From Trichococcus pasteurii (GTDB taxonomy: Bacteria; Bacillota; Bacilli; Lactobacillales; Aerococcaceae): a DNA stretch of 64,000 nt. Positions within the stretch are counted from its first letter, which is position 1, and each line of letters begins with the position of its first letter. A model generated the notes under the pieces. That model saw only the letters and a program-made list of their open reading frames with translations, searched no databases and was not told the DNA's origin. The position numbers and the translations under genes were made by a program. Of the stretch, positions 1 to 64,000 are shown piece by piece. The stretch spans positions 62,001 to 126,000 of the forward strand of contig NZ_FONM01000004.1 of assembly GCF_900112935.1 (NCBI RefSeq), read 5' to 3'.

Positions 1-37
1 TAATCATATCAAATGGAATGAAAAAATATCTGTTAAT

Positions 38-66
38 TCCCGCTGATTCCGGCGGGATTTTTTTCT
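38..66 (+). terminator. Intrinsic terminator of an upstream gene
   Basis: TCCCGC and GCGGGA form a 6-bp stem with an 8-nt loop, followed by a run of eight T. It probably ends a gene lying before the window and separates it from the pilus operon. From here to 162 I see no gene. Confidence 0.65.
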
Positions 67-162
67 AAAAACTCCTGCATGATATCCGTATATAAACCAA
101 CAATCATAAAATAATGAATTTATTTGAAAATATAACCTGATAATGTGAAGGGGGCAAGTAAT

Positions 163-735
163 ATGGTAACGGCAAACAACGCACTACTGCTGATGCTCGT
201 CGCGGCTTCGGGATTTTTTGATCTGAAGGAACGGAAAATCCCGAACAAAATCACTTTCACGGGCATTCTCATCGGTATCCTGTTCAATAGCATCACGGGA
301 GGATGGACTGGTCTGCTGCAAAGCATAATTGGCATGTTCGCCGGCTTGGCGATCTTTTTCATCCCGTTCGTCATGGGCGGCATGGGGGCCGGCGACGTTA
401 AATTGATGGGAGCCATCGGCGCTTTGATGGGCTGGCGCTTTTCACTGATCACGGCATTGTATTCGGCCATCGTTGGTGGAATCATGGTTCTTCTCCATTT
501 GCTTTACACCGGAAAATTGCGCGAAACGTTGAAAAAAATGCTGTACACGTTGATCAACTTTCTTCTTCAGTTCGCCATCCGATTGGGCTACAACGAGACA
601 GTATGCAAAGCCTATGAAAAATTTTCCAGGAACGGCCATGACTACAAAAAAATCTACATCCCGTATGGTGTTGCTATCGCAGGTGGAGCCGTGCTGGTGC
701 TGATCGCCTACAAGAACGGTTATCCGATTTTTTAG
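163..735 (+). CDS. Prepilin peptidase (A24 family, CpaA/TadV type)
   Basis: Membrane aspartic peptidase that would cut the leader of Tad prepilins. It is short (190 aa) and lacks the N-terminal methylase-like domain of PilD, as usual for CpaA/TadV. The two catalytic aspartates are visible: Asp20 in FDLKERKIPN and Asp78 in the GAGD motif. Several hydrophobic membrane segments surround them. A GTG at 145 opens the same frame, but GAAGGGGG at 147-153 is a good ribosome binding site for the ATG at 163, so I chose that start. It is the first gene of a closely packed operon reaching to 10320; its substrates are probably the TadE-like and TadG-like proteins encoded later. Confidence 0.87.
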   Translation: MVTANNALLLMLVAASGFFDLKERKIPNKITFTGILIGILFNSITGGWTGLLQSIIGMFAGLAIFFIPFVMGGMGAGDVKLMGAIGALMGWRFSLITALYSAIVGGIMVLLHLLYTGKLRETLKKMLYTLINFLLQFAIRLGYNETVCKAYEKFSRNGHDYKKIYIPYGVAIAGGAVLVLIAYKNGYPIF

Positions 736-753
736 ACAAGTGAGGTGAGCGAA

Positions 754-1149
754 TTGAAGATTCTTTTAAAACTCAAAAGCAGCCAAAGGGGGCAATCTCT
801 AGTTGAATTTGCGCTAGTATTACCGATGCTTCTGCTGTTGGTATTAGGTGTTTTGGAATTTGGCTGGATATTGAAAGCTGAAATAGCAGTTTCAGCGGCA
901 GCCAGAGAAGGAGCTAGATATGCTGCGGCGGGAAAAACTGAAGCACAAGCTGAAGCATATGCTATGGTTCATGTGCCTGGTACATTAGTTAATGTCACCA
1001 TCAATGAAACTTCAGTAATTGCCACAGCTGAGTCTGCAGAGAATTCCTTGGTTGGATTCCACATCGATTCAAGCAGACCATTGGGTTTTTATCTTTCTAC
1101 AGCTGATGCAATCGATGCTACTGCAAGTGTCACTATGAGATTAGAGTAA
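754..1149 (+). CDS. TadE-like pseudopilin
   Basis: Small protein (131 aa) of the TadE family. Near the N terminus RGQSLVEFALVLP leads into a hydrophobic helix, with the glutamate five residues after the glycine that is typical of prepilin cleavage sites; AAREGARYAA follows. It is probably processed by the A24 peptidase encoded just upstream. The start is a TTG at 754 placed 6 nt after GAGGTG; a GTG at 745 lies inside that ribosome binding site. The gene is visibly richer in A+T than tadA-tadC. With no classical Flp pilin in the locus, this protein is a candidate structural subunit. Confidence 0.82.
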   Translation: MKILLKLKSSQRGQSLVEFALVLPMLLLLVLGVLEFGWILKAEIAVSAAAREGARYAAAGKTEAQAEAYAMVHVPGTLVNVTINETSVIATAESAENSLVGFHIDSSRPLGFYLSTADAIDATASVTMRLE

Positions 1150-1230
1150 AAAATAAAAAAAAAAGGCGAATAATATTGTACATATAGTGTTCTCAGTATT
1201 ATTTAACAAAATCAGAAGGGGTGAAACAAT

Positions 1231-1944
1231 GTGAAGGCAAAAAAAAGAGTTTGGATCATTACAGGCATCTTGGCACTGCTCACAACGGGTATGATATATG
1301 TGTATCTGAAGCAAGTTGAAGCATCCGCCCAAGAGAATCAAGTCGAAATGAGTGAAGTTGTTGTGGCACTCACTGCCATTCCGTCACATGTGAAGGTCAC
1401 TGAGGATATGTTGGAAATCAAAGAAATCCCGAGCGAAGCGGTGCATGCCGACACTTATACAGCAATAGCTGATGTGGTGGGAGGAACGACAACAACCGAA
1501 CTGATTGCAGGCGAACAAGTCTTGACGGAACGGATCGTCGCAACGGATGAAGAAGCGGAACTTTCTTACCGCATTCCGGAAACCATGCGTGCAATCACAG
1601 TAGCAACAAGTGAAGTGGATGGTGTCGGAGGATATGTGATGACAGGTGATAAGCTGGATATCCTCGTAAGTTACACGCCATCGGAAGGGGCGCAGGTCGC
1701 TTACACCCAACTGCAGAATATCGAAGTGTTGGAACGCGGTCCGAACGCCGATACGGCGGACAGTTCCGCTTCAGGCGTACCTACTTCATTGACGCTGTTG
1801 GTGACACCGGCTCAGGCAGAAGTCATTGCCTTTGGTAGCCTGAATGGTACTATCTACTTTACATTGCGCAACCCTGTAGATACTGCTTGGCAGGACCTGG
1901 GTGGCTACGGAACAGATAACTTTGATTCTTGGAGAGAGCGGTGA
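1231..1944 (+). CDS. cpaB: Flp pilus assembly protein CpaB/RcpC (SAF domain)
   Basis: The 237-aa protein has one N-terminal membrane anchor (about residues 8-28), then a SAF domain (about 40-105: VALTAIPSHVKVTEDMLEIKEIP and AGEQVLTERI), then the RcpC/CpaB C-terminal region. In Gram-negative Tad systems CpaB works with the outer-membrane secretin. Here no secretin gene is present, so it probably acts between membrane and wall. The start is GTG 1231, preceded by AGAAGGGGTG; the overlapping ATG at 1229 is immediately followed by a stop in its own frame. The stop overlaps the start of the next gene. Confidence 0.82.
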   Translation: MKAKKRVWIITGILALLTTGMIYVYLKQVEASAQENQVEMSEVVVALTAIPSHVKVTEDMLEIKEIPSEAVHADTYTAIADVVGGTTTTELIAGEQVLTERIVATDEEAELSYRIPETMRAITVATSEVDGVGGYVMTGDKLDILVSYTPSEGAQVAYTQLQNIEVLERGPNADTADSSASGVPTSLTLLVTPAQAEVIAFGSLNGTIYFTLRNPVDTAWQDLGGYGTDNFDSWRER

Positions 1945-3119
1945 GAAATGTGAATAAGATGAAATTATTATTATTGGCGGACTCGGAAACCGAACGTCTG
2001 GAAATCACGGAAATGCTGAAAAACATCGATTACATCCACTTGGCCGGTGATTCCATCGATGAAAACAAGACCTGGGAATCATTGGAACGGGCAACGGCTG
2101 ATATCCTTTTGATGGGATCATGCTTTAACGGTTCAAGGTATGCTTTTGCGGAAAAAGTGTCGAAACAGTTTCCACATACCAGCATCATCATGGTGGAAAC
2201 GGAACTCTTGGAAGAGACGATGCATAATGCTTTGTTCGCTGGAGCCAAAGATGTCTTGATCAAACCAATCGATCCGGAAAAATTAATGAATTCTATTTAT
2301 CGGATCCATCAATTGCAGGAACGCACAGCCGTCACGAAGGCAGAAGCCCCCCAAAAGAAACTTCGCAAGAGTGAATTAGGGCAAGTCTATACGGTCTTCA
2401 GCACCAAAGGGGGTGTCGGGAAAACCTTCGTTTCGATCAACTTGGCTGCTTCCCTAGCGAAGAACCCGGAAAAACGTGTGGTTCTGGTCGATCTGGATTT
2501 GGACTTCGGTAATGCGGCACTTGCTTTGAACCTTTATCCGAAATTTACCATTACGGACATCATCGATGATATCCGCCACATGGATAGCGATCTGATCGAA
2601 AGCTATCTCATCCCGCACGAATCAGGCATCAAAGTCCTGCCAGCGAACTTGCAGCCGAACATGAATGATTTCATCAACGCTGAACATATTCATGTCATCC
2701 TTGAATCGTTAAGGGAGTCGTTCGATTACGTTATCGTAGATATGCCCGGCAGATTCGTTGAAACGATCATGCCCGCGTTGGCTTTGGCTGATCAACTTCT
2801 AGTCATCACCACCCCTGAACTCTCCGCTGTCCGCAACATCAAAGTGTTGCTGGTCACCTTGAAAGACCTCAATTTTCCACAATCAAAAATCCGGATTGTC
2901 CTGAACAAAGAAGATTTAAGAGGGGAAATCAAGAAAAATGACGTGGAGACGACCCTTAACAAAAAGGTTGATGCTTCCATCGGCTTGGATTACCACCGGG
3001 TGTTGTCCTCCTTGAATAGAGGGGTACCGCTGGTTTACGAGTATCCAAAAAATACACTTTCCAAAAATTTTGAAAAAATGTGCGCGAAATTTATTCAGGA
3101 TGAGTTGTTGAAAGCCTGA
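1941..3119 (+). CDS. tadZ: TadZ/CpaE pilus-localisation ATPase (receiver-like plus ParA/MinD domain)
   Basis: About 392 aa. Residues 1-125 resemble a response-regulator receiver fold. After a linker, a MinD/ParA ATPase starts with the deviant Walker A FSTKGGVGKT near residue 157, followed by VVLVDLDLDFG and DYVIVDMPG. TadZ proteins place the Tad machine in the cell. The start is uncertain: I chose GTG 1941, six bases after GGAG at 1931-1934 and overlapping the cpaB stop, but GTG 1950 or ATG 1959 are possible. It is co-transcribed with its neighbours. Confidence 0.83.
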   Translation: MRNVNKMKLLLLADSETERLEITEMLKNIDYIHLAGDSIDENKTWESLERATADILLMGSCFNGSRYAFAEKVSKQFPHTSIIMVETELLEETMHNALFAGAKDVLIKPIDPEKLMNSIYRIHQLQERTAVTKAEAPQKKLRKSELGQVYTVFSTKGGVGKTFVSINLAASLAKNPEKRVVLVDLDLDFGNAALALNLYPKFTITDIIDDIRHMDSDLIESYLIPHESGIKVLPANLQPNMNDFINAEHIHVILESLRESFDYVIVDMPGRFVETIMPALALADQLLVITTPELSAVRNIKVLLVTLKDLNFPQSKIRIVLNKEDLRGEIKKNDVETTLNKKVDASIGLDYHRVLSSLNRGVPLVYEYPKNTLSKNFEKMCAKFIQDELLKA

Positions 3120-3157
3120 AAACCAACACGCATCGATTGCAAGAGGAGGTTGTGACC

Positions 3158-4552
3158 ATGAATCTGGGCACATACGGAAATTTCAGTTTCTCAGGGATAA
3201 CGAATGCAGAAGAAAAAGAAGAGAGCCAAAGCGGTCTTGTGAAAAGAAGGCGTGATTTGGATGAGCTCGCCTATGAAGTGTTGCAGATCGTCATCGATCA
3301 GCTTCCGCCCACAAAGGAAGCTGATGATATCTCGGAGCAAAAAAAGACCCAAGAAAAAATCAACGATATCATCAGCAACATCATCTTTGAACAAAAGCGC
3401 CACCTGTCGTATGCCGACAAGCAAAAAGTGAACCAGTCCGTCATGAATGAGGTCTATCAGTTCGGACCGATCAGTGATCTGTTGAATGACGACACCATCA
3501 CGGAAATTATGGTCAATGGACCTCTGGATATCTTCGTTGAGAGAAAAGGGAAAATCATCAAAACAGAAAATGAGTTCCGGGATGACAAACATGTCATGCA
3601 CATCATCGACAAAATCATTTCGCCATTGGGAAGACGGGTGGATGAAAGTTCGCCTTTAGTGGATGCGCGCCTACCGGACGGATCACGGGTGAACATCATT
3701 ATCCCGCCATTGGCAGTCAAAGGACCCTCCATAACGATCCGTAAATTTTCGAAAGATCCGTTGACAACGAATGATCTTATCACGTTCGGAGCCTTGAACG
3801 GCGACATTGCAGAATTTTTGCGCCTTTGCGTAAAAGGCCGGATCAATGTATTGGTTTCAGGTGGAACCGGCTCCGGGAAGACGACTTTGCTGAATGTGCT
3901 CTCCAGCTACATTCCCGAAGATGAACGGATCGTCACCATCGAGGATGCAGCTGAGGTGCAACTACAACAAGCGCATGTCGTGACGTTGGAGTCCCGCCCA
4001 GCAAATATCGAGGGCAACGGCAAAATCACCATCCGGGATCTCGTCGTCAACGCACTAAGGATGCGTCCGGATCGGATCATCGTCGGCGAGGTCCGTGGCG
4101 GGGAGGCTTTGGATATGCTGCAGGCGATGAATACCGGTCATGACGGATCATTGACCACCATCCACGCGAATTCACCGCGGGACAGTCTTTCCCGACTGGA
4201 AACGATGGTGATGATGTCGGGCGTTGAATTGCCATCCCGGGCGATCCGCGAACAAGTCGCTTCAGCCATCGACTTGATCATCCAGGTTGAACGCATGGTG
4301 GACGGCAGCCGCAAGGTAACCAAAATCAGCGAAATCATCGGTCTGGAAGGGGAAATCGTCACTTTGCAGGATATTTTCCTTTTCCACCAAATGGGTTTCG
4401 ATGAACACGGGAATGTAAAAGGGAAGCATAAAGCGACCGGTATCATGCCGAATTTTATGGAAAAAATTAAGGCGCACGGGGAGAACATTCCGCCTAGCCT
4501 CTTTAAACCGGTAGGCACGCCAAACATGGACCCTTTCAGAAAGGGGCTGTAA
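3158..4552 (+). CDS. tadA: Tad secretion ATPase TadA/CpaF
   Basis: Secretion ATPase of the type II/IV superfamily that powers pilus assembly at the cytoplasmic membrane. Of 464 aa, the N-terminal ~110 are a helical domain. The GGTGSGKTT Walker A lies near residues 235-243, the Walker B region reads [19 protein letters not shown], and the His box [13 protein letters not shown] is intact. GAGGAGGT at 3143-3150 sits 7 nt before the ATG at 3158, so the longer in-frame extension to 3137 is rejected. The gene ends 1 nt before tadB. Confidence 0.93.
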
Positions 4553-4553
4553 C

Positions 4554-5513
4554 ATGGAAACGCTGCTGATGTTTTTTATTTTCATGACGGTATTGCTTTT
4601 TTTCTATTCAGTTTATTTATTGCTTTTCGAACAGCGGTCCACAATCAAAAACCGCTTGAAACAAACCGGCAAATCGCTTGATGAATATCATCAGGACCAG
4701 GAAAGAAATCAAAAAGGCTTGTTGAAGGGCCTCCTCCAAAAAGCAATCCGTTTTGCGGAAGGATCGAACTACTATGCACGAATCAAGACAAAACTGCTGC
4801 AGGCATATATCAAGATGAAACCGATCGAGTTCATCGAAATATCCATCATGGCCGGGCTGTTTCTGAGTATGTTGATTTGGTTTGGTTCGGAAAATCCATT
4901 CCTGGCGGTGTTCGGACTTGTGCTGGGCTTCCGGGTGCCGGAACTGCTTTTGGAATCGATCCGTAAGAAGCGGGCAAAACAGCTGAATGACCAACTGCCG
5001 CAAGCGCTCAGCCTGATTTCCAATGGGCTTCGTGCAGGTTTCAGCTTTTCGCAGGCGATGGCGGTCGTTGGCCGTGAGATGGACGCGCCGATAGCTGATG
5101 AATTCGCGAAAGTGTTGCGCGACAATTCATATGGGAAAAATATGGACGAGGCCTTGCTGGAACTGGGCAAACGGACAGACGACGAGGATTTGGACATCTT
5201 CATCACGACGTTGCTCATCCATCTGCAGGTCGGAGGGGATCTTTCCGAAATATTGGACACGATTTCGGAGACAATCCGGGAACGCGTCAAACTGAAAGGG
5301 GACATCCTCACGATGACCGCACAAAGCCAAATGTCGGCCGTTGTCATCGGCATCTTGCCGATCGCGATTGCCGCCGTGATGTTCGTCCTTAACCCGAGCT
5401 ATATCGGATCGCTCTTTTCAGATCCACTAGGATTGATGATGGTAGGTGTTGCAGCGGGGATGATGCTTTTAGGAGCTTTCTTGCTGACCCGGATTGTGAA
5501 AGTGAAAATATAG
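4554..5513 (+). CDS. tadB: Tad inner-membrane platform protein TadB
   Basis: T2SF/GspF-family protein of 319 aa. It has a hydrophobic N terminus, further membrane segments near residues 95-130, and a pair near the C terminus. The conserved region LPQALSLISNGLRAGFSFSQAM is followed by DEALLELGKRTDDEDLDIFITTLLIHLQVGGDLSEIL, a hallmark of TadB. With TadC it forms the membrane platform driven by TadA. AAAGGGG lies just upstream of the ATG. Confidence 0.92.
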   Translation: METLLMFFIFMTVLLFFYSVYLLLFEQRSTIKNRLKQTGKSLDEYHQDQERNQKGLLKGLLQKAIRFAEGSNYYARIKTKLLQAYIKMKPIEFIEISIMAGLFLSMLIWFGSENPFLAVFGLVLGFRVPELLLESIRKKRAKQLNDQLPQALSLISNGLRAGFSFSQAMAVVGREMDAPIADEFAKVLRDNSYGKNMDEALLELGKRTDDEDLDIFITTLLIHLQVGGDLSEILDTISETIRERVKLKGDILTMTAQSQMSAVVIGILPIAIAAVMFVLNPSYIGSLFSDPLGLMMVGVAAGMMLLGAFLLTRIVKVKI

Positions 5514-5525
5514 GAGGGAACCCAA

Positions 5526-6443
5526 ATGGAAATCATAGTATACGTCTCGTTGTTTCTGACAAGTTCTTTCATTTTCTATATTTTCTATGACGCGGTGCTG
5601 ATACCGAAGCAAGTACTGAAAGAACGGCTGGACAATGTGAAGGTGATGGCGGACACACGGGATGCCTTCGATGAAGAGATGCGGGAATCCTTTGCCGAAC
5701 GGGTCATCGATCCGGTATATGAACGGATGATCCAAGCACTGGGAAATCTGGCACCGTCATCCATCAAAAAGCAATACGAACAGCTTTTGAGCAGTAGCGG
5801 AACGAGGGGTACCATGAAGTTCAACAACATCATCGCAATCCAGTTGATGTTGGGGCTGTTGTTGGCCTTTGGTACGCATTTCCTGATGAGGCTCACAGAA
5901 CAGCCGACGAATGGAATATATGTAGTTTTGGCCGGTGCAGCGGGTTTCCTGTTGCCCTATTCTTCTCTGAAAACAAAATCCAGAAAAAGGATCGAAGCAA
6001 TCGAATATGCCTTGCCGAGTTTTTTGGATGTGCTGTATGTCAGCGTAGAAGCGGGTCTGGCATTTGATATGGCCATTTACCGGACAACGGATAAAATGAA
6101 AGGCCCATTGAGTGAAGAATTGCTGTTCACGATGAACGAAATCAGCAAAGGCAGAGGCCGTTCGGAAGCGCTCCGGGAGATGGTCAAACGGACGCAGGTG
6201 CCGGATTTGGCAACGTTCGTGACATCCATCATTCAAGCCGAGGAGATGGGGTCGAATATCGGAAACGTCCTGCGGATTCAGGCAGATACGATGCGTGTCA
6301 ACAAAAGGCAACGGGCAGAAACAATGGCGGCCAAAATCCCGACCAAGATGCTCTTTCCGATTGTATTCTTCATGTTCCCGGCACTGTTCGTCGTCATTCT
6401 CGGGCCGGCAGTGTTGAACATTATGGAAACATTGATGAAATAA
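5526..6443 (+). CDS. tadC: Tad inner-membrane platform protein TadC
   Basis: Second T2SF domain protein (305 aa), paired with TadB. Features include an N-terminal membrane helix, two central helices, the signature LPSFLDVLYVSVEAGLAFDMA, a stretch ending in SIIQAEEMGSNIGNVL, and a C-terminal membrane segment. A strong AGGAGGG ribosome binding site precedes the ATG, 12 bp after the tadB stop. It probably forms a hetero-oligomeric platform with TadB. Confidence 0.92.
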   Translation: MEIIVYVSLFLTSSFIFYIFYDAVLIPKQVLKERLDNVKVMADTRDAFDEEMRESFAERVIDPVYERMIQALGNLAPSSIKKQYEQLLSSSGTRGTMKFNNIIAIQLMLGLLLAFGTHFLMRLTEQPTNGIYVVLAGAAGFLLPYSSLKTKSRKRIEAIEYALPSFLDVLYVSVEAGLAFDMAIYRTTDKMKGPLSEELLFTMNEISKGRGRSEALREMVKRTQVPDLATFVTSIIQAEEMGSNIGNVLRIQADTMRVNKRQRAETMAAKIPTKMLFPIVFFMFPALFVVILGPAVLNIMETLMK

Positions 6444-6469
6444 ATGATGTCAGAAAGGAGGAGAGGAAT

Positions 6470-8962
6470 ATGCGTGCGAAAAATGCCTTCGTATTGGTCT
6501 TCCTGAGCATATTCATCGGATGGATCACCCTGCCTGGGTATGCGACGGCTGAAACGACTGCTTCCGAGCGGATTGCGGTGGCTCTGGTCATCGACACTTC
6601 CGGCAGCATGGCTGAAACAGATCCCAATCACTTGCGGAAAACAGCCGCCGATATTTTCGTGGATATGCTCAGCCCGGAAGACCATGTGGGCATCGTTTCC
6701 TTTGCGACGGAAGCCACCGAGTTGGTTCCGATGCAGCAAGTAGGGGATACCGCAAACAAGCAGACCATCAAGAACACGTTGGCCTCGATAACTGAAGTCA
6801 ACGGGAACACGAATTACCGGGCTGCGCTCGAAAAAGCCGAGGAGCAGTTGGAAAGCATCGATGATCCGGCTGTGCGCAAAGTCATCCTCTTCTTGACCGA
6901 TGGCGTGCCGGAACCCGACTATGCGCAGCGGGAGGATACGGTTTTCATGACGGCATATATGGACTCCGTCTGGGAGACGACCGCCCGTTTGGGGCAAAAG
7001 GACATCGCTGTCTATCCGCTTGGTTTCGGTACGGTCGACACAAGCATTCTACAGCGCATCGCTACGGACACAAGAGGAGAAGCAAAATTCTTGGGCAGTG
7101 CTGGCGATATTGCTGTCAATTTCGTTGATGTGTTGCGCACGTTGAAAAACCGGCAAGGATTTTGGAATGAGTCGGTTGCATTGTCTGGAGAGAGTGTTGT
7201 TCCGTTTCAGGTAGACGGTTATACTTCCCAAGTAACGATGGCCGTCACTTATGATACCGCCGGAACGGACGTCTTCATCCGGCCTGTCAACAGTGAAGCC
7301 TGGAATGATCGAATCAGCATCCAGAAGAACGAGCAATACAGCATCCTCACGATGAACCAAACCGAAGAGGAACTTGCAGGCGACTGGGAGTTGGTCATTA
7401 CTGGAACCGGCAACGCGCAACTGTTTGGAGACAAAGATCTGACATTGAAATCCTGGATGATCAGCCCACAGGCAAACACGCAAGTGCCGATGGATGAACC
7501 GATTGACCTGGTGGTGGAAGTGGACGGTGAATTGAGTGATGAAATGGCTGTTCAGGGTGTTGTTTCAAAAAATGGGGCTGTCGAATTTGAGACTATCCCA
7601 TTAATCTTGGAAAAAGGTCAATATGTCGGGACTTACGAGAATGTCGATCAAGGAGGTTCCTATATTCTGGAAACGCAGATCATCAGCGGAGAGACCGTCA
7701 TCACGAGCAGCTCTGTTTCGGTTTCCGTCCAACAACTTCCTGTACTGAAAAGTGATCAAGAGCTGGATGGTGACATCTTCAAAATCGGCGAGAGCCAGAC
7801 CCTCACAGGGTATTTGGAATTGGATGACCAACTACTGGATGGTTCGCAAAGAACTGTCATCAACAGCATGAACTTGGTTGCAACTTATTCCGATGGCCGC
7901 CAGGAAATTATTCCGATGCAAGATGCCGGTCCGGAATCGGGTGCAGACGAAACCGCCGGAGACGGTGTTTACACTGCCGAATTGCCTCTTTCCGAAGAGG
8001 GTGATTATTCGGTTTCGCTCGTCGCGCAAGGAACCACTCCTCAGGGTAATTTTACGCTAGAGGAAGACAGTGGGGATTATCGCGTCATTTCGGTTGGTGC
8101 GGTGTCCGGAAAAGTTACTGATGAAGCATTGTATACAAAACCAGGCAGCGTAGTCAGTGTTCCAGTTCAGCTCAAGAACGACTCCAAAAGAAGCGAGACC
8201 ATTCAGCTTTCAGTTGAAGCCGAGGATGCTGTAGCTAAAGAACAAAGTCTCACACTAGAACCCGGAGAAACTTCCGAAATGGACATCGTACTAGCTTTGG
8301 ATGACAGCGCGCCTTTAGGGGCTAAATCAGTTTCCATCACAATGCAGGCTGAAGACTCCTTGACACAAACGCAATCGTTCGGAACAGAAATCCAACTGTT
8401 CTCGGGCTCAGCGTATTTCCAGAAAAAAACGTTGGATTTTATGACGAAAAACGGCCTGTTTGTGGGCGTGTTGGTGTCTTTGCCTATAGTCATCATTGCT
8501 CTTGGACGGTTGATTTATGTATTGAAACTGAAACAAGCACTGAGCATCAGCAGGAGTTTTGTCTACGCAAAAGCGGATGATCCGGAAAACGCTCAAGAAT
8601 GGTTGCTGCCGAAGAAAGTGGATACTAAGCTGATTGTGTTAGGCGGAGAAGACAAGGAAGCTGTCTTGTCCTTGGAAGGGGCAAAAATCCCTTATCGGAT
8701 GATCGTGAAGGTCGAGACGAGTCCAGCTCGCTTCAAATGCTGGGAAGGGTATCGGACGCTATCAAAAACGTATATACCGGTGCATATCAAAATTGAAACG
8801 ACACCTCCCGGCATCTTCAAGTTGGACGGTGAAGTCCACACCAACAAAGAAATATTCGACCAAGATGCTTTTGAATCCGGCGGGTACCGCTTCATTTACA
8901 AAGCAGAAAAGTCTTTAGCTGAAGAAACCAAAGCCAGAAACGTATTGGAAGGTAAGATGTGA
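6470..8962 (+). CDS. Large VWA-domain membrane protein of the Tad locus
   Basis: This 830-aa protein has a Sec signal (residues 1-27, ending around ATA) and a von Willebrand A domain (about 35-215) with an intact MIDAS: DTSGS at 42-46 and a later FLTDGVPEPD. Next comes a long beta-rich extracellular region of probable Ig-like or chloride-channel-accessory type. A single membrane helix lies near 658-680, followed by about 150 cytoplasmic residues. The ATG has a good AAAGGAGGAG site. Position between tadC and a TadG-like gene suggests a surface adhesin or tip/base component acting with the pilus. VWA domains also occur in TadG proteins of other bacteria; here it seems to be a separate protein. 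The function is not proven. Confidence 0.78.
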   Translation: MRAKNAFVLVFLSIFIGWITLPGYATAETTASERIAVALVIDTSGSMAETDPNHLRKTAADIFVDMLSPEDHVGIVSFATEATELVPMQQVGDTANKQTIKNTLASITEVNGNTNYRAALEKAEEQLESIDDPAVRKVILFLTDGVPEPDYAQREDTVFMTAYMDSVWETTARLGQKDIAVYPLGFGTVDTSILQRIATDTRGEAKFLGSAGDIAVNFVDVLRTLKNRQGFWNESVALSGESVVPFQVDGYTSQVTMAVTYDTAGTDVFIRPVNSEAWNDRISIQKNEQYSILTMNQTEEELAGDWELVITGTGNAQLFGDKDLTLKSWMISPQANTQVPMDEPIDLVVEVDGELSDEMAVQGVVSKNGAVEFETIPLILEKGQYVGTYENVDQGGSYILETQIISGETVITSSSVSVSVQQLPVLKSDQELDGDIFKIGESQTLTGYLELDDQLLDGSQRTVINSMNLVATYSDGRQEIIPMQDAGPESGADETAGDGVYTAELPLSEEGDYSVSLVAQGTTPQGNFTLEEDSGDYRVISVGAVSGKVTDEALYTKPGSVVSVPVQLKNDSKRSETIQLSVEAEDAVAKEQSLTLEPGETSEMDIVLALDDSAPLGAKSVSITMQAEDSLTQTQSFGTEIQLFSGSAYFQKKTLDFMTKNGLFVGVLVSLPIVIIALGRLIYVLKLKQALSISRSFVYAKADDPENAQEWLLPKKVDTKLIVLGGEDKEAVLSLEGAKIPYRMIVKVETSPARFKCWEGYRTLSKTYIPVHIKIETTPPGIFKLDGEVHTNKEIFDQDAFESGGYRFIYKAEKSLAEETKARNVLEGKM

Positions 8963-8963
8963 G

Positions 8964-9305
8964 ATGAAAAGACTGATCAATGCAATAACCGGAGAAGTGA
9001 TTTTGGAGGATCTTCAGACGGCGGATACTTTCTATGACCGTTTTCGGGGATTGATGGGCAGACCATCGATTCCCGAAAATACGGGTTTGATGATCAAACC
9101 ATGCAATAGTGTCCACTGTTTTTTTATGAAATTTCCGATTGATGTTATCTTTTTGGATAAAGAGGATCGGGTCGTGCATATCGCGGGGAATATGAAACCA
9201 GGAACCATATCTCCTATTGTCAAGCGAGCGAAATATGTTGTTGAAGCCAACGCAATGAAGTTTACGGGTGATGTCATGATCGGGGATAAGCTTGAGATAG
9301 TCTGA
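8964..9305 (+). CDS. DUF192 family protein
   Basis: A 113-aa protein of the DUF192 fold. It shows the family core DRFRGLMGRPSIPENTGLMIKPCNSVHCFFMKFPIDVIFLDKEDRVVHI, with later GTISPIVKRAKYVVEANA. The family has no settled biochemical role; members are usually exported or cytoplasmic beta proteins. This one lacks a signal peptide. It starts 1 nt after the VWA gene stop, so it is translationally linked to the pilus operon, which suggests but does not prove an assembly or regulatory role there. Confidence 0.85.
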   Translation: MKRLINAITGEVILEDLQTADTFYDRFRGLMGRPSIPENTGLMIKPCNSVHCFFMKFPIDVIFLDKEDRVVHIAGNMKPGTISPIVKRAKYVVEANAMKFTGDVMIGDKLEIV

Positions 9306-9372
9306 AGGTCATATCGGTTGCAACTAATAAGACTGAGATGAAATTCAAATTAACGATGAGGTGAGAGTAACG

Positions 9373-10320
9373 ATGCAGAAAATATTTAATAGATTGCGCA
9401 AAGAAGAGTCTGGTCAATCTCTGGTTATGGTAGTTTTGCTGTTGAGTGTTCTGTTAAGTTTTTCCGCTCTTATCGTTGATGTGGGGATGTTGTATGCTGA
9501 AAAAGCAAAATTGCAGAATGCTGCAGATGCAGCTGCACTGGCTGGAGCTCAAATGTTACCCGATACAGAATCAGCAGAAATAACTGCAATTGATTATGCA
9601 GATTTGAATAATTTTACGATTTCTTCTGATGATGTGGATGTACCCTATGGTGGAGATAGTACAAAAATCAGAGTGGCAGTAGAAAGCGATATTCCGTATA
9701 TATTTGCTAGGGTTCTGAAATTAGTTGGAACTAGTACGACTGTTTCAGCAAGTGCTACGGCTAGTAAGGAGGATGGGGTTTCAGGACTGAGACCATGGGC
9801 TCTAACAGATAAATATAAAGAGATGAAAACTGAAAAAAATAAAGAAGTCTGGACTGGTAAATGGATTGCCTATACGTACACGTACGGACTGGAATTTGAA
9901 TTGAAAGAGGGTGGGGGAGGCGGATCTAAGGGTTACTATGGAATAATTTCATTTGAAGATCAGGGTACAGATGCGAATACATATAAAGGGAATATATCAA
10001 GTGGATATGATGGCACAATCAATATTAATGATTATGTAAATGATGCATCTGGTAATAAAAATGTGAAAAATATTATTGAAGAACTATTAGTGGGTGGCGA
10101 TAATTATTTGACTGCAACTAAGAATAGCCCACGTGTTGTAGTGATTCCGAAAATTGATTCTACATTTAAAGTTATCGGATTTGCGGTAATATTTTTAAAA
10201 TCTGTTGACAATCAGGGTTATATTACAGCAAATTTTTTGTATGATACGACCTGGCCCACTGAAACAAAAGAAGAACACGACTATTGGGCAATAGATTATA
10301 AAGTAAGTCTTGTTGAATAA
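9373..10320 (+). CDS. TadG-like pilus-associated protein
   Basis: A 315-aa protein with a TadE/TadG-like N terminus: ESGQSLVMVVLLLSVLLSFSALIVDVGMLYAEKAKLQNAADAAALAGAQ, the Flp-assembly TadG motif with AADAAALAGA. The rest, with a Gly-rich loop around residues 178-184, resembles no family I know. The reading starts at ATG 9373 after GAGGTGAGA; a GTG at 9361 is within the ribosome binding site. It is clearly more A+T rich than tadA-tadC. It is the last gene of the operon: an IS begins 17 bp after its stop codon. Confidence 0.75.
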   Translation: MQKIFNRLRKEESGQSLVMVVLLLSVLLSFSALIVDVGMLYAEKAKLQNAADAAALAGAQMLPDTESAEITAIDYADLNNFTISSDDVDVPYGGDSTKIRVAVESDIPYIFARVLKLVGTSTTVSASATASKEDGVSGLRPWALTDKYKEMKTEKNKEVWTGKWIAYTYTYGLEFELKEGGGGGSKGYYGIISFEDQGTDANTYKGNISSGYDGTININDYVNDASGNKNVKNIIEELLVGGDNYLTATKNSPRVVVIPKIDSTFKVIGFAVIFLKSVDNQGYITANFLYDTTWPTETKEEHDYWAIDYKVSLVE

Positions 10321-10337
10321 TTTAAGAAAAGGTATAA

Positions 10338-11999
10338 AACCTGAATAATTCATAAAATTTCAGGAAACTACGACTAACCTTGCTGCAATAGCATTTTTCA
10401 CTTGTTCGATAAGCACCCTTTGGGTGTACAAAAAGAACCCCAATCTGATATGGTTAAGTTACCACACTAAAACCATAGAAAGGGGCTCTCTCAATGGCTA
10501 CATTACACGAAAAAAAGGTACAATTCAACTCTAAACTGACGATTTCAAACACAGGTGGAAATTTGTCCACCGATTCTGGATTGGTTCTCGTCAAAGAATT
10601 TATGGAGTCTCTTAATTTCTCCGATCTTTCTAAGCAATACTTGGGAATAGAGGACAAACGTCTCTATCATATCCATGACAATTTTTCTTTGATGGAGCAG
10701 TTGATTTATCAAAATATCGCTGGCTATTCGACCGATTCCTCCGCAAATCTATTGAAGCAAGCCCCTATTTTCAAGGTGATTTTGGATAAGTCCAGGCTTG
10801 CCTCGCAGTCTTCGATTTCCTGATTCTGGGATCGCATAAGCGAAGAAAATATTTCTCAGTTGCAAGATCTTAACCAAGCCATGATTGATAAAGTACGGTC
10901 GGCAAGAAATACGACAGAAATGATCTTTGACTTGGATTCAACCCATTCTGATACTTACGGAGATCAAGAAAACACTGATTACAATGCTCATTATCGAACC
11001 AATGGATACCATCCGTTAGTCGCATTTGATGGTTTGACGGGAGATTTCTTAAAAGCAGAACTTCGTTCTGGCAATGTCTACACGTCTAATGGCGTGGGGA
11101 CATTTATGGAGCCTCTTTTTGAGCATTATAACCAAGTGGTTCCTGTCAGCAATATTCTCGTCCGTGGAGATAGCGGGTTCGCTACACCGGAACTTTACGA
11201 TCTCTGTGAAGCTTATGACAGCTTCTTTGTGATCCGCTTAAAGGCTAACCGTAACCTTTCAAAAATTGCGGAAAGCTTTATTCAGATTGACGATAACCAC
11301 CCTTGGGATAAAAAAGAAGTTGTTTATTCTTCAACATCCTATCAAGCAAAAAGTTGGTCCAAAGAACGCCGAGTCTGCATTAAATCAACACGGGAAGCTG
11401 ATGAACTTCTATTCCGACATGAATACATCGTCACCAATTACTCCAATAATGTCTCTGCGGAAACAGTCTTTCGGACTTACTGTAAACGCGGCACCATGGA
11501 AAACTTCATTAAAGAAGCGAAGAATGGCTTTTATTTCGATAAGACCGATAGCCCTTCCTTTTTAGAAAATCACGCTCGCATGATGGTAAGCCTGTTGGCT
11601 TACAACATCGTTAACTTTATGCGTACGCTTTGTTTCACACAGGGATCGGCCAGCATGCAGGTGGACACAATCCGATTAAAACTATTCAAGGTCGCAGGTA
11701 AACTCGTTCGAACAGGACGTAGGCTGCTGCTGAAACTCAGTTCTTATCATGTACATCAGGGCTTATTTTATCAAGTCCTTGGAAATATCCAGCAGCTCTG
11801 CTGGTAAATAAATCCCAATTTTAAAAATTATATTGTGCTTCAAGGGACGAGTGCGCCCAAATTTGGCTGAACCGCAGCTGTTTACCTAAACAGTTCGGAT
11901 TTTTTAATCTGTTGGGTTCTGAGACGGAATAAAAAATATAAATTCCGGTAAAATCTAGAGCAACAGATCATTTTTTTATCGGTATGAATTATTCAGGTT
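10338..11999 (+). mobile_element. IS1380-family insertion sequence
   Basis: A 1662-bp element bounded by perfect 17-bp terminal inverted repeats: AACCTGAATAATTCATA at 10338-10354 and its reverse complement at 11983-11999. Five-bp direct repeats TATAA flank it (10333-10337 and 12000-12004), as expected of a target duplication. Length, ends and transposase match IS1380. It lies between the pilus operon and the tRNA-Leu promoter and disrupts no recognisable gene. The region 11808-11982 contains only noncoding end sequence. Confidence 0.9.
10494..11807 (+). pseudogene. IS1380 transposase, interrupted by an in-frame TGA
   Basis: DDE transposase reading frame of 437 codons starting with MATLHEKKVQFNSKLTIS after an AAAGGGG site. 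Codon 110 (10821-10823) is TGA. The frame continues without shift as FWDRISEENISQLQDLNQ and on through DLDSTHSDTYG, LVRGDSGFATPELYD and GTMENFIKEAKNGFYFDKTDSP, the catalytic parts of the family. A single CGA-to-TGA change in an expected SRFWDR sequence explains it. The copy is therefore probably dead, although its ends look mobilisable in trans. Confidence 0.88.
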
Positions 12000-12043
12000 T
12001 ATAATTTCTTTTATAATTTTACCAATAAATATTGTAAGTGTTG

Positions 12044-12072
12044 TTGACAGTAAATCACTTCAAAAGTATAAT
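12044..12072 (+). promoter_or_regulatory. Consensus sigma-A promoter of tRNA-Leu
   Basis: TTGACA (12044-12049), a 17-bp spacer and TATAAT (12067-12072) match the consensus perfectly, 16 bp before the tRNA. The IS inserted just upstream without damaging it. Confidence 0.85.
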
Positions 12073-12087
12073 GAAATAGTTGGTTTT

Positions 12088-12171
12088 GCGGTCATGGCGG
12101 AATGGCAGACGCGCCAGCTTGAGGGGCTGGTGGGAGTATCTCCCGTGGAAGTTCGAGTCTTCTTGGCCGCA
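12088..12171 (+). tRNA. tRNA-Leu (anticodon GAG)
   Basis: An 84-nt class II tRNA. The acceptor strands GCGGTCA and TGGCCGC pair (one G-T wobble). The anticodon stem CCAGC/GCTGG encloses loop TTGAGGG, giving anticodon GAG for CUC/CUU. A long variable arm with GGGA/TCCC and a T-arm GTTCGAGTC are present. CCA is not encoded. It stands alone with its own promoter and terminator. Confidence 0.95.
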
Positions 12172-12187
12172 TTGATTGTACGAATAT

Positions 12188-12236
12188 AAAAAATAGGGTT
12201 TCCGGTCTCTTAGTGGGTTCGGAAGCCCTATTTTTT
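12188..12236 (+). terminator. Intrinsic terminator after tRNA-Leu
   Basis: AAAAAATAGGG(TTT)CCG and CGG(AAG)CCCTATTTTTT form a long stem whose 3' arm ends in T6. Confidence 0.85.
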
Positions 12237-12268
12237 GACTTTTGGGCCCTATTCATTGGCTGTTATTC

Positions 12269-12277
12269 TGTTATAAT
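12269..12277 (+). promoter_or_regulatory. Extended -10 promoter of the yitT-family gene
   Basis: TGTTATAAT is an extended -10 element. No good -35 is seen, which extended -10 promoters tolerate. It lies about 70 bp before the coding start. Confidence 0.5.
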
Positions 12278-12343
12278 GGCGTGGATATCTTTTTCCTGAA
12301 AGGTATCCGATTGTTTTAAATCTCAGAAAGAGGAGTGATATAT

Positions 12344-13210
12344 TTGAAGCTACTGCACACTTTAAAACCGATAGCTGCGGTTGTCGCCGGGAACATCATC
12401 GTCGCATTTGCGATTGCGGCGTTCATATTGCCGAAGAATCTGATCGCCGGGGGGACGACGGGTCTTGCCATTATTTTGAATCATTTTTTTGGATTGAACA
12501 TCTCTTTGGTCGTGCTGATTTTCAATGGGTTCATGTTTTTTGTCGGGGCAGCCTTGCTGGGCAAAAAGTTCGCTTTGACGACAATCCTGAGCACGATCAT
12601 TTTTCCGACGTTTTTAACTTTTTTCCGGACAGTGCCTGCATTGCAGGACATGACAGATGACATCCTACTTTCGGCAATCTACGCTGGGATCCTGTGCGGA
12701 TTGGGAGTGGGGCTGGTGTTCAAGGTCGGCGCTTCCACGGGTGGGATGGACATTCCGCCGCTGCTCCTGAACAAACATTTTCGCATTCCGGTAGCGGTGG
12801 GGATGTATGCGTTCGACGTCATCTTCCTGCTGGTCCAGGCGGTCTTTTCGAGCATGGAACAGATCCTTTACGGGCTCATCATGGTGTTCCTGACGTCCAT
12901 CGTCATAAACAAAGTCATGGTGACCGGGAGAAACAAGATGCAGCTTTTCATCATTTCTAAAAAGTTTGAGGAAATCAAACAGGCGCTGCTGTATGTGCAG
13001 GATGTCGGGCTGACATTGGTGAACATCGAAACGGCTTTTGAAGGGGTGCAGCAGCAAGCGGTGCTTTGCGTAGTGGAGCAGCGTAAACTGTCCGCCATCA
13101 ATGCCTTGGTCAACGACATCGATCCATTTGCTTTCGTAATCATCGGGCAGGTCCATGAGGTCGCAGGCAAGGGCTTCACACTGGAGCGACAGTCCGGATT
13201 AGTCGAATAG
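12344..13210 (+). CDS. YitT family membrane protein (DUF161/DUF2179)
   Basis: A 288-aa integral membrane protein with five or six N-terminal membrane segments in two DUF161 repeats (NLIAGGTTGLAIILNHFFGLN and KVGASTGGMDIPPLLLNKHF), then a cytoplasmic DUF2179 domain (about residues 205-275). The TTG at 12344 lies 8 nt after GAGGAG; the in-frame GTG at 12335 overlaps that site, so TTG is chosen. The molecular function of the family is not established. It is transcribed alone, between an extended -10 promoter and a strong terminator. Confidence 0.87.
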   Translation: MKLLHTLKPIAAVVAGNIIVAFAIAAFILPKNLIAGGTTGLAIILNHFFGLNISLVVLIFNGFMFFVGAALLGKKFALTTILSTIIFPTFLTFFRTVPALQDMTDDILLSAIYAGILCGLGVGLVFKVGASTGGMDIPPLLLNKHFRIPVAVGMYAFDVIFLLVQAVFSSMEQILYGLIMVFLTSIVINKVMVTGRNKMQLFIISKKFEEIKQALLYVQDVGLTLVNIETAFEGVQQQAVLCVVEQRKLSAINALVNDIDPFAFVIIGQVHEVAGKGFTLERQSGLVE

Positions 13211-13213
13211 AAT

Positions 13214-13260
13214 CAAAAAACTGAGGCGTGCTCCGATTTGGAGCACGCCTCAGTTTTTCT
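13214..13260 (+). terminator. Strong intrinsic terminator after the yitT-family gene
   Basis: AAAAAACTGAGGCGTGCTCC and GGAGCACGCCTCAGTTTTT form a near-perfect hairpin with a 5-nt loop and flanking A and T tracts, so it can act in both directions. Confidence 0.92.
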
Positions 13261-13283
13261 GTAATTGCAGATGGGGTGTTTCA

Positions 13284-13470
13284 GGACCGGGTGACCGGTC
13301 CACATTAGGCGATGAAGCCTTTTTCTGTCGGCCGTTCCGGATTAACGCGGACACAAACAACCGACATAAAGCCGCAATGTCGGCTGTTCTGTCCGAACGC
13401 TGATGCAAATAACCGACAGATCCCCGAAGTGTCGGCTGTTCCGGCTTAACGCCGACGCAAACAACCGACA
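13284..13470. repeat. Palindromic array A (three 41-bp units, 52-bp period)
   Basis: Three 41-bp units start with TGTCGG and end with CCGACA at 13326-13366, 13378-13418 and 13430-13470: a period of exactly 52 bp with 11-bp variable linkers. Each is an imperfect palindrome. The middle unit contains GCTGATGCA and the third GCCGACGCA, a linker word also found in arrays B and C. A separate hairpin GGACCGG-GTGA-CCGGTCC at 13284-13301 lies 53 bp upstream and could be a fourth unit. The array fills the gap between two convergent genes and has no coding sense. Confidence 0.85.
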
Positions 13471-13503
13471 TAACTCATGAACAACGGTTGGATCGGCACA
13501 AAA

Positions 13504-14079
13504 TCAGTACCCGCGCACCGATTTTTTCGGTACGAACAATTGCGGATTCGTTTTCGCGATGACCACCAGTACCATAATGGTGAATGCGCCGGTCGCCAAG
13601 GCGCTGACGCCGTTCATGACGATGGAGTAGAGCCATGCGCTCCAGCCTTCAGGGGCATAGGATCCCCAGAAATAGTAGCCGGCGATCGTGTGCCAGAAGT
13701 AGCGGCCGACTGTACCGACGATGGTGCCCAAAATGACTTGCCACACCAATGCCTTTTTGTTTTGGTCCGCGATCGCTTGTTGGACTTTCTGCGTGTACAG
13801 GCCGGCCAAACCGGTGAAACCGAAAGCGATGAAGTACTCGATGAATCCTTGCAGCGGAGTCAGGATGTAGGCCGTCCCGATCAGGATGTGCAGCACACCC
13901 CACAGGAAACTGGCGAAGAAGCCGGGAATCAGGCCGCGGCGCAGGCAGTAAAGCATCATCACCGGCGCTCCCACCGTAACGGAAAAACTCGGGCCGATAT
14001 TGAAAGGAACCAAGGACAACACGGTCGCCAAGGCGGCGATGATGGTTCCTTCGATCCAGATGTTCAGATTTTTTGACAT
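13504..14079 (-). CDS. thiT: Thiamine ECF transporter S component ThiT
   Basis: A 191-aa membrane protein with six predicted helices. The ThiT signature is present: FSVTVGAPVMMLYCLRRGLIPGFFASFLWGVLH, EYFIAFGFTGLAGL and a C-terminal WHTIAGYYFWGSYAPEGWSAWLYSIVMNG region with the thiamine-binding aromatics. It binds thiamine and works with the shared EcfAA'T module, which is not in this window. The ATG at 14079 follows GGAGGAG; an upstream in-frame ATG at 14109 falls inside the regulatory hairpin. It is controlled by the TPP riboswitch upstream. Confidence 0.95.
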   Translation of the reverse strand: MSKNLNIWIEGTIIAALATVLSLVPFNIGPSFSVTVGAPVMMLYCLRRGLIPGFFASFLWGVLHILIGTAYILTPLQGFIEYFIAFGFTGLAGLYTQKVQQAIADQNKKALVWQVILGTIVGTVGRYFWHTIAGYYFWGSYAPEGWSAWLYSIVMNGVSALATGAFTIMVLVVIAKTNPQLFVPKKSVRGY

Positions 14080-14130
14080 AAAAAAACTCCTCCTTTTTGG
14101 GCATAACACACCATCAACAAAGGAGGAGAA
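14080..14130 (-). promoter_or_regulatory. Expression platform hairpin: terminator and Shine-Dalgarno sequestration
   Basis: On the minus strand CTCCTCCTTT pairs with AAAAGGAGGAG, the thiT ribosome binding site, and is directly followed by T7 and the ATG. When thiamine pyrophosphate binds the aptamer, this hairpin could both end transcription and hide the ribosome site. Which effect dominates cannot be read from sequence. Confidence 0.7.
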
Positions 14131-14147
14131 TGAATTTCATTTCTCAA

Positions 14148-14234
14148 TCACAATCCCTACGCTCGTGCTAACGAACAGGTTCGAAGGGTCAGAATCTATG
14201 TTCAATCTCAGCCGCGGACGGCCCCCCTTTGTGA
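14148..14234 (-). ncRNA. TPP riboswitch (THI element)
   Basis: The minus strand shows the TPP aptamer core. P1 is TCACAA/TTGTGA, then GGGG-GCC, GGCTGAGA, GACCCTTCGAACCTG and GCGTAGGGA follow in the canonical order, with a P3 extension in between. It precedes thiT, as expected for a thiamine-regulated transporter. Confidence 0.95.
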
Positions 14235-14257
14235 AACGGTCTATTTAGTTACAGCTA

Positions 14258-14286
14258 ACTTTACTACAGTTGGCTTGGTTATGCAA
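14258..14286 (-). promoter_or_regulatory. Promoter of the thiT riboswitch transcript
   Basis: On the minus strand TTGCAT (complement of 14281-14286), 17 bp, and TAAAGT (complement of 14258-14263) form a reasonable sigma-A promoter about 25 bp before the aptamer. Confidence 0.6.
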
Positions 14287-14352
14287 GGTGCACGCTGCAC
14301 AAAAGCACTTCCGGAAAAACTGCTGCCGAGCCCCGCGTTTGTGCAAAAGGAC

Positions 14353-14673
14353 CTATTTCTGTTCTTTTTCGGCCTGTGCTTTCAGAATGGCTTCGCGTTT
14401 CTTTTTCTTTTTGGAATTCAGGTAGGAATCGACTACGCCGCCAGCCAGCATTCCGATACCGAAGCCGATCGTCAGGTTGCCCGCGAAGTAGCCGATTGAA
14501 GCGCCTATCAGCATACCGTACATCGTGTAATTAAAGGAATTTTGCAGTTTCGGATCTTCGTCGACCGGCAGATTTTTCTTGGTCGCCGCGCCAGTATTAT
14601 TTTTATGCAGTTCCGGTACTTTTGGGGTCACATTCTTGCGTTGAATCTGGTTGCCTTTGTTTTTTTTCGCCAT
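14353..14673 (-). CDS. Hypothetical small membrane protein with glycine-zipper helices
   Basis: A 106-aa protein that I do not recognise. The N-terminal half is basic and polar. Two hydrophobic segments follow at about residues 52-83 (YGMLIGASIGYFAGNL and IGFGIGMLAGGVVDSYL), with GxxxG-type spacing as in glycine-zipper proteins. A Lys-rich tail ends the protein. The GGAAGGAAGT site upstream of the ATG supports it as a real gene. It is probably a monocistronic membrane protein. Confidence 0.7.
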   Translation of the reverse strand: MAKKNKGNQIQRKNVTPKVPELHKNNTGAATKKNLPVDEDPKLQNSFNYTMYGMLIGASIGYFAGNLTIGFGIGMLAGGVVDSYLNSKKKKKREAILKAQAEKEQK

Positions 14674-14817
14674 TTATTGTACTTCCTTCCGTCTATCTGA
14701 CACATGTATTGTCTCCAATAAACATCATATCAGTTCGATTCCGCCGCTTCAATAGCCTTTGGTGGCGGATGTGGGCGAAATCGCACAAAAATGGGGAATC
14801 CTTCCCAAATCTGCGGA

Positions 14818-15606
14818 TCAGTGCTCTTCGCCGGACAGTTCGACCGGATCGCCATTGTCATCTTTAAAGAAACCCTTCAGCACAAAGGCATCATCGCTCG
14901 GCCGATACCCGATAGTGGTGCGTGCCTGTGAAATGTCCAGACGCGGAAAGCGATTGTCCGACAGCCCGTTCACCAGCAGGAACGGCTCGACAAGCTTAGC
15001 GTTCAGGGCGCAGTCGACCAAGTGGCAAAGATCCCGTGGCGACAAATATTCGGCCAACCCCGCTTCGTCGACGATCGGATCATCGATGTTTTCATTGAAA
15101 TTGCCGATGCGGATGCCGATCGCTTCCTGGCCTTCTGTATAGGCGAAATGGCTGGCCAAACCTTCCAGATAGACTTTCGAGACGCCGTAAAGGTCGCCCG
15201 GGCGGACAGGTGCATCGACCGGAACCTGCACGTTTTTCGGGTAGGCGCTGACGGCATGGATGGAGCTGGCGAAGATGATGCGCTTGACGAAGTTCTCGTA
15301 CTTGGATGATTCCTTGAACAGATAGTAGGGCATCTTGTAGTTCAATCCAATTAGCGCATCGTCAAAAACGGCGTCGGGTGAAGGGTTTCCGGCAAGATGG
15401 ATGACGTAATCGATCCCTTCGAGCAGGCCGTCCCAGTTGCCGATGACAGTCAGGTCCAATTCCTTGACGATGGTGCCCTCCAAAAGGGCCGGATTGACGT
15501 CATGGAAATGGACATCAACCAAAGTCAGTTCGTAGCTCTTCTTCAGGTGGTCAACCAAAACTCTTCCTATATTACCGCTTGCGCCGGTGATCATGATCGT
15601 GGTCAT
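14818..15606 (-). CDS. NAD-dependent epimerase/dehydratase (extended SDR)
   Basis: A 262-aa short-chain dehydrogenase of the NAD-dependent epimerase type. MTTIMITGASGNIGRVL at the N terminus is the TGxxGxxG cofactor motif, VIHLAGNPSP follows the fourth strand, FASSIHAVSAYP holds the catalytic Ser, and YGVSK (YxxxK) is intact. The size and HLAGNPSP sequence are closest to uronate dehydrogenase-like enzymes, but the substrate is not certain. ATG 15606 has AAGGGGG 9 nt upstream and is preferred to the longer in-frame start at 15636. Confidence 0.82.
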   Translation of the reverse strand: MTTIMITGASGNIGRVLVDHLKKSYELTLVDVHFHDVNPALLEGTIVKELDLTVIGNWDGLLEGIDYVIHLAGNPSPDAVFDDALIGLNYKMPYYLFKESSKYENFVKRIIFASSIHAVSAYPKNVQVPVDAPVRPGDLYGVSKVYLEGLASHFAYTEGQEAIGIRIGNFNENIDDPIVDEAGLAEYLSPRDLCHLVDCALNAKLVEPFLLVNGLSDNRFPRLDISQARTTIGYRPSDDAFVLKGFFKDDNGDPVELSGEEH

Positions 15607-15777
15607 TATCGGTACCCCCTTGTTTCTGTGCAACAAATAGTGCTGTTATTTACGCGAGTGGCTTTGCTTTAACTGTATGCAAGCCGCCGGAAAATGTCAA
15701 AGGATAGCCCTTACAAAATCGACGATTCACCAGACAAAAGGGGAATGTTTTATTTGTGTAAGGAATGGGTAAATTAA

Positions 15778-15806
15778 TTGAGCCACGGGGATTATCCCTG
15801 TATAAT
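15778..15806 (+). promoter_or_regulatory. Strong sigma-A promoter of an orphan transcription unit
   Basis: TTGAGC (15778-15783), a 17-bp spacer and a perfect TATAAT (15801-15806). Transcription would begin near 15812 and run to the terminator at 16246, with no recognisable large gene between. Confidence 0.75.
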
Positions 15807-15867
15807 AAGGGTAAGATGATAGGCAAGGGCAAGATACTTTTCAATCGAAAACGAAGGGGTGAGTCGG

Positions 15868-15996
15868 ATGGACTTGTTGAATTTGCAAATGCGCGCTTCT
15901 CAAGGTCAGTGCGGATCTGTTGTGCAACAATCTTCCCATTCATTCTTTTGCCCGACAGAGCACGTGCTTTCGCATGTGTTTTTTTGTTGGTCCTGA
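15868..15996 (+). CDS. Possible 42-aa Cys/His-containing small protein
   Basis: Too short for ordinary gene calling. An ATG lies about 6 nt after AGGGGTGAG and opens 42 codons: MDLLNLQMRASQGQCGSVVQ, then SSHSFFCPTEHV and VFFCWS. Three Cys and three His are present, but no family is recognised. It sits in the orphan unit behind a strong promoter, so it could be a leader peptide, a small protein or part of a regulatory RNA. Confidence 0.4.
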   Translation: MDLLNLQMRASQGQCGSVVQQSSHSFFCPTEHVLSHVFFCWS

Positions 15997-16046
15997 ACGG
16001 AATCAGCGGGGCTTATCATCATAATACCGAGCATTAAACGGGGGTG

Positions 16047-16127
16047 ATGACCATTAATCTTTCTAAAAATAAGACACAACGGAAAGGAACGGTGATCCGA
16101 CGCATATCTCCTAGCTGTCAGGGGTGA
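16047..16127 (+). CDS. Possible 26-aa peptide in the orphan unit
   Basis: ATG 16047 follows a strong GGGGGTG element, though very close to it, and encodes MTINLSKNKTQRKGTVIRRI then SPSCQG. The first residues resemble the start of TerD-type proteins (xINLSK), but nothing after that does. The stop lies inside a structured segment (GCTGTC-AGGGGT-GACAGC). It could be a decayed gene start or a leader peptide. Confidence 0.3.
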   Translation: MTINLSKNKTQRKGTVIRRISPSCQG

Positions 16128-16197
16128 CAGCCAGCGTACAGATGAAAGGCGTGAGGCCGGATAGCATGGTAACGTATCACCCAATCAAATGTGAAAA

Positions 16198-16246
16198 TCA
16201 AAAAACTGGCGAGGGTCCCTTTCGGGGAGCCTCGCCAGTTTTTTCG
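16198..16246. terminator. Bidirectional intrinsic terminator
   Basis: AAAAAACTGGCGAGG and CCTCGCCAGTTTTTT flank an inner CCC/GGG stem. It ends the orphan unit on the plus strand and the phnA-like gene on the minus strand. Confidence 0.9.
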
Positions 16247-16259
16247 TTCGTTATCGGTA

Positions 16260-16601
16260 TTATGCTTTTTTGACGAATTCTGATTTCAGTTTCATAGCGC
16301 CGAAGCCGTCGATTTTGCAGTCGATGTTGTGGTCGCCTTCCACCAAACGGATGCCTTTGACTTTTGTTCCGACCTTCAAGGCGCTCGAGCTGCCTTTGAC
16401 TTTCAGGTCCTTGATGACCGTAACAGTGTCGCCATCCTGCAGCAGGTTGCCGTTTGCGTCCTTGACGATCAATTGGTCTTCGTTTGCTGCTTCAGCAGCA
16501 TCCGCGCTCCATTCGTGCGCGCACTCGGGGCAGACCAGCATCGTGCCGTCTTCGTAAGTGTAAGGGGAGCCGCACTTAGGGCAATTCGGTAATTCCATCA
16601 T
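16260..16601 (-). CDS. PhnA/YjdM family zinc-ribbon protein
   Basis: A 113-aa protein whose N-terminal zinc ribbon has CPKCG (about residues 6-10) and CPECAHEW, followed by the conserved PhnA C-terminal domain: [29 protein letters not shown], and [32 protein letters not shown]. The old name alkylphosphonate utilisation operon protein reflects linkage in Escherichia coli; no phosphonate genes are here and the function is unknown. An ATGATG pair at 16601 lies 9 nt after GGAGGA, so the longer in-frame extension to 16649 is rejected. Confidence 0.9.
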
Positions 16602-16699
16602 GATTTTTATTCCTCCGTTGTTTTGATTAGTTGTCTTCTGACTTTTCATTTCCGGCCTTTTTTCAAAGGCGGAAGATGCTTATATACTGCCACATTTTC

Positions 16700-16895
16700 G
16701 CCTTTTTGACAATAGGAAATGGACAATATAAGAATAATAACCAATAAGCGGGGACTGCTCGGTCATAAATGACCAGAGCTTCTGGGAACAGAGCATACTT
16801 GACAGACAGTTTTTTCTGACTGTCAGCGGTTTCTCCTATGAACCAAGGCTTACTGCGCTTGTGAGCAGACTGTCCCGTACCTTTGCCTTTTGACG
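16700..16895 (-). ncRNA. Probable omega-RNA / right-end region of the TnpB element
   Basis: TnpB guide RNAs overlap the 3' end of tnpB and run through the right end of the element. On the minus strand just after the stop there are several hairpins, including GACAGT-CAGAAAAA-ACTGTC and GCTC-T-GGTCAT-TT-ATGACC-G-AGC, then AGTCCCCGC. The exact 3' boundary, and therefore the guide, cannot be fixed without related copies. Confidence 0.5.
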
Positions 16896-18150
16896 TCAGG
16901 CAAACGCTTTGTTCAAGATGTTGATGCTGGCATTGATGTCCCGATCGTGATGGGTTCCGCAATATGGGCAGACGAAGGCACGGATATGCAGTGGTTTCTT
17001 TCCCGTATTTTCACCACAAGCGGAACAGATTTGACTGGTGTATTGTGGAGTGACCAGAATCAATTCTTTGCCGTACCAATCGCATTTGTAGGTCAGCATG
17101 GACTTGATTTTCGCCCAAGCAGAGTCAGCGATCGAACGTGAAAGATGATGATTCTGCAGAAGATTCTTGGTTTTCAAATCTTCCATGACGATGGTGTCAA
17201 AGCCTTTGACTAGTTTGGTTGTGTACTGCTGCAGGTAGTTTTCGCGTTGGTTGGCAATTTTTTTGTTGATGCGCGCTACTTGCTGCTTTGCTTTCTGAAC
17301 ATTCTTGAAATCCGAAAGTTCGAGTTCGACGCCGGCTTTCCGGGCCTCTTCCATTTTTGTTTTGGCCTGCAAACGACGACGCGCAAGCTTGCGTTCCCAG
17401 ATGCGCCGCTTTTTGGCCATGGCGCGTTCAAATTGTTTGTTTTTGAGTTTGTATCCGTCGGATTGGCTGACCAAATCCGTTAAGCCTAAGTCCAGACCTA
17501 CTTGTTTGCCGGTTTTAGCCCATGCGTTCGGTTCGTATTCGACTTGAATCGTCGCGGAATAAACACCCGTCGGTTCTTTTCGGATCACGGCACTCTTGAT
17601 TTTGCCCTGAATGCGTTCCAAGCCGTAGGCTTTCACCAAGCCTAGTTTAGGCAGCTTGATCCAGTGGTTGTCCACCACTTGGATATTGTTGTTGATGCCC
17701 TTTGACTTGTAGCTGTTGTGTGGCCGTTTGCGGCTTTCGAAATTAGGGCGATTATTTTGACCCGTGAAAAACCGTTGATAGGCTTGATCCAGATCGGCAA
17801 TGGCATACTCCAAGCAAGTGCTTTCGGCTAGTTTCAAAAACGGGAATTCCAATTTCAACCCTTTTAGGCAGTATATCATTGCGAATTTCCCGAGATACTT
17901 GCCGCCGTTCCCGTACCGCGCCTGCTGCATGGCCAACATTTGATTTTTGACGAAGCGGCGGAGATTGAGATTGATGTCAATCTGATCCTTCTGGTTTATG
18001 GAAGGTTTCAGTTTGATTTTGATGCCTTTCAGTTTCATATCAACACCTCCACCTAGATTATACTGCTGCCAAATGTGTATGTAAATTTTGGCTCAAAGAG
18101 CCAATGGGCTTACATCCCGGTTCTGAAGAACCGAGTTTTTCGCCCAATTA
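16735..18150 (-). mobile_element. Solo-tnpB (IS200/IS605, IS1341-type) element, approximate limits
   Basis: A tnpB gene without a tnpA transposase, with hairpin-rich noncoding ends: GCTCTGGTCATTTATGACC on the right, and TTGGCTC-TTT-GAGCCAA plus CGGTTCT-TCAG-AACCG on the left (18091-18136). Such elements insert without target duplication, so limits are approximate. The left end abuts palindromic array B. Confidence 0.6.
16896..18038 (-). CDS. tnpB: TnpB RNA-guided nuclease (IS605 OrfB family)
   Basis: A 380-aa protein, the normal length for TnpB. The RuvC-like triad is intact: Asp in VGLDLGLTDLV, Glu in IVMEDLKTKNLL, and Asp in HDRDINASINIL. A zinc finger with CSACG and CPYCG lies between the last two. 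A basic N-terminal recognition domain carries the family motif LKLAESTCLEYAIADLDQAYQRFF. A strong GGAGGTG site precedes the ATG. TnpB family members cut DNA guided by an omega-RNA; this copy looks functional. Confidence 0.93.
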   Translation of the reverse strand: MKLKGIKIKLKPSINQKDQIDINLNLRRFVKNQMLAMQQARYGNGGKYLGKFAMIYCLKGLKLEFPFLKLAESTCLEYAIADLDQAYQRFFTGQNNRPNFESRKRPHNSYKSKGINNNIQVVDNHWIKLPKLGLVKAYGLERIQGKIKSAVIRKEPTGVYSATIQVEYEPNAWAKTGKQVGLDLGLTDLVSQSDGYKLKNKQFERAMAKKRRIWERKLARRRLQAKTKMEEARKAGVELELSDFKNVQKAKQQVARINKKIANQRENYLQQYTTKLVKGFDTIVMEDLKTKNLLQNHHLSRSIADSAWAKIKSMLTYKCDWYGKELILVTPQYTSQICSACGENTGKKPLHIRAFVCPYCGTHHDRDINASINILNKAFA

Positions 18151-18216
18151 TCAGAAAGAGCAAAAATGTTCGAAGGGCATCAATCGGAGATCTGGATATG
18201 GATGTTGGCCTTTGCG

Positions 18217-18352
18217 TTTGTCGGATATAGCTGGTTTATCCGACAAACTGATGCAGATTTTTGGTCAAATAGTCGAATGCAGCAGGACATTCGACTATTT
18301 GACCACCCCGACAGCGCAAAATTGCCGAATGCAAGCCAACTATTCGACAATT
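18217..18352. repeat. Palindromic array B (three units, ~52-bp period)
   Basis: Three hairpins: 18217-18247 (TTTGTCGGATA/TATCCGACAAA, 11 bp perfect), 18263-18304 (GGTCAAATAGTCGAATG/CATTCGACTATTTGACC, 17 bp perfect, 8-nt loop) and 18319-18352 (AATTGCCGAAT/ATTCGACAATT, one mismatch). Their centres are 51.5 and 52 bp apart. Linkers contain CTGATGCA and CGACAGCGCA, like those of arrays A and C. Between 18151 and 18216 a degraded copy may exist. ORFs across this area are not credible. Confidence 0.85.
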
Positions 18353-18379
18353 TCAGCCCCCACCCACCCTCAAACAAAC

Positions 18380-18424
18380 AAAAACCGCCCAACCAGCAAC
18401 ACACAGTTGCTGGCCGGGTGGTTC
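18380..18424 (-). terminator. Terminator of the ppdK operon
   Basis: On the minus strand AACCACCCGGCCAGCAAC and GTTGCTGGTTGGGCGGTT form a stem, followed by TTTTTGTTTGTTTG. Confidence 0.8.
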
Positions 18425-18435
18425 AGATTATTTCA

Positions 18436-21111
18436 TCAGTTGCTGCCGGTCAGCAAGGCGGAAGCCTTCTGAACAGGCATTTTTGCTCTGTTTTCTTTGA
18501 TCGCGACCTGTGCGGAAGCCAAGCGGGCGATCGGTACGCGGTATGGAGAGCAGGAAACGTAATCCAAGCCAACACTCGAGAAGAAGGCGATGGATTCCGG
18601 ATCGCCGCCGTGTTCGCCGCAGACGCCCAGCACCAAGCCGGGGTTGGTTTCGCGGCCCAATTTGGCGGACAATTTGACCAGTTTGCCGATGCCTTTGACG
18701 TCCAATGAGTGGAACGGATTCGGCTTCAGCAAGCCTTTGTCTTCGTACTCCTGCAGGAACTTACCTGCATCGTCGCGAGAGAAGCCGAAGCCCATCTGCG
18801 TCATGTCGTTCGTGCCGAAGCTGAAGAAGTCGGCTTCCAGCGCGATTTCGTCGGAAGTGACGGCAGCGCGCGGGATTTCGATCATCGTTCCGATCAGGTA
18901 AGGGATGGTCACTGCTTTTTCAGCGAAGACTTCTTCGATCTCCGCAACGATTTCCGCTTTGACGTAGCGCAGCTCGTCGGCGTCGCAGACCAACGGGATC
19001 ATGATTTCCGGGGTGATTGTGCTGCCGGTTTCTTCGGCCGCAATGATGGCGCCTTCGATGATGGCGCGCGCCTGCATCCGGTAGATTTCCGGGTAAGTGA
19101 CGGCCAAGCGGCAGCCGCGGTGGCCAAGCATCGGGTTGACTTCATGCAAGGAATCGATGTGCGCCTCAAGCCCAGCCAAACTGCTTCCCATCGCTTCCGC
19201 CAGGGCAACTTTGTCCGCATCCGCTGTCGGCAGGAATTCATGCAACGGCGGGTCCAGCAGGCGGACGGTCATCGGGCGATCCTGCAGCAGGGCGAACATT
19301 TCCTGGAAATCCTGGCGCTGCATTCCCAACAGTTCAGCCAAGTATTTTTTGCGTTCGTCCAACGTGCGGGAAAGGATCATCTGGCGGACAACCGGGATCC
19401 GATCTTTATGGAAGAACATGTGCTCGGTCCGGCACAGGCCGACGCCTTCCGCGCCCAGGGACAATGCCTGTTTGACGTCGGTCGGGGAGTCCGCATTGGC
19501 TTTGACTTGCAGGACTTTCATTTCGTTGACCCAGTCCATGAAGGTGCTGAATTTGCCGCCCAAAGTCGGGTTCTGCTTGGCGATGGTGCCGGCGTAGACT
19601 CTTCCGGAGGCGCCGTCGATCGACAGCAAGTCGCCTTGATGCAGGGTGACATCATCGATGACGACGGTTTTGTTTTCCTCGTCGATGACCGCTGCCGTGC
19701 AGCCGGCCACACAGCATTTGCCCAAACCGCGGGCGACGACTGCCGCGTGGGAAGTCATACCGCCGCGCGCCGTCAGGATGCCTTCGGAACTCATCATGCC
19801 CGCCAGATCCTCAGGGGATGTTTCGCGGCGGACCAGGATGACCGGCAGACCGTCCTTTTGGGCCGCTTCGGCATCGGCCGTGGAGAAGAAGATATGACCG
19901 GACGCCGCTCCGGGTGAAGCGCCAAGCCCTGTCGCCAACAAGGCCGCTTCATCCAAAGCTTTCGTGTCGAAAGTAGGGTGGAGCAACTGGTCCAGCTGGC
20001 CGGTCTCGATGCGCATCACGGCTTCCTCTTTCGTGATCAGGCCTTCGTCGGCCAAATCCACGGCCACTGCGACGGCTGCGGCTGCCGTGCGTTTCCCGTT
20101 GCGGGTCTGCAGCAGGTACAGTTTGCCTTTTTCGATCGTGAATTCGATATCCTGCATATCGGCGTAGTGGTCCTCCAGTTTTTCGGCGATGGCCTTGAAT
20201 TCGTTGTAGACGGCGGGCATCACTTCCTCCAGCGTGTCGATGTCCAATGGGGTGCGGATGCCGGCCACGACATCTTCGCCTTGCGCATTCATCAGGAATT
20301 CACCGAACAGTTTCTTCTCGCCGGTCGCCGGATTGCGCGTGAAGGCCACGCCGGTTCCCGAATCGTTGCCGCGGTTCCCGAAGACCATGCTCTGGACGGT
20401 GACGGCTGTTCCGAGGTTATGCGAAATGTTGTGGATTTCGCGGTAAAGGACAGCCCTTTCATTGTTCCACGAAGAGAAGACGGCTTGGACGGCTTGATGC
20501 AATTGTTCCAACGGTTCCTGCGGGAAAGTTTCACCGGTTTCGCGTTGGTAAACAGCCTTGTACTGGGCGACCAGATCGGTCAGGTCTTCCAGAGTCAATT
20601 GGTTGTCGAACTCGTAACCGTTCTCATTTTTGACTGTATCCAGAATCGCTTCGAAATGGATGCGCGGAACGGACTTCACGACATCGGCGAACATCTGGAT
20701 GAAACGGCGGTAGCTGTCGAAAGCGAAAGTCGGGTTCTGCGTCTGTTCGGCCAGGCCGGCGACTGAAGCGTCGTTCAGCCCGAGGTTCAGGATCGTGTCC
20801 ATCATGCCGGGCATCGAGAAGGCGGCGCCGGAACGGACCGACACCAGCAACGGGTTGGCAGGGTCATGGAACGATTTCCCGACCGCGTTTTCCAGGTCGA
20901 CGAGGGCGGAATCGATCTGCTGGTGGAGCGCAGGCCAAAGTGTCCGTCCTTCATCGAAGTAATGGATGCAGGATTCCGTCGTGATCGTGAATCCTGGAGG
21001 GATGGGCAGGCCGAGATTGGTCATCTCGGCGAGGTTGGCGCCTTTGCCTCCCAACAACATCTTTTGTTCTTTCTTTCCTTCTGAAAAACGGTAAACCCAT
21101 TGCTTCGTCAT
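18436..21111 (-). CDS. ppdK: Pyruvate, phosphate dikinase
   Basis: An 891-aa enzyme that interconverts pyruvate + ATP + Pi and phosphoenolpyruvate + AMP + PPi; full family length. The N-terminal ATP-grasp part begins KQWVYRFSEGKKEQKMLLGGKGANLAEM. The central swivel domain has the catalytic His in GGMTSHAAVVARGLGKCCVAG, with the preceding Thr that the regulatory protein modifies. The C-terminal PEP/pyruvate barrel contains FGTNDMTQM and GVCGEHGGDP. AAGGAGG precedes the ATG. It is last in the ccpN-regulator-ppdK operon, so its expression and activity are both controlled by its neighbours, consistent with a switch between glycolysis and gluconeogenesis. Confidence 0.97.
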   Translation of the reverse strand: MTKQWVYRFSEGKKEQKMLLGGKGANLAEMTNLGLPIPPGFTITTESCIHYFDEGRTLWPALHQQIDSALVDLENAVGKSFHDPANPLLVSVRSGAAFSMPGMMDTILNLGLNDASVAGLAEQTQNPTFAFDSYRRFIQMFADVVKSVPRIHFEAILDTVKNENGYEFDNQLTLEDLTDLVAQYKAVYQRETGETFPQEPLEQLHQAVQAVFSSWNNERAVLYREIHNISHNLGTAVTVQSMVFGNRGNDSGTGVAFTRNPATGEKKLFGEFLMNAQGEDVVAGIRTPLDIDTLEEVMPAVYNEFKAIAEKLEDHYADMQDIEFTIEKGKLYLLQTRNGKRTAAAAVAVAVDLADEGLITKEEAVMRIETGQLDQLLHPTFDTKALDEAALLATGLGASPGAASGHIFFSTADAEAAQKDGLPVILVRRETSPEDLAGMMSSEGILTARGGMTSHAAVVARGLGKCCVAGCTAAVIDEENKTVVIDDVTLHQGDLLSIDGASGRVYAGTIAKQNPTLGGKFSTFMDWVNEMKVLQVKANADSPTDVKQALSLGAEGVGLCRTEHMFFHKDRIPVVRQMILSRTLDERKKYLAELLGMQRQDFQEMFALLQDRPMTVRLLDPPLHEFLPTADADKVALAEAMGSSLAGLEAHIDSLHEVNPMLGHRGCRLAVTYPEIYRMQARAIIEGAIIAAEETGSTITPEIMIPLVCDADELRYVKAEIVAEIEEVFAEKAVTIPYLIGTMIEIPRAAVTSDEIALEADFFSFGTNDMTQMGFGFSRDDAGKFLQEYEDKGLLKPNPFHSLDVKGIGKLVKLSAKLGRETNPGLVLGVCGEHGGDPESIAFFSSVGLDYVSCSPYRVPIARLASAQVAIKENRAKMPVQKASALLTGSN

Positions 21112-21141
21112 ATACTTTTCCTCCTTGTGAGTGTTTCTAGG

Positions 21142-21969
21142 TTATAGTTGTTTGCGGCTGATGTTCATGACATCCATATAGTGCAGGATGTGGTCGGCGG
21201 TTTCTTCGATCGCTTTGTTCGAAACATCGACGATTTCGCAGCCGATCTGTTTCATGATCTTGTCTGCATATTCGAGTTCCTCGAGGATGCGCTCCATGCC
21301 GGCGTAGCTGGCGGATGGCGGCAGTCCCAACGTTTTCAGGCGCTCTTTGCGGACTTCATTGAGTTTTTTCGGCGAATTCACAAGGCCGATGATCCGCTCC
21401 GGCGCGATCGTGAAGATTTCTTTCGGCGGCTTCGATTCCGGAAAGAGCGGGATGTTCGCGACTTTCACGTTTTTGTTCGCCAGGTAGATCGACAGCGGCG
21501 TTTTGGATGTGCGGGACACGCCGACCAGCACGATGTCCGCCTTTTCGATGCCGCGCGGATCGCGGCCGTCGTCGTATTTGACGGAAAACTCGATGGCCTC
21601 GACGCGGTTGAAATAGTCCTCGTTGAGCTGCCGGTTCATGCCCGGTTTCTCCTTGGCCGGCAACTGGAACAGTTGCCCCAAACCGGTCAGGATCGGACTG
21701 TAGATGTCGACTCCGATCAGCTTGGCTTGTTCGATCCGCTCCTTCATGTAATCGGCCATTTCCTTTTTCACGAAGGTGTAGAAGATCATCGCCTTCCTGT
21801 CGTCGGCCGCTTTTGCGCAGATCTCCTCGATCTCCTCGGTCGTCTGCACATAGGAATATTTCTTCAGTTGGTAATTTTCCGTCTCGAATTGGTAGAGGGC
21901 GGAACGGATCACCACGTCGGCTGTCTCGCCGACGGAATCGGATACTAAGTAAATCGCGTAAAGGTCCAT
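21142..21969 (-). CDS. PPDK regulatory protein (bifunctional kinase/pyrophosphorylase, DUF299)
   Basis: A 275-aa DUF299 protein (YqfL/PSRP type) that inactivates PPDK by ADP-dependent threonine phosphorylation and reactivates it by Pi-dependent dephosphorylation. It begins MDLYAIYLVSDSVGETADVV. The P-loop-like VGVSRTSKTPLSIYLANK lies near residues 147-164. The ATG at 21969 fits family length; a GTG two codons upstream (21975) is closer to GGAGG and could be used instead. It stands between ccpN and ppdK, its direct target. Confidence 0.92.
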   Translation of the reverse strand: MDLYAIYLVSDSVGETADVVIRSALYQFETENYQLKKYSYVQTTEEIEEICAKAADDRKAMIFYTFVKKEMADYMKERIEQAKLIGVDIYSPILTGLGQLFQLPAKEKPGMNRQLNEDYFNRVEAIEFSVKYDDGRDPRGIEKADIVLVGVSRTSKTPLSIYLANKNVKVANIPLFPESKPPKEIFTIAPERIIGLVNSPKKLNEVRKERLKTLGLPPSASYAGMERILEELEYADKIMKQIGCEIVDVSNKAIEETADHILHYMDVMNISRKQL

Positions 21970-21984
21970 TTGCACACTATCCTC

Positions 21985-22620
21985 CTAAAGGTCTTTGTTG
22001 AATATATCGAGCAACAATCTGCTGGCGGTCGATTTCGAAAATTTTCCGATGACCTCTTTTTTGCCGGTCTCTTCATACACGGAACGGGAAAGGACCGGTA
22101 AACTGTCGACGCGATGGGTGACGAGCAGTTTCGTGGCATCGACAACGAGTGTGTCGCTGAAGACGGTATACAGATTCGGCATCTTCGTCATCACCATTCC
22201 GACCGGGATGGCGTTCAGATCGGAGTCGCCCAGAGCGCTCTTGAGCAGATCCTTGCGGGAAACGATCCCCAGTATTTCCCGGTTGTCGGTGACGTAAAGG
22301 GAACCGCAATCCTCCAGGAAAAGCTGGATGATGGCATCCTGGATGCTCGTTTCTTTGGTGAGGTTGACCGAGATGGCCATCACCTTCTCGACTTTTTGTT
22401 TGGCGATCTGTTCGACCAGCACGGAGTTGGTGTGTTCCTCGTTGATCAGATAACCGACTTTCGGTTTGGCCTGAAGGATGCCGCTCATCGTCAGCAGCGA
22501 AAAGTCAGGGCGCAGCGTTGCCCGCGCAAATCCCAGTATGGAGGCAATCTTTTCACCGGAAATCGGCTGCTGTTTCTTGACGATTTCGATGATCTGTTTT
22601 TGCCTATCGGTGAGTTCCAT
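21985..22620 (-). CDS. ccpN: Transcriptional repressor CcpN (HTH plus two CBS domains)
   Basis: A 211-aa protein. An N-terminal winged helix (residues 1-60, DRQKQIIEIVKKQQPISGEKIASILGFARATLRPDFSLLT) is followed by paired CBS domains (about 80-205) with DNREILGIVSRKDLLK and THRVDSLPVL. In Bacillus subtilis CcpN represses gluconeogenic genes by sensing ATP/ADP, and it is linked to the gene of the PPDK regulator homologue. Here it leads an operon with that regulator and ppdK, so ppdK is a likely target. AATTGAGGTGG precedes the ATG. Confidence 0.92.
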   Translation of the reverse strand: MELTDRQKQIIEIVKKQQPISGEKIASILGFARATLRPDFSLLTMSGILQAKPKVGYLINEEHTNSVLVEQIAKQKVEKVMAISVNLTKETSIQDAIIQLFLEDCGSLYVTDNREILGIVSRKDLLKSALGDSDLNAIPVGMVMTKMPNLYTVFSDTLVVDATKLLVTHRVDSLPVLSRSVYEETGKKEVIGKFSKSTASRLLLDIFNKDL

Positions 22621-22638
22621 TTTTCCACCTCAATTCTT

Positions 22639-22690
22639 AATGTGATGTGTTAATGAATATATAGTATGTCACATTGGGGGGCGTTGTCAA
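22639..22690 (-). promoter_or_regulatory. ccpN operon promoter with candidate CcpN box
   Basis: On the minus strand TTGACA (complement of 22685-22690), 18 bp, and TACTAT (complement of 22661-22666). TGTGACATACT (complement of 22663-22673) lies across the -10 and agrees with the CcpN box TRTGHYATAYW as I remember it for B. subtilis. AATGTGA (22639-22645) and TCACATT (22669-22675) form an inverted repeat around it. Autorepression is inferred. Confidence 0.55.
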
Positions 22691-22776
22691 CACAAAGTGA
22701 CATCTTTTTTCGCGGATAAGTATCGGGTGCCGTGAATGGCGGGGCCGATGTTACCGCAAATGGCGTTGCGGATGGC

Positions 22777-22913
22777 AAAATCGTCGAATGCAGGGGGAGC
22801 ATCCGATTATTTTGTGTCAGCGGAGGACGAGATTGTCGAATGTAGATGGGTATCCGACAATTTTGCATCAGCGGCGGGCGGAATTGTCGAATGTTGGATG
22901 GATATCCGACAAT
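22777..22913. repeat. Palindromic array C (three units, 51.5-bp spacing)
   Basis: Three imperfect palindromes sit at 22777-22813, 22832-22861 and 22883-22913. Units two and three share ATTGTCGAAT and ATCCGACAAT arms. Centres are about 22795, 22846.5 and 22898. Read on the minus strand, the linkers contain CCGCTGATGCA and CCGCTGACACA, matching GCTGATGCA of array A. The stretch 22914-23060 also holds ACCGGCG-ACTCA-CGCCGGT and TGTCG-CAT-CCGACA hairpins, outside the period. The array lies between the divergent ccpN and helicase genes. Confidence 0.85.
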
Positions 22914-23094
22914 TTGATTGCTTAGCCGTCTGGAGCCCATTGAAACCCGTTGGATACCGGCGACTCACGCCGGTGCCGGCGGTTTTCCGGACATTCTGTC
23001 GCATCCGACAATCCAGGCGCCATTTTTGTAGCCTGATTGACACCGGTCTATGGTAAAATTATAAAGACTAAGCGAGCGAGGGTGTGGACCGTGA

Positions 23095-26000
23095 ATGGTA
23101 TCAGTGGGATACAATATGCAAGAAATCAAGGATATGACTTACAGTAATGCGACATTCAAGAAAGGGATGGAATTGTTTGAAAGCGGGGCGCTGCGGCAGT
23201 ATACAGCCAACAGTGCTGAGGATGCCTTTCGTGCGGAGATAAAAGGGACTAAACAGTACGAAGTAGAGGTCTATCTGGATGAATATGCAGAAATCGAGGA
23301 TTATTATTGCTCCTGCCCGGCCTTCGAAAGTTATCCGGGACCCTGCAAACATGTAGTTGCGTTCCTCTTGGCGATACTCAACGCTTCGTCGGATTACCGT
23401 GTTGATCGGAAATCTTTGAGCCAAAAAGCAGCAACGGGCAGCAAGACCAGCAGAGCGCCGAAGAATCGCTATGATGTCGAGCAGACGAACCGTTTGTTGG
23501 ATGTGCTTCAATTCGAATTGCTGGAGGAAAACGACCTCTTCGACAGAGTGCCGATCCAAGTGGAATATACACTGGTCATGTCCGATTTGCGCTATGGACA
23601 ACATTTCAGCCTGAAGATGCGGGTCGGCTCCGGGCAATTATATATGGTGAAGGATTGCGATTATGTCATCAAGGGCATTTTGGCCGGTAGGCAGCTTCCG
23701 TTCGGAAAAAAATTCACTTTTTCAGCGGACAAACATGAATTGTCCGAGGAGGATCGCGCGGTTTTTCTGTTTTTGAAACAAATCCTCGATGCCGGGGCGG
23801 CATCCGGCCGCGATTATCGGTCGAGTGAAGACCGCAAAGAGGTCACCGTGCCGGCGAGCATGGTGAAGGAATTGTTGGAAAAGCTGGCGAAGTGTCCGCT
23901 TGTCTACATCAAAACAAATCCTTATCAAACCCGAGGGAAAACGTTGATGCCCGATCAGATTGTGAAGGATTTTGACAAACTTCCGGTCAGTTTTTCGTTG
24001 AGTGAATTGCCGCAAGGTGGCCTTCTTTTTGAAGAAACAACAGAAACTTCAGCCGAGAACATTTTTTTCAACCAAGCGGATCTCTTCCTGCTTGACGGAA
24101 ATTTCTATTTTTTGAATACCAGCATGAATGAACGCTTGAACGGCATTTATGCAGCCATTTCCCAGTCCGGGCATAACGGCTTGCATATCCCGCCTGAATC
24201 CGCTGGTGATTTCTTGGCGATCGCTGTTCCGGCGTTGCAGAAGTTTGCGGCCATTTCGCTGGCGGATGCTGTGCAGTCGACCTACCAAAGTTTTCCGTTG
24301 CAGGCTGAGCTCTATCTGGATTGGAAACAGGATAAATTGATCACGGAATTATTTTTCAATTACGGGGAAACGAAGATTGATGCCGCAAAAGAAGGCGTGG
24401 CCCATAAAGATTTGGCTCCGGATACGGTCATCAGGGATCGGATTTCCGAAAGCATCTTGATCCAAACGTTCAGCGATTGTGCAAATGATGCGTTAAAGTT
24501 TGATGAATTGCTCTATCTGGATGATCTGGATCACATCATGTCCTTCCTTTACGAAGGCTTGGAAAAATTGGCCCCGCACTGTGAAATATTTACGACGGCG
24601 GCTGTCGAGAACCTGCTTTATCAACCGGTCCGGCCGCCGAAAGTTGCCATCGAGGTCAACAACCAGTCGCGGCTGTTGGACGTGACCTTCAGCACCGACG
24701 AAATCGACATCGAGGACCTGAAGCAAATGGTCAGGCAGATTGCGGCGAACAAGTCGTATCATCGTCTGTCCAACGGGAAGATCGTCAATCTGCACCAAAA
24801 GGAAATCAAGGAGCTGACCGATGCGGTCGTGCAGCTGGATGTGCCTTTGAAGGACCTAAAAGCGGAGATGTCCTTGCCGCTCTATAAAGCTTTCGGGGTC
24901 GATCCCGAGGCGGGGATCGTCCACCAGGATGAGGATTTCATGACGCTCATCAATCGGATGGAGAAGCCCGAAAAGATCGACTTCGACCTGCCCGGGGACT
25001 TGACTGCAACTTTGCGCCCTTACCAGGAAACAGGCTACAAATGGCTGAAGGGGCTGGATCATTACGGTTTCGGCGGGATTCTTGCGGACGACATGGGGCT
25101 CGGCAAAACGTTGCAGGTCATCAGTTTCATCGCCGGTTCGCTGGGTGAGGGCGACGGCAAACCCTATTTGGTCGTCTGTCCCTCCAGCGTGCTCTACAAT
25201 TGGCAAAAGGAATTCAAACAGTTTGCGCCCGGCATCCCGACGCAGCTCATCACCGGCAAAAAGAGCGAAAGAAGCGACTGCGTAACGACCGCGATCGCCG
25301 AAAACATCCCGGTCTGGATCACCTCCTATCCGCTGCTGCAGCGCGATGAGGATCTCTATGAAGGGCTGGCTTTTCGGACCGTCATCCTGGATGAAGCCCA
25401 GAGCGTCAAGAACGCCACCGCCAAGACGACGAAAGCCGCTTCCGCGCTCACTGCCAACAACAAGATCGCTTTGAGCGGAACGCCGATCGAAAATGCCTTG
25501 TCCGAACTGTACACCATCTTCAGCATCGCGCAGCCCGGTCTTTTCGGAACGCGGACGGATTTCAAGAAAATGGAACCGGCCCAGATCGCCAAAAAAGTCA
25601 AACCGTTCATCCTGCGCCGGCTGAAGGCGGACGTGCTGAAGGACCTGCCGCCGAAGATCGAATCGATTTCCTACATCGAAATGACCGAAAAACAGAAGAC
25701 CGTCTATTTGTCGCAGCTGCAGTTGATGCGCCAGGAAACAAAAGCGATGCTGGACGCGGATACGCTGAACGAGAACCGGATCAAGATCCTGGCAGGCCTG
25801 ACGCGCCTGCGCCAGATCTGCTGCGATCCGGCATTGGTCATGGCCGATTACAAGGGCGGTTCCGGCAAATTGGACAGGCTGATGGAGTATTTGGCCGAAG
25901 CCAAAGAGAACGGCAGACGCGTCGTGCTGTTCTCCCAGTTCACGCAGATGCTGGCCATCATCCGCAAAAAACTGGATGAAACGGGCGAGGCCTATTTCTA

Positions 26001-26373
26001 TCTCGACGGGCAGACGCCGAATCAGGACCGGCTGACCTTGACGACCCGCTTCAACGAAGGCGAGAAGGATCTGTTCCTGATTTCCCTGAAGGCCGGCGGG
26101 ACCGGCTTGAATTTGACGGGCGGGGATACCGTCATCCTCTATGACTCCTGGTGGAACCCGGCCGTCGAAAGCCAGGCTACCGATCGTGTGCACCGTTTCG
26201 GCCAGAAAAAGGTCGTTCAGGTCATCCGCATGATCGCGACAGGCACGATCGAGGAACGGATCAACGAACTGCAGGAACAGAAGCGTGAAATGATCGATTC
26301 CGTCATCCAGGCGGGCGGCCAATCGGTTACTTCCCTGACGAAGGAAGAATTGATGCAGCTGCTGGAAATGTAA
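23095..26373 (+). CDS. SWIM zinc-finger SNF2-family helicase
   Basis: A 1092-aa Swi2/Snf2 DNA-dependent ATPase. A SWIM zinc finger near residues 63-87 reads YYCSCPAFESYPGPCKHVVAF. A middle SNF2-associated bacterial domain follows. The two motor lobes have DDMGLGKTLQVISF (Walker A) and DEAQSVKN (motif II) in lobe one, and VVLFSQFTQML, SLKAGGTGLNLTGGDTV and ATDRVHRFGQ in lobe two. This architecture is common in Firmicutes; its cellular role is probably nucleic-acid remodelling or transcription recycling, not established. The start at 23095 has only a modest GAGGG site; ATG 23116 is an alternative. Confidence 0.92.
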   Translation: MVSVGYNMQEIKDMTYSNATFKKGMELFESGALRQYTANSAEDAFRAEIKGTKQYEVEVYLDEYAEIEDYYCSCPAFESYPGPCKHVVAFLLAILNASSDYRVDRKSLSQKAATGSKTSRAPKNRYDVEQTNRLLDVLQFELLEENDLFDRVPIQVEYTLVMSDLRYGQHFSLKMRVGSGQLYMVKDCDYVIKGILAGRQLPFGKKFTFSADKHELSEEDRAVFLFLKQILDAGAASGRDYRSSEDRKEVTVPASMVKELLEKLAKCPLVYIKTNPYQTRGKTLMPDQIVKDFDKLPVSFSLSELPQGGLLFEETTETSAENIFFNQADLFLLDGNFYFLNTSMNERLNGIYAAISQSGHNGLHIPPESAGDFLAIAVPALQKFAAISLADAVQSTYQSFPLQAELYLDWKQDKLITELFFNYGETKIDAAKEGVAHKDLAPDTVIRDRISESILIQTFSDCANDALKFDELLYLDDLDHIMSFLYEGLEKLAPHCEIFTTAAVENLLYQPVRPPKVAIEVNNQSRLLDVTFSTDEIDIEDLKQMVRQIAANKSYHRLSNGKIVNLHQKEIKELTDAVVQLDVPLKDLKAEMSLPLYKAFGVDPEAGIVHQDEDFMTLINRMEKPEKIDFDLPGDLTATLRPYQETGYKWLKGLDHYGFGGILADDMGLGKTLQVISFIAGSLGEGDGKPYLVVCPSSVLYNWQKEFKQFAPGIPTQLITGKKSERSDCVTTAIAENIPVWITSYPLLQRDEDLYEGLAFRTVILDEAQSVKNATAKTTKAASALTANNKIALSGTPIENALSELYTIFSIAQPGLFGTRTDFKKMEPAQIAKKVKPFILRRLKADVLKDLPPKIESISYIEMTEKQKTVYLSQLQLMRQETKAMLDADTLNENRIKILAGLTRLRQICCDPALVMADYKGGSGKLDRLMEYLAEAKENGRRVVLFSQFTQMLAIIRKKLDETGEAYFYLDGQTPNQDRLTLTTRFNEGEKDLFLISLKAGGTGLNLTGGDTVILYDSWWNPAVESQATDRVHRFGQKKVVQVIRMIATGTIEERINELQEQKREMIDSVIQAGGQSVTSLTKEELMQLLEM

Positions 26374-26454
26374 ATTTTGCCGCGATTAAAGAGTACGGGC
26401 GGCATGCAGGCTGTACCGGAGCCAATACTGTTTTGAAAAGGAAGGGGGATTTTG

Positions 26455-27240
26455 ATGTCGGTTACACCTAATCCGGAAATGGATTTTGAATTATACATGG
26501 ATACGGCGGTCCTGGCCGGGAAAATCATGCTGGAAAGCAATGCGGAAACCTACCGTGTCGAGGAAACCGTGACGCGCATCCTGAACAAGACCGGGCTGCA
26601 GATGACCGATGCACTGGCTTTGACCACCGGGCTAGTGGCCACGCTCGACAATCCGAATATGCATGCGATCACGGTCGTCAAACGGATCACGGAACGCACG
26701 ACGAATCTGAACAGGGTGTCCCGCGTCAATGCCGTTTCGCGGAATTTCGTCGAAGACAAATTGACCATCCAGGAGGCTTACGATGCGCTGCAGAACATCG
26801 ATGAAATCCAATACAGCGGGCTCCAAAAAAGCTTCGCGCTGATCGGCTTCATCCAGCTGTTCATTTTTTTGATGGGCGGCACCTTCTATGACTTCTTGGC
26901 GATGCTTCCGGTCAGCGTAGCGGTTTCGTTTGTTCTGTACACCGCGGTCAAATGGAAAATCCGCCCGTTCATCCAAAACCTGGTCTCCAGTTTTGTGATT
27001 GCTGTGATGACGGCCGTTTTGTCCGAGCTTTTGACCTTTCCGATACAACCGGATACGATCATCATCAGTGCCATCATGCCTTTGTTGCCGGGTACCGTGT
27101 TGACGAACGGCATCCGTGACACCTTCCGCGGGGATTATATGTCGGGAGCGGCCAAAATATTGGAGGCCTTTGTGATTGCGGTATTCATTGCAATCGGCAT
27201 CGGTGCCGGTCTCGTCGTCGGCGCGGAGGTGATCCGATGA
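26455..27240 (+). CDS. Threonine/serine exporter, N-terminal half (YjjP, DUF1212)
   Basis: A 261-aa protein of the ThrE N-terminal family. The cytoplasmic part contains AGKIMLESNAETYRVEETVTRI and a later TTNLNRVSRVN; the C-terminal half carries about five membrane helices with MPLLPGTVLTNGIRD. ThrE-type exporters act on threonine, serine or short dicarboxylates; the substrate here is unknown. ATG 26455 follows AAGGGGG with 7-nt spacing. The stop overlaps the start of the partner gene. Confidence 0.88.
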   Translation: MSVTPNPEMDFELYMDTAVLAGKIMLESNAETYRVEETVTRILNKTGLQMTDALALTTGLVATLDNPNMHAITVVKRITERTTNLNRVSRVNAVSRNFVEDKLTIQEAYDALQNIDEIQYSGLQKSFALIGFIQLFIFLMGGTFYDFLAMLPVSVAVSFVLYTAVKWKIRPFIQNLVSSFVIAVMTAVLSELLTFPIQPDTIIISAIMPLLPGTVLTNGIRDTFRGDYMSGAAKILEAFVIAVFIAIGIGAGLVVGAEVIR

Positions 27241-27701
27241 CTCTGTTCACTATCGTCCTGGAAATGGCCGTTGCATTCGTCGCCGTCTTTTTTATCGCCG
27301 TCACCTTGGAGGCACCAAAACGGACATTGCGTTACGGCGCATTGGCTGGAGCTTTGGGCTGGGGCGTCTACCTTGTCGGGCTATTGTTTTTGGACATCGT
27401 CGCAGCCACTTTTCTGGCCAGTCTGTTCATCGCTTGGATTGCGCATCTGTTCGCGCGTTTGCTGAAGACGCCGGTGACGATCTATTTCATCCCGGCCTTC
27501 ATCACCTTGGTTCCCGGAGCAGGCGTTTATCAATCGGTCTATTCCTTCATCAACAAAGAATATGCAGTGGCGCAGCAGCATCTGGTTCTCACGCTGCAGA
27601 TATCGGGCGCCATCGCGCTGGCGATCTTCATCGTGGACAGTCTCTTCGGACTCATGGCCAGGATAAAGGCCTCGAGGGAAAAAAACAACCCGGCCAAATA
27701 G
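27237..27701 (+). CDS. Threonine/serine exporter, C-terminal half (YjjB, DUF3815)
   Basis: A 154-aa membrane protein of four predicted helices with the family motif FIPAFITLVPGAGVYQSVYSFI. It is the small partner of the preceding YjjP-like protein and starts within its stop (ATGA), so the two are translationally coupled and probably form one exporter. Confidence 0.88.
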   Translation: MTLFTIVLEMAVAFVAVFFIAVTLEAPKRTLRYGALAGALGWGVYLVGLLFLDIVAATFLASLFIAWIAHLFARLLKTPVTIYFIPAFITLVPGAGVYQSVYSFINKEYAVAQQHLVLTLQISGAIALAIFIVDSLFGLMARIKASREKNNPAK

Positions 27702-27820
27702 TGTCTGCCTGATGTGGGCATGCGGGTGATCATTTTTTGTGACACAGAGTTGTAAACTGGATTTAACGCAGCCGTATCGCAAATATGATAAACTTGCATC
27801 ATTCAGAAGGAGGCAACCGC

Positions 27821-28441
27821 ATGTCAGAAAACAATCAAAAACCGACCAGACAAGAATTACACGGAAATCATAAACGCAATAACCTGCTAATTGTTTTGGG
27901 CGTCATCGCCGCCGCATTTTTGGGGCTCGTGCTCCTTTACAATTTTTTTTACGGAAATGACGAAGAACCATCCATAGCAGCAAACAATCAAACAAATTCA
28001 CAAAACATGATCATCACCGAATCGGATGCTTCCAGCGAAACGTCCTCTTCAGCCGAAAAAAATTCGGAAAAAGAGGAAAAAGAGGATGAAGACACCGAGA
28101 CGGAAACGGAAGAAGTACCGTCGACCGATAAGAACGTAACAAAGGCATACACCGGCGACTGGGAACCGGTCGGCACGACCCAAACTGGGGACCATGTCAC
28201 GGATTACAGCGACGGATCCGCCGACCGCAATGAAATCAAGCAAGCTGTGGCCGCCGCAACCGGCATCAGCGCCGATAACATGATCGAATGGTGGATCGGA
28301 AATGCCGGCGATCAGCAAGTCACCGCCACAGTCTCGGATACGCAGAAAGAGACGATCGCACGCGTCCAACTCAAATGGGTCGACGGCGAAGGCTGGCAAG
28401 TTACGCTTGTGGAAGAACTGGACGAAATACCGAATGACTGA
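27821..28441 (+). CDS. DUF1510 (YrrS-like) membrane-anchored protein
   Basis: A 206-aa protein. A short cytoplasmic basic region precedes one membrane helix (about residues 20-42, NLLIVLGVIAAAFLGLVLLYNFF). A low-complexity Ser/Glu/Asp/Thr-rich linker (about 65-105) leads to a C-terminal DUF1510 domain containing YTGDWEPVGTTQTGDHVTDY and MIEWWIGNAGDQQVTATVSD. The fold is extracytoplasmic; YrrS of Bacillus lies next to a penicillin-binding protein gene, but no such neighbour is here. AGAAGGAGG supports ATG 27821. Confidence 0.85.
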   Translation: MSENNQKPTRQELHGNHKRNNLLIVLGVIAAAFLGLVLLYNFFYGNDEEPSIAANNQTNSQNMIITESDASSETSSSAEKNSEKEEKEDEDTETETEEVPSTDKNVTKAYTGDWEPVGTTQTGDHVTDYSDGSADRNEIKQAVAAATGISADNMIEWWIGNAGDQQVTATVSDTQKETIARVQLKWVDGEGWQVTLVEELDEIPND

Positions 28442-28455
28442 TTGATACAGGAAGG

Positions 28456-28483
28456 CGCTCTTTTGTTACAGGGCGTTTTTTTT
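28456..28483 (+). terminator. Weak intrinsic terminator
   Basis: CGCTC and GGGCG form a 5-bp stem (one G-T), followed by T8. It probably separates the DUF1510 gene from kdgR. Confidence 0.5.
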
Positions 28484-28532
28484 GCGTTGCTTATTTGGAA
28501 ATGCTTCTGTACGAAATGCTTGTTTTGGGGTA

Positions 28533-28557
28533 AACTGTTTCTGGATAGGAAACAGTT
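28533..28557 (+). promoter_or_regulatory. Candidate KdgR operator in front of kdgR
   Basis: AACTGTTTC-TGGATAG-GAAACAGTT is a perfect 9-bp inverted repeat ending 15 bp before the kdgR start. IclR-family regulators bind such GGAAAC-type palindromes and often repress themselves. A TATTTGGAAAT at 28492-28502 recurs in the kdgK upstream region. Confidence 0.55.
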
Positions 28558-28572
28558 GAGGGGTGTCAAAAA

Positions 28573-29349
28573 TTGGAAGAAGAGAAAAAACCTTACGGAA
28601 CGGTCCTGCTGAAAGCCGCTAAAATCATCGATCATTTATCCAACAGCAGAGAAGCCCAGAGTCTGGCCGCCATCGCAGCCAATACGGGTCTGTCCAGCCC
28701 GACGGCACTGAAGATCCTGGACACGCTGCTTTTGATCGGGTATGTCGAAAAGGACGAGCAGACAAAGCGTTTCACTCTGGGCAGTGCGCTGATCCGCTAT
28801 GCGAACAACCGGCTCGCGAATCTGGACATCATCAAAATCACCGATCCGTATTTGCGGAACCTGCAGGCCGGGCTGGATGAAACGGTCCATCTGGGCATTC
28901 TCGATAAGGATGAGGTCCTCTACGTTAATAAATTGGAGACGCAAAAAGCGATCGCCAACATCAATTCCCGCATCGGCAACACCAACCATCTCTACAGTTC
29001 AGCGATGGGCAAGGCGATGCTGGCCGCCTTCAGCGATGAGGAGTTGGCGGCGTATCTGGATCGGGTCGAACTGGTCGCGGACACGCCGAACACGATAACC
29101 GATCGGGACGTTCTGAAGGAAGAGGTGCAAAAAGTCAAAATGTTGGGTTTTGCTACTGATGACGAAGAAAACGACCTGGATGTCATCTGCATCGGGGCGG
29201 CGCTCGTGGTCGACAACAAAATCTATGGCGCATTCAGCGTCAGCACGCCGAAATACCGTTTCGAGCGCGAGAAGACCATCGAAAAGGTGCTGGAAACGAA
29301 ACAGAATCTGTTGGCCGAATTGAGCAGGCCGAACACGTTTATTAGTTGA
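28573..29349 (+). CDS. kdgR: IclR-family regulator, KdgR-like
   Basis: A 258-aa IclR protein. The N-terminal winged helix (about residues 10-70) contains SLAAIAANTGLSSPTALKILDTLLLIGYVEKD; the C-terminal effector domain (about 75-250) contains DETVHLGILDKDEVLYVNKLE and LYSSAMGKAMLAAF. The position one gene before a 2-keto-3-deoxygluconate kinase gene suggests control of KDG catabolism. The start is TTG 28573 after GAGGGGTG. The symbol rests on context and is not proven. Confidence 0.8.
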   Translation: MEEEKKPYGTVLLKAAKIIDHLSNSREAQSLAAIAANTGLSSPTALKILDTLLLIGYVEKDEQTKRFTLGSALIRYANNRLANLDIIKITDPYLRNLQAGLDETVHLGILDKDEVLYVNKLETQKAIANINSRIGNTNHLYSSAMGKAMLAAFSDEELAAYLDRVELVADTPNTITDRDVLKEEVQKVKMLGFATDDEENDLDVICIGAALVVDNKIYGAFSVSTPKYRFEREKTIEKVLETKQNLLAELSRPNTFIS

Positions 29350-29375
29350 TTTGGTATTCTGGTTTGGTATTCTGG
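29350..29375. repeat. Perfect 13-bp tandem duplication
   Basis: TTTGGTATTCTGG occurs twice head to tail immediately after the kdgR stop. It looks like a simple replication-slippage duplication. Confidence 0.8.
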
Positions 29376-29408
29376 TTCGAGTTCGCGCATTTGGATTTGA
29401 CCGGATCT

Positions 29409-29535
29409 CCCCGCCAAAATGGGTTTGACGGGGAATCTCGTGTTGTCCGTGGACGTTTTTCCCCGCCAAGGTGGTTTCGGCGGGTTTTTTGACTGTGATT
29501 TGAACTTTTTTCCCCGTCAATATGCTTTTGGCGGG
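29409..29535. repeat. Palindromic array D (three units, 51-52-bp period)
   Basis: Three hairpins start with CCCCG(C/T)CAA and end with GGGG or GCGGG, at 29409-29433, 29461-29484 and 29512-29535. Starts are 52 and 51 bp apart and T-rich linkers separate them. Stem changes are largely compensatory between CGCC and CGTC types. The stems differ from those of A-C, but number and spacing are the same. They lie between kdgR and kdgK; the T-runs after each could let them act as weak terminators. Confidence 0.85.
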
Positions 29536-29718
29536 TTATTTTTGCGAGGTAATTCATATTCCAATGTTCCGAAGCCCCAAATATCTGGGAAATTCAAAGT
29601 GTCAGGTGACAACTTCTTGGATAAACGTCAATAAAAGAGAAATTCGCTCACATAGGTGTTGAAATAACCCGAAGGAAACCGTATAATGAAACCAAAGTAT
29701 TTCCTAAAAGAAAACGAT

Positions 29719-29735
29719 ATTTCCTATTTGGAAAT
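29719..29735 (+). promoter_or_regulatory. Candidate KdgR operator in front of kdgK
   Basis: ATTTCC-TATTT-GGAAAT is a perfect palindrome about 110 bp before kdgK. The imperfect TTTCC-TAAAA-GAAAA just upstream and TTTCC at 29744 suggest several sites. The 11-mer TATTTGGAAAT is shared with 28492-28502 upstream of kdgR. The rest of 29536-29842 shows no gene. Confidence 0.5.
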
Positions 29736-29842
29736 AAAGTGAGTTTCCTATCATGCATTTCAGGTCGGTTGCAGCATACCAGTAAGAATAATGTAACCGC
29801 GTTCAGTGAAAATCCATCAAAAAATCAGGAGCGTGCGAAAAG

Positions 29843-30847
29843 ATGAGTAAAATTTTGACATTGGGCGAAATCATGTTGCGCCTATCTACAGATCCAGGAA
29901 CATTGATGACCTATTCCACTAATTTCACAGGACATTACGGCGGCGGGGAAGCGAACGTCGGCATCAGTCTGGCGAATTTTGGCCATGAAGTGGCTTTCGC
30001 AAGCAAAGTGCCGGCCAATCCGTTGGGGGTTGCGGTCCGCAAACATCTGAAAAGTTACGGAATTTGCACAGCCTTGCTAAGAAAAGGCGGCGAACGCCTA
30101 GGCACCTACTATTTGGAAAGCGGCGTCGGCGAACGTGCGGCTTCCGTTGTCTATGATCGTGCCCATTCAAGTTTTTCCAGCATGGAAGCTTTGGAATGGG
30201 ATTTCGATGAGCTGTTCGAGGACGTGAACCTGTTCCATATCTCGGGTGTCACTGCCGCGCTCACGAAAGATTGGGCTGCATGGTCGGTCGAGTTGGTGCG
30301 GGAAGCGAAAAGACGCGAAATCAAAGTCAGTTTCGACATCAACTACCGCGCCAAACTTTGGACACAGGCCGAATGCGGGGCTTTCCTGAAGCAAGTCTTG
30401 CCGTTGACAGACTATCTTTCTGCAGGCAAATTGGATGCCTTGTATCTGATGGGGATTCCGGAAAATACGAGCGAACAGGAAGATGTGACTTATTATTACG
30501 AGAAGATGGCGGAAAAATATCCGAACATCGAAGTCTTCTACTCCACAATCCGTCAGGTGCATTCCGCCAGCCACAATGTGCTCCAAGGGACGATGTGGCG
30601 CAAAGGGGAAACGACTTTCTCGAACGTGCACACGATCACTCCGATCGTTGACCGGGTCGGCGGCGGCGATGCGTATGCCGCAGGGATCCTGCATGGCATC
30701 CTTTCCGGGTATACCGCAGAGCATACGGTCGATTTCGCGATCGCCGCATCCAGCATGAAACACACAATCCATGGCGACTGCAACCAGTTTTCCGCCGAAG
30801 AAGTGGAAGACTTCATGAAGTCCGATTCCGGAGCGATCAAACGATAA
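29843..30847 (+). CDS. kdgK: 2-keto-3-deoxygluconate kinase (PfkB family)
   Basis: A 334-aa PfkB sugar kinase producing 2-keto-3-deoxy-6-phosphogluconate. The N-terminal motif GGGEANVGISLANFGHEVAF and the C-terminal anion-hole/catalytic motif DRVGGGDAYAAGILHG (catalytic Asp after GGG) are intact; FDINYRAKLW is typical of KDG kinases. CAGGAGCGT precedes the ATG. Linkage to kdgR supports the assignment. No KDPG aldolase gene is in the window. Confidence 0.85.
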   Translation: MSKILTLGEIMLRLSTDPGTLMTYSTNFTGHYGGGEANVGISLANFGHEVAFASKVPANPLGVAVRKHLKSYGICTALLRKGGERLGTYYLESGVGERAASVVYDRAHSSFSSMEALEWDFDELFEDVNLFHISGVTAALTKDWAAWSVELVREAKRREIKVSFDINYRAKLWTQAECGAFLKQVLPLTDYLSAGKLDALYLMGIPENTSEQEDVTYYYEKMAEKYPNIEVFYSTIRQVHSASHNVLQGTMWRKGETTFSNVHTITPIVDRVGGGDAYAAGILHGILSGYTAEHTVDFAIAASSMKHTIHGDCNQFSAEEVEDFMKSDSGAIKR

Positions 30848-30861
30848 GAAAGTGGAAGGCA

Positions 30862-30905
30862 AAAAGGCAAGCGTTCGGTAAAAAACCGAATGCTTGCCTT
30901 TTCTA
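30862..30905. terminator. Strong bidirectional terminator
   Basis: AAAAAGGCAAGCGTTCGGT and ACCGAATGCTTGCCTTTT pair with one mismatch around an AAAAA loop. It serves kdgK on the plus strand and the convergent small-gene cluster on the minus strand. Confidence 0.9.
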
Positions 30906-30928
30906 TTGGCTGCGCCTTAATGGTTTCA

Positions 30929-31153
30929 TCAGATGAATTCGCTGTCGTATTGCTTCTCCATCTGTTTCATTTCGTGGTAGCTGACTTGGTCGAGCGTCAT
31001 CGAAGCCAACAGCAGATTGAAGTCATCGCGGGCTTCCGGATCGGCAGCGTCCCAGATGAGCGTGTGCGCTGCCTCATCCTCGCCGAGATCCTCGGAAAAA
31101 TCGACCATGCTGTCGCGCCATTTGATGTATGCTTCGTATTGTCCAGGTTTCAT
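30929..31153 (-). CDS. Hypothetical protein, 74 aa
   Basis: A small acidic, soluble protein that I do not recognise: MKPGQYEAYIKWRDSMVDFS and later HTLIWDAADPEARDDFNLLL. It has no signal peptide or membrane segment. GGAGGATAC just before the ATG and its place behind a GNAT gene on the same strand support it as real. Confidence 0.65.
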   Translation of the reverse strand: MKPGQYEAYIKWRDSMVDFSEDLGEDEAAHTLIWDAADPEARDDFNLLLASMTLDQVSYHEMKQMEKQYDSEFI

Positions 31154-31172
31154 TTTGTATCCTCCATTATTC

Positions 31173-31616
31173 TCATTTCATGATATAAATCATTTCGATT
31201 TCCCTTGTATCCAGGTCGGTGCCGCGCTTCATGAAGCCGGCTGTTTCAAGCGCCTCGCGGGCCCATTGGTTGCCGATCTGGACGGATGCATGCAACAGGG
31301 AGCAGTCGAACTGCGTTCCGATCCATTTCGCAATCTCCCGGATGCTTTCGGAACCGAAGCCTTTGGATTGGAAAGGCTGACCAATCATGATTTGTTCGAG
31401 CGTCATCGCGGAAGCTTTTTGCGCCCTCCTGATGAAGGCCAAGCCGACCAAAGTATCTTCGGCATAGAGTGCGAGCGGGAAAAGTGCCTGCGGTTCAACG
31501 TAGGCTTGGGCAATCATTTCCGCATTGGGCAGGACATATTTTCGTTGCCAATCGTCAACAGCCAGCTGGACTGCTGCCTGGATATTTTCAGTTGAAAGGT
31601 TACGTATTGTGATCAT
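31173..31616 (-). CDS. GNAT family N-acetyltransferase
   Basis: A 147-aa acetyltransferase. LFPLALYAEDTLVGLAFIRR is the central strand region, and QPFQSKGFGSESIREIAKWI is the acetyl-CoA binding motif A (Q-x-x-G-x-G). ARTAGF-like ALETAGFMKRG closes the fold. Distantly similar to spermidine-acetyltransferase-type GNATs, but the substrate cannot be named. Starts 10 bp after the upstream membrane-protein gene, so the two are probably co-transcribed. Confidence 0.8.
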   Translation of the reverse strand: MITIRNLSTENIQAAVQLAVDDWQRKYVLPNAEMIAQAYVEPQALFPLALYAEDTLVGLAFIRRAQKASAMTLEQIMIGQPFQSKGFGSESIREIAKWIGTQFDCSLLHASVQIGNQWAREALETAGFMKRGTDLDTREIEMIYIMK

Positions 31617-31625
31617 TTTTTGCTC

Positions 31626-32336
31626 CTAGTCCGTTTCGTTATTTTTAGTTTCCGTATCGAAGGTGATGAGATACCCTTCAAGCCAATTGCCGCTGCTCTT
31701 CAAAGCAAAGTAGCCGAGGAGCGCGACGATCGCTGCAGCGGAGCAGTTCACGATCAGATCACCCATCGTATCCATTAAGGCAGCCTGCCCAATCAGCGGG
31801 ACACCCTCGATAGTGGCGGTCCGTTGCGTGTTCTGGCCCATGACGCTGTCGGCAAAAAACTCATAAAATTCCCAAAGCACACCGATTGTAGTTGCCAGAC
31901 AGAAAGAGAAAAGCGAAGACAAAACCGGTGTCAGGTTCAATCTTTGGACGCCTCCCTCCTGCAGGTTGGCGATGACGGAAAATCCGAGCACCCCAAAAAG
32001 AGCAGAACTCAAGGCATGTTGGATAGTATCCCATTCGGCAACAGTATCATAGAACCCGCCAAGACTGCCCAACAGGAGAGCCAAATAGAGAAACACAGCA
32101 TAGATGAAGGTGATTCTTTGAGGCAAGAGGATACGCGTATGTTTCCGCAAAAGCGAAGGGAAGAGCAAGGCAACCAGCCCGAAGCCGACTTGAACAAGCC
32201 GCAGGAAATGCTCAGCTTGCCTCTCAGTGCCTCGCGTTTGGATGAACCGTACAAATTCATATCCGGTAATCAGGATGAAGCTTGCAAAGATGAACAGGAC
32301 AACAGCGTAACTGAATTTTTTCAGCGTTTCACGCAT
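31626..32336 (-). CDS. Membrane protein, DUF2238/YjdF-like
   Basis: A 236-aa protein with about six membrane helices. The motif VAEWDTIQHALSSALFGVLGFSVI and a later TIGVLWEFYEFFADSVMG with MDTMGDLIVNCSAAAIVALLG resemble the YjdF/DUF2238 family, whose function is unknown; the conserved His, Glu and Asp residues in membrane helices could bind metal or protons. First gene of a small minus-strand cluster. Confidence 0.7.
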   Translation of the reverse strand: MRETLKKFSYAVVLFIFASFILITGYEFVRFIQTRGTERQAEHFLRLVQVGFGLVALLFPSLLRKHTRILLPQRITFIYAVFLYLALLLGSLGGFYDTVAEWDTIQHALSSALFGVLGFSVIANLQEGGVQRLNLTPVLSSLFSFCLATTIGVLWEFYEFFADSVMGQNTQRTATIEGVPLIGQAALMDTMGDLIVNCSAAAIVALLGYFALKSSGNWLEGYLITFDTETKNNETD

Positions 32337-32439
32337 GGTTTTTCAGCCTTCTTTCGGTTATTCAGCGCATATATCATCTACTCTCATTTTAGTCGACTTC
32401 AGCGGGATTCGCAACTTGTCGAAACTCTTTAAGCCGCAA

Positions 32440-32468
32440 AAAAAGGATGCCGGTAAGGCATCCTTTTT
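32440..32468 (-). terminator. Terminator of the aroE-aroK-tyrA operon
   Basis: AAAAAGGATGCC and GGCATCCTTTTT form a hairpin with a 5-nt loop; on the minus strand it is followed by T7. Confidence 0.88.
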
Positions 32469-32494
32469 ACGGCAATCATAAAAAATACTTGTGC

Positions 32495-33355
32495 TTATCT
32501 GTCAAACTTTTCCCGGCGCTTGGTGGACTTGATGAAAAGCTGCTTCAGGGCAACACTGTCGTCGTTTTTGATGGCTGCCTTGATCAGGTCGAGCTGATCC
32601 TCGAACGTCTGGATGCTCTTCAGCAAATACTCTTTGTTCTCAAGGAAAAGTTCGCTCCACAGCTCTTCGTTGATTTTGGCGATCCGGGTCAACTCGCGGT
32701 AACTGTCTCCGGTGAATTTCTCCGTTTCGCGGCCTTCGACATCGCTGTTCACCAGAGCGACGGCGATTGCGTGCGGCAACTGGCTGGTGAAAGCAATCAT
32801 TTCGTCATGGTAATCGGCAGATATACGCGTGATCCGGCCGAAGCCCATCTCCATGATCAAAGCTTCCATGAAAGCAAGATTCTCTTCTTTGTTGGAAGGG
32901 AGCGGCGTCAGGATGTAATTCGCATTTTTGTAGACGGAACTGCTGGCGAAATCGATGCCTTTTTTCTCGCGTCCGGCCATCGGGTGACCGAAGACGAAGT
33001 CGATCGAGGCAGGCAAAACCGACAGGATATCTTCGATGAAGAACTTTTTGACGCCCGTCGCATCCGTCAGAATCGACCCCGGCTTGAAATGGTGCTTGTG
33101 GGTGACGATGAAATCATGCACCAAACGGGGATAGAGCGAAAAGATCACCAAATCGGATTGCGGCAGGATGTCTTTCCCATCCTGATAGCCCTCCTTGATG
33201 AGCTGTTGCGCTTTGGCTTTGTCCAGCGTCGCCTGGTCGATGTCGATCCCGTAAAGATTACGGTATCCGGCATCGTGAAGGGCCATCGCGAAGGACCCGC
33301 CGATTACGCCCAGACCGACGATTGTGATGTTCAGCTCCTTATTGAGGGTTGTCAT
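32495..33355 (-). CDS. tyrA: Prephenate dehydrogenase
   Basis: A 286-aa enzyme that oxidatively decarboxylates prephenate to 4-hydroxyphenylpyruvate for tyrosine. An N-terminal Rossmann motif (ITIVGLGVIGGSFAMAL), the catalytic region with FVFGHPMAGREKKGIDFASS, and a helical dimerisation domain are present. It lacks the C-terminal ACT domain seen in many Bacillus-type TyrA proteins. ATG 33355 has GGAAGG upstream and overlaps the end of aroK by 17 bp; the longer in-frame start is unlikely. Confidence 0.93.
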   Translation of the reverse strand: MTTLNKELNITIVGLGVIGGSFAMALHDAGYRNLYGIDIDQATLDKAKAQQLIKEGYQDGKDILPQSDLVIFSLYPRLVHDFIVTHKHHFKPGSILTDATGVKKFFIEDILSVLPASIDFVFGHPMAGREKKGIDFASSSVYKNANYILTPLPSNKEENLAFMEALIMEMGFGRITRISADYHDEMIAFTSQLPHAIAVALVNSDVEGRETEKFTGDSYRELTRIAKINEELWSELFLENKEYLLKSIQTFEDQLDLIKAAIKNDDSVALKQLFIKSTKRREKFDR

Positions 33356-33878
33356 GGGCTGGGCCTTCCTTTCCTGCTCCATAGTGGCGCGCAATGATTT
33401 CAGCGGCTAGCTCTTCCAATGGCTTATCGTTCTTGACGACGAAATCCGCAGCTTCTTGATAGAGGGATTCGCGTTCAGCCTTCAGCGCATAGATCCGTTC
33501 CAAGCCGTCCTTCAAGAGCGGGCGATGGGAAACTTCAATGTCATGCGTGATGTCTTCGACTGCGCGGTCGATGTAATAGACAATCCCGCTCTTTTTCAAA
33601 ACCACGATGTTTTCGCTGCGTTTGACGACACCGCCGCCTGTGCTGACGATCGTATCCTCAAAATCGGCAATTTCTTTATAGGCATCCGATTCGATGCTGC
33701 GGAAATAGTCCTCTCCGATTTGGAAGAGATCGGTAATGCTTTTGCCGGTCTTCTCCTCAATGAAGGCATCCGAATCGATGAAACGGAAACCGGTTATATT
33801 GCTCAATAATTTGCCTAAAGTCGTCTTGCCTGCACCAGGCAGTCCAATCAGGATGATATTTTTTCCCAAATCCTTCAC
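33339..33878 (-). CDS. aroK: Shikimate kinase
   Basis: A 179-aa P-loop kinase that phosphorylates shikimate. Walker A GLPGAGKTT (about residues 13-21), the shikimate-binding DSDAFIEEKTGKSI, the STGGGVV glycine loop and the lid/adenine region DITHDIEVSHRPLL are visible. The start codon is GTG 33878 with a weak site; it lies 9 bp after aroE. Confidence 0.93.
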   Translation of the reverse strand: MKDLGKNIILIGLPGAGKTTLGKLLSNITGFRFIDSDAFIEEKTGKSITDLFQIGEDYFRSIESDAYKEIADFEDTIVSTGGGVVKRSENIVVLKKSGIVYYIDRAVEDITHDIEVSHRPLLKDGLERIYALKAERESLYQEAADFVVKNDKPLEELAAEIIARHYGAGKEGPAHDNPQ

Positions 33879-33887
33879 CTATTCCCG

Positions 33888-34697
33888 TTATTGTGTTATT
33901 TTGTCATAGATTTCTTGGTTCAAAGTAAGCTCGAAAGGCCGTTCCAGCCAGATTTCCTGTGATTTGATCCCTTGATGCACCAACATTTCCAATCCATTGC
34001 AGATCTTCAATCCGGCCGATTTTGCCAAACGGAGGAATTCTGTTTCCTGCGGGTTGTAGATCAGATCAACGGCTGCACTGAAATGACGGATCACTTCCAA
34101 TGGGACCGCGCTGATGCCGATGTTGTCAGGGAACATGCCAAGCGGAGTCGTGTTGATGATCAGATCGCCTGAGATGTCCGCTATCTCATCATAACTCATC
34201 AAGGAGATGCGCGGATCGTCCGGAATATCAGCAAGAGCGCCTTTTTTCCGTGAAACGATGATAATGTTATTGATGCCATTATCCAGTAAATATAAAACGA
34301 CTGCTTTTGCGGAGCCGCCGAAACCCAAGACCATTGCCGTCTGGTTTTCAACTGCGATGCCGTGCGAAGCCAACATGGTGCCGAAGCCGTAATAGTCGGT
34401 ATTGGCCCCGTAGAGCTTGCCGTCTTTTACCTTGATTGTATTGACTGCACCGATGCGTGTGGCTTCCGGTGTGATTTCGTCCAAATAAGGCATCACTGTC
34501 TGTTTGTAGGGAATCGTGACATTGACGCCGACGAACCGCAGCACGCGGATCCCTTCGATCGCCGCTTCGAGTTCGCCGGGGGATAATTCAATATGTTTAT
34601 AACCGGCATTCATTCCGATCAGATCGAAAAAAGTCGAATGGATTCTTTCTGAATAACTGTGGCTTAAATGTTCGCCGAATAATCCGAAAAATTGCAT
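33888..34697 (-). CDS. aroE: Shikimate dehydrogenase (NADP)
   Basis: A 269-aa enzyme reducing 3-dehydroshikimate to shikimate. The substrate domain begins FGLFGEHLSHSYSERIHSTF; VGVNVTIPYKQTV carries the catalytic Lys. The nucleotide domain has VLGFGGSAKAVVLYLL, and INTTPLGMFP follows. AAAGGAGTG precedes the ATG. It leads the leftward aroE-aroK-tyrA operon, divergent from the aroF operon across a 180-bp gap. Confidence 0.94.
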   Translation of the reverse strand: MQFFGLFGEHLSHSYSERIHSTFFDLIGMNAGYKHIELSPGELEAAIEGIRVLRFVGVNVTIPYKQTVMPYLDEITPEATRIGAVNTIKVKDGKLYGANTDYYGFGTMLASHGIAVENQTAMVLGFGGSAKAVVLYLLDNGINNIIIVSRKKGALADIPDDPRISLMSYDEIADISGDLIINTTPLGMFPDNIGISAVPLEVIRHFSAAVDLIYNPQETEFLRLAKSAGLKICNGLEMLVHQGIKSQEIWLERPFELTLNQEIYDKITQ

Positions 34698-34783
34698 CAG
34701 GTTTCACTCCTTTTAGGAAAGTGTAGATTATCGCCATCTAAATTTCAATACCCAGATTAAATTAAAAAAAAATTAAAAAACCC

Positions 34784-34811
34784 TTGCAATGATTAGAGCG
34801 TTTGTTATAAT
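34784..34811 (+). promoter_or_regulatory. Promoter of the leader-aroF operon
   Basis: TTGCAA (34784-34789), a 16-bp spacer and a perfect TATAAT (34806-34811). Transcription would start near 34818 and give a leader of about 335 nt before aroF. Confidence 0.75.
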
Positions 34812-34879
34812 GATGGAAATCAGTCGTTTTCATTATGAGTTCAGCTGATTAAATGATACACAAGAGAAGAGGTCATCCG

Positions 34880-35029
34880 ATGGGTTCCACGCATGCTATC
34901 AATCTTTTACAAACAAACTTTTACTTTACATACTTTACATTCTGGGGCTTCTATTTTAGCGCTGGATATTTTGTTTGGAAAAAATTGCATAGAGCGAATA
35001 TGAGAAACATCAGGGGATGCGAAAAATAG
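34880..35029 (+). CDS. Aromatic-rich leader peptide (49 aa) for transcription attenuation
   Basis: An ATG 7 nt after AAGAGGT opens 49 codons ending in TAG. Residues 14-33 read NFYFTYFTFWGFYFSAGYFV with W33 following: seven Phe, four Tyr and two Trp within 20 codons (34919-34978). After them come a short basic tail and, 52 nt beyond the stop, a strong intrinsic terminator just before aroF. This is the layout of ribosome-mediated attenuation as in E. coli pheA or trp leaders, here tuned to all three aromatic amino acids, the end products of the pathway that aroF opens. A small membrane peptide is an unlikely alternative. Confidence 0.85.
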   Translation: MGSTHAINLLQTNFYFTYFTFWGFYFSAGYFVWKKLHRANMRNIRGCEK

Positions 35030-35080
35030 TTTGCAGGACGGATCGTCAGGCAACAGCATTTTTGGATAACGAAGCTTAAC

Positions 35081-35120
35081 GCGGTGCTCATATCATATGG
35101 GCACCGCTTTTTATTTTTTT
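35081..35120 (+). terminator. Attenuator: intrinsic terminator before aroF
   Basis: GCGGTGCTCATA-TCA-TATGGGCACCGC forms a 12-bp stem (one G-T) followed by TTTTTATTTTTTT. It lies 32 bp before aroF and within its transcript. ATATGAG at 34998-35004, inside the leader ORF, is complementary to CTCATAT of its 5' arm and could serve as antiterminator when the ribosome stalls earlier. Confidence 0.88.
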
Positions 35121-35151
35121 AAAAGCAAAAACAAACTAGGAGGAACAAGAC

Positions 35152-36177
35152 ATGATCATCATTTTGAAGAAAACGGCCAAACAAGAGGAAATCAACGAAC
35201 TGACAAAACGCTTAACGGATAAAGGGGTCATCGTGAGCCCGGTAATCGGCGAAACAATGACTATCTTGGGCTTGGTAGGCGATACTTCGAAGGTATCGAT
35301 GGACTCCATCCAGCAACATCATATCGTCGAACGCGTATTGAAAGTCCAGGAGCCTTACAAAAAGGCCAACCGTAAATTCCATCCGGACGATACGGTTGTC
35401 GAAATCGACGGACAACGCATCGGTAACGGCTACTTCGGCGTGATTGCAGGTCCTTGTTCCGTTGAGGGCGAAGAACAGATCATCAGCATCGCGCAACGCG
35501 CAAAAGCGGCAGGCGCTAACTTCCTCCGTGGTGGAGCCTTCAAGCCGCGCACATCACCATACAGTTTCCAAGGTTTGGAATTGGAAGGCTTGCGTTTGTT
35601 GAAATTGGCGAAGGAAGCGACTGGCTTGCCGATCGTTACGGAATTGATGTCCACGAAATTCGTCGATGAGTTCGAGGCGGATGTCGACCTGATCCAAATC
35701 GGCGCACGCAACATGCAGAATTTCGATCTGTTGAAGGAAGTCGGCAAGACGAAGACGCCGGTCCTATTGAAACGCGGTCTGTCCGCAACCTACGAAGAAT
35801 GGTTGATGTCTGCTGAATACATCATGTCCGAAGGGAACGAAAACGTCATCCTTTGCGAACGCGGCATCCGCACATTTGAAACGGAAACACGCAATACTTT
35901 GGATATCCAAGCCGTTCCGGTCATCCAAAAATTGTCCCACTTGCCGATCATCATCGACCCAAGTCATGCCGGCGGTTCTGCTTACCTGGTGCCATCCATG
36001 TCCAAATCCGCAGTCATGTCCGGTGCGAACGGTCTGATGGTGGAAATCCACCACGACCCTGAGAACGCGTGGAGCGATGGCCAACAGTGCCTGAACCCGA
36101 ATGAGTTCGATGAGTTGATGGCTGTCGTAAAACAGTTGATTGCCATTGAAGGAAAGCATTTGGATGCGGTAAAATAA
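35152..36177 (+). CDS. aroF: 3-deoxy-7-phosphoheptulonate synthase (DAHP synthase)
   Basis: A 341-aa enzyme condensing phosphoenolpyruvate and erythrose 4-phosphate, the first step to chorismate. It is of the AroA-I-beta (KDO8P-like) type with an N-terminal ferredoxin/ACT-like regulatory domain (residues 1-70, MIIILKKTAKQEEINELTKR) and a barrel from about 85. Landmarks: IAGPCSVEGEEQI, RGGAFKPRTSPYSFQGL, VLLKRGL, ILCERGIRTFE and IIDPSHAGG. AGGAGGA precedes the ATG. It leads the five-gene operon under leader-peptide control; the N-terminal domain allows feedback inhibition as well. Confidence 0.95.
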   Translation: MIIILKKTAKQEEINELTKRLTDKGVIVSPVIGETMTILGLVGDTSKVSMDSIQQHHIVERVLKVQEPYKKANRKFHPDDTVVEIDGQRIGNGYFGVIAGPCSVEGEEQIISIAQRAKAAGANFLRGGAFKPRTSPYSFQGLELEGLRLLKLAKEATGLPIVTELMSTKFVDEFEADVDLIQIGARNMQNFDLLKEVGKTKTPVLLKRGLSATYEEWLMSAEYIMSEGNENVILCERGIRTFETETRNTLDIQAVPVIQKLSHLPIIIDPSHAGGSAYLVPSMSKSAVMSGANGLMVEIHHDPENAWSDGQQCLNPNEFDELMAVVKQLIAIEGKHLDAVK

Positions 36178-36238
36178 AGGAAGAACTTTCCTTTATAAAA
36201 AACGAAATCTGAATGATAATGGAATAAGGAGTGAAACA

Positions 36239-37312
36239 ATGGCTGAATTACATGTAGGACTCGGCAAAAACAGCTATACGATCCTGATCGAAAATGGCTT
36301 GCGCCACCGTCTTCCGGAAGAAATCAAAAACATCTACAGCGGCAAGAAGATTGCCATCATCACGGACCATAACGTCAATGCGCATTATGGGTCCCAGTTG
36401 GAGGAAGGGCTGCAGGCTGCAGGGTTCGAGACGCTTGTTGTTGCCTTGCCGGCCGGTGAGCAGACGAAAGATTTCCAGATGCTGCCGCAGATCTATGACC
36501 AATTATTGGATTTCCAACTGAACCGCAGTGAACTGATCATTGCCTTGGGTGGCGGCGTCATCGGGGATCTCGCAGGCTTTGCGGCTGCCAGCTTCCTGAG
36601 GGGAGTCCCATTCATCCAGATTCCGACTTCCTTGTTGGCCCAAGTGGACAGCAGCATCGGCGGCAAGGTCGGCGTCGATCTGGCAAGAGGGAAAAATCTG
36701 GTTGGGGCTTTCTATCAACCGAAGAAAGTGTTCATCGATCCGGAAATGCTGAATACGTTGCCGGACCATTACTTCCGCGATGGTCTCGGGGAAGTCATCA
36801 AGTACGGCTGCATCAAGGACGCCAAATTTTTCAGCTTCCTGCAGACGCTGCATACCCGCGAAGAGATGATGGCGCACATCGAACGGATCCTCTACACGTG
36901 CTGCGACATCAAGCGCAGAGTCGTGGAAGAGGACGAAAAGGATACCGGCGAACGGATGCTGCTGAACTTCGGGCACACGATCGCGCACGCTTTGGAGACC
37001 TACACCAATTATTCGAAATATTCGCACGGTGAAGCGGTGGCCATCGGGATGGTAGCCATCACGCGCCTTTCCGAGAAAAAAGGTTTCACCAAACCAGGAA
37101 CAGCAGCTGCGATCGAAGCAATGGCGAAGCAAGTCGGCTTGCCCACGGAACTGCACATCGAGTCTATTAATTTGGACAGCTTGTTGGCAATCATGACATT
37201 GGACAAGAAGAATCTGGACGATCATCTGAAAGTCATCCTGTTGAAGGAAATCGGCATCAGCTACGTTCAGGACGAAACCATCGCCTTCTTTGACGATTTG
37301 GAGAACATGTAG
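36239..37312 (+). CDS. aroB: 3-dehydroquinate synthase
   Basis: A 357-aa NAD-dependent, metal-binding enzyme, second step of the pathway. GGGVIGDLAGFAAASFLRGVPF is the nucleotide-binding region, then PTSLLAQVDSSIGGKVGVDL; metal ligands are in EVIKYG (Glu), LNFGHTIAHALE (His) and the preceding KYSHGEAV (His). AAGGAGTG lies before the ATG. It is 61 bp after aroF, in the same operon. Confidence 0.95.
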   Translation: MAELHVGLGKNSYTILIENGLRHRLPEEIKNIYSGKKIAIITDHNVNAHYGSQLEEGLQAAGFETLVVALPAGEQTKDFQMLPQIYDQLLDFQLNRSELIIALGGGVIGDLAGFAAASFLRGVPFIQIPTSLLAQVDSSIGGKVGVDLARGKNLVGAFYQPKKVFIDPEMLNTLPDHYFRDGLGEVIKYGCIKDAKFFSFLQTLHTREEMMAHIERILYTCCDIKRRVVEEDEKDTGERMLLNFGHTIAHALETYTNYSKYSHGEAVAIGMVAITRLSEKKGFTKPGTAAAIEAMAKQVGLPTELHIESINLDSLLAIMTLDKKNLDDHLKVILLKEIGISYVQDETIAFFDDLENM

Positions 37313-37372
37313 AACATATACTATAGAAGAAACAGAAGAAACAAAATCGAAGCAACAAACAGGAGGATTACA

Positions 37373-38668
37373 ATGGATTTGACGATACAGCCACACAAGC
37401 TATCGGGAACAGTGACTGTCCCGCCTTCAAAGAGTTTGGCGCACCGTGCAGTCATCTGCGCGGCGCTTTCCGACGGCATCTGCAAAATCGATAATATCGC
37501 GCTTTCGGATGACATCATCGCAACTACGGAGGCCATGAAGGCATTCGGAGCAGTAATCGAGCAGGACGGCAGCTCTTTGACGATCAAGGGCGCGGGCCAA
37601 TACGTTACAGACGCAAAAGCCGATGCGGGCGCAACGACCGCAGAGCACCTGATCGATTGCAACGAATCCGGTTCGACGCTGCGTTTTGTCGTACCGATTT
37701 CGACGCTTTTCCAAGGCGCGAGCCGCTTCATCGGAAGAGGGAATCTGGGCAAACGTCCATTGACGATCTTCTACGATATTTTCGAGGAACAAGGCATCTC
37801 CTACAAACCGACTGAAGGCGAACTGGATTTGGTCGTGGACGGGAACCTGAAACCTGGCCATTTCTCATTTCCCGGAAATGTCAGCTCACAATTCATCACA
37901 GGTCTTTTGTTCACTCTGCCTCTTTTGGGCGGAGACTCGGTCATCACGATCACGACACCGCTTGAATCGATCGGCTATATCGATTTGACGCTGGATGTCA
38001 TGAGCGCTTTCGGTGTGACCATCGAAAACGAGGGACATCAACTATTCAGGATCAAGGGCGGACAGTCATACAAAGCGACGGATTACCGCGTCGAAGGGGA
38101 TTATTCCCAAGCGGCCTTCTTCCTTTGCGCTGATGCATTGAGGAACGACCTGTTGGTGGATGATCTGTCGATGGATTCGCTGCAGGGTGACCGCGCTGTC
38201 GTATCAATTTTGGAAGCGATGGGTGTCGCTTTCGAACAGCATGGCAACGGCTTGATCGGCAAGGCAACAAATGGACTGCACGGCACACTGATCGATGCGG
38301 CGCAATGCCCGGATATCATTCCGGTCGTCGCGTTGACGGCTTGCCTGAGCGAAGGCAAAACGGAAATCATCAATGCCGGCAGACTGCGCATCAAAGAATG
38401 CGATCGTCTGCAAGCGACGGCCAGCGAATTGAAGAAACTGGGTGCAAACATCGAGGAACTGCCGGAAGGCTTGTTGATCCATGGCGTCAAATCGCTTAAG
38501 GGCGGAGAAACTGTCTGGAGCTACAAGGACCACCGCATCGCCATGATGCTGGCGATCGCTGCGACAGTCTGCGAACAGCCGATCACGGTCACGGATGCCG
38601 AGTGCGTTTCAAAATCATATCCGAATTTTTGGGAAGACTATCAAGCTATAGGAGGCAAGATACAATGA
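37373..38668 (+). CDS. aroA: 5-enolpyruvylshikimate-3-phosphate synthase
   Basis: A 431-aa EPSP synthase of two inside-out alpha/beta domains. N-terminal PPSKSLAHRAVICAAL holds the catalytic Lys and Arg, CNESGSTLRFVVPI and GRGNLGKRPLTIFYDI are typical, and RIKECDRLQATASELKKLG with DHRIAMMLAIAA lie in the C-terminal half. The segment GNLGKRP (the LPG/GNAGTAMRP loop region) is of the class II kind. AGGAGGAT precedes the ATG; the stop overlaps the aroC start. Confidence 0.95.
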   Translation: MDLTIQPHKLSGTVTVPPSKSLAHRAVICAALSDGICKIDNIALSDDIIATTEAMKAFGAVIEQDGSSLTIKGAGQYVTDAKADAGATTAEHLIDCNESGSTLRFVVPISTLFQGASRFIGRGNLGKRPLTIFYDIFEEQGISYKPTEGELDLVVDGNLKPGHFSFPGNVSSQFITGLLFTLPLLGGDSVITITTPLESIGYIDLTLDVMSAFGVTIENEGHQLFRIKGGQSYKATDYRVEGDYSQAAFFLCADALRNDLLVDDLSMDSLQGDRAVVSILEAMGVAFEQHGNGLIGKATNGLHGTLIDAAQCPDIIPVVALTACLSEGKTEIINAGRLRIKECDRLQATASELKKLGANIEELPEGLLIHGVKSLKGGETVWSYKDHRIAMMLAIAATVCEQPITVTDAECVSKSYPNFWEDYQAIGGKIQ

Positions 38669-39762
38669 GTGGTGTATTTGGGAATAAATTAAAGGTATCC
38701 ATCTTCGGCGAATCACATGGTTCCGCAATCGGCGTCACCATCGACGGTCTGCCGCCAGGCCATAAGATCGATATGGATAAAGTTCTGGAGGAAATGAAAC
38801 GGAGAGCGCCAGGCCAAGGGGCTTTGACGACACCAAGGAAAGAAAAAGATCAGCCTGAAATCTTGAGCGGCTACTTCAACGACATGACGACAGGCAGCCC
38901 GCTTGCGGCGATCATCCGCAACAGCGACACGCGTTCCAAAGACTACGGCCAGATGAAAAAATTGATGCGTCCCGGCCAGGCCGATTATCCCGGCTATGTC
39001 CGTTACGACGGCTTCAATGATTACCGCGGCAGCGGCCATTTCTCCGGCCGGATCACTGCACCGCTAGTGTTTGCGGGCGCGATCGCGAAGCAATTGCTTG
39101 AAAAACAAGGCATCACGATCGGCGGCCACGTGAAGAGCGTAGCCAAGATCCAGGATGACAGCTTCCTGAACACGGAAGTCACACCTGAAATGCTGAAAAG
39201 CTTCGCAAGCAAAGAACTGCCGTTGTTGAACGAGTCGCTTGAAGACGAAATGCGCAACCTGATCCGTGAAGCGAAAGCCAGTGGCGATTCTGTCGGCGGA
39301 ACCGCGGAAATCTGCGTATTGGGCATCCCGGCAGGAGTCGGCAACCCATTCTTTGATTCCGTTGAGTCCGTTCTGGCGCACATTTTATTCTCCGTGCCTG
39401 CCATCAAAGGATTGGAATTCGGAAGCGGCTTCGGCATCGCCGAAATGCTCGGATCGGAAGCGAACGATTCCTATTATTATGACGGCGACCAAATCAAGAC
39501 GCGCACGAACCATAACGGCGGTATTTTGGGCGGCATCACGGACGGCATGCCGATCATCTACAAAGTGGCGATCAAGCCGCCAGCTTCCATCACGAAGCTG
39601 CAGCAAACCATCAATATCGAAGACAAGACCGATGCGGAACTGTCGGTTGAGGGCAGACACGATCCGATCATCGTGCCGCGCGCCATCCCTGTATTGGAAG
39701 CCGTGACGGCGATCGCGATCCTGGATCTGCTGATGGATTCGAAATTCTACAAATACGACTAG
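38665..39762 (+). CDS. aroC: Chorismate synthase
   Basis: A 365-aa FMN-dependent lyase producing chorismate. Signatures: FGESHGSAIGVTIDGLPPG near the N terminus, RYDGFNDYRGSGHFSGRITA, and GGITDGMPIIYKVAIKPPASI with EGRHDPIIVPRA near the end. ATG 38665 shares ATGA with the aroA stop and has GGAGG at 38651; a longer in-frame extension into aroA is rejected. Confidence 0.95.
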   Translation: MSGVFGNKLKVSIFGESHGSAIGVTIDGLPPGHKIDMDKVLEEMKRRAPGQGALTTPRKEKDQPEILSGYFNDMTTGSPLAAIIRNSDTRSKDYGQMKKLMRPGQADYPGYVRYDGFNDYRGSGHFSGRITAPLVFAGAIAKQLLEKQGITIGGHVKSVAKIQDDSFLNTEVTPEMLKSFASKELPLLNESLEDEMRNLIREAKASGDSVGGTAEICVLGIPAGVGNPFFDSVESVLAHILFSVPAIKGLEFGSGFGIAEMLGSEANDSYYYDGDQIKTRTNHNGGILGGITDGMPIIYKVAIKPPASITKLQQTINIEDKTDAELSVEGRHDPIIVPRAIPVLEAVTAIAILDLLMDSKFYKYD

Positions 39763-39785
39763 TGAGAACGGAGTGGAAGGCGAGT

Positions 39786-40931
39786 ATGACGGATTTAGAA
39801 GACTATCGCAAAGAGTTGGATGCCCTTGACCAGGAGCTTGTGGCCCTGTTCGAGAAACGGATGCACATTTCCCAAGCCATCGGCAATTACAAGCTAGCGC
39901 ATGATTTGCCCATCTTTGATGAAGGCCGGGAGCAACGCGTCGTGGAACAGAATCTTACCCATCTGAAGAGTGAGGAGTTTGCGGTGCAGACCCATCATTT
40001 CCTGGATACGATCATGGATCTTTCGAAGGAAGTCCAAAAGGATGTCCGGGCAGCCGCGAACGATTATGAGCAGATTTTTGCGATCCACGATCCAAAAGAG
40101 CACGCGCAGATCGGGTACTTCGGGGAAACGGGATCCTTCTGTGAAGAAGCCATGTTGGCTTATTTCAAGGAAGCGCCCCGCGATCCGAAAAATTATCATA
40201 CCTTTGAATCGCTGTTCCTTGGCATCCAAAACGGGGAAATCGATTATGGCGTTCTGCCTGTGGAAAACTCTTCTACCGGTGCGATTTCACAAGTTCTCGA
40301 TCTGTTGTACAAATATGGTCTTTCCATCGTGGGCGAACAATACATCAAAATCGAACAGCATCTGATCGGCCTCGAAGGGACCGATCTGGGCCAAATCGAG
40401 GAAGTCTATTCGCACCCGCAAGGTTTCCAGCAATCCACCGATTATTTCAAGGACCACGAGCAGTGGCGTCAGATTCCGTTCCACAGCACCTCCGACAGCG
40501 CGAAAATGGTGAAGGATTCCGGCGATGTGCACAAGGGCGCCATCGCCAGCAGAAGGGCCGCCCAGATCCATGGACTCTCCATCTTGGCGGAGAGCATCCA
40601 GAATCAGAGCGAAAACACGACCCGCTTCATCATCGTCGGCAAGGATCTCGAGTCGAATCCGCGCTGCAACAAAGTCAGTGTGGTGTTCTCTTTGGACAAC
40701 CAAGCCGGCACCTTGTTCAAGCTGCTGCGTCATTTCGCGAGGTACCACATCAACCTGATCAAAATCGAATCCCGCCCTGTTGAAGGGGAAAAATGGGAGT
40801 ATCTGTTGTACCTGGATTTCGAAGGCAACATCGCCGACGAAAACGTTCATGAAGCCCTGCGCTTCATCCACCGGAGCAGTGTCTATTTCCGCTTGTTGGG
40901 CTGCTATAGGGCCGCTACCGAAAACAAATAA
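39786..40931 (+). CDS. pheA: Bifunctional chorismate mutase / prephenate dehydratase (P-protein)
   Basis: A 381-aa fusion. Residues 1-85 are an AroQ-type chorismate mutase (YRKELDALDQELVALFEKRM, QAIGNYKL). Residues ~110-290 are prephenate dehydratase, with IGYFGETGSFCEEAMLAYF, VLPVENSSTGAI and the catalytic SENTTRFIIVG. Residues ~300-375 form an ACT domain with NQAGTLFKLLRHFARYHINLIKIESRPV, which in the family binds phenylalanine for feedback inhibition. It converts chorismate to phenylpyruvate. It ends the aro operon, before a strong terminator. In many Bacilli the dehydratase is separate, so this fused form is worth noting. Confidence 0.93.
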   Translation: MTDLEDYRKELDALDQELVALFEKRMHISQAIGNYKLAHDLPIFDEGREQRVVEQNLTHLKSEEFAVQTHHFLDTIMDLSKEVQKDVRAAANDYEQIFAIHDPKEHAQIGYFGETGSFCEEAMLAYFKEAPRDPKNYHTFESLFLGIQNGEIDYGVLPVENSSTGAISQVLDLLYKYGLSIVGEQYIKIEQHLIGLEGTDLGQIEEVYSHPQGFQQSTDYFKDHEQWRQIPFHSTSDSAKMVKDSGDVHKGAIASRRAAQIHGLSILAESIQNQSENTTRFIIVGKDLESNPRCNKVSVVFSLDNQAGTLFKLLRHFARYHINLIKIESRPVEGEKWEYLLYLDFEGNIADENVHEALRFIHRSSVYFRLLGCYRAATENK

Positions 40932-40972
40932 GAAAAGCATTTCACCTTTACGCGGAATGCCTGAAAAGCCAG

Positions 40973-41012
40973 CAATGACCGCTTCGTGCGGCCGTTGCTG
41001 GCTTTTTGTTTT
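40973..41012 (+). terminator. Terminator of the aroF-pheA operon
   Basis: AAAAGCCAGCAA and TTGCTGGCTTTTT close a hairpin with an inner CCGC/GCGG-like stem. T-tract follows. Confidence 0.9.
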
Positions 41013-41019
41013 TCGATTC

Positions 41020-41048
41020 TTGCAGTCCAGGGGAAAAATGGGTACTAT
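41020..41048 (+). promoter_or_regulatory. Promoter of niaR
   Basis: TTGCAG (41020-41025), 17 bp and TACTAT (41043-41048), about 30 bp before the start codon. Confidence 0.55.
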
Positions 41049-41076
41049 TAAGAAGAGAACGCGTTACGGAAGGGTG

Positions 41077-41607
41077 ATGTTTGTGAAAGCAGCAGAGAGA
41101 CGAAATGAAATCATCAAATTATTGGAAGCCACGGATCAACCGGTGAACGCCACCCAACTGGCTGAACTGTTATCGGTCAGCCGTCAGGTCATCGTGGGGG
41201 ATATCGCGCTGATCCGCGCCAAGGGGATCGAGATTCTGGCAACGCCACGCGGCTATCTATCCGCGAATGCGTTCAAAGGCGAAGGCAGCCTGTTCACGGG
41301 CAAAATTGCCTGTCAGCACTCGCAAGCCGAGACAGTTACGGAACTGAACATCATCGTGGACAACGGCGGCGAGGTCGTGGATGTCCAGGTCGAGCATCCC
41401 GTCTACGGCACGTTGACCGGAGAACTGCATATCCGCTCGCGCCATGATGTCATCGATTTTATGAAAAAAATCGCATCAAACGAAGCAGCGATGCTGTCTT
41501 CGCTGACAGGTGGCGTCCATCTGCATACACTTGCCTGCAAGGATGAAGACACATTTCTGCGCATCAAAAAGAAACTGCAGGAAGCGGGCATCCTCTATTC
41601 CGGGTGA
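41077..41607 (+). CDS. niaR: NiaR niacin-responsive repressor (HTH plus 3H domain)
   Basis: A 176-aa repressor. The N-terminal winged helix has ATQLAELLSVSRQVIVGDIALIRAKG; the C-terminal 3H domain carries conserved histidines around ACQHSQAET, VEHPVYG and GGVHLHTLACKDE, the nicotinate/metal site. It should repress NAD-precursor genes when niacin is plentiful. A perfect palindrome before the next gene (niaX) is its likely operator. Start: ATG 41077, or GTG 41083, which has better spacing from GGAAGGG. Confidence 0.92.
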   Translation: MFVKAAERRNEIIKLLEATDQPVNATQLAELLSVSRQVIVGDIALIRAKGIEILATPRGYLSANAFKGEGSLFTGKIACQHSQAETVTELNIIVDNGGEVVDVQVEHPVYGTLTGELHIRSRHDVIDFMKKIASNEAAMLSSLTGGVHLHTLACKDEDTFLRIKKKLQEAGILYSG

Positions 41608-41625
41608 AAACGCCTGAAAATACGC

Positions 41626-41678
41626 TTGACAACGCCTGAAAAGATTATATAATATATTACAACTGTCAAGACAGTTGT
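41626..41678 (+). promoter_or_regulatory. niaX promoter with NiaR operator
   Basis: TTGACA (41626-41631), 16 bp, TATAAT (41648-41653), then the perfect palindrome ACAACTGTC-AA-GACAGTTGT at 41659-41678, which would overlap the transcription start. Palindromic placement right after the -10 suits repression by NiaR. AACGCCTGAAAA is present twice, at 41609 and 41631, 22 bp apart. Confidence 0.8.
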
Positions 41679-41703
41679 AAACATCTTTGGAGGGATTGGC
41701 GAA

Positions 41704-42261
41704 ATGAATACACGTACACAAACGAAACACATTACGATAGCTGCTCTACTGATTGCGATAGGGATCTTGATACCGATGATTTCCCCTTTGAAAATAATTC
41801 TGGAACCGGCTTCCTTTACTTTGGCAAGCCATGTGGCAACGATGATCGCCATGTTCCTTTCACCCGGCATCGCGGTTGCGGTTGCCTTTGGAACGGCTGT
41901 CGGCTTTATGTTGGGCGGCTTTCCGTTGGTCGTAGTCTTGCGTGCGGCAACGCACATGATCTTTTCGTATTTCGGCGCGAAATACATCCAAAAGCATCCT
42001 GATATGGCGCACGACATCAAAAAATCATTGCTGTTCAGCTTTGTGCTTGGCGTTCTGCACGCTGGTTGCGAGGTCATCGTCGTTAGCCTGTTCTACTTTG
42101 CAGGAAACCTTACGGAAGCGTATTACGATAAAGGACTGATTTCTTCCGTCATGCTGCTGGTCGGCGTCGGAACCGTCATCCACAGCATGGTCGATTACTG
42201 GTTGGCCCAAATCGTCTGGAAAACGGTCGGCAAAAAAGCTCTGCCTCTCCGCTCTGTGTAG
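41704..42261 (+). CDS. niaX: Niacin ECF transporter S component NiaX
   Basis: A 185-aa membrane protein with about six helices. The sequence ISPLKIILEPASFTLASHVATMIAMFLSPGIAVAVAFGTAVGFMLGG and RAATHMIFSYFGAKYI are typical of NiaX. It would bind niacin and use the shared ECF module. TTTGGAGGGA precedes the ATG. It follows niaR and its operator. Confidence 0.9.
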   Translation: MNTRTQTKHITIAALLIAIGILIPMISPLKIILEPASFTLASHVATMIAMFLSPGIAVAVAFGTAVGFMLGGFPLVVVLRAATHMIFSYFGAKYIQKHPDMAHDIKKSLLFSFVLGVLHAGCEVIVVSLFYFAGNLTEAYYDKGLISSVMLLVGVGTVIHSMVDYWLAQIVWKTVGKKALPLRSV

Positions 42262-42281
42262 ATCGGAAAACGAATCAAATG

Positions 42282-42326
42282 AAAAGGACGCATCCCCGGA
42301 TTTAACTGCGGGATGCGTCCTTTTTT
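42282..42326. terminator. Bidirectional terminator after niaX
   Basis: AAAAGGACGCATCCC and GGGATGCGTCCTTTTTT form a 15-bp stem around a 13-nt loop. It also ends the convergent carbonic anhydrase gene. Confidence 0.92.
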
Positions 42327-42358
42327 CTGTGTGTGGAACATTCATGCTTCGGTTTTTA

Positions 42359-42985
42359 TCAACCGTTGCCAAGCAAAAATTCGCCTTTATCGCGGTCGTA
42401 GATGAAAACTTCACCGGTCTCGATGATGTAGTGCCAACCGCTGATCTTCAGCTTGCCTTCCCTCATTTTTTCGGCTATGTAAGGGAATGTTATCAAATGC
42501 TTCAGCTGCTCCACGACATTGCCTTGCTCCATCATCCAAGCCCGTGCTTCGGGTTCGGATTCCGGGATTTCCTTCAGGACGCGGTCGCGGACCGGATGAA
42601 TCAGTTCCAGCCATTTGCGCGTGTGCGGCAACTCCTCCAGTTTGCCTTCGGGATGCAGGCAGGCAGCACAGCCGCCGCAGTTGGAATGGCCGCAGATGAT
42701 GATGTTTTCAACGCCTAGCGCAAGCACGGCATACTCGATGGCGGATGTCGTTGCCACGTATTCGGTAGTCATCCGATAAGGCGGTACGATATTGGCGATG
42801 TTGCGGATGATGAATAATTCCCCCGGTAACGTTCCGGTGATCATATTTGGATCGATACGCGAATCGGAACAGGAAATGAAGAGGGTATGAGGCTTCTGGG
42901 AAGCTTTCAAACCCTTGAACAGCTCACGATGAGACTCAAAATCCCCTCTCCTGAAATTGACGATCCCTTCTAATAACTTTTCCAT
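42359..42985 (-). CDS. Beta-class carbonic anhydrase
   Basis: A 208-aa zinc enzyme interconverting CO2 and bicarbonate. Zinc ligands and catalytic dyad are clear: CSDSRIDP (Cys, Asp-Arg) and HSNCGGCAA (His, Cys). The length fits a clade A/B bacterial form. Two ATGs lie 6 bp apart; the second (42985) has the correct 6-nt spacing from GAAGGT. Confidence 0.93.
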   Translation of the reverse strand: MEKLLEGIVNFRRGDFESHRELFKGLKASQKPHTLFISCSDSRIDPNMITGTLPGELFIIRNIANIVPPYRMTTEYVATTSAIEYAVLALGVENIIICGHSNCGGCAACLHPEGKLEELPHTRKWLELIHPVRDRVLKEIPESEPEARAWMMEQGNVVEQLKHLITFPYIAEKMREGKLKISGWHYIIETGEVFIYDRDKGEFLLGNG

Positions 42986-43009
42986 GCTCATACCTTCTTT
43001 CTGAAATGA

Positions 43010-43921
43010 TTATCCGAACAACAGTTGTGCAAATTGCACGATGATCGGGATTGTAAATAAAGATAATAAAGTGGTCAGGACCACGAGGCGCGCACCGTAT
43101 TCGTAGTCGCCGCCGAACAAACGGCCAAGGATGGCGGTATTTGTTGCAGCCGGCGCACAGGAAGCGATGGTCAGGACGATTTCTACCATATAGTCATTGA
43201 TAGGCAGCAAATAGATGACGCCGATCGAGATGAGGGCGGTGACGATCAAACGCAGGAAAGTGGTCCAATACGCTTTCGGGAAAGCAAGCAAATCCGAAAA
43301 ATTACTGTTCGCGATGTAGCTGCCGAGGATGATCATGGCCAGTGGCGTATTCAATGCTGCCAAGCTGTCGACGGATTTCCAGAGAAAGGCAGGGACCGGC
43401 AGGCGACTGATGTAGATGGACAACCCGATGGCAGCCCCGATCATTCCGGGATTGAGGATGGTTTGCCTCAGCGTCATCGCTTTTTTGTCGCCGGATATCA
43501 GGTATTGGCCATAAGTCCACTGGGTGACGTTGTTTGCCATGATGTAACCGGACATGAAAAAGACGCCCTCATAGCCCACCGTCGCGAGCACCAAGGGGAT
43601 GCCGACGAAGCCGGCATTCGGGAAAATCGTGGCATATTTATCGATGCGATCCTCTTTTTTCAGCAACACATGGACAATGAATGCGCGGATGGAAATCGTC
43701 AGAAAAGCCGCCAACGTCGCCCATAGCAACAGCTTCAACCGCTGCGCATCAAAAGTTGCATTGAAAGATGTGATCATGGTCGCGGGCATCACGAACAAGG
43801 AGAGGATGGTCGATATCTGACGTGTACCCTCACTGGTGATGACATTCGTCCGAATCAGAATAAAACCAAAGAACATGATAGTGAACATAGTCAACAGCTG
43901 TTGGAAAACGATACTTATCAA
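43010..43921 (-). CDS. AEC-family transporter (auxin efflux carrier fold)
   Basis: A 303-aa permease with about ten membrane helices. Typical features are MFTIMFFGFILIRTNVITSEGTRQIS, LFVMPATMITSF, FPNAGFVGIPLVLATVGYEGVFFMSGYIMANNVTQWTYG and ASCAPAATNTAILGRLFGGDYEYGARLVVLTTLLS. AEC proteins in lactic acid bacteria move organic acids such as malate; the substrate here is unknown. The start seems to be TTG 43921 about 12 nt after AAAGGAG. Confidence 0.88.
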   Translation of the reverse strand: MISIVFQQLLTMFTIMFFGFILIRTNVITSEGTRQISTILSLFVMPATMITSFNATFDAQRLKLLLWATLAAFLTISIRAFIVHVLLKKEDRIDKYATIFPNAGFVGIPLVLATVGYEGVFFMSGYIMANNVTQWTYGQYLISGDKKAMTLRQTILNPGMIGAAIGLSIYISRLPVPAFLWKSVDSLAALNTPLAMIILGSYIANSNFSDLLAFPKAYWTTFLRLIVTALISIGVIYLLPINDYMVEIVLTIASCAPAATNTAILGRLFGGDYEYGARLVVLTTLLSLFTIPIIVQFAQLLFG

Positions 43922-44099
43922 AGTGGCGCGGCACTCCTTTCACGTATGGAAGCTAAATTTCAGATTTTTTCTGTTCCTAACATGATAACACACCACGTGA
44001 TATAATTTTAAGGAAAATCTCATAAATGTCTAGTATAATGAATTGGTATGCATAATAAAACAAACAACAGCGCATCAGCTGAAGAATGGAGAAATATAG

Positions 44100-44561
44100 A
44101 TGGCTAAAGTAGAAAGTTTTGAATTGGATCACGATTTGGTGAAGGCTCCCTATGTCCGCCAAGCAGGCTATGAAGTGCACGAAACAGGTGCTGTCGTCAC
44201 AAAATTCGATCTGCGTTTTGTGCAACCCAACCAGGATGCATTGCCGACAGGGGCTATGCACACGTTGGAACACCTTTTGGCGATCAATATCCGCGATTAT
44301 GTGGATGGTGTCATAGACCTTTCGCCGATGGGTTGCCGCACCGGTTTTTACATGATTTGTTGGGGTGAACATACTCCGGAAGAAATCGCTTCTGCTTTGG
44401 AAAAAGTGCTGCAGATTGTATTGGAAACGACAGTAGTTCCGGCAACGACCGCCAAGGAATGCGGAAATTACCGCGATCATTCCTTGTTCGGCGCGCAAGA
44501 ATACGCTAAGCAAGTGTTGGCAGCCGGCATAAGCCGCGATCCCTTCACACGTACGGTCTAG
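44100..44561 (+). CDS. luxS: S-ribosylhomocysteine lyase LuxS
   Basis: A 153-aa metal enzyme that splits S-ribosylhomocysteine into homocysteine and the AI-2 precursor. HTLEHLLAINIRDY contains the metal-binding HxxEH, SPMGCRTGFYMICWG holds the catalytic Cys, and AKECGNYRDHSL carries the remaining ligands. The gene follows a short upstream region (43922-44099) with a -10-like TATAAT at 44034. It serves the activated methyl cycle; quorum signalling is possible but not shown. Confidence 0.97.
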   Translation: MAKVESFELDHDLVKAPYVRQAGYEVHETGAVVTKFDLRFVQPNQDALPTGAMHTLEHLLAINIRDYVDGVIDLSPMGCRTGFYMICWGEHTPEEIASALEKVLQIVLETTVVPATTAKECGNYRDHSLFGAQEYAKQVLAAGISRDPFTRTV

Positions 44562-44583
44562 AAACTCAGGGAGGATTGACGTT

Positions 44584-45696
44584 ATGACTAAAGAATTGAT
44601 CGTAAGGACAGGACCGCAAGAATACGAGTGCAGAGAAGGCGTCCTGTCAACTTTACCAAAACGATTGGAAGAGCGCTTCGTCAAGAATTTGCTGATTGTG
44701 CACGGGACCGTATCCTGGGGAAAAGCCCGCCCCTACCTTGAGGACCTCTATCAGGCCGGTTTTTCGATCACCGAGGTGGCTTTTTCGGGCGAATGCAGCT
44801 ATGAAGAAGTCGACCGCATCGTCTCTTTGGCCGCACAACATAAAAGTGATGCGATCATCGGCGTCGGCGGCGGAAAAATAATGGACGCAGTGAAATATGC
44901 TGCCGCGAAAGCCGACTGCATCCTGAATGTGATGGTCCCGACGTTGGCGAGCAATTGCGCCCCTTGGACACCGCTCAGCGTCATGTACACCGAGGATGGC
45001 GTGTTCATCCGCTATGATTTTCTGCAGCAGCAAGCTTCGCTTTTGTTGTTGGAACCAAAATTGATCATCGACTCGCCGAAGGATTTCTTTGTGGCCGGAT
45101 TGGCGGACACGTTGGCCAAATGGTACGAATCGGATGAAATCCTTTCCTTGCCTGAGAATGCCCAACAACCGATGCTGATGATGGCGCGCCAAGCGGCTTA
45201 TATTTGCAGACAAAGCATTCTGGATCACGCTGAGTTGGCGATCGCCAGTCTGGAAGCCGGTGAAGTGACGGAAGCTTTTGTGAAGCTGACGGAGGTGATC
45301 ACTTCCATCAGCGGCATGGTAGGCGGGTTGGGGGACGCCTTTGCGCGGACAACCATCGCCCATGAAATCCATGATGCCATCACCAATTTCCCGGAGTCGC
45401 ATCATTTCCTGCACGGACATAAAGTTGCCTACGGAATCATGGTGCAATTGGCTTATGAAAAGAAATGGGCGGAGATCGACAACCTGATCCCGTTCTATGA
45501 ACATCTCGACATTCCCAAGAGCCTGCACGATCTGCATTTGGACAGACTGGACGCGGAAGGCATCATGGAAATTGCCCGTCTGTCGACCAAACCCGAAGCG
45601 CCGGCGCATGGCCTGCCGTATGAAGTCTCTGCCGAATTGATGGCCGAAGCAATCCAAGCGCTCGAGGATTACATGGCGAATTTGCCAGAACTTTGA
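44584..45696 (+). CDS. Iron-containing alcohol dehydrogenase, glycerol-dehydrogenase-like
   Basis: A 370-aa group III alcohol dehydrogenase. The NAD-binding IIGVGGGKIMDAVKYAA and PTLASNCAPWTPLSVMY regions and metal ligands in GLADTLAKWYES, TIAHEIHDAI and FLHGHKVAYGI are present. It resembles YbdH-type hydroxycarboxylate dehydrogenases more than true glycerol dehydrogenase. It starts 22 bp after luxS with a GGGAGGA site, so both may share a transcript; the metabolic link is not clear. Confidence 0.85.
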   Translation: MTKELIVRTGPQEYECREGVLSTLPKRLEERFVKNLLIVHGTVSWGKARPYLEDLYQAGFSITEVAFSGECSYEEVDRIVSLAAQHKSDAIIGVGGGKIMDAVKYAAAKADCILNVMVPTLASNCAPWTPLSVMYTEDGVFIRYDFLQQQASLLLLEPKLIIDSPKDFFVAGLADTLAKWYESDEILSLPENAQQPMLMMARQAAYICRQSILDHAELAIASLEAGEVTEAFVKLTEVITSISGMVGGLGDAFARTTIAHEIHDAITNFPESHHFLHGHKVAYGIMVQLAYEKKWAEIDNLIPFYEHLDIPKSLHDLHLDRLDAEGIMEIARLSTKPEAPAHGLPYEVSAELMAEAIQALEDYMANLPEL

Positions 45697-45754
45697 TCCG
45701 TAGGCCGATTAATTGAACAGCCGCTATTCTAGCCTGTTTATTGACCTTTCCGAT

Positions 45755-45783
45755 TTGGCAAATTCTGAAATAATCGGTATACT
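45755..45783 (+). promoter_or_regulatory. Promoter of cdd
   Basis: TTGGCA (45755-45760), 17 bp and TATACT (45778-45783), 58 bp before the cdd start. Confidence 0.65.
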
Positions 45784-45841
45784 GGAAACACGAACATTTA
45801 CCGGGCAGAAAACCCCATTTAGGATAAGCGAGGGATAGTCG

Positions 45842-46240
45842 ATGAACAGTGAAGAATTAGTGTCCAGAGCAAGAGCCGCCATGCAGCATGCATACAGCCC
45901 GTATTCCCATTTTCCGGTAGGAGCGGCAGTCCTCTACAAGGACGGCGCAGTGATCGAAGGCGTAAACGTGGAAAATGTTTCCTTCGGCGCCACCAACTGC
46001 GCGGAGCGGACAGCCTTATTCACAGGTGTGACGCGAGGCTACCGCAAAGAGGATGTCGCCGCTATTGCCATAGCGGGCGACACGGATACGTTCCTCCCGC
46101 CGTGCAGCATCTGCCGCCAAGTGATGGTGGAATTATGCGGATACGAAACGCCAGTCTACCTTTCCGACAAGCACGGGAAAATCAAGGAGCTGACGATCAA
46201 GGAGCTGGTTCCGTATGCCTTCACCGAATTAAATATGTGA
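45842..46240 (+). CDS. cdd: Cytidine deaminase
   Basis: A 132-aa zinc enzyme converting cytidine to uridine in pyrimidine salvage. SPYSHFPVGAAVL, VENVSFGATNCAERTALF (Cys and catalytic Glu) and PPCSICRQVMVEL (two Cys) make the active site; length is standard for the homotetrameric form. CGAGGGAT precedes the ATG. It is monocistronic. Confidence 0.96.
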   Translation: MNSEELVSRARAAMQHAYSPYSHFPVGAAVLYKDGAVIEGVNVENVSFGATNCAERTALFTGVTRGYRKEDVAAIAIAGDTDTFLPPCSICRQVMVELCGYETPVYLSDKHGKIKELTIKELVPYAFTELNM

Positions 46241-46289
46241 AAAAAAACAACTGTGGCCCACCTATTACTGGTGAGCCGCAGTTGTTTTT
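46238..46289. terminator. Bidirectional terminator between cdd and the convergent gene
   Basis: AAAAACAACTGTGGCCCACC and GGTGAGCCGCAGTTGTTTTT pair with small mismatches around a 7-nt loop. Confidence 0.9.
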
Positions 46290-46292
46290 ATG

Positions 46293-47141
46293 CTATATTT
46301 TCAGAAACAACAGATAGGCCAACGTCATCATCAGCAGCAAATGCGCGCTGATGCCGCCGAGGCAAAGGTAAAGGGTATCCCGTTTCGTTTCATTGATCGT
46401 CTGGTACAGGCTGGCGATGAACGTTACCAGATAGCTGGACAGATGGACAAGGAACAACAACAGCACCGGGACCGCCATCAAAATCGGGGCGATCAGGCTG
46501 ATCACAAACGCGGCGCCCAACAGCAACAGGCCAAAAGCGTTCATTCCCGCGTATTGCGTCATCCAGTTATGGAAGGCGTGGCGTCTGTGCAAAAAGAATG
46601 TTTTGATGAGGTACGCCAAGAATGGGTACAGATAATAAAACGCCAGGAACAGCAGGAAATTCTTCATGAACCAAACAACCGGTTCAACCTGAAAAGTGAC
46701 AGTCGGCAACAGTGATATCTGTGACAGCAGATCATATTGCTTAGCCAGCGCGACCGCTATCCGCGTAACCAATCCGGCTGAAAGCAACGCCGAAAGGACG
46801 AAGGTGAAGTAGCCGTATAGGTTATGGCTTTCTCTGCGCGATTTTCTGGTCTCCGCAGGGTCTTTCATTTTTTTCCACAAAAAACGGATGTAGCGGATGA
46901 ATTTTTTCAAAGCTTCATTGAAAGAGAAAGCTTGCTTCTCAGCCCGTGAAGCCGATTCCCATTCTTGATCATCCTCATCAGCCGTGAGGTCGACAAAATT
47001 TTCCGTGTTATCTTCGAATAAAGTGGATTGATAAAATTCGTCTTGATGGATCGCGTCCGAATCAGAAACGTCCGACCCGCACATAGGGCAGATCAAGGCC
47101 TCTTTCGGGATGCGATTATGACAATAGACACATATCTTCAT
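46293..47141 (-). CDS. Zinc-ribbon membrane protein of unknown function
   Basis: A 282-aa protein. The N-terminal zinc ribbon has CVYCHNRIPKEALICPMCGSDV (two CxxC pairs). An acidic linker (about 25-75) and about five membrane helices (about 108-280) follow. This layout (zinc ribbon plus membrane domain) is common in Lactobacillales, often annotated as zinc-ribbon domain-containing protein. No function can be named. GAGAAGGAG supports the ATG. Confidence 0.75.
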   Translation of the reverse strand: MKICVYCHNRIPKEALICPMCGSDVSDSDAIHQDEFYQSTLFEDNTENFVDLTADEDDQEWESASRAEKQAFSFNEALKKFIRYIRFLWKKMKDPAETRKSRRESHNLYGYFTFVLSALLSAGLVTRIAVALAKQYDLLSQISLLPTVTFQVEPVVWFMKNFLLFLAFYYLYPFLAYLIKTFFLHRRHAFHNWMTQYAGMNAFGLLLLGAAFVISLIAPILMAVPVLLLFLVHLSSYLVTFIASLYQTINETKRDTLYLCLGGISAHLLLMMTLAYLLFLKI

Positions 47142-47288
47142 TGGATTTTCTCCTTCTCGCTAGTAACTAACTTCTAGAATAATTCAGTTTGTAGGATATA
47201 GCAAGGTTATTTTTACGACAAACATTTTGAAATGGAACCGATAATTCGGTATGATAAAGACAGCATAAATGAGAGGAATGATGACTTA

Positions 47289-47663
47289 ATGAAAATGTTA
47301 CACACTTGCATCCGCGTGCAGCACCTGGATAAATCAATTGCATTCTACAAAGAGGCTTTTGATTTCCGCGAAAAGAAGAAGCTGGACTACCCTGAGCATA
47401 AGTTCTCAATCGTCTACCTGGGTTTGGAAGGCGATGACTATGAGTTGGAGTTGACTTACAATTACGATCATGAACCTTACAACATCGGTGACGGCTATGG
47501 CCACATCGCCATCGGGGTCGATGGATTTGAAGCCCTTCATGACAAACAGATGGCTGCCGGATTCAACGTGACTGATTATAAAGGTTTGCCTGATTCTTCC
47601 GTAAGATATTACTTCATCACCGATCCGGATGGCTACAAAGTTGAAGTCATCCAGAACAGATAG
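47289..47663 (+). CDS. Lactoylglutathione lyase-type glyoxalase
   Basis: A 124-aa vicinal-oxygen-chelate protein. MLHTCIRVQHLDKSIAFYKEAF (metal His), YELELTYN (Glu), YGHIAIGV (His) and DPDGYKVEVIQ (Glu) are the four ligands of glyoxalase I. The thiol used by this organism is unknown. ATG 47289 is chosen because the family starts with the first beta strand; its ribosome site (GAGAGGAATG) is not ideally spaced. Confidence 0.85.
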   Translation: MKMLHTCIRVQHLDKSIAFYKEAFDFREKKKLDYPEHKFSIVYLGLEGDDYELELTYNYDHEPYNIGDGYGHIAIGVDGFEALHDKQMAAGFNVTDYKGLPDSSVRYYFITDPDGYKVEVIQNR

Positions 47664-47672
47664 GACGGACCT

Positions 47673-48320
47673 ATGGAGAAAACGACTAAGCGCAAATTGC
47701 TTTTCATCGGCGACAGCATCACAGATGCCGGGCGCAACCGCAACAATCCTGATTCGCTGGGGAAAGGCTATGTGGCTCTGATAGCGAAAGCTCTTGCGGA
47801 TAGAGGCGATTCAGAACGCTACCAGCTGATCAACCGCGGCATCAGCGGCAACCGAATCCTGGATATTGCGGAAAGGTGGCACAGCGACTGTGTTTCGCTT
47901 GAACCTGATGTCGTCACGTTGCTGATCGGCATCAACGATACGTGGCATAATGTCGGTGATGAAACTGTGTTCGCGACCGAAGAGGGTGCGGAACAGTTCG
48001 AAATGCATTACCGCCATTTGCTGGCGTCCTTGCGGAAAAAATCAAATGCACGACTCATTCTGATGGAGCCGTTCGTCTTCCCGTATCCGGAAGACCGCAA
48101 AACGTGGCGGATTGATTTGGATCCGAAGCAGGAAATCGTCAAACGCCTTGCCGAAGAATTCGATGCCGAATGGATCGGTTTGGACGCTTATCTGAATGCG
48201 ATCGGGGCTGCCGAAGGCTATGGAACGTTATCGAATGACGGAGTCCATCCGACGAAGAAAGGGCACCTTCTCATCGCCGACGCTTGGCTGAAGCAATTTG
48301 ATGAGAACGGCAAAAAATAA
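47673..48320 (+). CDS. SGNH/GDSL hydrolase
   Basis: A 215-aa esterase-like protein of the SGNH fold. Block I FIGDSITDAGRN has the catalytic Ser, block II INRGISGNRI the Gly, block III LLIGINDTWHN the Asn, and block V DGVHPTKKGH the Asp and His. No signal peptide is present, so it is probably cytoplasmic; close forms deacetylate oligosaccharides or acyl esters. It begins 9 bp after the glyoxalase stop, likely co-transcribed. Confidence 0.9.
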   Translation: MEKTTKRKLLFIGDSITDAGRNRNNPDSLGKGYVALIAKALADRGDSERYQLINRGISGNRILDIAERWHSDCVSLEPDVVTLLIGINDTWHNVGDETVFATEEGAEQFEMHYRHLLASLRKKSNARLILMEPFVFPYPEDRKTWRIDLDPKQEIVKRLAEEFDAEWIGLDAYLNAIGAAEGYGTLSNDGVHPTKKGHLLIADAWLKQFDENGKK

Positions 48321-48357
48321 AGGCCCTTGCTTAAAAATCAAATCTGACCGAAAAGTC

Positions 48358-48386
48358 TTGCTTTCCTGAAGTTGGCATGATAAGAT
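48358..48386 (+). promoter_or_regulatory. Promoter of the structured noncoding RNA
   Basis: TTGCTT (48358-48363), 17-bp spacer, TAAGAT (48381-48386). Transcription would start near 48393. Confidence 0.65.
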
Positions 48387-48392
48387 GTTTTA

Positions 48393-48617
48393 CATGCGAT
48401 GAGGCGACGAGCAATCAGGTGGGTTCGCCCATTCCGCGCAAGCGGCGAAGTGATTGCAAATCAAACGGGACATACGTGCTTGCACAACCACAGGATGTGG
48501 ATGTTTGATGGTGACTGCTGTGAACAGTCCCATCCATGGGTCTTCCCATGCCGTATCAGAAGAAAGGGTCGGAAAGTCGAACACTTAGGTGTTTGCCTTT
48601 CCGGCCCTTTCTTTTTG
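48393..48617 (+). ncRNA. Highly structured noncoding RNA, possibly raiA-motif class
   Basis: About 225 nt between a promoter and an intrinsic terminator, with no convincing ORF. Helices visible: GCAATCA/TGATTGC (48411-48417, 48451-48457) closing TGGG-TTCG-CCCA and CCGC-GCAA-GCGG; ATCAAAC/GTTTGAT (48460-48466, 48503-48509) closing GTGC-TT-GCAC and CCAC-AGGAT-GTGG; then GACTG-CTGTGAA-CAGTC, CATGGG-TCTT-CCCATG, and the terminator. Two successive three-way junctions with stable tetraloops argue for a folded RNA. From memory the layout and the GAGGCGACGAGC segment suggest the raiA motif of Firmicutes; a covariance-model search would decide. Confidence 0.75.
48563..48617 (+). terminator. Terminator of the structured RNA
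   Basis: AAAGGGTCGGAAAG and CTTTCCGGCCCTTT pair, with an inner AACAC/GTGTT-like stem, followed by CTTTTTG. Confidence 0.85.
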
Positions 48618-48642
48618 TGTCGTCAGCGATGGGGGCTGGTAG

Positions 48643-48770
48643 CTCCGGCGAGGGGCGGTTAGCCGGAGGTGGGTTACCCGGATCTGTCGTCTTCTCCGGC
48701 GAGGAGAAGCTCGCCGGAGAAGACCCCCGAAAATGGGCCGGTTCCACCGGCCACAGCCGCTTGGCCGGAG
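48643..48770. repeat. Palindromic array E (three units, 51-bp period)
   Basis: Units begin with CTCCGGC at 48643, CTCCGGC at 48694 and CACCGGC near 48745, each closing with GCCGGAG 26 bp later, then a ~25-bp linker: a 51-bp period. The middle unit extends to a perfect 15-bp stem (48689-48703 with 48710-48724). Stem sequence differs from arrays A-D. It lies between the structured RNA and the DUF4349 gene. No coding meaning. Confidence 0.83.
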
Positions 48771-48933
48771 AAGCGCACGTTTCCTTCATTTCCTCCGTTT
48801 CCCCTGCTGTGCTCCGCCTGTCGCCAAATCAGCAACAGCCGGAACTTAAATATGTAAGGGCTTTATTAGGCGCAGCGGCCTCCTTGCGGTATAATCTAAG
48901 TAGGAAATTCAGGAAAGATTGGAGGCGCCTCAA

Positions 48934-50064
48934 TTGAAAAAACTGAAATTATTGATACTTTCGCTGCTGTCATTCTCTTTGGTGGGTTGTTCATTCTTGA
49001 CGACGGAAGAAACGAGTGTTTCGCCACAGGACGCTGCCGGAGTGGACAACGTGACGACCGAAATAGCCAAATCGGATGGGTCGGTCGGTTCGGGTTTGCT
49101 GATCGGTGAAAAGGTAGTGACCACCGTCCACCTTTCCTATGAAACGTTGAAATATGATGATTCCGTCGCTTATCTGAAGGAAATCGTCGGGAAATATGGG
49201 GCCTATGTGGAATATTCCTACGAATCAAGCGGCGGCGATATGATTTACACACCTTCAGCATTGACCCAAAACTATCGCCAAGGCAGCTATACAATCAGGA
49301 TTCCTAAAGATTCCGTGACTGCTTTCCTGGATGATCTGGAGGGCGGACTGGGCACGAAAGTCAGCGAGCAGCAAGGCAATGAAGATGTCACCCAATATTA
49401 TGAAGACACGGCCACGCGCATCAGCGTGCTGCAAAGGAAAGAAGAGCGCTTGTTGGCGCTGCTCGAGCAAGCGGAAACTGTCGAAGAGATCCTGGCTATC
49501 GAGGACAGTCTCAGTGCTGCCATATCCGAAAGGGAAGTGCTTCAGGCTGAGTTGGACAACATTGATGATTTGGTCGACTATACAGCTTTATATCTGACTG
49601 TTTCTGAGCGTTCGCGCATTTCGAACAATCAAGGCGGATCGACGCCATTCTGGGATCGCGTCAAGGATGCGTTCATCGATTCGCTCTATTCCTTCTATTA
49701 TTGGTTACAGGATGCCGCCATCTGGTTCATCTATGCACTGCCGTTCTTCGTAGCCGTGCTGCTGTTGTTGCTGCTGTTGTGGGCAATCAAAAAATTGTTC
49801 GGCAAAACGATTTGGGGCAAACAAAGGGCCGAAAAGCAGCTCCAGGAAAGAAAGCAGATCGAAGAGCGCCGCAAAGAACGGTTTGAACGGACCCACCCAA
49901 GAAAACCGGGAGGGACAACCGTCGCATCCAAACCTAGCGTAACACCACCGGCATCACCAGCAGGTCCTGCACCATCCATTCCGGAAACGGCGACAGCTAA
50001 AGGCGATGAGTCTAAGGCAACGGCCCCTGAAGCCGGAAATAAGGAAGATCCACTGGAACCATAA
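48934..50064 (+). CDS. DUF4349 lipoprotein
   Basis: A 376-aa protein with a lipoprotein signal (MKKLKLLILSLLSFSLVGCSF, lipobox LVGC at residues 14-17). A DUF4349 domain (about 65-225) contains YTIRIPKDSVTAFLDDLE, a coiled-coil region around residues 155-210 and YTALYLTVSER. A membrane helix (about 260-285) and a basic then Pro/Ala-rich cytoplasmic tail follow. The function is unknown. The TTG at 48934 is 8 nt after GGAGG. TATAAT at 48890-48895 suggests its own promoter. Confidence 0.85.
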   Translation: MKKLKLLILSLLSFSLVGCSFLTTEETSVSPQDAAGVDNVTTEIAKSDGSVGSGLLIGEKVVTTVHLSYETLKYDDSVAYLKEIVGKYGAYVEYSYESSGGDMIYTPSALTQNYRQGSYTIRIPKDSVTAFLDDLEGGLGTKVSEQQGNEDVTQYYEDTATRISVLQRKEERLLALLEQAETVEEILAIEDSLSAAISEREVLQAELDNIDDLVDYTALYLTVSERSRISNNQGGSTPFWDRVKDAFIDSLYSFYYWLQDAAIWFIYALPFFVAVLLLLLLLWAIKKLFGKTIWGKQRAEKQLQERKQIEERRKERFERTHPRKPGGTTVASKPSVTPPASPAGPAPSIPETATAKGDESKATAPEAGNKEDPLEP

Positions 50065-50099
50065 CTTCAGCACCTGCACCTGAAACATAGAAAACACAA

Positions 50100-50145
50100 A
50101 AGAAGCAGCCAGCGAATCTGAGCGGATTCGCTGGCTGCTTCTTTG
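50100..50145. terminator. Bidirectional terminator
   Basis: AAGAAGCAGCCAGCGAATC and GATTCGCTGGCTGCTTCTT form a perfect 19-bp stem with a 6-nt loop between convergent genes. Confidence 0.93.
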
Positions 50146-50177
50146 CTTTTGCGGATATTGAAGGCAGGATAAAAATG

Positions 50178-50810
50178 CTACGAATTTTTCAGGACGATTC
50201 TTTCGATGACATTGGCCGCAGCCTCAAAGGAATCGGTGGCCCGTTCGAACCGGTCGTAGATGTTGGTCGTAGCCATCGTTGTCAGCGCGTCTTTCTGTTC
50301 GACAAACAATTTTTTGACCGAATGGGTATACAGAGAATCTCCCCGTTTTTCAAGGCGGTTGATAGCGATGATGGCATCTTTGATGATTTTGGATTTCTTG
50401 AAATTCTTGAGGTCATTGATGGCTTCATCAAGGCTCAAGGCACTCTTTTCGATTATCTCCATAAACTTCAACATTTCCGGCGTGATTTCTTGGATCTGAT
50501 AAATATCGATGTGGATGAGCGTATCCTCGATCGTATCGATGGTCGTATCCAACTCCCCGGCCAAGTCGATGATGTCTTCGCGTTCGAGCGGAGGCAGGAA
50601 ATCGCTGTAAAGGTAGCTCATCATCTGGTGTTTCTTTTGATCGGCTGCATGTTCGATATCGTGCAGTTCCTTCAGCCGAGCCTCCAAAGTGTCCAAATTG
50701 TAATCAGCCAAAATGCTGGTCACCAACTTGGCTGCGGAAACGGCCAAAGCGGAAACTTCGATGAATTCTTGATAGTAGCTGTATTCTTTTGTATTTTTTC
50801 TCTTTAGCAT
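50178..50810 (-). CDS. DUF47/PhoU-like Pit accessory protein
   Basis: A 210-aa helical protein of the DUF47 (PhoU-like) family, with repeated acidic metal-binding signatures such as LKELHDIEHAADQKKHQMMSYL and LAGELDTTIDTIEDTLIHIDIY. DUF47 proteins are encoded beside Pit phosphate transporters and probably regulate them. It starts 13 bp after the pit gene with an AGGAGATTG-like site; the two form an operon. Confidence 0.92.
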   Translation of the reverse strand: MLKRKNTKEYSYYQEFIEVSALAVSAAKLVTSILADYNLDTLEARLKELHDIEHAADQKKHQMMSYLYSDFLPPLEREDIIDLAGELDTTIDTIEDTLIHIDIYQIQEITPEMLKFMEIIEKSALSLDEAINDLKNFKKSKIIKDAIIAINRLEKRGDSLYTHSVKKLFVEQKDALTTMATTNIYDRFERATDSFEAAANVIERIVLKNS

Positions 50811-50823
50811 AGTTGCAATCTCC

Positions 50824-51876
50824 TCAGAATATATTCATGAAAACAAGCGCCATCAAGTAACCGACCAGACCGCAGCCTGGGAACGTCAGTACCCAAGCCC
50901 AAACCATGTCTTTGACGGTGATCCAATTTACGGATGACAGGCGTTTAGCTGCACCCACGCCCATGATGGCAGTCGTTTTTGTATGCGTGGTGCTGACCGG
51001 CAACCCCCAGATGGATGATAGCAAAAGGCACGCTGCCGCGCCGACGTCCGCGCTGAAGCCTTGATAGCCTTCCAATTTGACCATGTTCATGCCTACCGTT
51101 TTGATGATCTTATAACCACCGATCGAGGTGCCGAGTGCCATAACGAAGGAGCAGAGGATCATCATCCAAAGCGGGATGACGAATTGGGTCGCATCGCTGT
51201 TCCCTTGCCCAAGAAAAATTCCCAGCATGAAGATTCCCATGAATTTTTGACCATCTTGGGCTCCGTGCATAAAGGCCATCGCCGCTCCGCCCAAGACTTG
51301 GCCTTTTTGGAAAAACGGTCCTGTTTTTTGCCGCACCTTATTTCTGCAGATTGCGGTGGTGATCTTCGATACGCCAAACCCGAAGCCGAAGCCCAGAATG
51401 GTTGAAAGGACCAGGCCGTAGATGACTTTGATCCACTCCGATCCGTTGATGGCGCCGAATCCACCCTGCAGCGCAATCGCAGCCCCTGAAATGCCTGCAA
51501 TCAGGGCGTGACTCTCGCTGGTCGGAATTCCGAAGTACCAGGCTGCCGTTGCCCAAAGTACGATCGCGAAAAGAGCGGCGCAGAGGGCGATGATCGAAAG
51601 TTTAGGGTCGTTGCCGAAATCGACCATGTTCGCGATTGTTTGGGCTACCGTCGCGTTGATGGACGTCATCACGAAGACTCCCAGAAAGTTGAATACAGCT
51701 GCCATAAGAATGGCTTTTTTTGGAGCGATGGATCTGGTGGACACACACGTTGCGATTGCGTTCGGAGCATCGGTCCAGCCGTTCACCAAAATCACACCCA
51801 GAGTCAATACCACTATGATCAAAAGAATAGGGTTCGTCTGGATGCTGTCAATAAATTCCGAGAATGTAATTGTCAT
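50824..51876 (-). CDS. pit: Low-affinity inorganic phosphate transporter Pit
   Basis: A 350-aa PiT permease with about ten membrane helices and the duplicated PiT signature: LVNGWTDAPNAIATCVSTRSI near the N terminus and DVGAAACLLLSSIWGLPVSTTHTKTTAIMGVGAAKR near the C terminus. ATG 51876 is taken as start; an in-frame GTG 15 bp upstream (51891) is possible, and neither has an ideal ribosome site. Phosphate uptake, or metal-phosphate symport, is coupled to the ion gradient. 51892-52233 is noncoding with a short hairpin GGACAGAGGGCCGCTGTTTTC and AT-rich sequence. Confidence 0.93.
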   Translation of the reverse strand: MTITFSEFIDSIQTNPILLIIVVLTLGVILVNGWTDAPNAIATCVSTRSIAPKKAILMAAVFNFLGVFVMTSINATVAQTIANMVDFGNDPKLSIIALCAALFAIVLWATAAWYFGIPTSESHALIAGISGAAIALQGGFGAINGSEWIKVIYGLVLSTILGFGFGFGVSKITTAICRNKVRQKTGPFFQKGQVLGGAAMAFMHGAQDGQKFMGIFMLGIFLGQGNSDATQFVIPLWMMILCSFVMALGTSIGGYKIIKTVGMNMVKLEGYQGFSADVGAAACLLLSSIWGLPVSTTHTKTTAIMGVGAAKRLSSVNWITVKDMVWAWVLTFPGCGLVGYLMALVFMNIF

Positions 51877-52233
51877 AGGTTGCAGTTCCACACTTTCTTC
51901 ATAGCGTTCTCAATAGGATGAAACCGTTTGCTTAAATTTAGGAGCCACTGCAAAGTACAGCCGGATTCCTTGTTGGGCAGAGGCAGCATGCTTGATGATT
52001 CCGCTATTTTATTGTTAGATATTGCACATTATCCATTTTACTCCTACCTGACCAAAAATAGAATAGCTTTTTTTGAAAGAAACATAGCGGACAGAGGGCC
52101 GCTGTTTTCGTTTTTGAAGGGCGGTGCCGAAACGAGCGCTGTCACAGTCACAAGAATGTTGAAATTAAATCCCTTGCTGTATCCATGCGGGTCCCAATAT
52201 ATGGTAAAATAACAAGATAGGAGGGTATATATT

Positions 52234-53517
52234 ATGGTAAAAAGAAAACTGTATATCATTTCATTAGATGCATTTGGTGCCAGTGACTTAGAATTTGCCA
52301 AGACGCTGCCCCATTTCCAGGAAATTTTGAACAGAAGCGCACTCGTCAAAGAAGTGGAATCGGTCTACCCGTCTTTGACATACGTAGCTCATACTTCAAT
52401 CGCAACAGGGATGAATCCCAACCGCCATGGAATCATCCATAATACACATCGGCAACCGGAAAGACAGTCACCTGACTGGTATTGGTATGCCAAAGAAATA
52501 AAGAAGGCGACGTTGTTTGATGTCGCCAAGAAGGCGGGATATACAACCTGCGCTTTGCTTTGGCCGGTGACGGGTAAAAGCCCTTCCATCGACTACAACC
52601 TAGCTGAAATTTTTCCGAACAGGCCTTGGCAAAATCAGATGATGGTTTCCGCTTTTGCCTCCAGCACAAAATATGCGCTGGAGATGAACAAAAAATACGG
52701 GTCCTTGCGGAACGGGATAGCCCAACCGGAGTTGGATGAATTTGTGACGGCGATCGCGGTCGACACAATCAAGACGAAACAGCCGGATCTGCTGGCTGTG
52801 CATCTGGTCGATCTGGACAGCATGCGTCATCATTATGGCGTTTTGAGCGATAAAGCGAAAGAAGCCATCGTCAGGATGGATCGCCATCTCGGACAGATCA
52901 TCGGAGCGATGAAAGAAATGGATATCTATGAGGACACCGTGTTGGCAGTTCTGGGCGATCATTATCAGATCGATACGCATACGGTCATCCGCCCGAACCA
53001 CTTGTTTTTGGATAAAGGCTGGCAGACAATCGATCGCAAAAGGAACATCAAGGACTGGAAAGTGCTGGCGAAGGCTGCGGATGGGGCTTGTTATATTTAC
53101 CGGAAAGATGTCAGCATCACCAATAAAATGATCTTGGATGCGTTGAAAGGGATCGAGGGCAGGGTTGAAACCATCCATTCGGCTGCAGAAGCCAGAAAGA
53201 TGGGAGCGGATGAGAATTGCCTCTTCATTCTGGAAGCGAAACCGGGTTATTATTTTGAGAGCGACGTGCTGTATCCTTTCATGGAAAGCACCGCCAAAAA
53301 CCTTCCTGACCGAATCCTGCATAGCGCAACGCACGGCTTCAGCCCGAAAAAGAAAAAATATGCCACGATGCTGATGGTTTCCGGACCCGGAATCGACAAA
53401 GATGCCGTTGTGGAAAAGGGCAGGCTGATAGACGAAGGGCCGACTTTCCTGCATGCAATCGGACTGAAATTTCCGGAAGCCACGGACGGAAGGGTCATCA
53501 ATAAAATATTTCTGTAG
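52234..53517 (+). CDS. Alkaline-phosphatase-superfamily phosphodiesterase
   Basis: A 427-aa protein of the type I nucleotide pyrophosphatase/phosphodiesterase family. Metal ligands are in IISLDAFGASD (Asp) and in VYPSLTYVAHTSIATGMNPNRHGI, where the nucleophilic Thr or Ser lies. Later ligands: VHLVDLDSMRHHYG (Asp, His), LGDHYQID (Asp, His) and ATHGFSP (His). No signal peptide, so it is cytoplasmic. It may act on nucleotides or phosphodiesters. A strong GGAGGGT site precedes the ATG. Divergent from pit-DUF47, so the neighbourhood is phosphate related. Confidence 0.87.
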   Translation: MVKRKLYIISLDAFGASDLEFAKTLPHFQEILNRSALVKEVESVYPSLTYVAHTSIATGMNPNRHGIIHNTHRQPERQSPDWYWYAKEIKKATLFDVAKKAGYTTCALLWPVTGKSPSIDYNLAEIFPNRPWQNQMMVSAFASSTKYALEMNKKYGSLRNGIAQPELDEFVTAIAVDTIKTKQPDLLAVHLVDLDSMRHHYGVLSDKAKEAIVRMDRHLGQIIGAMKEMDIYEDTVLAVLGDHYQIDTHTVIRPNHLFLDKGWQTIDRKRNIKDWKVLAKAADGACYIYRKDVSITNKMILDALKGIEGRVETIHSAAEARKMGADENCLFILEAKPGYYFESDVLYPFMESTAKNLPDRILHSATHGFSPKKKKYATMLMVSGPGIDKDAVVEKGRLIDEGPTFLHAIGLKFPEATDGRVINKIFL

Positions 53518-54125
53518 TCAGAAGGATTCAATCGCCGCGGAACTTTTTCGATTTGAAGTGGGCACCGGCAAATGTGCCTAAGGTTGAGCTGCTTCTCCGA
53601 TGCTTGTAAATATCAAGTAAAAATAATCCTGAATTGTAAAAATTATGCCACAATCTTTGCAAATCAGGATTTTTCCACTATATAAATGTAAACGTCAACA
53701 TTTGAAGCACGGTGGAACGCCTGGTTTGTGAAATAAATAACGAAAACTATCTGTGTATTTTCATGTTCCTATTTGTAAGCGAATGCAGGCGGAATGGTGT
53801 AACGATAGGCTTATCGGGAGTGTCTCTCATTGTTTTCTAACCAAATGTTCATTTTTATGGATCAAGTAGATTCTATATAGTGATATTCGTGGCATATTTT
53901 AGTATAGCGTTTACAATGTTGTTTTTATGTAAAAAAACTATTAAGACTGATAGATTATTACTATCAAGGAGAAAAATGAGTTTCAATATATTTATTATGA
54001 ATTATGGCAAAATCATCTTTAAAATGGTATTATGGATATATATTAATGAAAGGGCCTGGCATGATTAAATAAATCATTATTGGATCGTTTTGTTACAGCA
54101 ATATAATTGTAAGGGAAGTGTCTGG
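53518..54125 (+). promoter_or_regulatory. 608-bp AT-rich region before the glycogen operon, with cre-like sites
   Basis: TGTAAACGTCAACA (53687-53700) matches the CcpA cre consensus TGWAANCGNTNWCA with one mismatch. GCGTTTACA at 53907-53915 is a perfect right half-site. CcpA control of glg operons is known in lactobacilli. A frame of 62 codons at 53880-54068 has no ribosome site and poor composition; I do not regard it as a gene. Nothing else is recognised. Confidence 0.5.
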
Positions 54126-56036
54126 ATGAGTGCAAAAATGAACATACTTAAAGAGTTGGAAAAAGAGATGTATTTGTTCAACATCGGGGAACATCTTGAA
54201 AGTTACCGCTTTTTAGGAAGTAAACAACGGACCGAAAATGGGATTGAAGGATGGCGTTTCACAGTCTGGGCGCCCCATGCAAAAACTGTTTCCTTGGTCG
54301 GGGATTTTACTGAATGGAAACCCGTAGAAATGCAAAAAATCGGCAAAACCGGAGGCTGGTCTCTTTTTACGGAGGCTGCGGCACAAGGGGACTGTTACAA
54401 GTATTATATCGAGGACAAAAACGGCAAAAAGAAATATAAAATCGATCCCTATTCTTTCGCGTACGAAGTTCCTCCAAAAGACGCTTCTGTCGTGTTTGAC
54501 ATGCCCGAGAAAAAATGGAAAGACGGCAGATGGGCCGCAAACAAAAAAAGAAAGTCCATCTATCAAAAACCGCTTAACATTTATGAAGTGCATTTCAGTT
54601 CATGGAAAAAGCATGATGATGGCAGCTGGTATTCCTTTAAGGATCTTGCTGAAACGTTGATTCCATATGTGAAGGAAATGGGCTACACGCACATCGAATT
54701 CATGCCTTTGATGGAACATCCGCTGGAAGCTTCTTGGGGCTATCAAATCACCGGATACTTCGCGGTGGCTGCCCGTTACGGCAATTTGCTTGAGTTAAGG
54801 GATTTCGTGGAAGAAGCGCATAAAGAGGGAATCGGCGTCATCATGGATTGGGTTCCCGGCCATTTCTGCAAAAATGATTATGCGTTGTCCTATTTTGATG
54901 GTACACCGACTTTTGAGTATGCCGATCCGAATCGCGCCATCAACAACCGTTGGGGGACGTTGAATTTTGACTTGGGAAAAGCACAAGTGCACAGCTTCCT
55001 GATTTCGAACGCCATTTTCTGGCTGCAAGAGTTCCATTTTGATGGAATCCGTGTCGATGCCGTTTCGAATATGCTTTATCTTGACTATGATGAAGGTCCA
55101 TGGACACCGAATGAAGATGGCAGCAATCACAATCGCCAAGGCATCGAATTCCTGAAGAAGATGAACACAAAAGTCTTCGAACGCCAACCGGACACTTACA
55201 TGATTGCGGAGGAAAGCACTGCTTGGGCCAACGTCACGAAACCGATCGAGACAGGCGGACTGGGCTTCAACTATAAATGGAATATGGGTTGGATGAATGA
55301 TACCTTGCGTTTCTTCGAAATGGATCCTTTGTTCCGAAAAGACAATTTCAATCTGATCACCTTCTCATTCATGTATGCCTTCAATGAAAACTTTATTCTG
55401 CCGATATCCCACGATGAAGTGGTCCATGGGAAACAGTCCCTGTTGGGCAAAATGCCAGGTGACCGCTATAAACAATTTGCGGGCTTACGGACGCTGCAAG
55501 CCTATATGATGGCTCACCCAGGCAAAAAATTGAACTTCATGGGTAATGAAATCGGACAATTCCTGGAATGGCGCTTCTACGATCAAATCGAATGGGGTGT
55601 CCTGAACAACGAGTTCAATCCGGAGTTCCAGCATTACATCAAGACCCTGAACCATCTTTACAAAGATACGAAAGCTTTGCATGAAGTCGATGATGCGCAT
55701 ACCGGTTTGGAAATTCTGGACGCGGACAACAACTTGGAGTCAGTCCTTTCCTTCATAAGAACAGGTGAAAAACCGCGCGATTTCCTGATAGTCGTGTGCA
55801 ACTTCACGCCTGTCGAACGGCGCAATTTCCGAGTAGGTGTGCCATACGAAGGACATTACGAAGTATTGTTGAATACTGAAATGCAGGAATTCGGCGGTAC
55901 TTGGACAGAAAATCTTCCGGAAATGATCACTAGCCTCGATGGTATGAATCGCCAACCTTTCTCGATTGAATTCACGTTACCCGCTTTAGGAGTATTGTTC
56001 ATCAAACCGAAACGCGTTTTTGGTGTTAATAAATAG
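54126..56036 (+). CDS. glgB: 1,4-alpha-glucan branching enzyme
   Basis: A 636-aa GH13 enzyme making alpha-1,6 branches. N-terminal CBM48 (about 30-130, [20 protein letters not shown]), then the barrel with [43 protein letters not shown] (nucleophile Asp), MIAEESTAW (acid Glu) and [12 protein letters not shown], and a C-terminal all-beta domain. It belongs to the shorter Gram-positive form. ATG 54126 follows AAGGGAAG; an upstream in-frame start at 54090 is less likely. First gene of glgB-C-D-A-P. Confidence 0.95.
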
Positions 56037-56060
56037 ATCCACACATAGATATGATGATAA

Positions 56061-56097
56061 GGAGGCGAAAGGAAGAGGCAATCTTCCTGATACTATG
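56061..56097 (+). promoter_or_regulatory. Hairpin between ribosome site and glgC start
   Basis: AAGGAGG ends at 56065, 29 nt before the ATG, too far for normal initiation. Between them GGAAG-AGGCAAT-CTTCC (56071-56087) can fold; folding would shorten the effective spacing to about 12 nt and hide a second GGAAGAGG site. No closer in-frame start is seen. Confidence 0.4.
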
Positions 56098-57243
56098 AAA
56101 AATCAAATGGTAGCAATGATATTAGCCGGAGGGCAAGGCACTCGGCTTGGAAAATTGACGCGCGAAACTGCCAAACCGGCCGTTCCGTTCGGCGGAAAAT
56201 ATCGAATAATCGATTTTGCTTTAAGCAACTGTGCCAACTCAGGCATCAATAAAGTCGGGGTTGTGACACAGTATCAACCTTTGGAATTGAATGAACACAT
56301 CGGAAACGGTGAACCATGGGGACTGAACGGCGGAGACGGCGGAGCTACTATCCTGCAGCCGTATTCGAGTGCGGATGGGGAAAAGTGGTTCAAAGGGACC
56401 GCACATGCGATTTATCAAAACATCGCCTATATCGACAGATACAATCCGGAATACGTACTGGTGCTCTCCGGCGACCATATCTACAAGATGGACTACTCCA
56501 ATATGTTGGAATTCCATATTGCACACAAGGCCAGTTTGACAGTCGGCGTCATCCCGGTTCCGATGGAGGAAGCACCGCGCTTCGGGATCATGAATACGGA
56601 TCAGACCAACCGCATCATCGAGTTCGAAGAAAAACCGAAAGAACCGAAAAGCAATCTGGCATCAATGGGGATCTATATCTTCAATTGGCAGGTGCTGCGT
56701 AAATACTTGGTGGAAGATCAAGCGAAACAACGCGAGATGGAAGATTTCGGAAAAAATGTCATCCCGACCTATCTGGAAAATGGCGAAAACTGCTTTGCTT
56801 ATGCATTTGATGGTTATTGGAAAGATGTCGGTACCATCGAAAGCCTGTGGGAAGCGAACATGGAATTCCTGGATCCTGACCACATCCTGAACATCAGGGA
56901 TGAAGAATGGCGCATCTATTCGAAAAATCCGGTTTCCCCTCCGCAGTTCCTGACAGAGACATCAGATGTGACGGATTCCATGATCGTTGACGGTTGCTAT
57001 GTGGCTGGTGAAATCACCCATTCAATTCTTTCCCAGAATGTTCGGGTCGGCAATGGGTCAGTCGTACGCGACAGTTTGATCATGGCGAATGTAACAATCG
57101 GAGAGAATGTTACAATCGAGCATGCCATCATTGGGGAAAATGCAAAAATTGCCGACAACGCGAATGTCATCGGCAAGAACGGTGAAATCGAAGTTGTCGG
57201 ATATGCTGAAGTTATTGGAGGACTGAAAGATGAAGATGAATAG
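56095..57243 (+). CDS. glgC: Glucose-1-phosphate adenylyltransferase, catalytic subunit
   Basis: A 382-aa ADP-glucose pyrophosphorylase. The nucleotide-binding motif [37 protein letters not shown] is complete; later [11 protein letters not shown] (catalytic Asp), GIMNTD, EFEEKP and [22 protein letters not shown] are conserved. The C-terminal left-handed beta helix has hexapeptide repeats. It gives ADP-glucose for GlgA, usually as a GlgC-GlgD heterotetramer in Gram-positives. The next gene overlaps by 14 bp. Confidence 0.96.
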
Positions 57244-58375
57244 AATCTGTGCCATTTTAAACTTGACCGAGGACGAGACAGCGTTGAAACCTTTGACGCG
57301 TATCCGCCCGATTGCTTCATTACCATTTGCGAGTCGTTATCGCTTGATCGATTTCAATCTTTCGAGCATCAGCCATGCTGAAATCCAATCAGTGGGCATG
57401 TTCATCGCCGGCAGCGGCCGTTCGATCTACGATCATATCCGCAGCGGTTCCGTTTGGAATCTTGAATCCGGCTTGACCGGCGGGATCTTTACCTATTCCC
57501 AACAGATGCTGAAAGCAGTTCAGGAACGAAACGGCGATGCACTGGATTTCTACATGAATCATAAAGAGTTCATCTATCGTTCTCAAGCGGAGTATGTTGT
57601 CATCATGGGCAGCAAAATCGTGGCGAACATTGACATCAAAGCGGTTATGCAACATCATCTGGCAAAAGATGGCGATGTCACCGTACTCTATAAGAGTGTG
57701 CCCCGAGCTTTCCTTGAAAACAGACCGCATGAAAAAGTCCTTCAGATTGATCGCGATGAATACTTGCTTCATTTGGTGGATGCAAAAGACGCATCTTCAG
57801 AACTGGATCGTTTCGCCATGAGCATGAACATGTACTTCATGAGAGCAGACAAGATGCTGGAATTGATCCAGCGTGCTGAACTTGAAGGGCTAAACCTCGA
57901 TGCGGACAAGCTGATCGAACACTATCTGCCGGAATACCAAGTCAATACCTATGAATATACAGGGTATTTGGCTAATATCGACTCCATCCCGGCTTACTTC
58001 AACGCGAACATGGAAATGCTGGAAAAGAATAAATTTTCAGCGCTTTTCCACGGCAGCCAAAACGTCATCACCAAAGTGAAGAACGGCGCGCCGACCTATT
58101 ATGCTAAAGAGGCACATGTGAAAAATGCCCAGTTCGCTACCGGCTGCGTCATTGAAGGCACAGTCGAGGATTCCTTGATCCACCGTAAAGTGAATATCGC
58201 TAAGGATGCCGAAGTCCGCAAGAGCATCATCATGCAGGGCGCAAAGATCGGTGAAGGATCAGTCCTGGAATACTGCATCCTGGACAAGAATGTAACCATC
58301 GGACCCGGCGTCACTTTGAAAGGTACGAAGGATAATCTTGTTGTAATCGAAAAAAATAAAACAATCACAGTTTAG
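57230..58375 (+). CDS. glgD: Glucose-1-phosphate adenylyltransferase, regulatory subunit
   Basis: A 381-aa GlgC paralogue. It begins [20 protein letters not shown]: the glycine-rich GGQGTRLG loop of GlgC is replaced, which is the GlgD hallmark, while [20 protein letters not shown] remains. A left-handed beta helix with hexapeptide repeats closes it. GlgD is poorly active alone but raises GlgC activity in the heterotetramer. TTGGAGGAC lies before the ATG, inside the glgC coding end. Confidence 0.94.
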
Positions 58376-58392
58376 AAAGAAGGATGCGCACG

Positions 58393-59832
58393 ATGAAAAT
58401 TTTATTTGCCGCAAGTGAGGCTGCTCCTTTTTTCAAAACAGGTGGTCTCGGCGATGTCGCGTACGCATTGCCGAAGGAGTTAGTAAAACAAGGCGTGGAT
58501 ATCAGGGTAGTGCTTCCGTACTACTCGACCATGCCTGCAAAATACAAAGCAGACATCAAGGAATTGATTCATTTCCGTGTGCAAGTCGGTTGGAAAAGCA
58601 TGTATTGCGGTATCAAAACTTTGGAATTGGATGGCGTAACCTATTACTTCATCGATAATCAGGCCTATTTCGATCGTCCTTCCCTGTACGGCCAAATGGA
58701 TGATGCCGAACGATTCGGTTTCTTCTCCTTGGCGATCTGCGAAATGATGGAAAAAATTGACTTCATCCCGGATGTCGTTCATGTGAATGATTGGCATACG
58801 GCCATGGTTCCGGTCCTGCTTGTGGATAAATACCACTGGATCCAAGCATACCAAAGCATCCGCAAAGTCATCACGATCCACAACATCCGTTTCCAAGGTG
58901 TCTACGATCCGTCCATCCTGACGAGCATCTTCGGGACAGGCATGAACATCTACCATGAAGCCGGCGTAAAGTATTATGAGAACGTCAACTTCATGAAAGG
59001 TGGCATCAATTTCTCTGATGTCGTCACGACGGTCAGCCCATCCTATGCGAATGAAATCCAGACGCAGGAATTCGGCGAAGGGCTGGAAGGGACGCTGCGG
59101 TACAACAGCTGGAAAATCAAAGGAATCATCAACGGAATCGATTACGATGTCAATGATCCCGAGACCGATCCAAAACTGGAATACCATTTCTCTGCCGACG
59201 ATTTGACCGGCAAAGCAAAAAACAAAGCGGCCCTGCAGGAGCGTTTGGGATTGGAAGTGAATCCCGATATCCCGTTGATCACGAGCGTCGGACGCTTGAC
59301 GGATCAGAAAGGCTACCAACTTGTGCAGGAAAAGACCGAAGAACTATTGAATGCCCGTGATGTACAGGTTGCGATACTCGGGACCGGCGAAGCGGAATAC
59401 GAGAATTCATTCCGTTACTTTGCTGCCAAATATCCTGATCGTTTCGCGGCGGTCATCGATTTTGACATCTCCTTGGCGCAGCAGATGTACGCAGGCGCGG
59501 ATCTGTTCCTGATGCCTTCCGCATTCGAACCATGCGGCCTGTCGCAGATGATTTCTTTGCGCTACGGCACTTTGCCGATCGTGCACGAGACGGGCGGTCT
59601 GAAGGATACGGTTGTCCCTTACAATGCTTATACGGGTGAAGGAACCGGCTTTACTTTCATGGATTTCAGCGGCTATGCGCTGTTGGGTACGATCTACCGA
59701 GCGTTGGATGTATATGAGAACCAACCGAAAGCATGGGCAGAAATGGTTCGCGAAGCGATGAGCCGCGATTTCAGCTGGGAAGAACCCGCTAAGGATTACC
59801 TAGACGTCTATCAGTCACTGGTCAACGAATAG
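58393..59832 (+). CDS. glgA: Glycogen synthase (ADP-glucose)
   Basis: A 479-aa GT5 glycosyltransferase that extends alpha-1,4-glucan from ADP-glucose. KTGGLGDVAYALPKEL near the N terminus binds the nucleotide sugar; HVNDWHTAMVPVLL, TIHNIRFQGV and SAFEPCGLSQMISLRYGTLPIVHETGGL (catalytic Glu region) are typical. ATG 58393 has GAAGGA 9 nt upstream; the in-frame ATG at 58384 is placed right on that site and is rejected. Confidence 0.96.
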   Translation: MKILFAASEAAPFFKTGGLGDVAYALPKELVKQGVDIRVVLPYYSTMPAKYKADIKELIHFRVQVGWKSMYCGIKTLELDGVTYYFIDNQAYFDRPSLYGQMDDAERFGFFSLAICEMMEKIDFIPDVVHVNDWHTAMVPVLLVDKYHWIQAYQSIRKVITIHNIRFQGVYDPSILTSIFGTGMNIYHEAGVKYYENVNFMKGGINFSDVVTTVSPSYANEIQTQEFGEGLEGTLRYNSWKIKGIINGIDYDVNDPETDPKLEYHFSADDLTGKAKNKAALQERLGLEVNPDIPLITSVGRLTDQKGYQLVQEKTEELLNARDVQVAILGTGEAEYENSFRYFAAKYPDRFAAVIDFDISLAQQMYAGADLFLMPSAFEPCGLSQMISLRYGTLPIVHETGGLKDTVVPYNAYTGEGTGFTFMDFSGYALLGTIYRALDVYENQPKAWAEMVREAMSRDFSWEEPAKDYLDVYQSLVNE

Positions 59833-59849
59833 AAGGAGTTGAAGCATAT

Positions 59850-62246
59850 ATGGCATTTGACGTCCAAGAGTTCAAAAAGGAATACCAAAAAACATTCGAA
59901 GAATTATTCGCCTATAGTTATGAGGATGGCTCGAAAACTGAGCAGTTCATTGCGCTGGGGGACTTGGTCCGCGGGCGTTATTCCGAGGACTGGATACAAA
60001 CTATAACGAATTATAACAAGAAAAAGGAAAAGCAAGTCTATTACTTTTCGATGGAGTTCCTGCCCGGAAGGATGCTGAAAAGTAACCTCCTGAATATGGG
60101 CATATTGGACTGTGTTAAGCAAGGAATGGAAGAGATGGGTCTTGACTTGGATGAGGTGGCACGTGCTGAAGTCGATCCGGCTTTGGGGAACGGCGGCCTC
60201 GGACGGTTGGCTTCCTGTTTCATGGATTCCATCGCGTCGACCGGTCTTGCCGGCAACGGCAATGGAATCCGTTACCGTTATGGTCTTTTCAAACAAAAAT
60301 TCATAAACGGCTATCAGATTGAATTGCCCGAGAATTGGCTGCGCAACCGGAACGTCTGGGAAGTCCGCAAAGAGAACAAGGCCGTCATCGTCCGTTTCGG
60401 CGGAGATGTCAGCTTTACGCAGGATGGAGAAGGCAAGTTGCGTGTGCGTCACGAAAATACCCGTGATATCCTAGCGGTTCCTTACGATACCGCGCAGGTC
60501 GGCTACAATAACGGCATCGTCAATAACCTGCGGCTTTGGTCAGCGGAAATTCCTTACGGGGATGAAGCGCGTTTTTCCACAGAAGAACAACGTGAAGAAG
60601 TCAAACGCATTACCGAAGTGCTGTATCCGGATGATTCCAACTACGAAGGACGGCTTTTGCGTGTCCAACAGGAATATTTCTTTTCATCCGCCGGTGTCCA
60701 GAGCATCGTCCGTTATTTCAAACGTCTGAACTTGGACTGGAGTCTTTTCCCGGATAAAATCGCAATCCATATCAATGACACCCACCCGACTTTGGCAATC
60801 CCTGAATTGATGCGGATTTTGTTGGACGAGGAAGGGTTGACTTGGGATCAAGCGTGGGAAATCACGAAGAAAACAGTCAGCTACACCAACCACACGATCC
60901 TCCAGGAAGCGATGGAGCGTTGGCCGGAAACGATGATTTCGGATCTGTTGCCGCGCATCTACCAAATCATCCAGGAAATCAACCGCCGTCATATCGACAA
61001 AAAAACGCCGTTATATGGCGAGGAATTAACTCAGCGCACTGCCATCATCGCCAATGGCCAGATCAAGATGGCCAACCTTGCTATAATCGGCAGCCATAGC
61101 GTAAACGGCGTCGCCAAACTGCATACGGATATCCTGATGGCTGACACGCTGCATGACTTCTACGTGATGTATCCGCAAAAATTCAACAACAAAACGAACG
61201 GGATCACGCAAAGACGCTGGGTTCAGATCGCAAATGAGAATCTGACCGCAATGCTTGATGAGACGATCGGTGCGGAGTGGAAGAGCGATCCGGAAGAAAT
61301 CAAAATTCTGAAGGCGCACCGCGACAATAAAGCTGTCCTGGATAAGCTGGAACAAGTCAAACTGGCAAACAAAAAACGTTTTGCGGCCTATGCGCTAAAA
61401 GAAATGAATCTCGAAATCGATCCGACGGCATTGTTCGACGTGCAGATCAAACGATTGCACGCCTATAAACGCCAACTGTTGAACGTTCTGCATATTTTGG
61501 ATAGATATCTGCAATTGAAGGATAATCCGAAAATCAACCTGCAGAAACGTGTCTTCATATTCGGCGCAAAAGCCGCACCTAGCTATTATTATGCGAAACA
61601 GATCATCAAGCTGATCAATGCGATTGCGGACATGATCAACAACGATCCTGCCCTCAACGACAAAATCAAGATTGTTTTCGTTGAGAATTACGGCGTGTCG
61701 TTGGCGGAATTGATCATCCCTGCAGCTGATATCAGCGAACAGATTTCTCTTGCCGGCAAGGAAGCTTCCGGCACCAGCAACATGAAGCTGATGTCGAATG
61801 GTGCCGTCACGATGGCGACCTTGGATGGGGCCAATGTTGAAATCAGGGATAACGTCGGTGAAGACAACATCTTCATCTTCGGTCTGAAGAGTGATGAAGT
61901 GCAGGAATATTACCGCAATGGCGTATACAATTCAAGAGATATCTATGAAAAGAATCCACGTTTGAAACGGATCCTGAATCTGCTCATTGATGGGACGATT
62001 CCTGGCGTCGAGACTGAAGCGCGGGATATCTTCGATTCGCTGGTCATGTACAATGACGAGTATTTCCTGCTTAAAGATTTCGACAGCTACCTGCAAGCTC
62101 AATATGAAGCGGATAAGGCGTTTTCTGACAGAGACAGATGGAACCGCATGGCGCTGATGAATATAGCGAGCTCGGGGCCGTTTTCATCGGATTACACGAT
62201 TCTGCGTTACGCGGATGAAATCTGGAAGATCAAACCACAAAACTAA
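59850..62246 (+). CDS. glgP: Glycogen phosphorylase
   Basis: A 798-aa GT35 phosphorylase that releases glucose 1-phosphate from glycogen. Conserved features: YYFSMEFLPGRMLKSNLLNMG, the glycine-rich ALGNGGLGRLASCFMDS, TNGITQRRW, and the PLP-binding KEASGTSNMKLMSNGAVTMATLDGANVEI. AGAAGGAG precedes the ATG. It is the last gene of the operon, so storage and mobilisation are transcribed together. No pullulanase or glgX is present in the window. Confidence 0.97.
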   Translation: MAFDVQEFKKEYQKTFEELFAYSYEDGSKTEQFIALGDLVRGRYSEDWIQTITNYNKKKEKQVYYFSMEFLPGRMLKSNLLNMGILDCVKQGMEEMGLDLDEVARAEVDPALGNGGLGRLASCFMDSIASTGLAGNGNGIRYRYGLFKQKFINGYQIELPENWLRNRNVWEVRKENKAVIVRFGGDVSFTQDGEGKLRVRHENTRDILAVPYDTAQVGYNNGIVNNLRLWSAEIPYGDEARFSTEEQREEVKRITEVLYPDDSNYEGRLLRVQQEYFFSSAGVQSIVRYFKRLNLDWSLFPDKIAIHINDTHPTLAIPELMRILLDEEGLTWDQAWEITKKTVSYTNHTILQEAMERWPETMISDLLPRIYQIIQEINRRHIDKKTPLYGEELTQRTAIIANGQIKMANLAIIGSHSVNGVAKLHTDILMADTLHDFYVMYPQKFNNKTNGITQRRWVQIANENLTAMLDETIGAEWKSDPEEIKILKAHRDNKAVLDKLEQVKLANKKRFAAYALKEMNLEIDPTALFDVQIKRLHAYKRQLLNVLHILDRYLQLKDNPKINLQKRVFIFGAKAAPSYYYAKQIIKLINAIADMINNDPALNDKIKIVFVENYGVSLAELIIPAADISEQISLAGKEASGTSNMKLMSNGAVTMATLDGANVEIRDNVGEDNIFIFGLKSDEVQEYYRNGVYNSRDIYEKNPRLKRILNLLIDGTIPGVETEARDIFDSLVMYNDEYFLLKDFDSYLQAQYEADKAFSDRDRWNRMALMNIASSGPFSSDYTILRYADEIWKIKPQN

Positions 62247-62285
62247 CCGACTGTGCGTACAGACAGCAATCAATTTTATCTAAAG

Positions 62286-62331
62286 AAAGCAAGGGCTGCC
62301 TCGGGAATGATATGGGGCAGCCCCTGCTTTT
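62286..62331 (+). terminator. Terminator of the glg operon
   Basis: AAGCAAGGGCTGCC and GGGCAGCCCCTGCTTTT form a stem around a 14-nt loop, 40 bp after glgP. Confidence 0.85.
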
Positions 62332-62398
62332 GTCGTTTATTTTTGTTTGTACAGCGAATACGCTGATGCACATCCGGCCACTGTCGCCGATTACTCAA

Positions 62399-62426
62399 CA
62401 AAAAAAAACGCCCTGATGAGGGGCGT
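62399..62426 (-). terminator. Terminator of the DUF4828 gene
   Basis: On the minus strand ACGCCCCTCATCAGGGCGT forms a short stem followed by T8 or more. Confidence 0.7.
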
Positions 62427-62452
62427 ATGTGTTAATGCGCATAAGAGATTCG

Positions 62453-62815
62453 CTATTTGTCGGTTTCACGTTTGAAGTAGAATTCTTGTTCTTCCGCCTC
62501 ATCATAGATGGTCAGAGTAGGGGATGTATCTTTTTTCAGAATCAAGTAATAGCCGAAATGGTCGCGGAAGACCAATTCGTTGGGTTTGGCTTCTTCAAGG
62601 GTTGCCTTTAATTTTTTGTTGTTCAGGAGAATCTCCAGATTATCAGTAATTTCAACCTTCAAGGACTGTGCGTCGTTTTTCCACGTGCCGATGTAAGGGG
62701 TGTACGTTGTTGATAGGCTTTTACCGGCATTGCGATTTGACTTGAACAAAGCAGAGCTGATGCTTGCGATTACGGATAATCCGACGACAATCCTCCAAGG
62801 ATTATTTTTTTTCAC
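62453..62815 (-). CDS. DUF4828 family protein
   Basis: A 120-aa protein. One N-terminal hydrophobic helix (NNPWRIVVGLSVIASISSALF), then a small beta domain with YIGTWKNDAQSLKVEITDNLEILLNNKKL and FRDHFGYYLILKK, typical of DUF4828 proteins of Lactobacillales. Function unknown; likely membrane-anchored. GTG 62815 lies 9 nt after GGAGG, better than the in-frame GTG at 62833, which overlaps it. Confidence 0.75.
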   Translation of the reverse strand: MKKNNPWRIVVGLSVIASISSALFKSNRNAGKSLSTTYTPYIGTWKNDAQSLKVEITDNLEILLNNKKLKATLEEAKPNELVFRDHFGYYLILKKDTSPTLTIYDEAEEQEFYFKRETDK

Positions 62816-63027
62816 TGATTTGAAACCTCCCACAATAAGTTAACTCATAGTATATTCCTTTTTTTGCAAATGGCCATAGCATTAACAATACAAATATGTT
62901 ACAAATGATGTAAAGTTTGAAAAGGTAATTGCCATAGCTGTGATATGATGATATTCTAAAGCATAAATGAAAATACAATTACAAAATTAAAAATTCATTA
63001 AAGAAATCAAGCGAGGAAGTGTTCGGT

Positions 63028-64000
63028 TTGAAGGTTATTAAATTTGGCGGGAGTTCCCTTGCGAATGGGACTCAATTGAAAAAAGTATTGCAGATTGTGA
63101 AAGATGACGCAGACAGAAGAATCGTGGTCGTTTCAGCACCAGGAAAGCGCAATGACTCGGACGAAAAAGTTACGGATTTGTTGATCAAGCTGGCTGATGA
63201 GGTAAAAAATAAAGAAGATCACCAAAAAACGCTGAAGACGATCCTGAAAAGATATCAAGATATCGTCGATGAATTGGAAATCGATCCAAGTGTCATGGAC
63301 ATCATTTCCAAAAACTATGAGAAGTTGATCCAGACGAAATTCTACAACGAATTGTATGCGCTGGATGCCTACAAAGCCAGCGGCGAAGACAACAGCGCCA
63401 TCCTTGTAGCTGCATTTTTCAATAAAGAGGGAATCCCTGCCAAATACGTCAACCCGAAGGATGCCGGCCTTTTGGTAACCGACAACCCAGGGAATGCGCG
63501 GGTATTGCCGGAATCCTTCAAAAATCTTTATGCATTGCGGGATTCGAAAGAAATCATCGTGTTCCCGGGGTTCTTCGGTTACACGAAAGATGGACAATTG
63601 CTTACATTCTCAAGAGGGGGATCGGACATCTCCGGCGCAATCGTCGCCAACGGTGTCAAAGCCAGCCTGTATGAAAACTTTACGGACGTTGACGCCATTT
63701 ACGTGGCAAACCCTAAAATGGTCAAACACCCTAAAAAAATCAAACAATTGACCTATCGTGAAATGCGTGAATTATCCTACAGCGGATTTTCAGTCTTCCA
63801 TGATGAAGCTTTGCAGCCGGCATTCAGCGCCGGAATCCCGGTAGTCGTCAAAAACACCAACAATCCGTCTGCTCCAGGTACCAGCATCACGAGAACGAAA
63901 CCTGAAAACAAACAAATCGTTTCAGGTATCGCAAGTTCGACCGGCTTCATGAGCATCTACATCGGCAAATACCTGATGAACCGAGAAGTCGGGTTCGGCC
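63028..64000 (+). CDS. Aspartate kinase (partial, runs off the window end)
   Basis: At least 324 residues. It begins MKVIKFGGSSLANGTQLKKV (aspartate kinase signature KFGGSS), then VVVSAPGKR, and SRGGSDISGAIVANGVKASLYENFTDVDAIYVANPK. The kinase domain ends near 290 and the first ACT domain starts (IASSTGFMSIYIGKYLMNREVGF). This is the longer class with an inserted helical segment, closer to Clostridium and Lactobacillales enzymes than to E. coli LysC. The start is TTG 63028 after GCGAGGAAG. It makes aspartyl phosphate for lysine, threonine and methionine. No lysine riboswitch or T-box is seen upstream. Confidence 0.93.
   Translation, partial: MKVIKFGGSSLANGTQLKKVLQIVKDDADRRIVVVSAPGKRNDSDEKVTDLLIKLADEVKNKEDHQKTLKTILKRYQDIVDELEIDPSVMDIISKNYEKLIQTKFYNELYALDAYKASGEDNSAILVAAFFNKEGIPAKYVNPKDAGLLVTDNPGNARVLPESFKNLYALRDSKEIIVFPGFFGYTKDGQLLTFSRGGSDISGAIVANGVKASLYENFTDVDAIYVANPKMVKHPKKIKQLTYREMRELSYSGFSVFHDEALQPAFSAGIPVVVKNTNNPSAPGTSITRTKPENKQIVSGIASSTGFMSIYIGKYLMNREVGFG

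Follow-up and report, generated by a model that had tools for sequence, protein, structure and literature searches.

A single-copy structured RNA of Trichococcus pasteurii unites the Ref68 and asd families and may pair with 23S rRNA

The Locus and Its Features

The window analyzed here is the whole stretch of 64,000 nucleotides of Trichococcus pasteurii DNA (contig NZ_FONM01000004.1, positions 62,001 to 126,000), and all coordinates below count from its first letter. A GDSL esterase gene (47673-48320) lies directly 5' of a segment in which a sequence-only reading had proposed an independent, highly structured RNA between a TTGCTT-17-TAAGAT promoter and an intrinsic terminator. Both ends are borne out, as the promoter is present on direct reading and the terminator appears as a hairpin plus T run in the fold of the segment. 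The TTCG, GCAA, and TCTT loops it had pointed out are likewise all found in the folds. The features are as follows.

48358..48386 (+): promoter TTGCTT-17-TAAGAT with an extended -10 TG; direct reading, placement kept in homologues
48395..48407 (+): near-invariant 5' tail TGCGATGAGGCGA; conservation in homologues, 23S complementarity
48411..48457 (+): P1 domain, a three-way junction with TTCG and GCAA hairpins; predicted fold, in agreement with the Ref68 model structure
48465..48468 (+): P2 5' strand ACGG, closing the four-way junction; covarying helix 1, alignment
48469..48505 (+): P3, including the P3a hairpin (48476-48485) and the P3b hairpin (48488-48500); covarying helices 2-4, alignment
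48492-48496 (+): P3b loop AGGAT
48507..48534 (+): P4 hairpin; covarying helices 5-6
48518-48524 (+): P4 loop CTGTGAA with the near-invariant TGTGAA; complementary to the helix 89 tip of relatives' 23S
48535..48550 (+): P5 hairpin CATGGG-TCTT-CCCATG; covarying helix 7
48551..48554 (+): P2 3' strand CCGT; covarying helix 1
48560..48616 (+): intrinsic terminator, hairpin at about 48560-48612 plus T run; predicted fold and reading

The -35 element TTGCTT (48358-48363) and the -10 element TAAGAT (48381-48386) are separated by a 17-nt spacer, and the TG ends one base upstream of the -10. This promoter is absent from the output of a strict consensus scan. Its placement is nonetheless conserved over 86 loci, where the upstream regions show TA...T at the -10 spacing in 85 cases, TGnTA...T in 73 (shuffled upstreams would give about 1.9), and TTG at -35 in 66. 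The sequence TGCGATGAG begins at 48395, downstream of the promoter, and the transcript probably starts 1-3 nt upstream of that position. A simple terminator scan listed P3b instead of the window's terminator. Two open reading frames overlap the RNA (87 aa on the plus strand and 64 aa on the minus strand); base-pair covariation across the stretch speaks against a coding sequence, which was rejected on the basis of the helices. Just 3' of the terminator, between 48620 and 48790, we noticed by eye GC-rich, repeated, and partly palindromic CTCCGGCGAG/CTCGCCGGAG units, which are followed by a DUF4349 gene.

Fold and Covariation

The RNA opens with the 13-nt 5' tail, followed by P1 and by a four-way junction that is closed by P2 and holds P3 (forking into P3a and P3b), P4, and P5, after which comes the terminator. 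Two successive three-way junctions had been proposed from the sequence. The three-way P1 domain stands, but the second unit is the four-way junction closed by ACGG/CCGU, whose arm P3 forks again. P1 is three-way in the window and in Enterococcus and Carnobacterium-type loci; in other relatives it is a single hairpin. In four loci (L049, L078, L083, and L091), a long additional segment at or after P5 brings the RNA to ~190-210 nt before the terminator.

Folding energy favors structure for the 260-nt segment (-105.6 kcal/mol, z -5.2), while the 162-nt core without the terminator reaches only z -1.0. The terminator thus supplies much of the signal, energy alone is weak, and the case for structure rests on comparison. 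The sequence-only reading had staked its proposal on covariation among homologues, and this is indeed what the alignment holds. In 71 rows, 91.1% of 1964 pair cells are standard pairs, compared with 56.8% after shuffling and 34-51% in slid controls; 711 cells are changed on both sides versus 193 in shuffles, and the covariation score is 0.80 versus 0.22, all in an alignment that was fitted to the model. Counting the pairs that show a double change at all separates the alignment poorly from the shuffles (30 of 30 versus 27.3). A control of 8 rows aligned by MAFFT only gave 90.7% paired cells versus 80.7%, and 16 double-change pairs versus 7.5. The full fold, including the 5' tail, the P1 domain, and the P2-P5 four-way junction, is thus backed computationally by covariation. 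At the level of sequence comparison, the predicted structured RNA with a promoter and terminator of its own is confirmed at 48395-48556 (+), in keeping with the independent, highly structured RNA first proposed. The locus would be best explained by an independently transcribed, trans-acting, single-copy RNA of ~165 nt plus terminator.

Family Identity and Distribution

When the whole window was scanned with cmscan against the Rfam models, three matches exceeded the threshold. The best is RF02840 (Ref68) at 48395-48528 (+), with 65 bits against a cut-off of 44 and covering model positions 1-124; the suggestion that an RNA other than raiA would have to be new is thus not right. Elsewhere in the window, cmscan places a TPP riboswitch at 14137-14238 (-), with 61.6 bits. 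Ref68, also known as Enterococcus sRNA 68 or Lacto-3 RNA, shares its 5' end, P1, and P3 with the window RNA. Its model of 124 positions stops in P4 and lacks P2 and P5, whereas the full RNA is longer. The asd/MarS RNA of Streptococcus, on the other hand, shares the tail, a P1 domain, the P2-P5 arrangement (identical in the Rfam asd structure to that found here), the AGGA loop, the UGUGAAC loop, and the terminator with the window RNA, and differs in that its P1 is a single hairpin instead of a three-way junction.

The two families meet at the same places in the genomes. Of 295 genomes of the order, Ref68 is found in 147 (75 of them over the cut-off) and asd (RF01732) in 66 (44 over the cut-off), each with a single match per matching genome. 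Counted from both tables, 32 genomes match both models, and in all 32 the matches overlap on the same contig and strand; the union amounts to 181 of the 295 genomes. Either model may dominate at a shared locus: L004 scores 96.6 bits with Ref68 and 33.5 bits (E 9.3e-5) with asd, L069 scores 135.7 bits with asd and 27.5 bits with Ref68, and at three loci of family f4, which appears to be the Streptococcus-type family, a weak Ref68 match coincides with asd at 122-136 bits. A control genome, Lactococcus lactis, matches both (asd over the cut-off, Ref68 below). The T. pasteurii genome has one copy of the RNA and no asd match at E<=0.001 (the asd cut-off being 84 bits), so we treat its RNA as related to asd within a larger common family rather than as an asd member.

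Two covariance models of our own were used to trace this larger family. R1, built from 8 sequences of the Enterococcaceae-type family f3, gave 67 matches at E<=1 over 65 loci, covering 64 of them (all but L074, several partial or weak) and including three extra short matches. R2 was trained on 30 sequences whose P1 is a single hairpin, with f4 and the window's genus left out. It detects the window RNA (53.9 bits, E 2.5e-13) as well as all 71 chosen loci at E<=0.001. Though trained without f4, it matches all 13 f4 loci tested and finds, by count, 35 f4 genomes; its place is that of asd in 21 of 21 f4 places among the matches listed and in 4 of 4 further f4 genomes from a draw from the class. 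Across the order, R2 matches 188 of 295 genomes with a single match in each, and in the draw from the class it matches 13 of 200 genomes, all 13 in the same order. Some Ref68-positive genomes, for example several of f2, escape it. Weak R2 matches in two genomes of family f8, which lies outside the RNA-carrying families (G094, E 9.6e-4; G156, E 7.2e-4), are probably due to chance.

Ref68/Lacto-3 and asd/MarS are thus, as shown computationally, one RNA, of which the window segment is a further copy. Rfam 15 gives no clan for RF02840 or RF01732, and a literature search at the level of titles and listings found no paper linking Ref68 with asd. Neither the EF0869 sRNA of E. faecalis nor the KhpB-bound sRNAs, both considered as synonyms, could be identified with the Ref68/asd RNA in the parts of the sources available. 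From the available part of PMC7724050, its sRNA_112/sRNA_005 is a candidate for it.

The raiA motif, which resembles the window RNA in size and independent transcription, had been suggested from an impression of the layout only, and we consider this identity next to impossible. RF03072 is not among the window matches up to E 5, and a search of 118 genomes of the order gave no match (nor did any control genome match in it), whereas among 119 genomes of the phylum the same model matches 13, of which 11 are over the cut-off. Conversely, 12 raiA loci and 2 6S loci gave no R2 match at E<=10, so that raiA and the window RNA do not match in either direction. The 6S RNA (RF00013) was also rejected, as the genome's own 6S sits elsewhere (C20).

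Invariant Elements in Varying Neighborhoods

Among the loci listed, the gene neighborhoods differ between families (genes mostly named by eye), so the RNA is expected to act in trans. In E. faecalis the annotated neighbors are a Gfo/Idh oxidoreductase and an antiterminator, and in f4 they are, by eye, asd or pyruvate-kinase genes. A GDSL esterase gene is, again by eye, found upstream in the f6 loci L072-L075 and L077, and L074 has a gene like that at 52234-53517 of the window just 3' of the RNA; this neighborhood is common to the window group and f6.

Over the 71 rows the helix sequences vary freely, and conservation is concentrated in unpaired elements. In the 5' tail, 10 of 13 positions are conserved at 99-100%, and the tail is conserved in 86 loci (31 of which were positioned using part of the tail motif). 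The P4 loop has GUG in 71 of 71 rows and ends in A in 70 of them; the loop of P3b is more variable. Two other readings of the loops were tried and dropped. A tRNA-His-like anticodon mimicry by the P4 loop was rejected because the loop does not sit in the same register on its stem from one species to another in the folds, and a reading of ACAGGAUGU in P3b as a CsrA-type site was discarded since the loop varies (CGGAU and others).

Complementarity to the 23S rRNA

The 13-nt tail is complementary to the 23S rRNA sequence UCGGCUC[A/G]UCGCA, which we take to be E. coli 2506-2518, in the 5' strand of helix 90. Within P4, UGUGAAC is complementary to GUUCACA, 34 nt upstream of the tail site; by helix numbering, both sites presumably belong to helices 89-90 of the peptidyl transferase center. 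Against the 16S and 23S rRNA of G273, the common tail form pairs at 13 of 13 positions (2 G-U) at one site, and the next site has 3 mismatches. Shuffled tails did as well in 32 of 20000 cases, or in 182 of 20000 if any number of G-U pairs is allowed, and an exact site within 60 nt, such as P4 has, exists for 0.35% of shuffled 7-mers; these tail and P4 tests were devised after the idea, so their significance is somewhat overstated. Against the 16S rRNA alone, the tail does no better than shuffles, at a locus with 1249 N of 4559. Two of the extra R1 matches (E 0.8) fall on the minus strand of the 23S gene, exactly at the tail-complementary site, in L082 and L085. In these two f9 loci, the RNA gene itself lies ~1.7-1.9 kb downstream of a 23S-5S rRNA operon.

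Per genome, the tail pairs at 12-13 of its 13 positions. Position 6 forms C-G in E. faecalis, U-A in five genomes, and U-G in G273, where tail position 1 is mismatched. The window and its genus, which make up 7 of 71 aligned rows and 14 of 86 loci, carry G at position 10. The genome's own 23S was not found in the assembly, and the window tail was compared with the 23S of the relative G052, where G10 faces a G and gives one G-G mismatch. A search of the sampled parts of G129, G004, G060, G136, G287, and G098 likewise yielded no 23S.

For stretches of 10-12 nt with at most 2 G-U pairs, every 23S column that is hit in 5 of 6 genomes belongs to the tail site, and both controls give none. At 9 nt and 1 G-U pair, the RNA and one control each have one column hit in 5 of 6 genomes. 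When exact 6-mers antisense to the 23S are required in 6 of 6 genomes, two sites come up: the tip of helix 89 and a CATCGC site elsewhere, at column 2468 in the alignment of the 23S sequences, where all six offer the tail another perfect 6-nt complement. The RNA read backwards, as a control, has 4 such columns, one stretch reaching 8 nt; short invariant matches are therefore no evidence of pairing. The P3b loop matches the 23S at 4 or 5 of 5 positions, but it lacks GGA in part of the rows and is not counted as support.

The P4 loop UGUG[A/G]A is fully complementary to U[U/C]CACA in all seven genomes for which both sequences were at hand, the two variable bases changing together as A-U in four and G-C in three; seven is a small sample, and the counts ignore phylogeny.

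UGUGAA with UUCACA in the same genome: G142, G273, G283, G052
UGUGGA with UCCACA in the same genome: G222, G018, E. faecalis NZ_CP143580

Predictions of the pair held in three of three genomes tested; those for G018 and G052 were written before sequence retrieval, and that for G283 was made before it and recorded only afterwards. Among six genomes with long 23S sequences, 1887 columns are shared and 468 vary, of which 3 show the A/G-type split; one of these is the base paired with P4, and two of the three look like one rRNA base pair. Family f9 holds both P4 states, so the split is not that of one clade. Among the Lactobacillales 23S sequences examined, the stretch varies at GAGU[U/C]CACA and CUC[A/G]UC, opposite the two variable positions of the RNA, and outside the paired parts at CTG[T/A]AG; one-base gaps are present in one L. 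oris record. Records of Bacillus, Listeria, and Staphylococcus contain the same 23S sequences, so the 23S itself was not shaped by the RNA.

That two near-invariant unpaired elements are complementary to the catalytic region of the 23S rRNA suggests an action on the ribosome. Going by these sequences, the chances are evenly divided that this order-wide RNA pairs in trans with, and co-evolves with, the peptidyl transferase center of its own 23S as a functional counterpart of the snoRNA chaperones. Box C/D and H/ACA snoRNAs and U3 pair with rRNA through unpaired elements in eukaryotes and archaea; the likeness concerns the proposed way of working only, since no homology is claimed and no guided modification is known.

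Weighing the Possible Functions

The virulence regulator mga of S. pyogenes offers another way of looking at the RNA. It could be a conventional trans-acting sRNA that pairs with mRNAs through its P4 loop or tail, its rRNA complementarity being due to chance. In the parts of these papers available, MarS shifts mga RNA in vitro, a 2-base change at MarS 88-89 abolishes this binding, and a marS deletion grows normally in rich medium with lower mga expression (PMC5613026), while the S. agalactiae asd RNA varies with growth phase and acid, dropping in late stationary phase and in acid (PMC4448216). In our own alignment, MarS 88-89 are the CC right after UGUGAA beside the P4 loop, and the lost binding means that, as far as that source goes, the P4 region binds RNA in vitro, whichever partner is the main one. 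As a target, however, mga would not explain why tail and loop are invariant across the order, and reliance on mRNAs and chance does not predict the co-variation of P4 with the 23S. Nor did the tail lead to mRNAs: its complementary 16-mers had 13 non-self matches in 9 genomes versus 7 in the backward control, and mRNA targets were dropped when the 11 of these 13 sites that were inspected yielded no convincing one, with none at a translation start and one lying ~65 nt within a putative ORF in two genomes. We regard a purely mRNA-directed sRNA as unlikely.

The same near-invariant unpaired elements on a variable scaffold could be contacts of a protein-bound structural RNA, and the stability of MarS after rifampicin, reported in the available part of PMC5613026, fits this as well. 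Yet the A/G position of P4 changes together with the 23S, which a protein site would not predict, and we deem this explanation improbable.

The best explanation, to which we lean slightly, is a single-copy Ref68/asd RNA with the fold described here whose two elements pair with the 23S rRNA. The stability of MarS and the loss of RNA binding upon the 2-base change beside its P4 loop speak for this as well. In this pairing model, the P4 loop UGUG[A/G]A would make a loop-loop (kissing) contact with the helix 89 tip U[U/C]CACA, the 5' tail would pair with the 5' strand of helix 90, and the variable stems would be a scaffold that sets the spacing of the pairing elements. In the mature ribosome, helices 89 and 90 are themselves base-paired, which we count against rRNA pairing, as we do the normal growth of the marS deletion in rich medium and the publication of mga mRNA as the target. 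The RNA would bind the 23S in the 50S precursor, before this region has folded, and may help or check its folding in a snoRNA-like manner. Such a 50S role is the most likely one, having by itself about one chance in three, and silencing or marking of ribosomes is less likely. The stationary-phase fall of the S. agalactiae RNA would likewise fit ribosome assembly better than ribosome storage. The pairing with mRNAs such as mga in S. pyogenes may then be a secondary use of the same P4 loop.

Future Perspective

The Rfam family was known; new are this copy, the union of two families, and the rRNA-pairing hypothesis. Joining Ref68/Lacto-3 with asd/MarS allows findings in streptococci, enterococci, and lactobacilli to be combined. 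Pairing with the 23S, in turn, is a specific and cheaply testable hypothesis of function that we hold to be about as probable as its opposite. To our knowledge, no bacterial small RNA folds or checks rRNA by pairing, and a literature search with narrow terms and partial coverage found none. If the hypothesis is true, the RNA would be a bacterial snoRNA-like RNA that has so far been known only as two unrelated-looking sRNA families.
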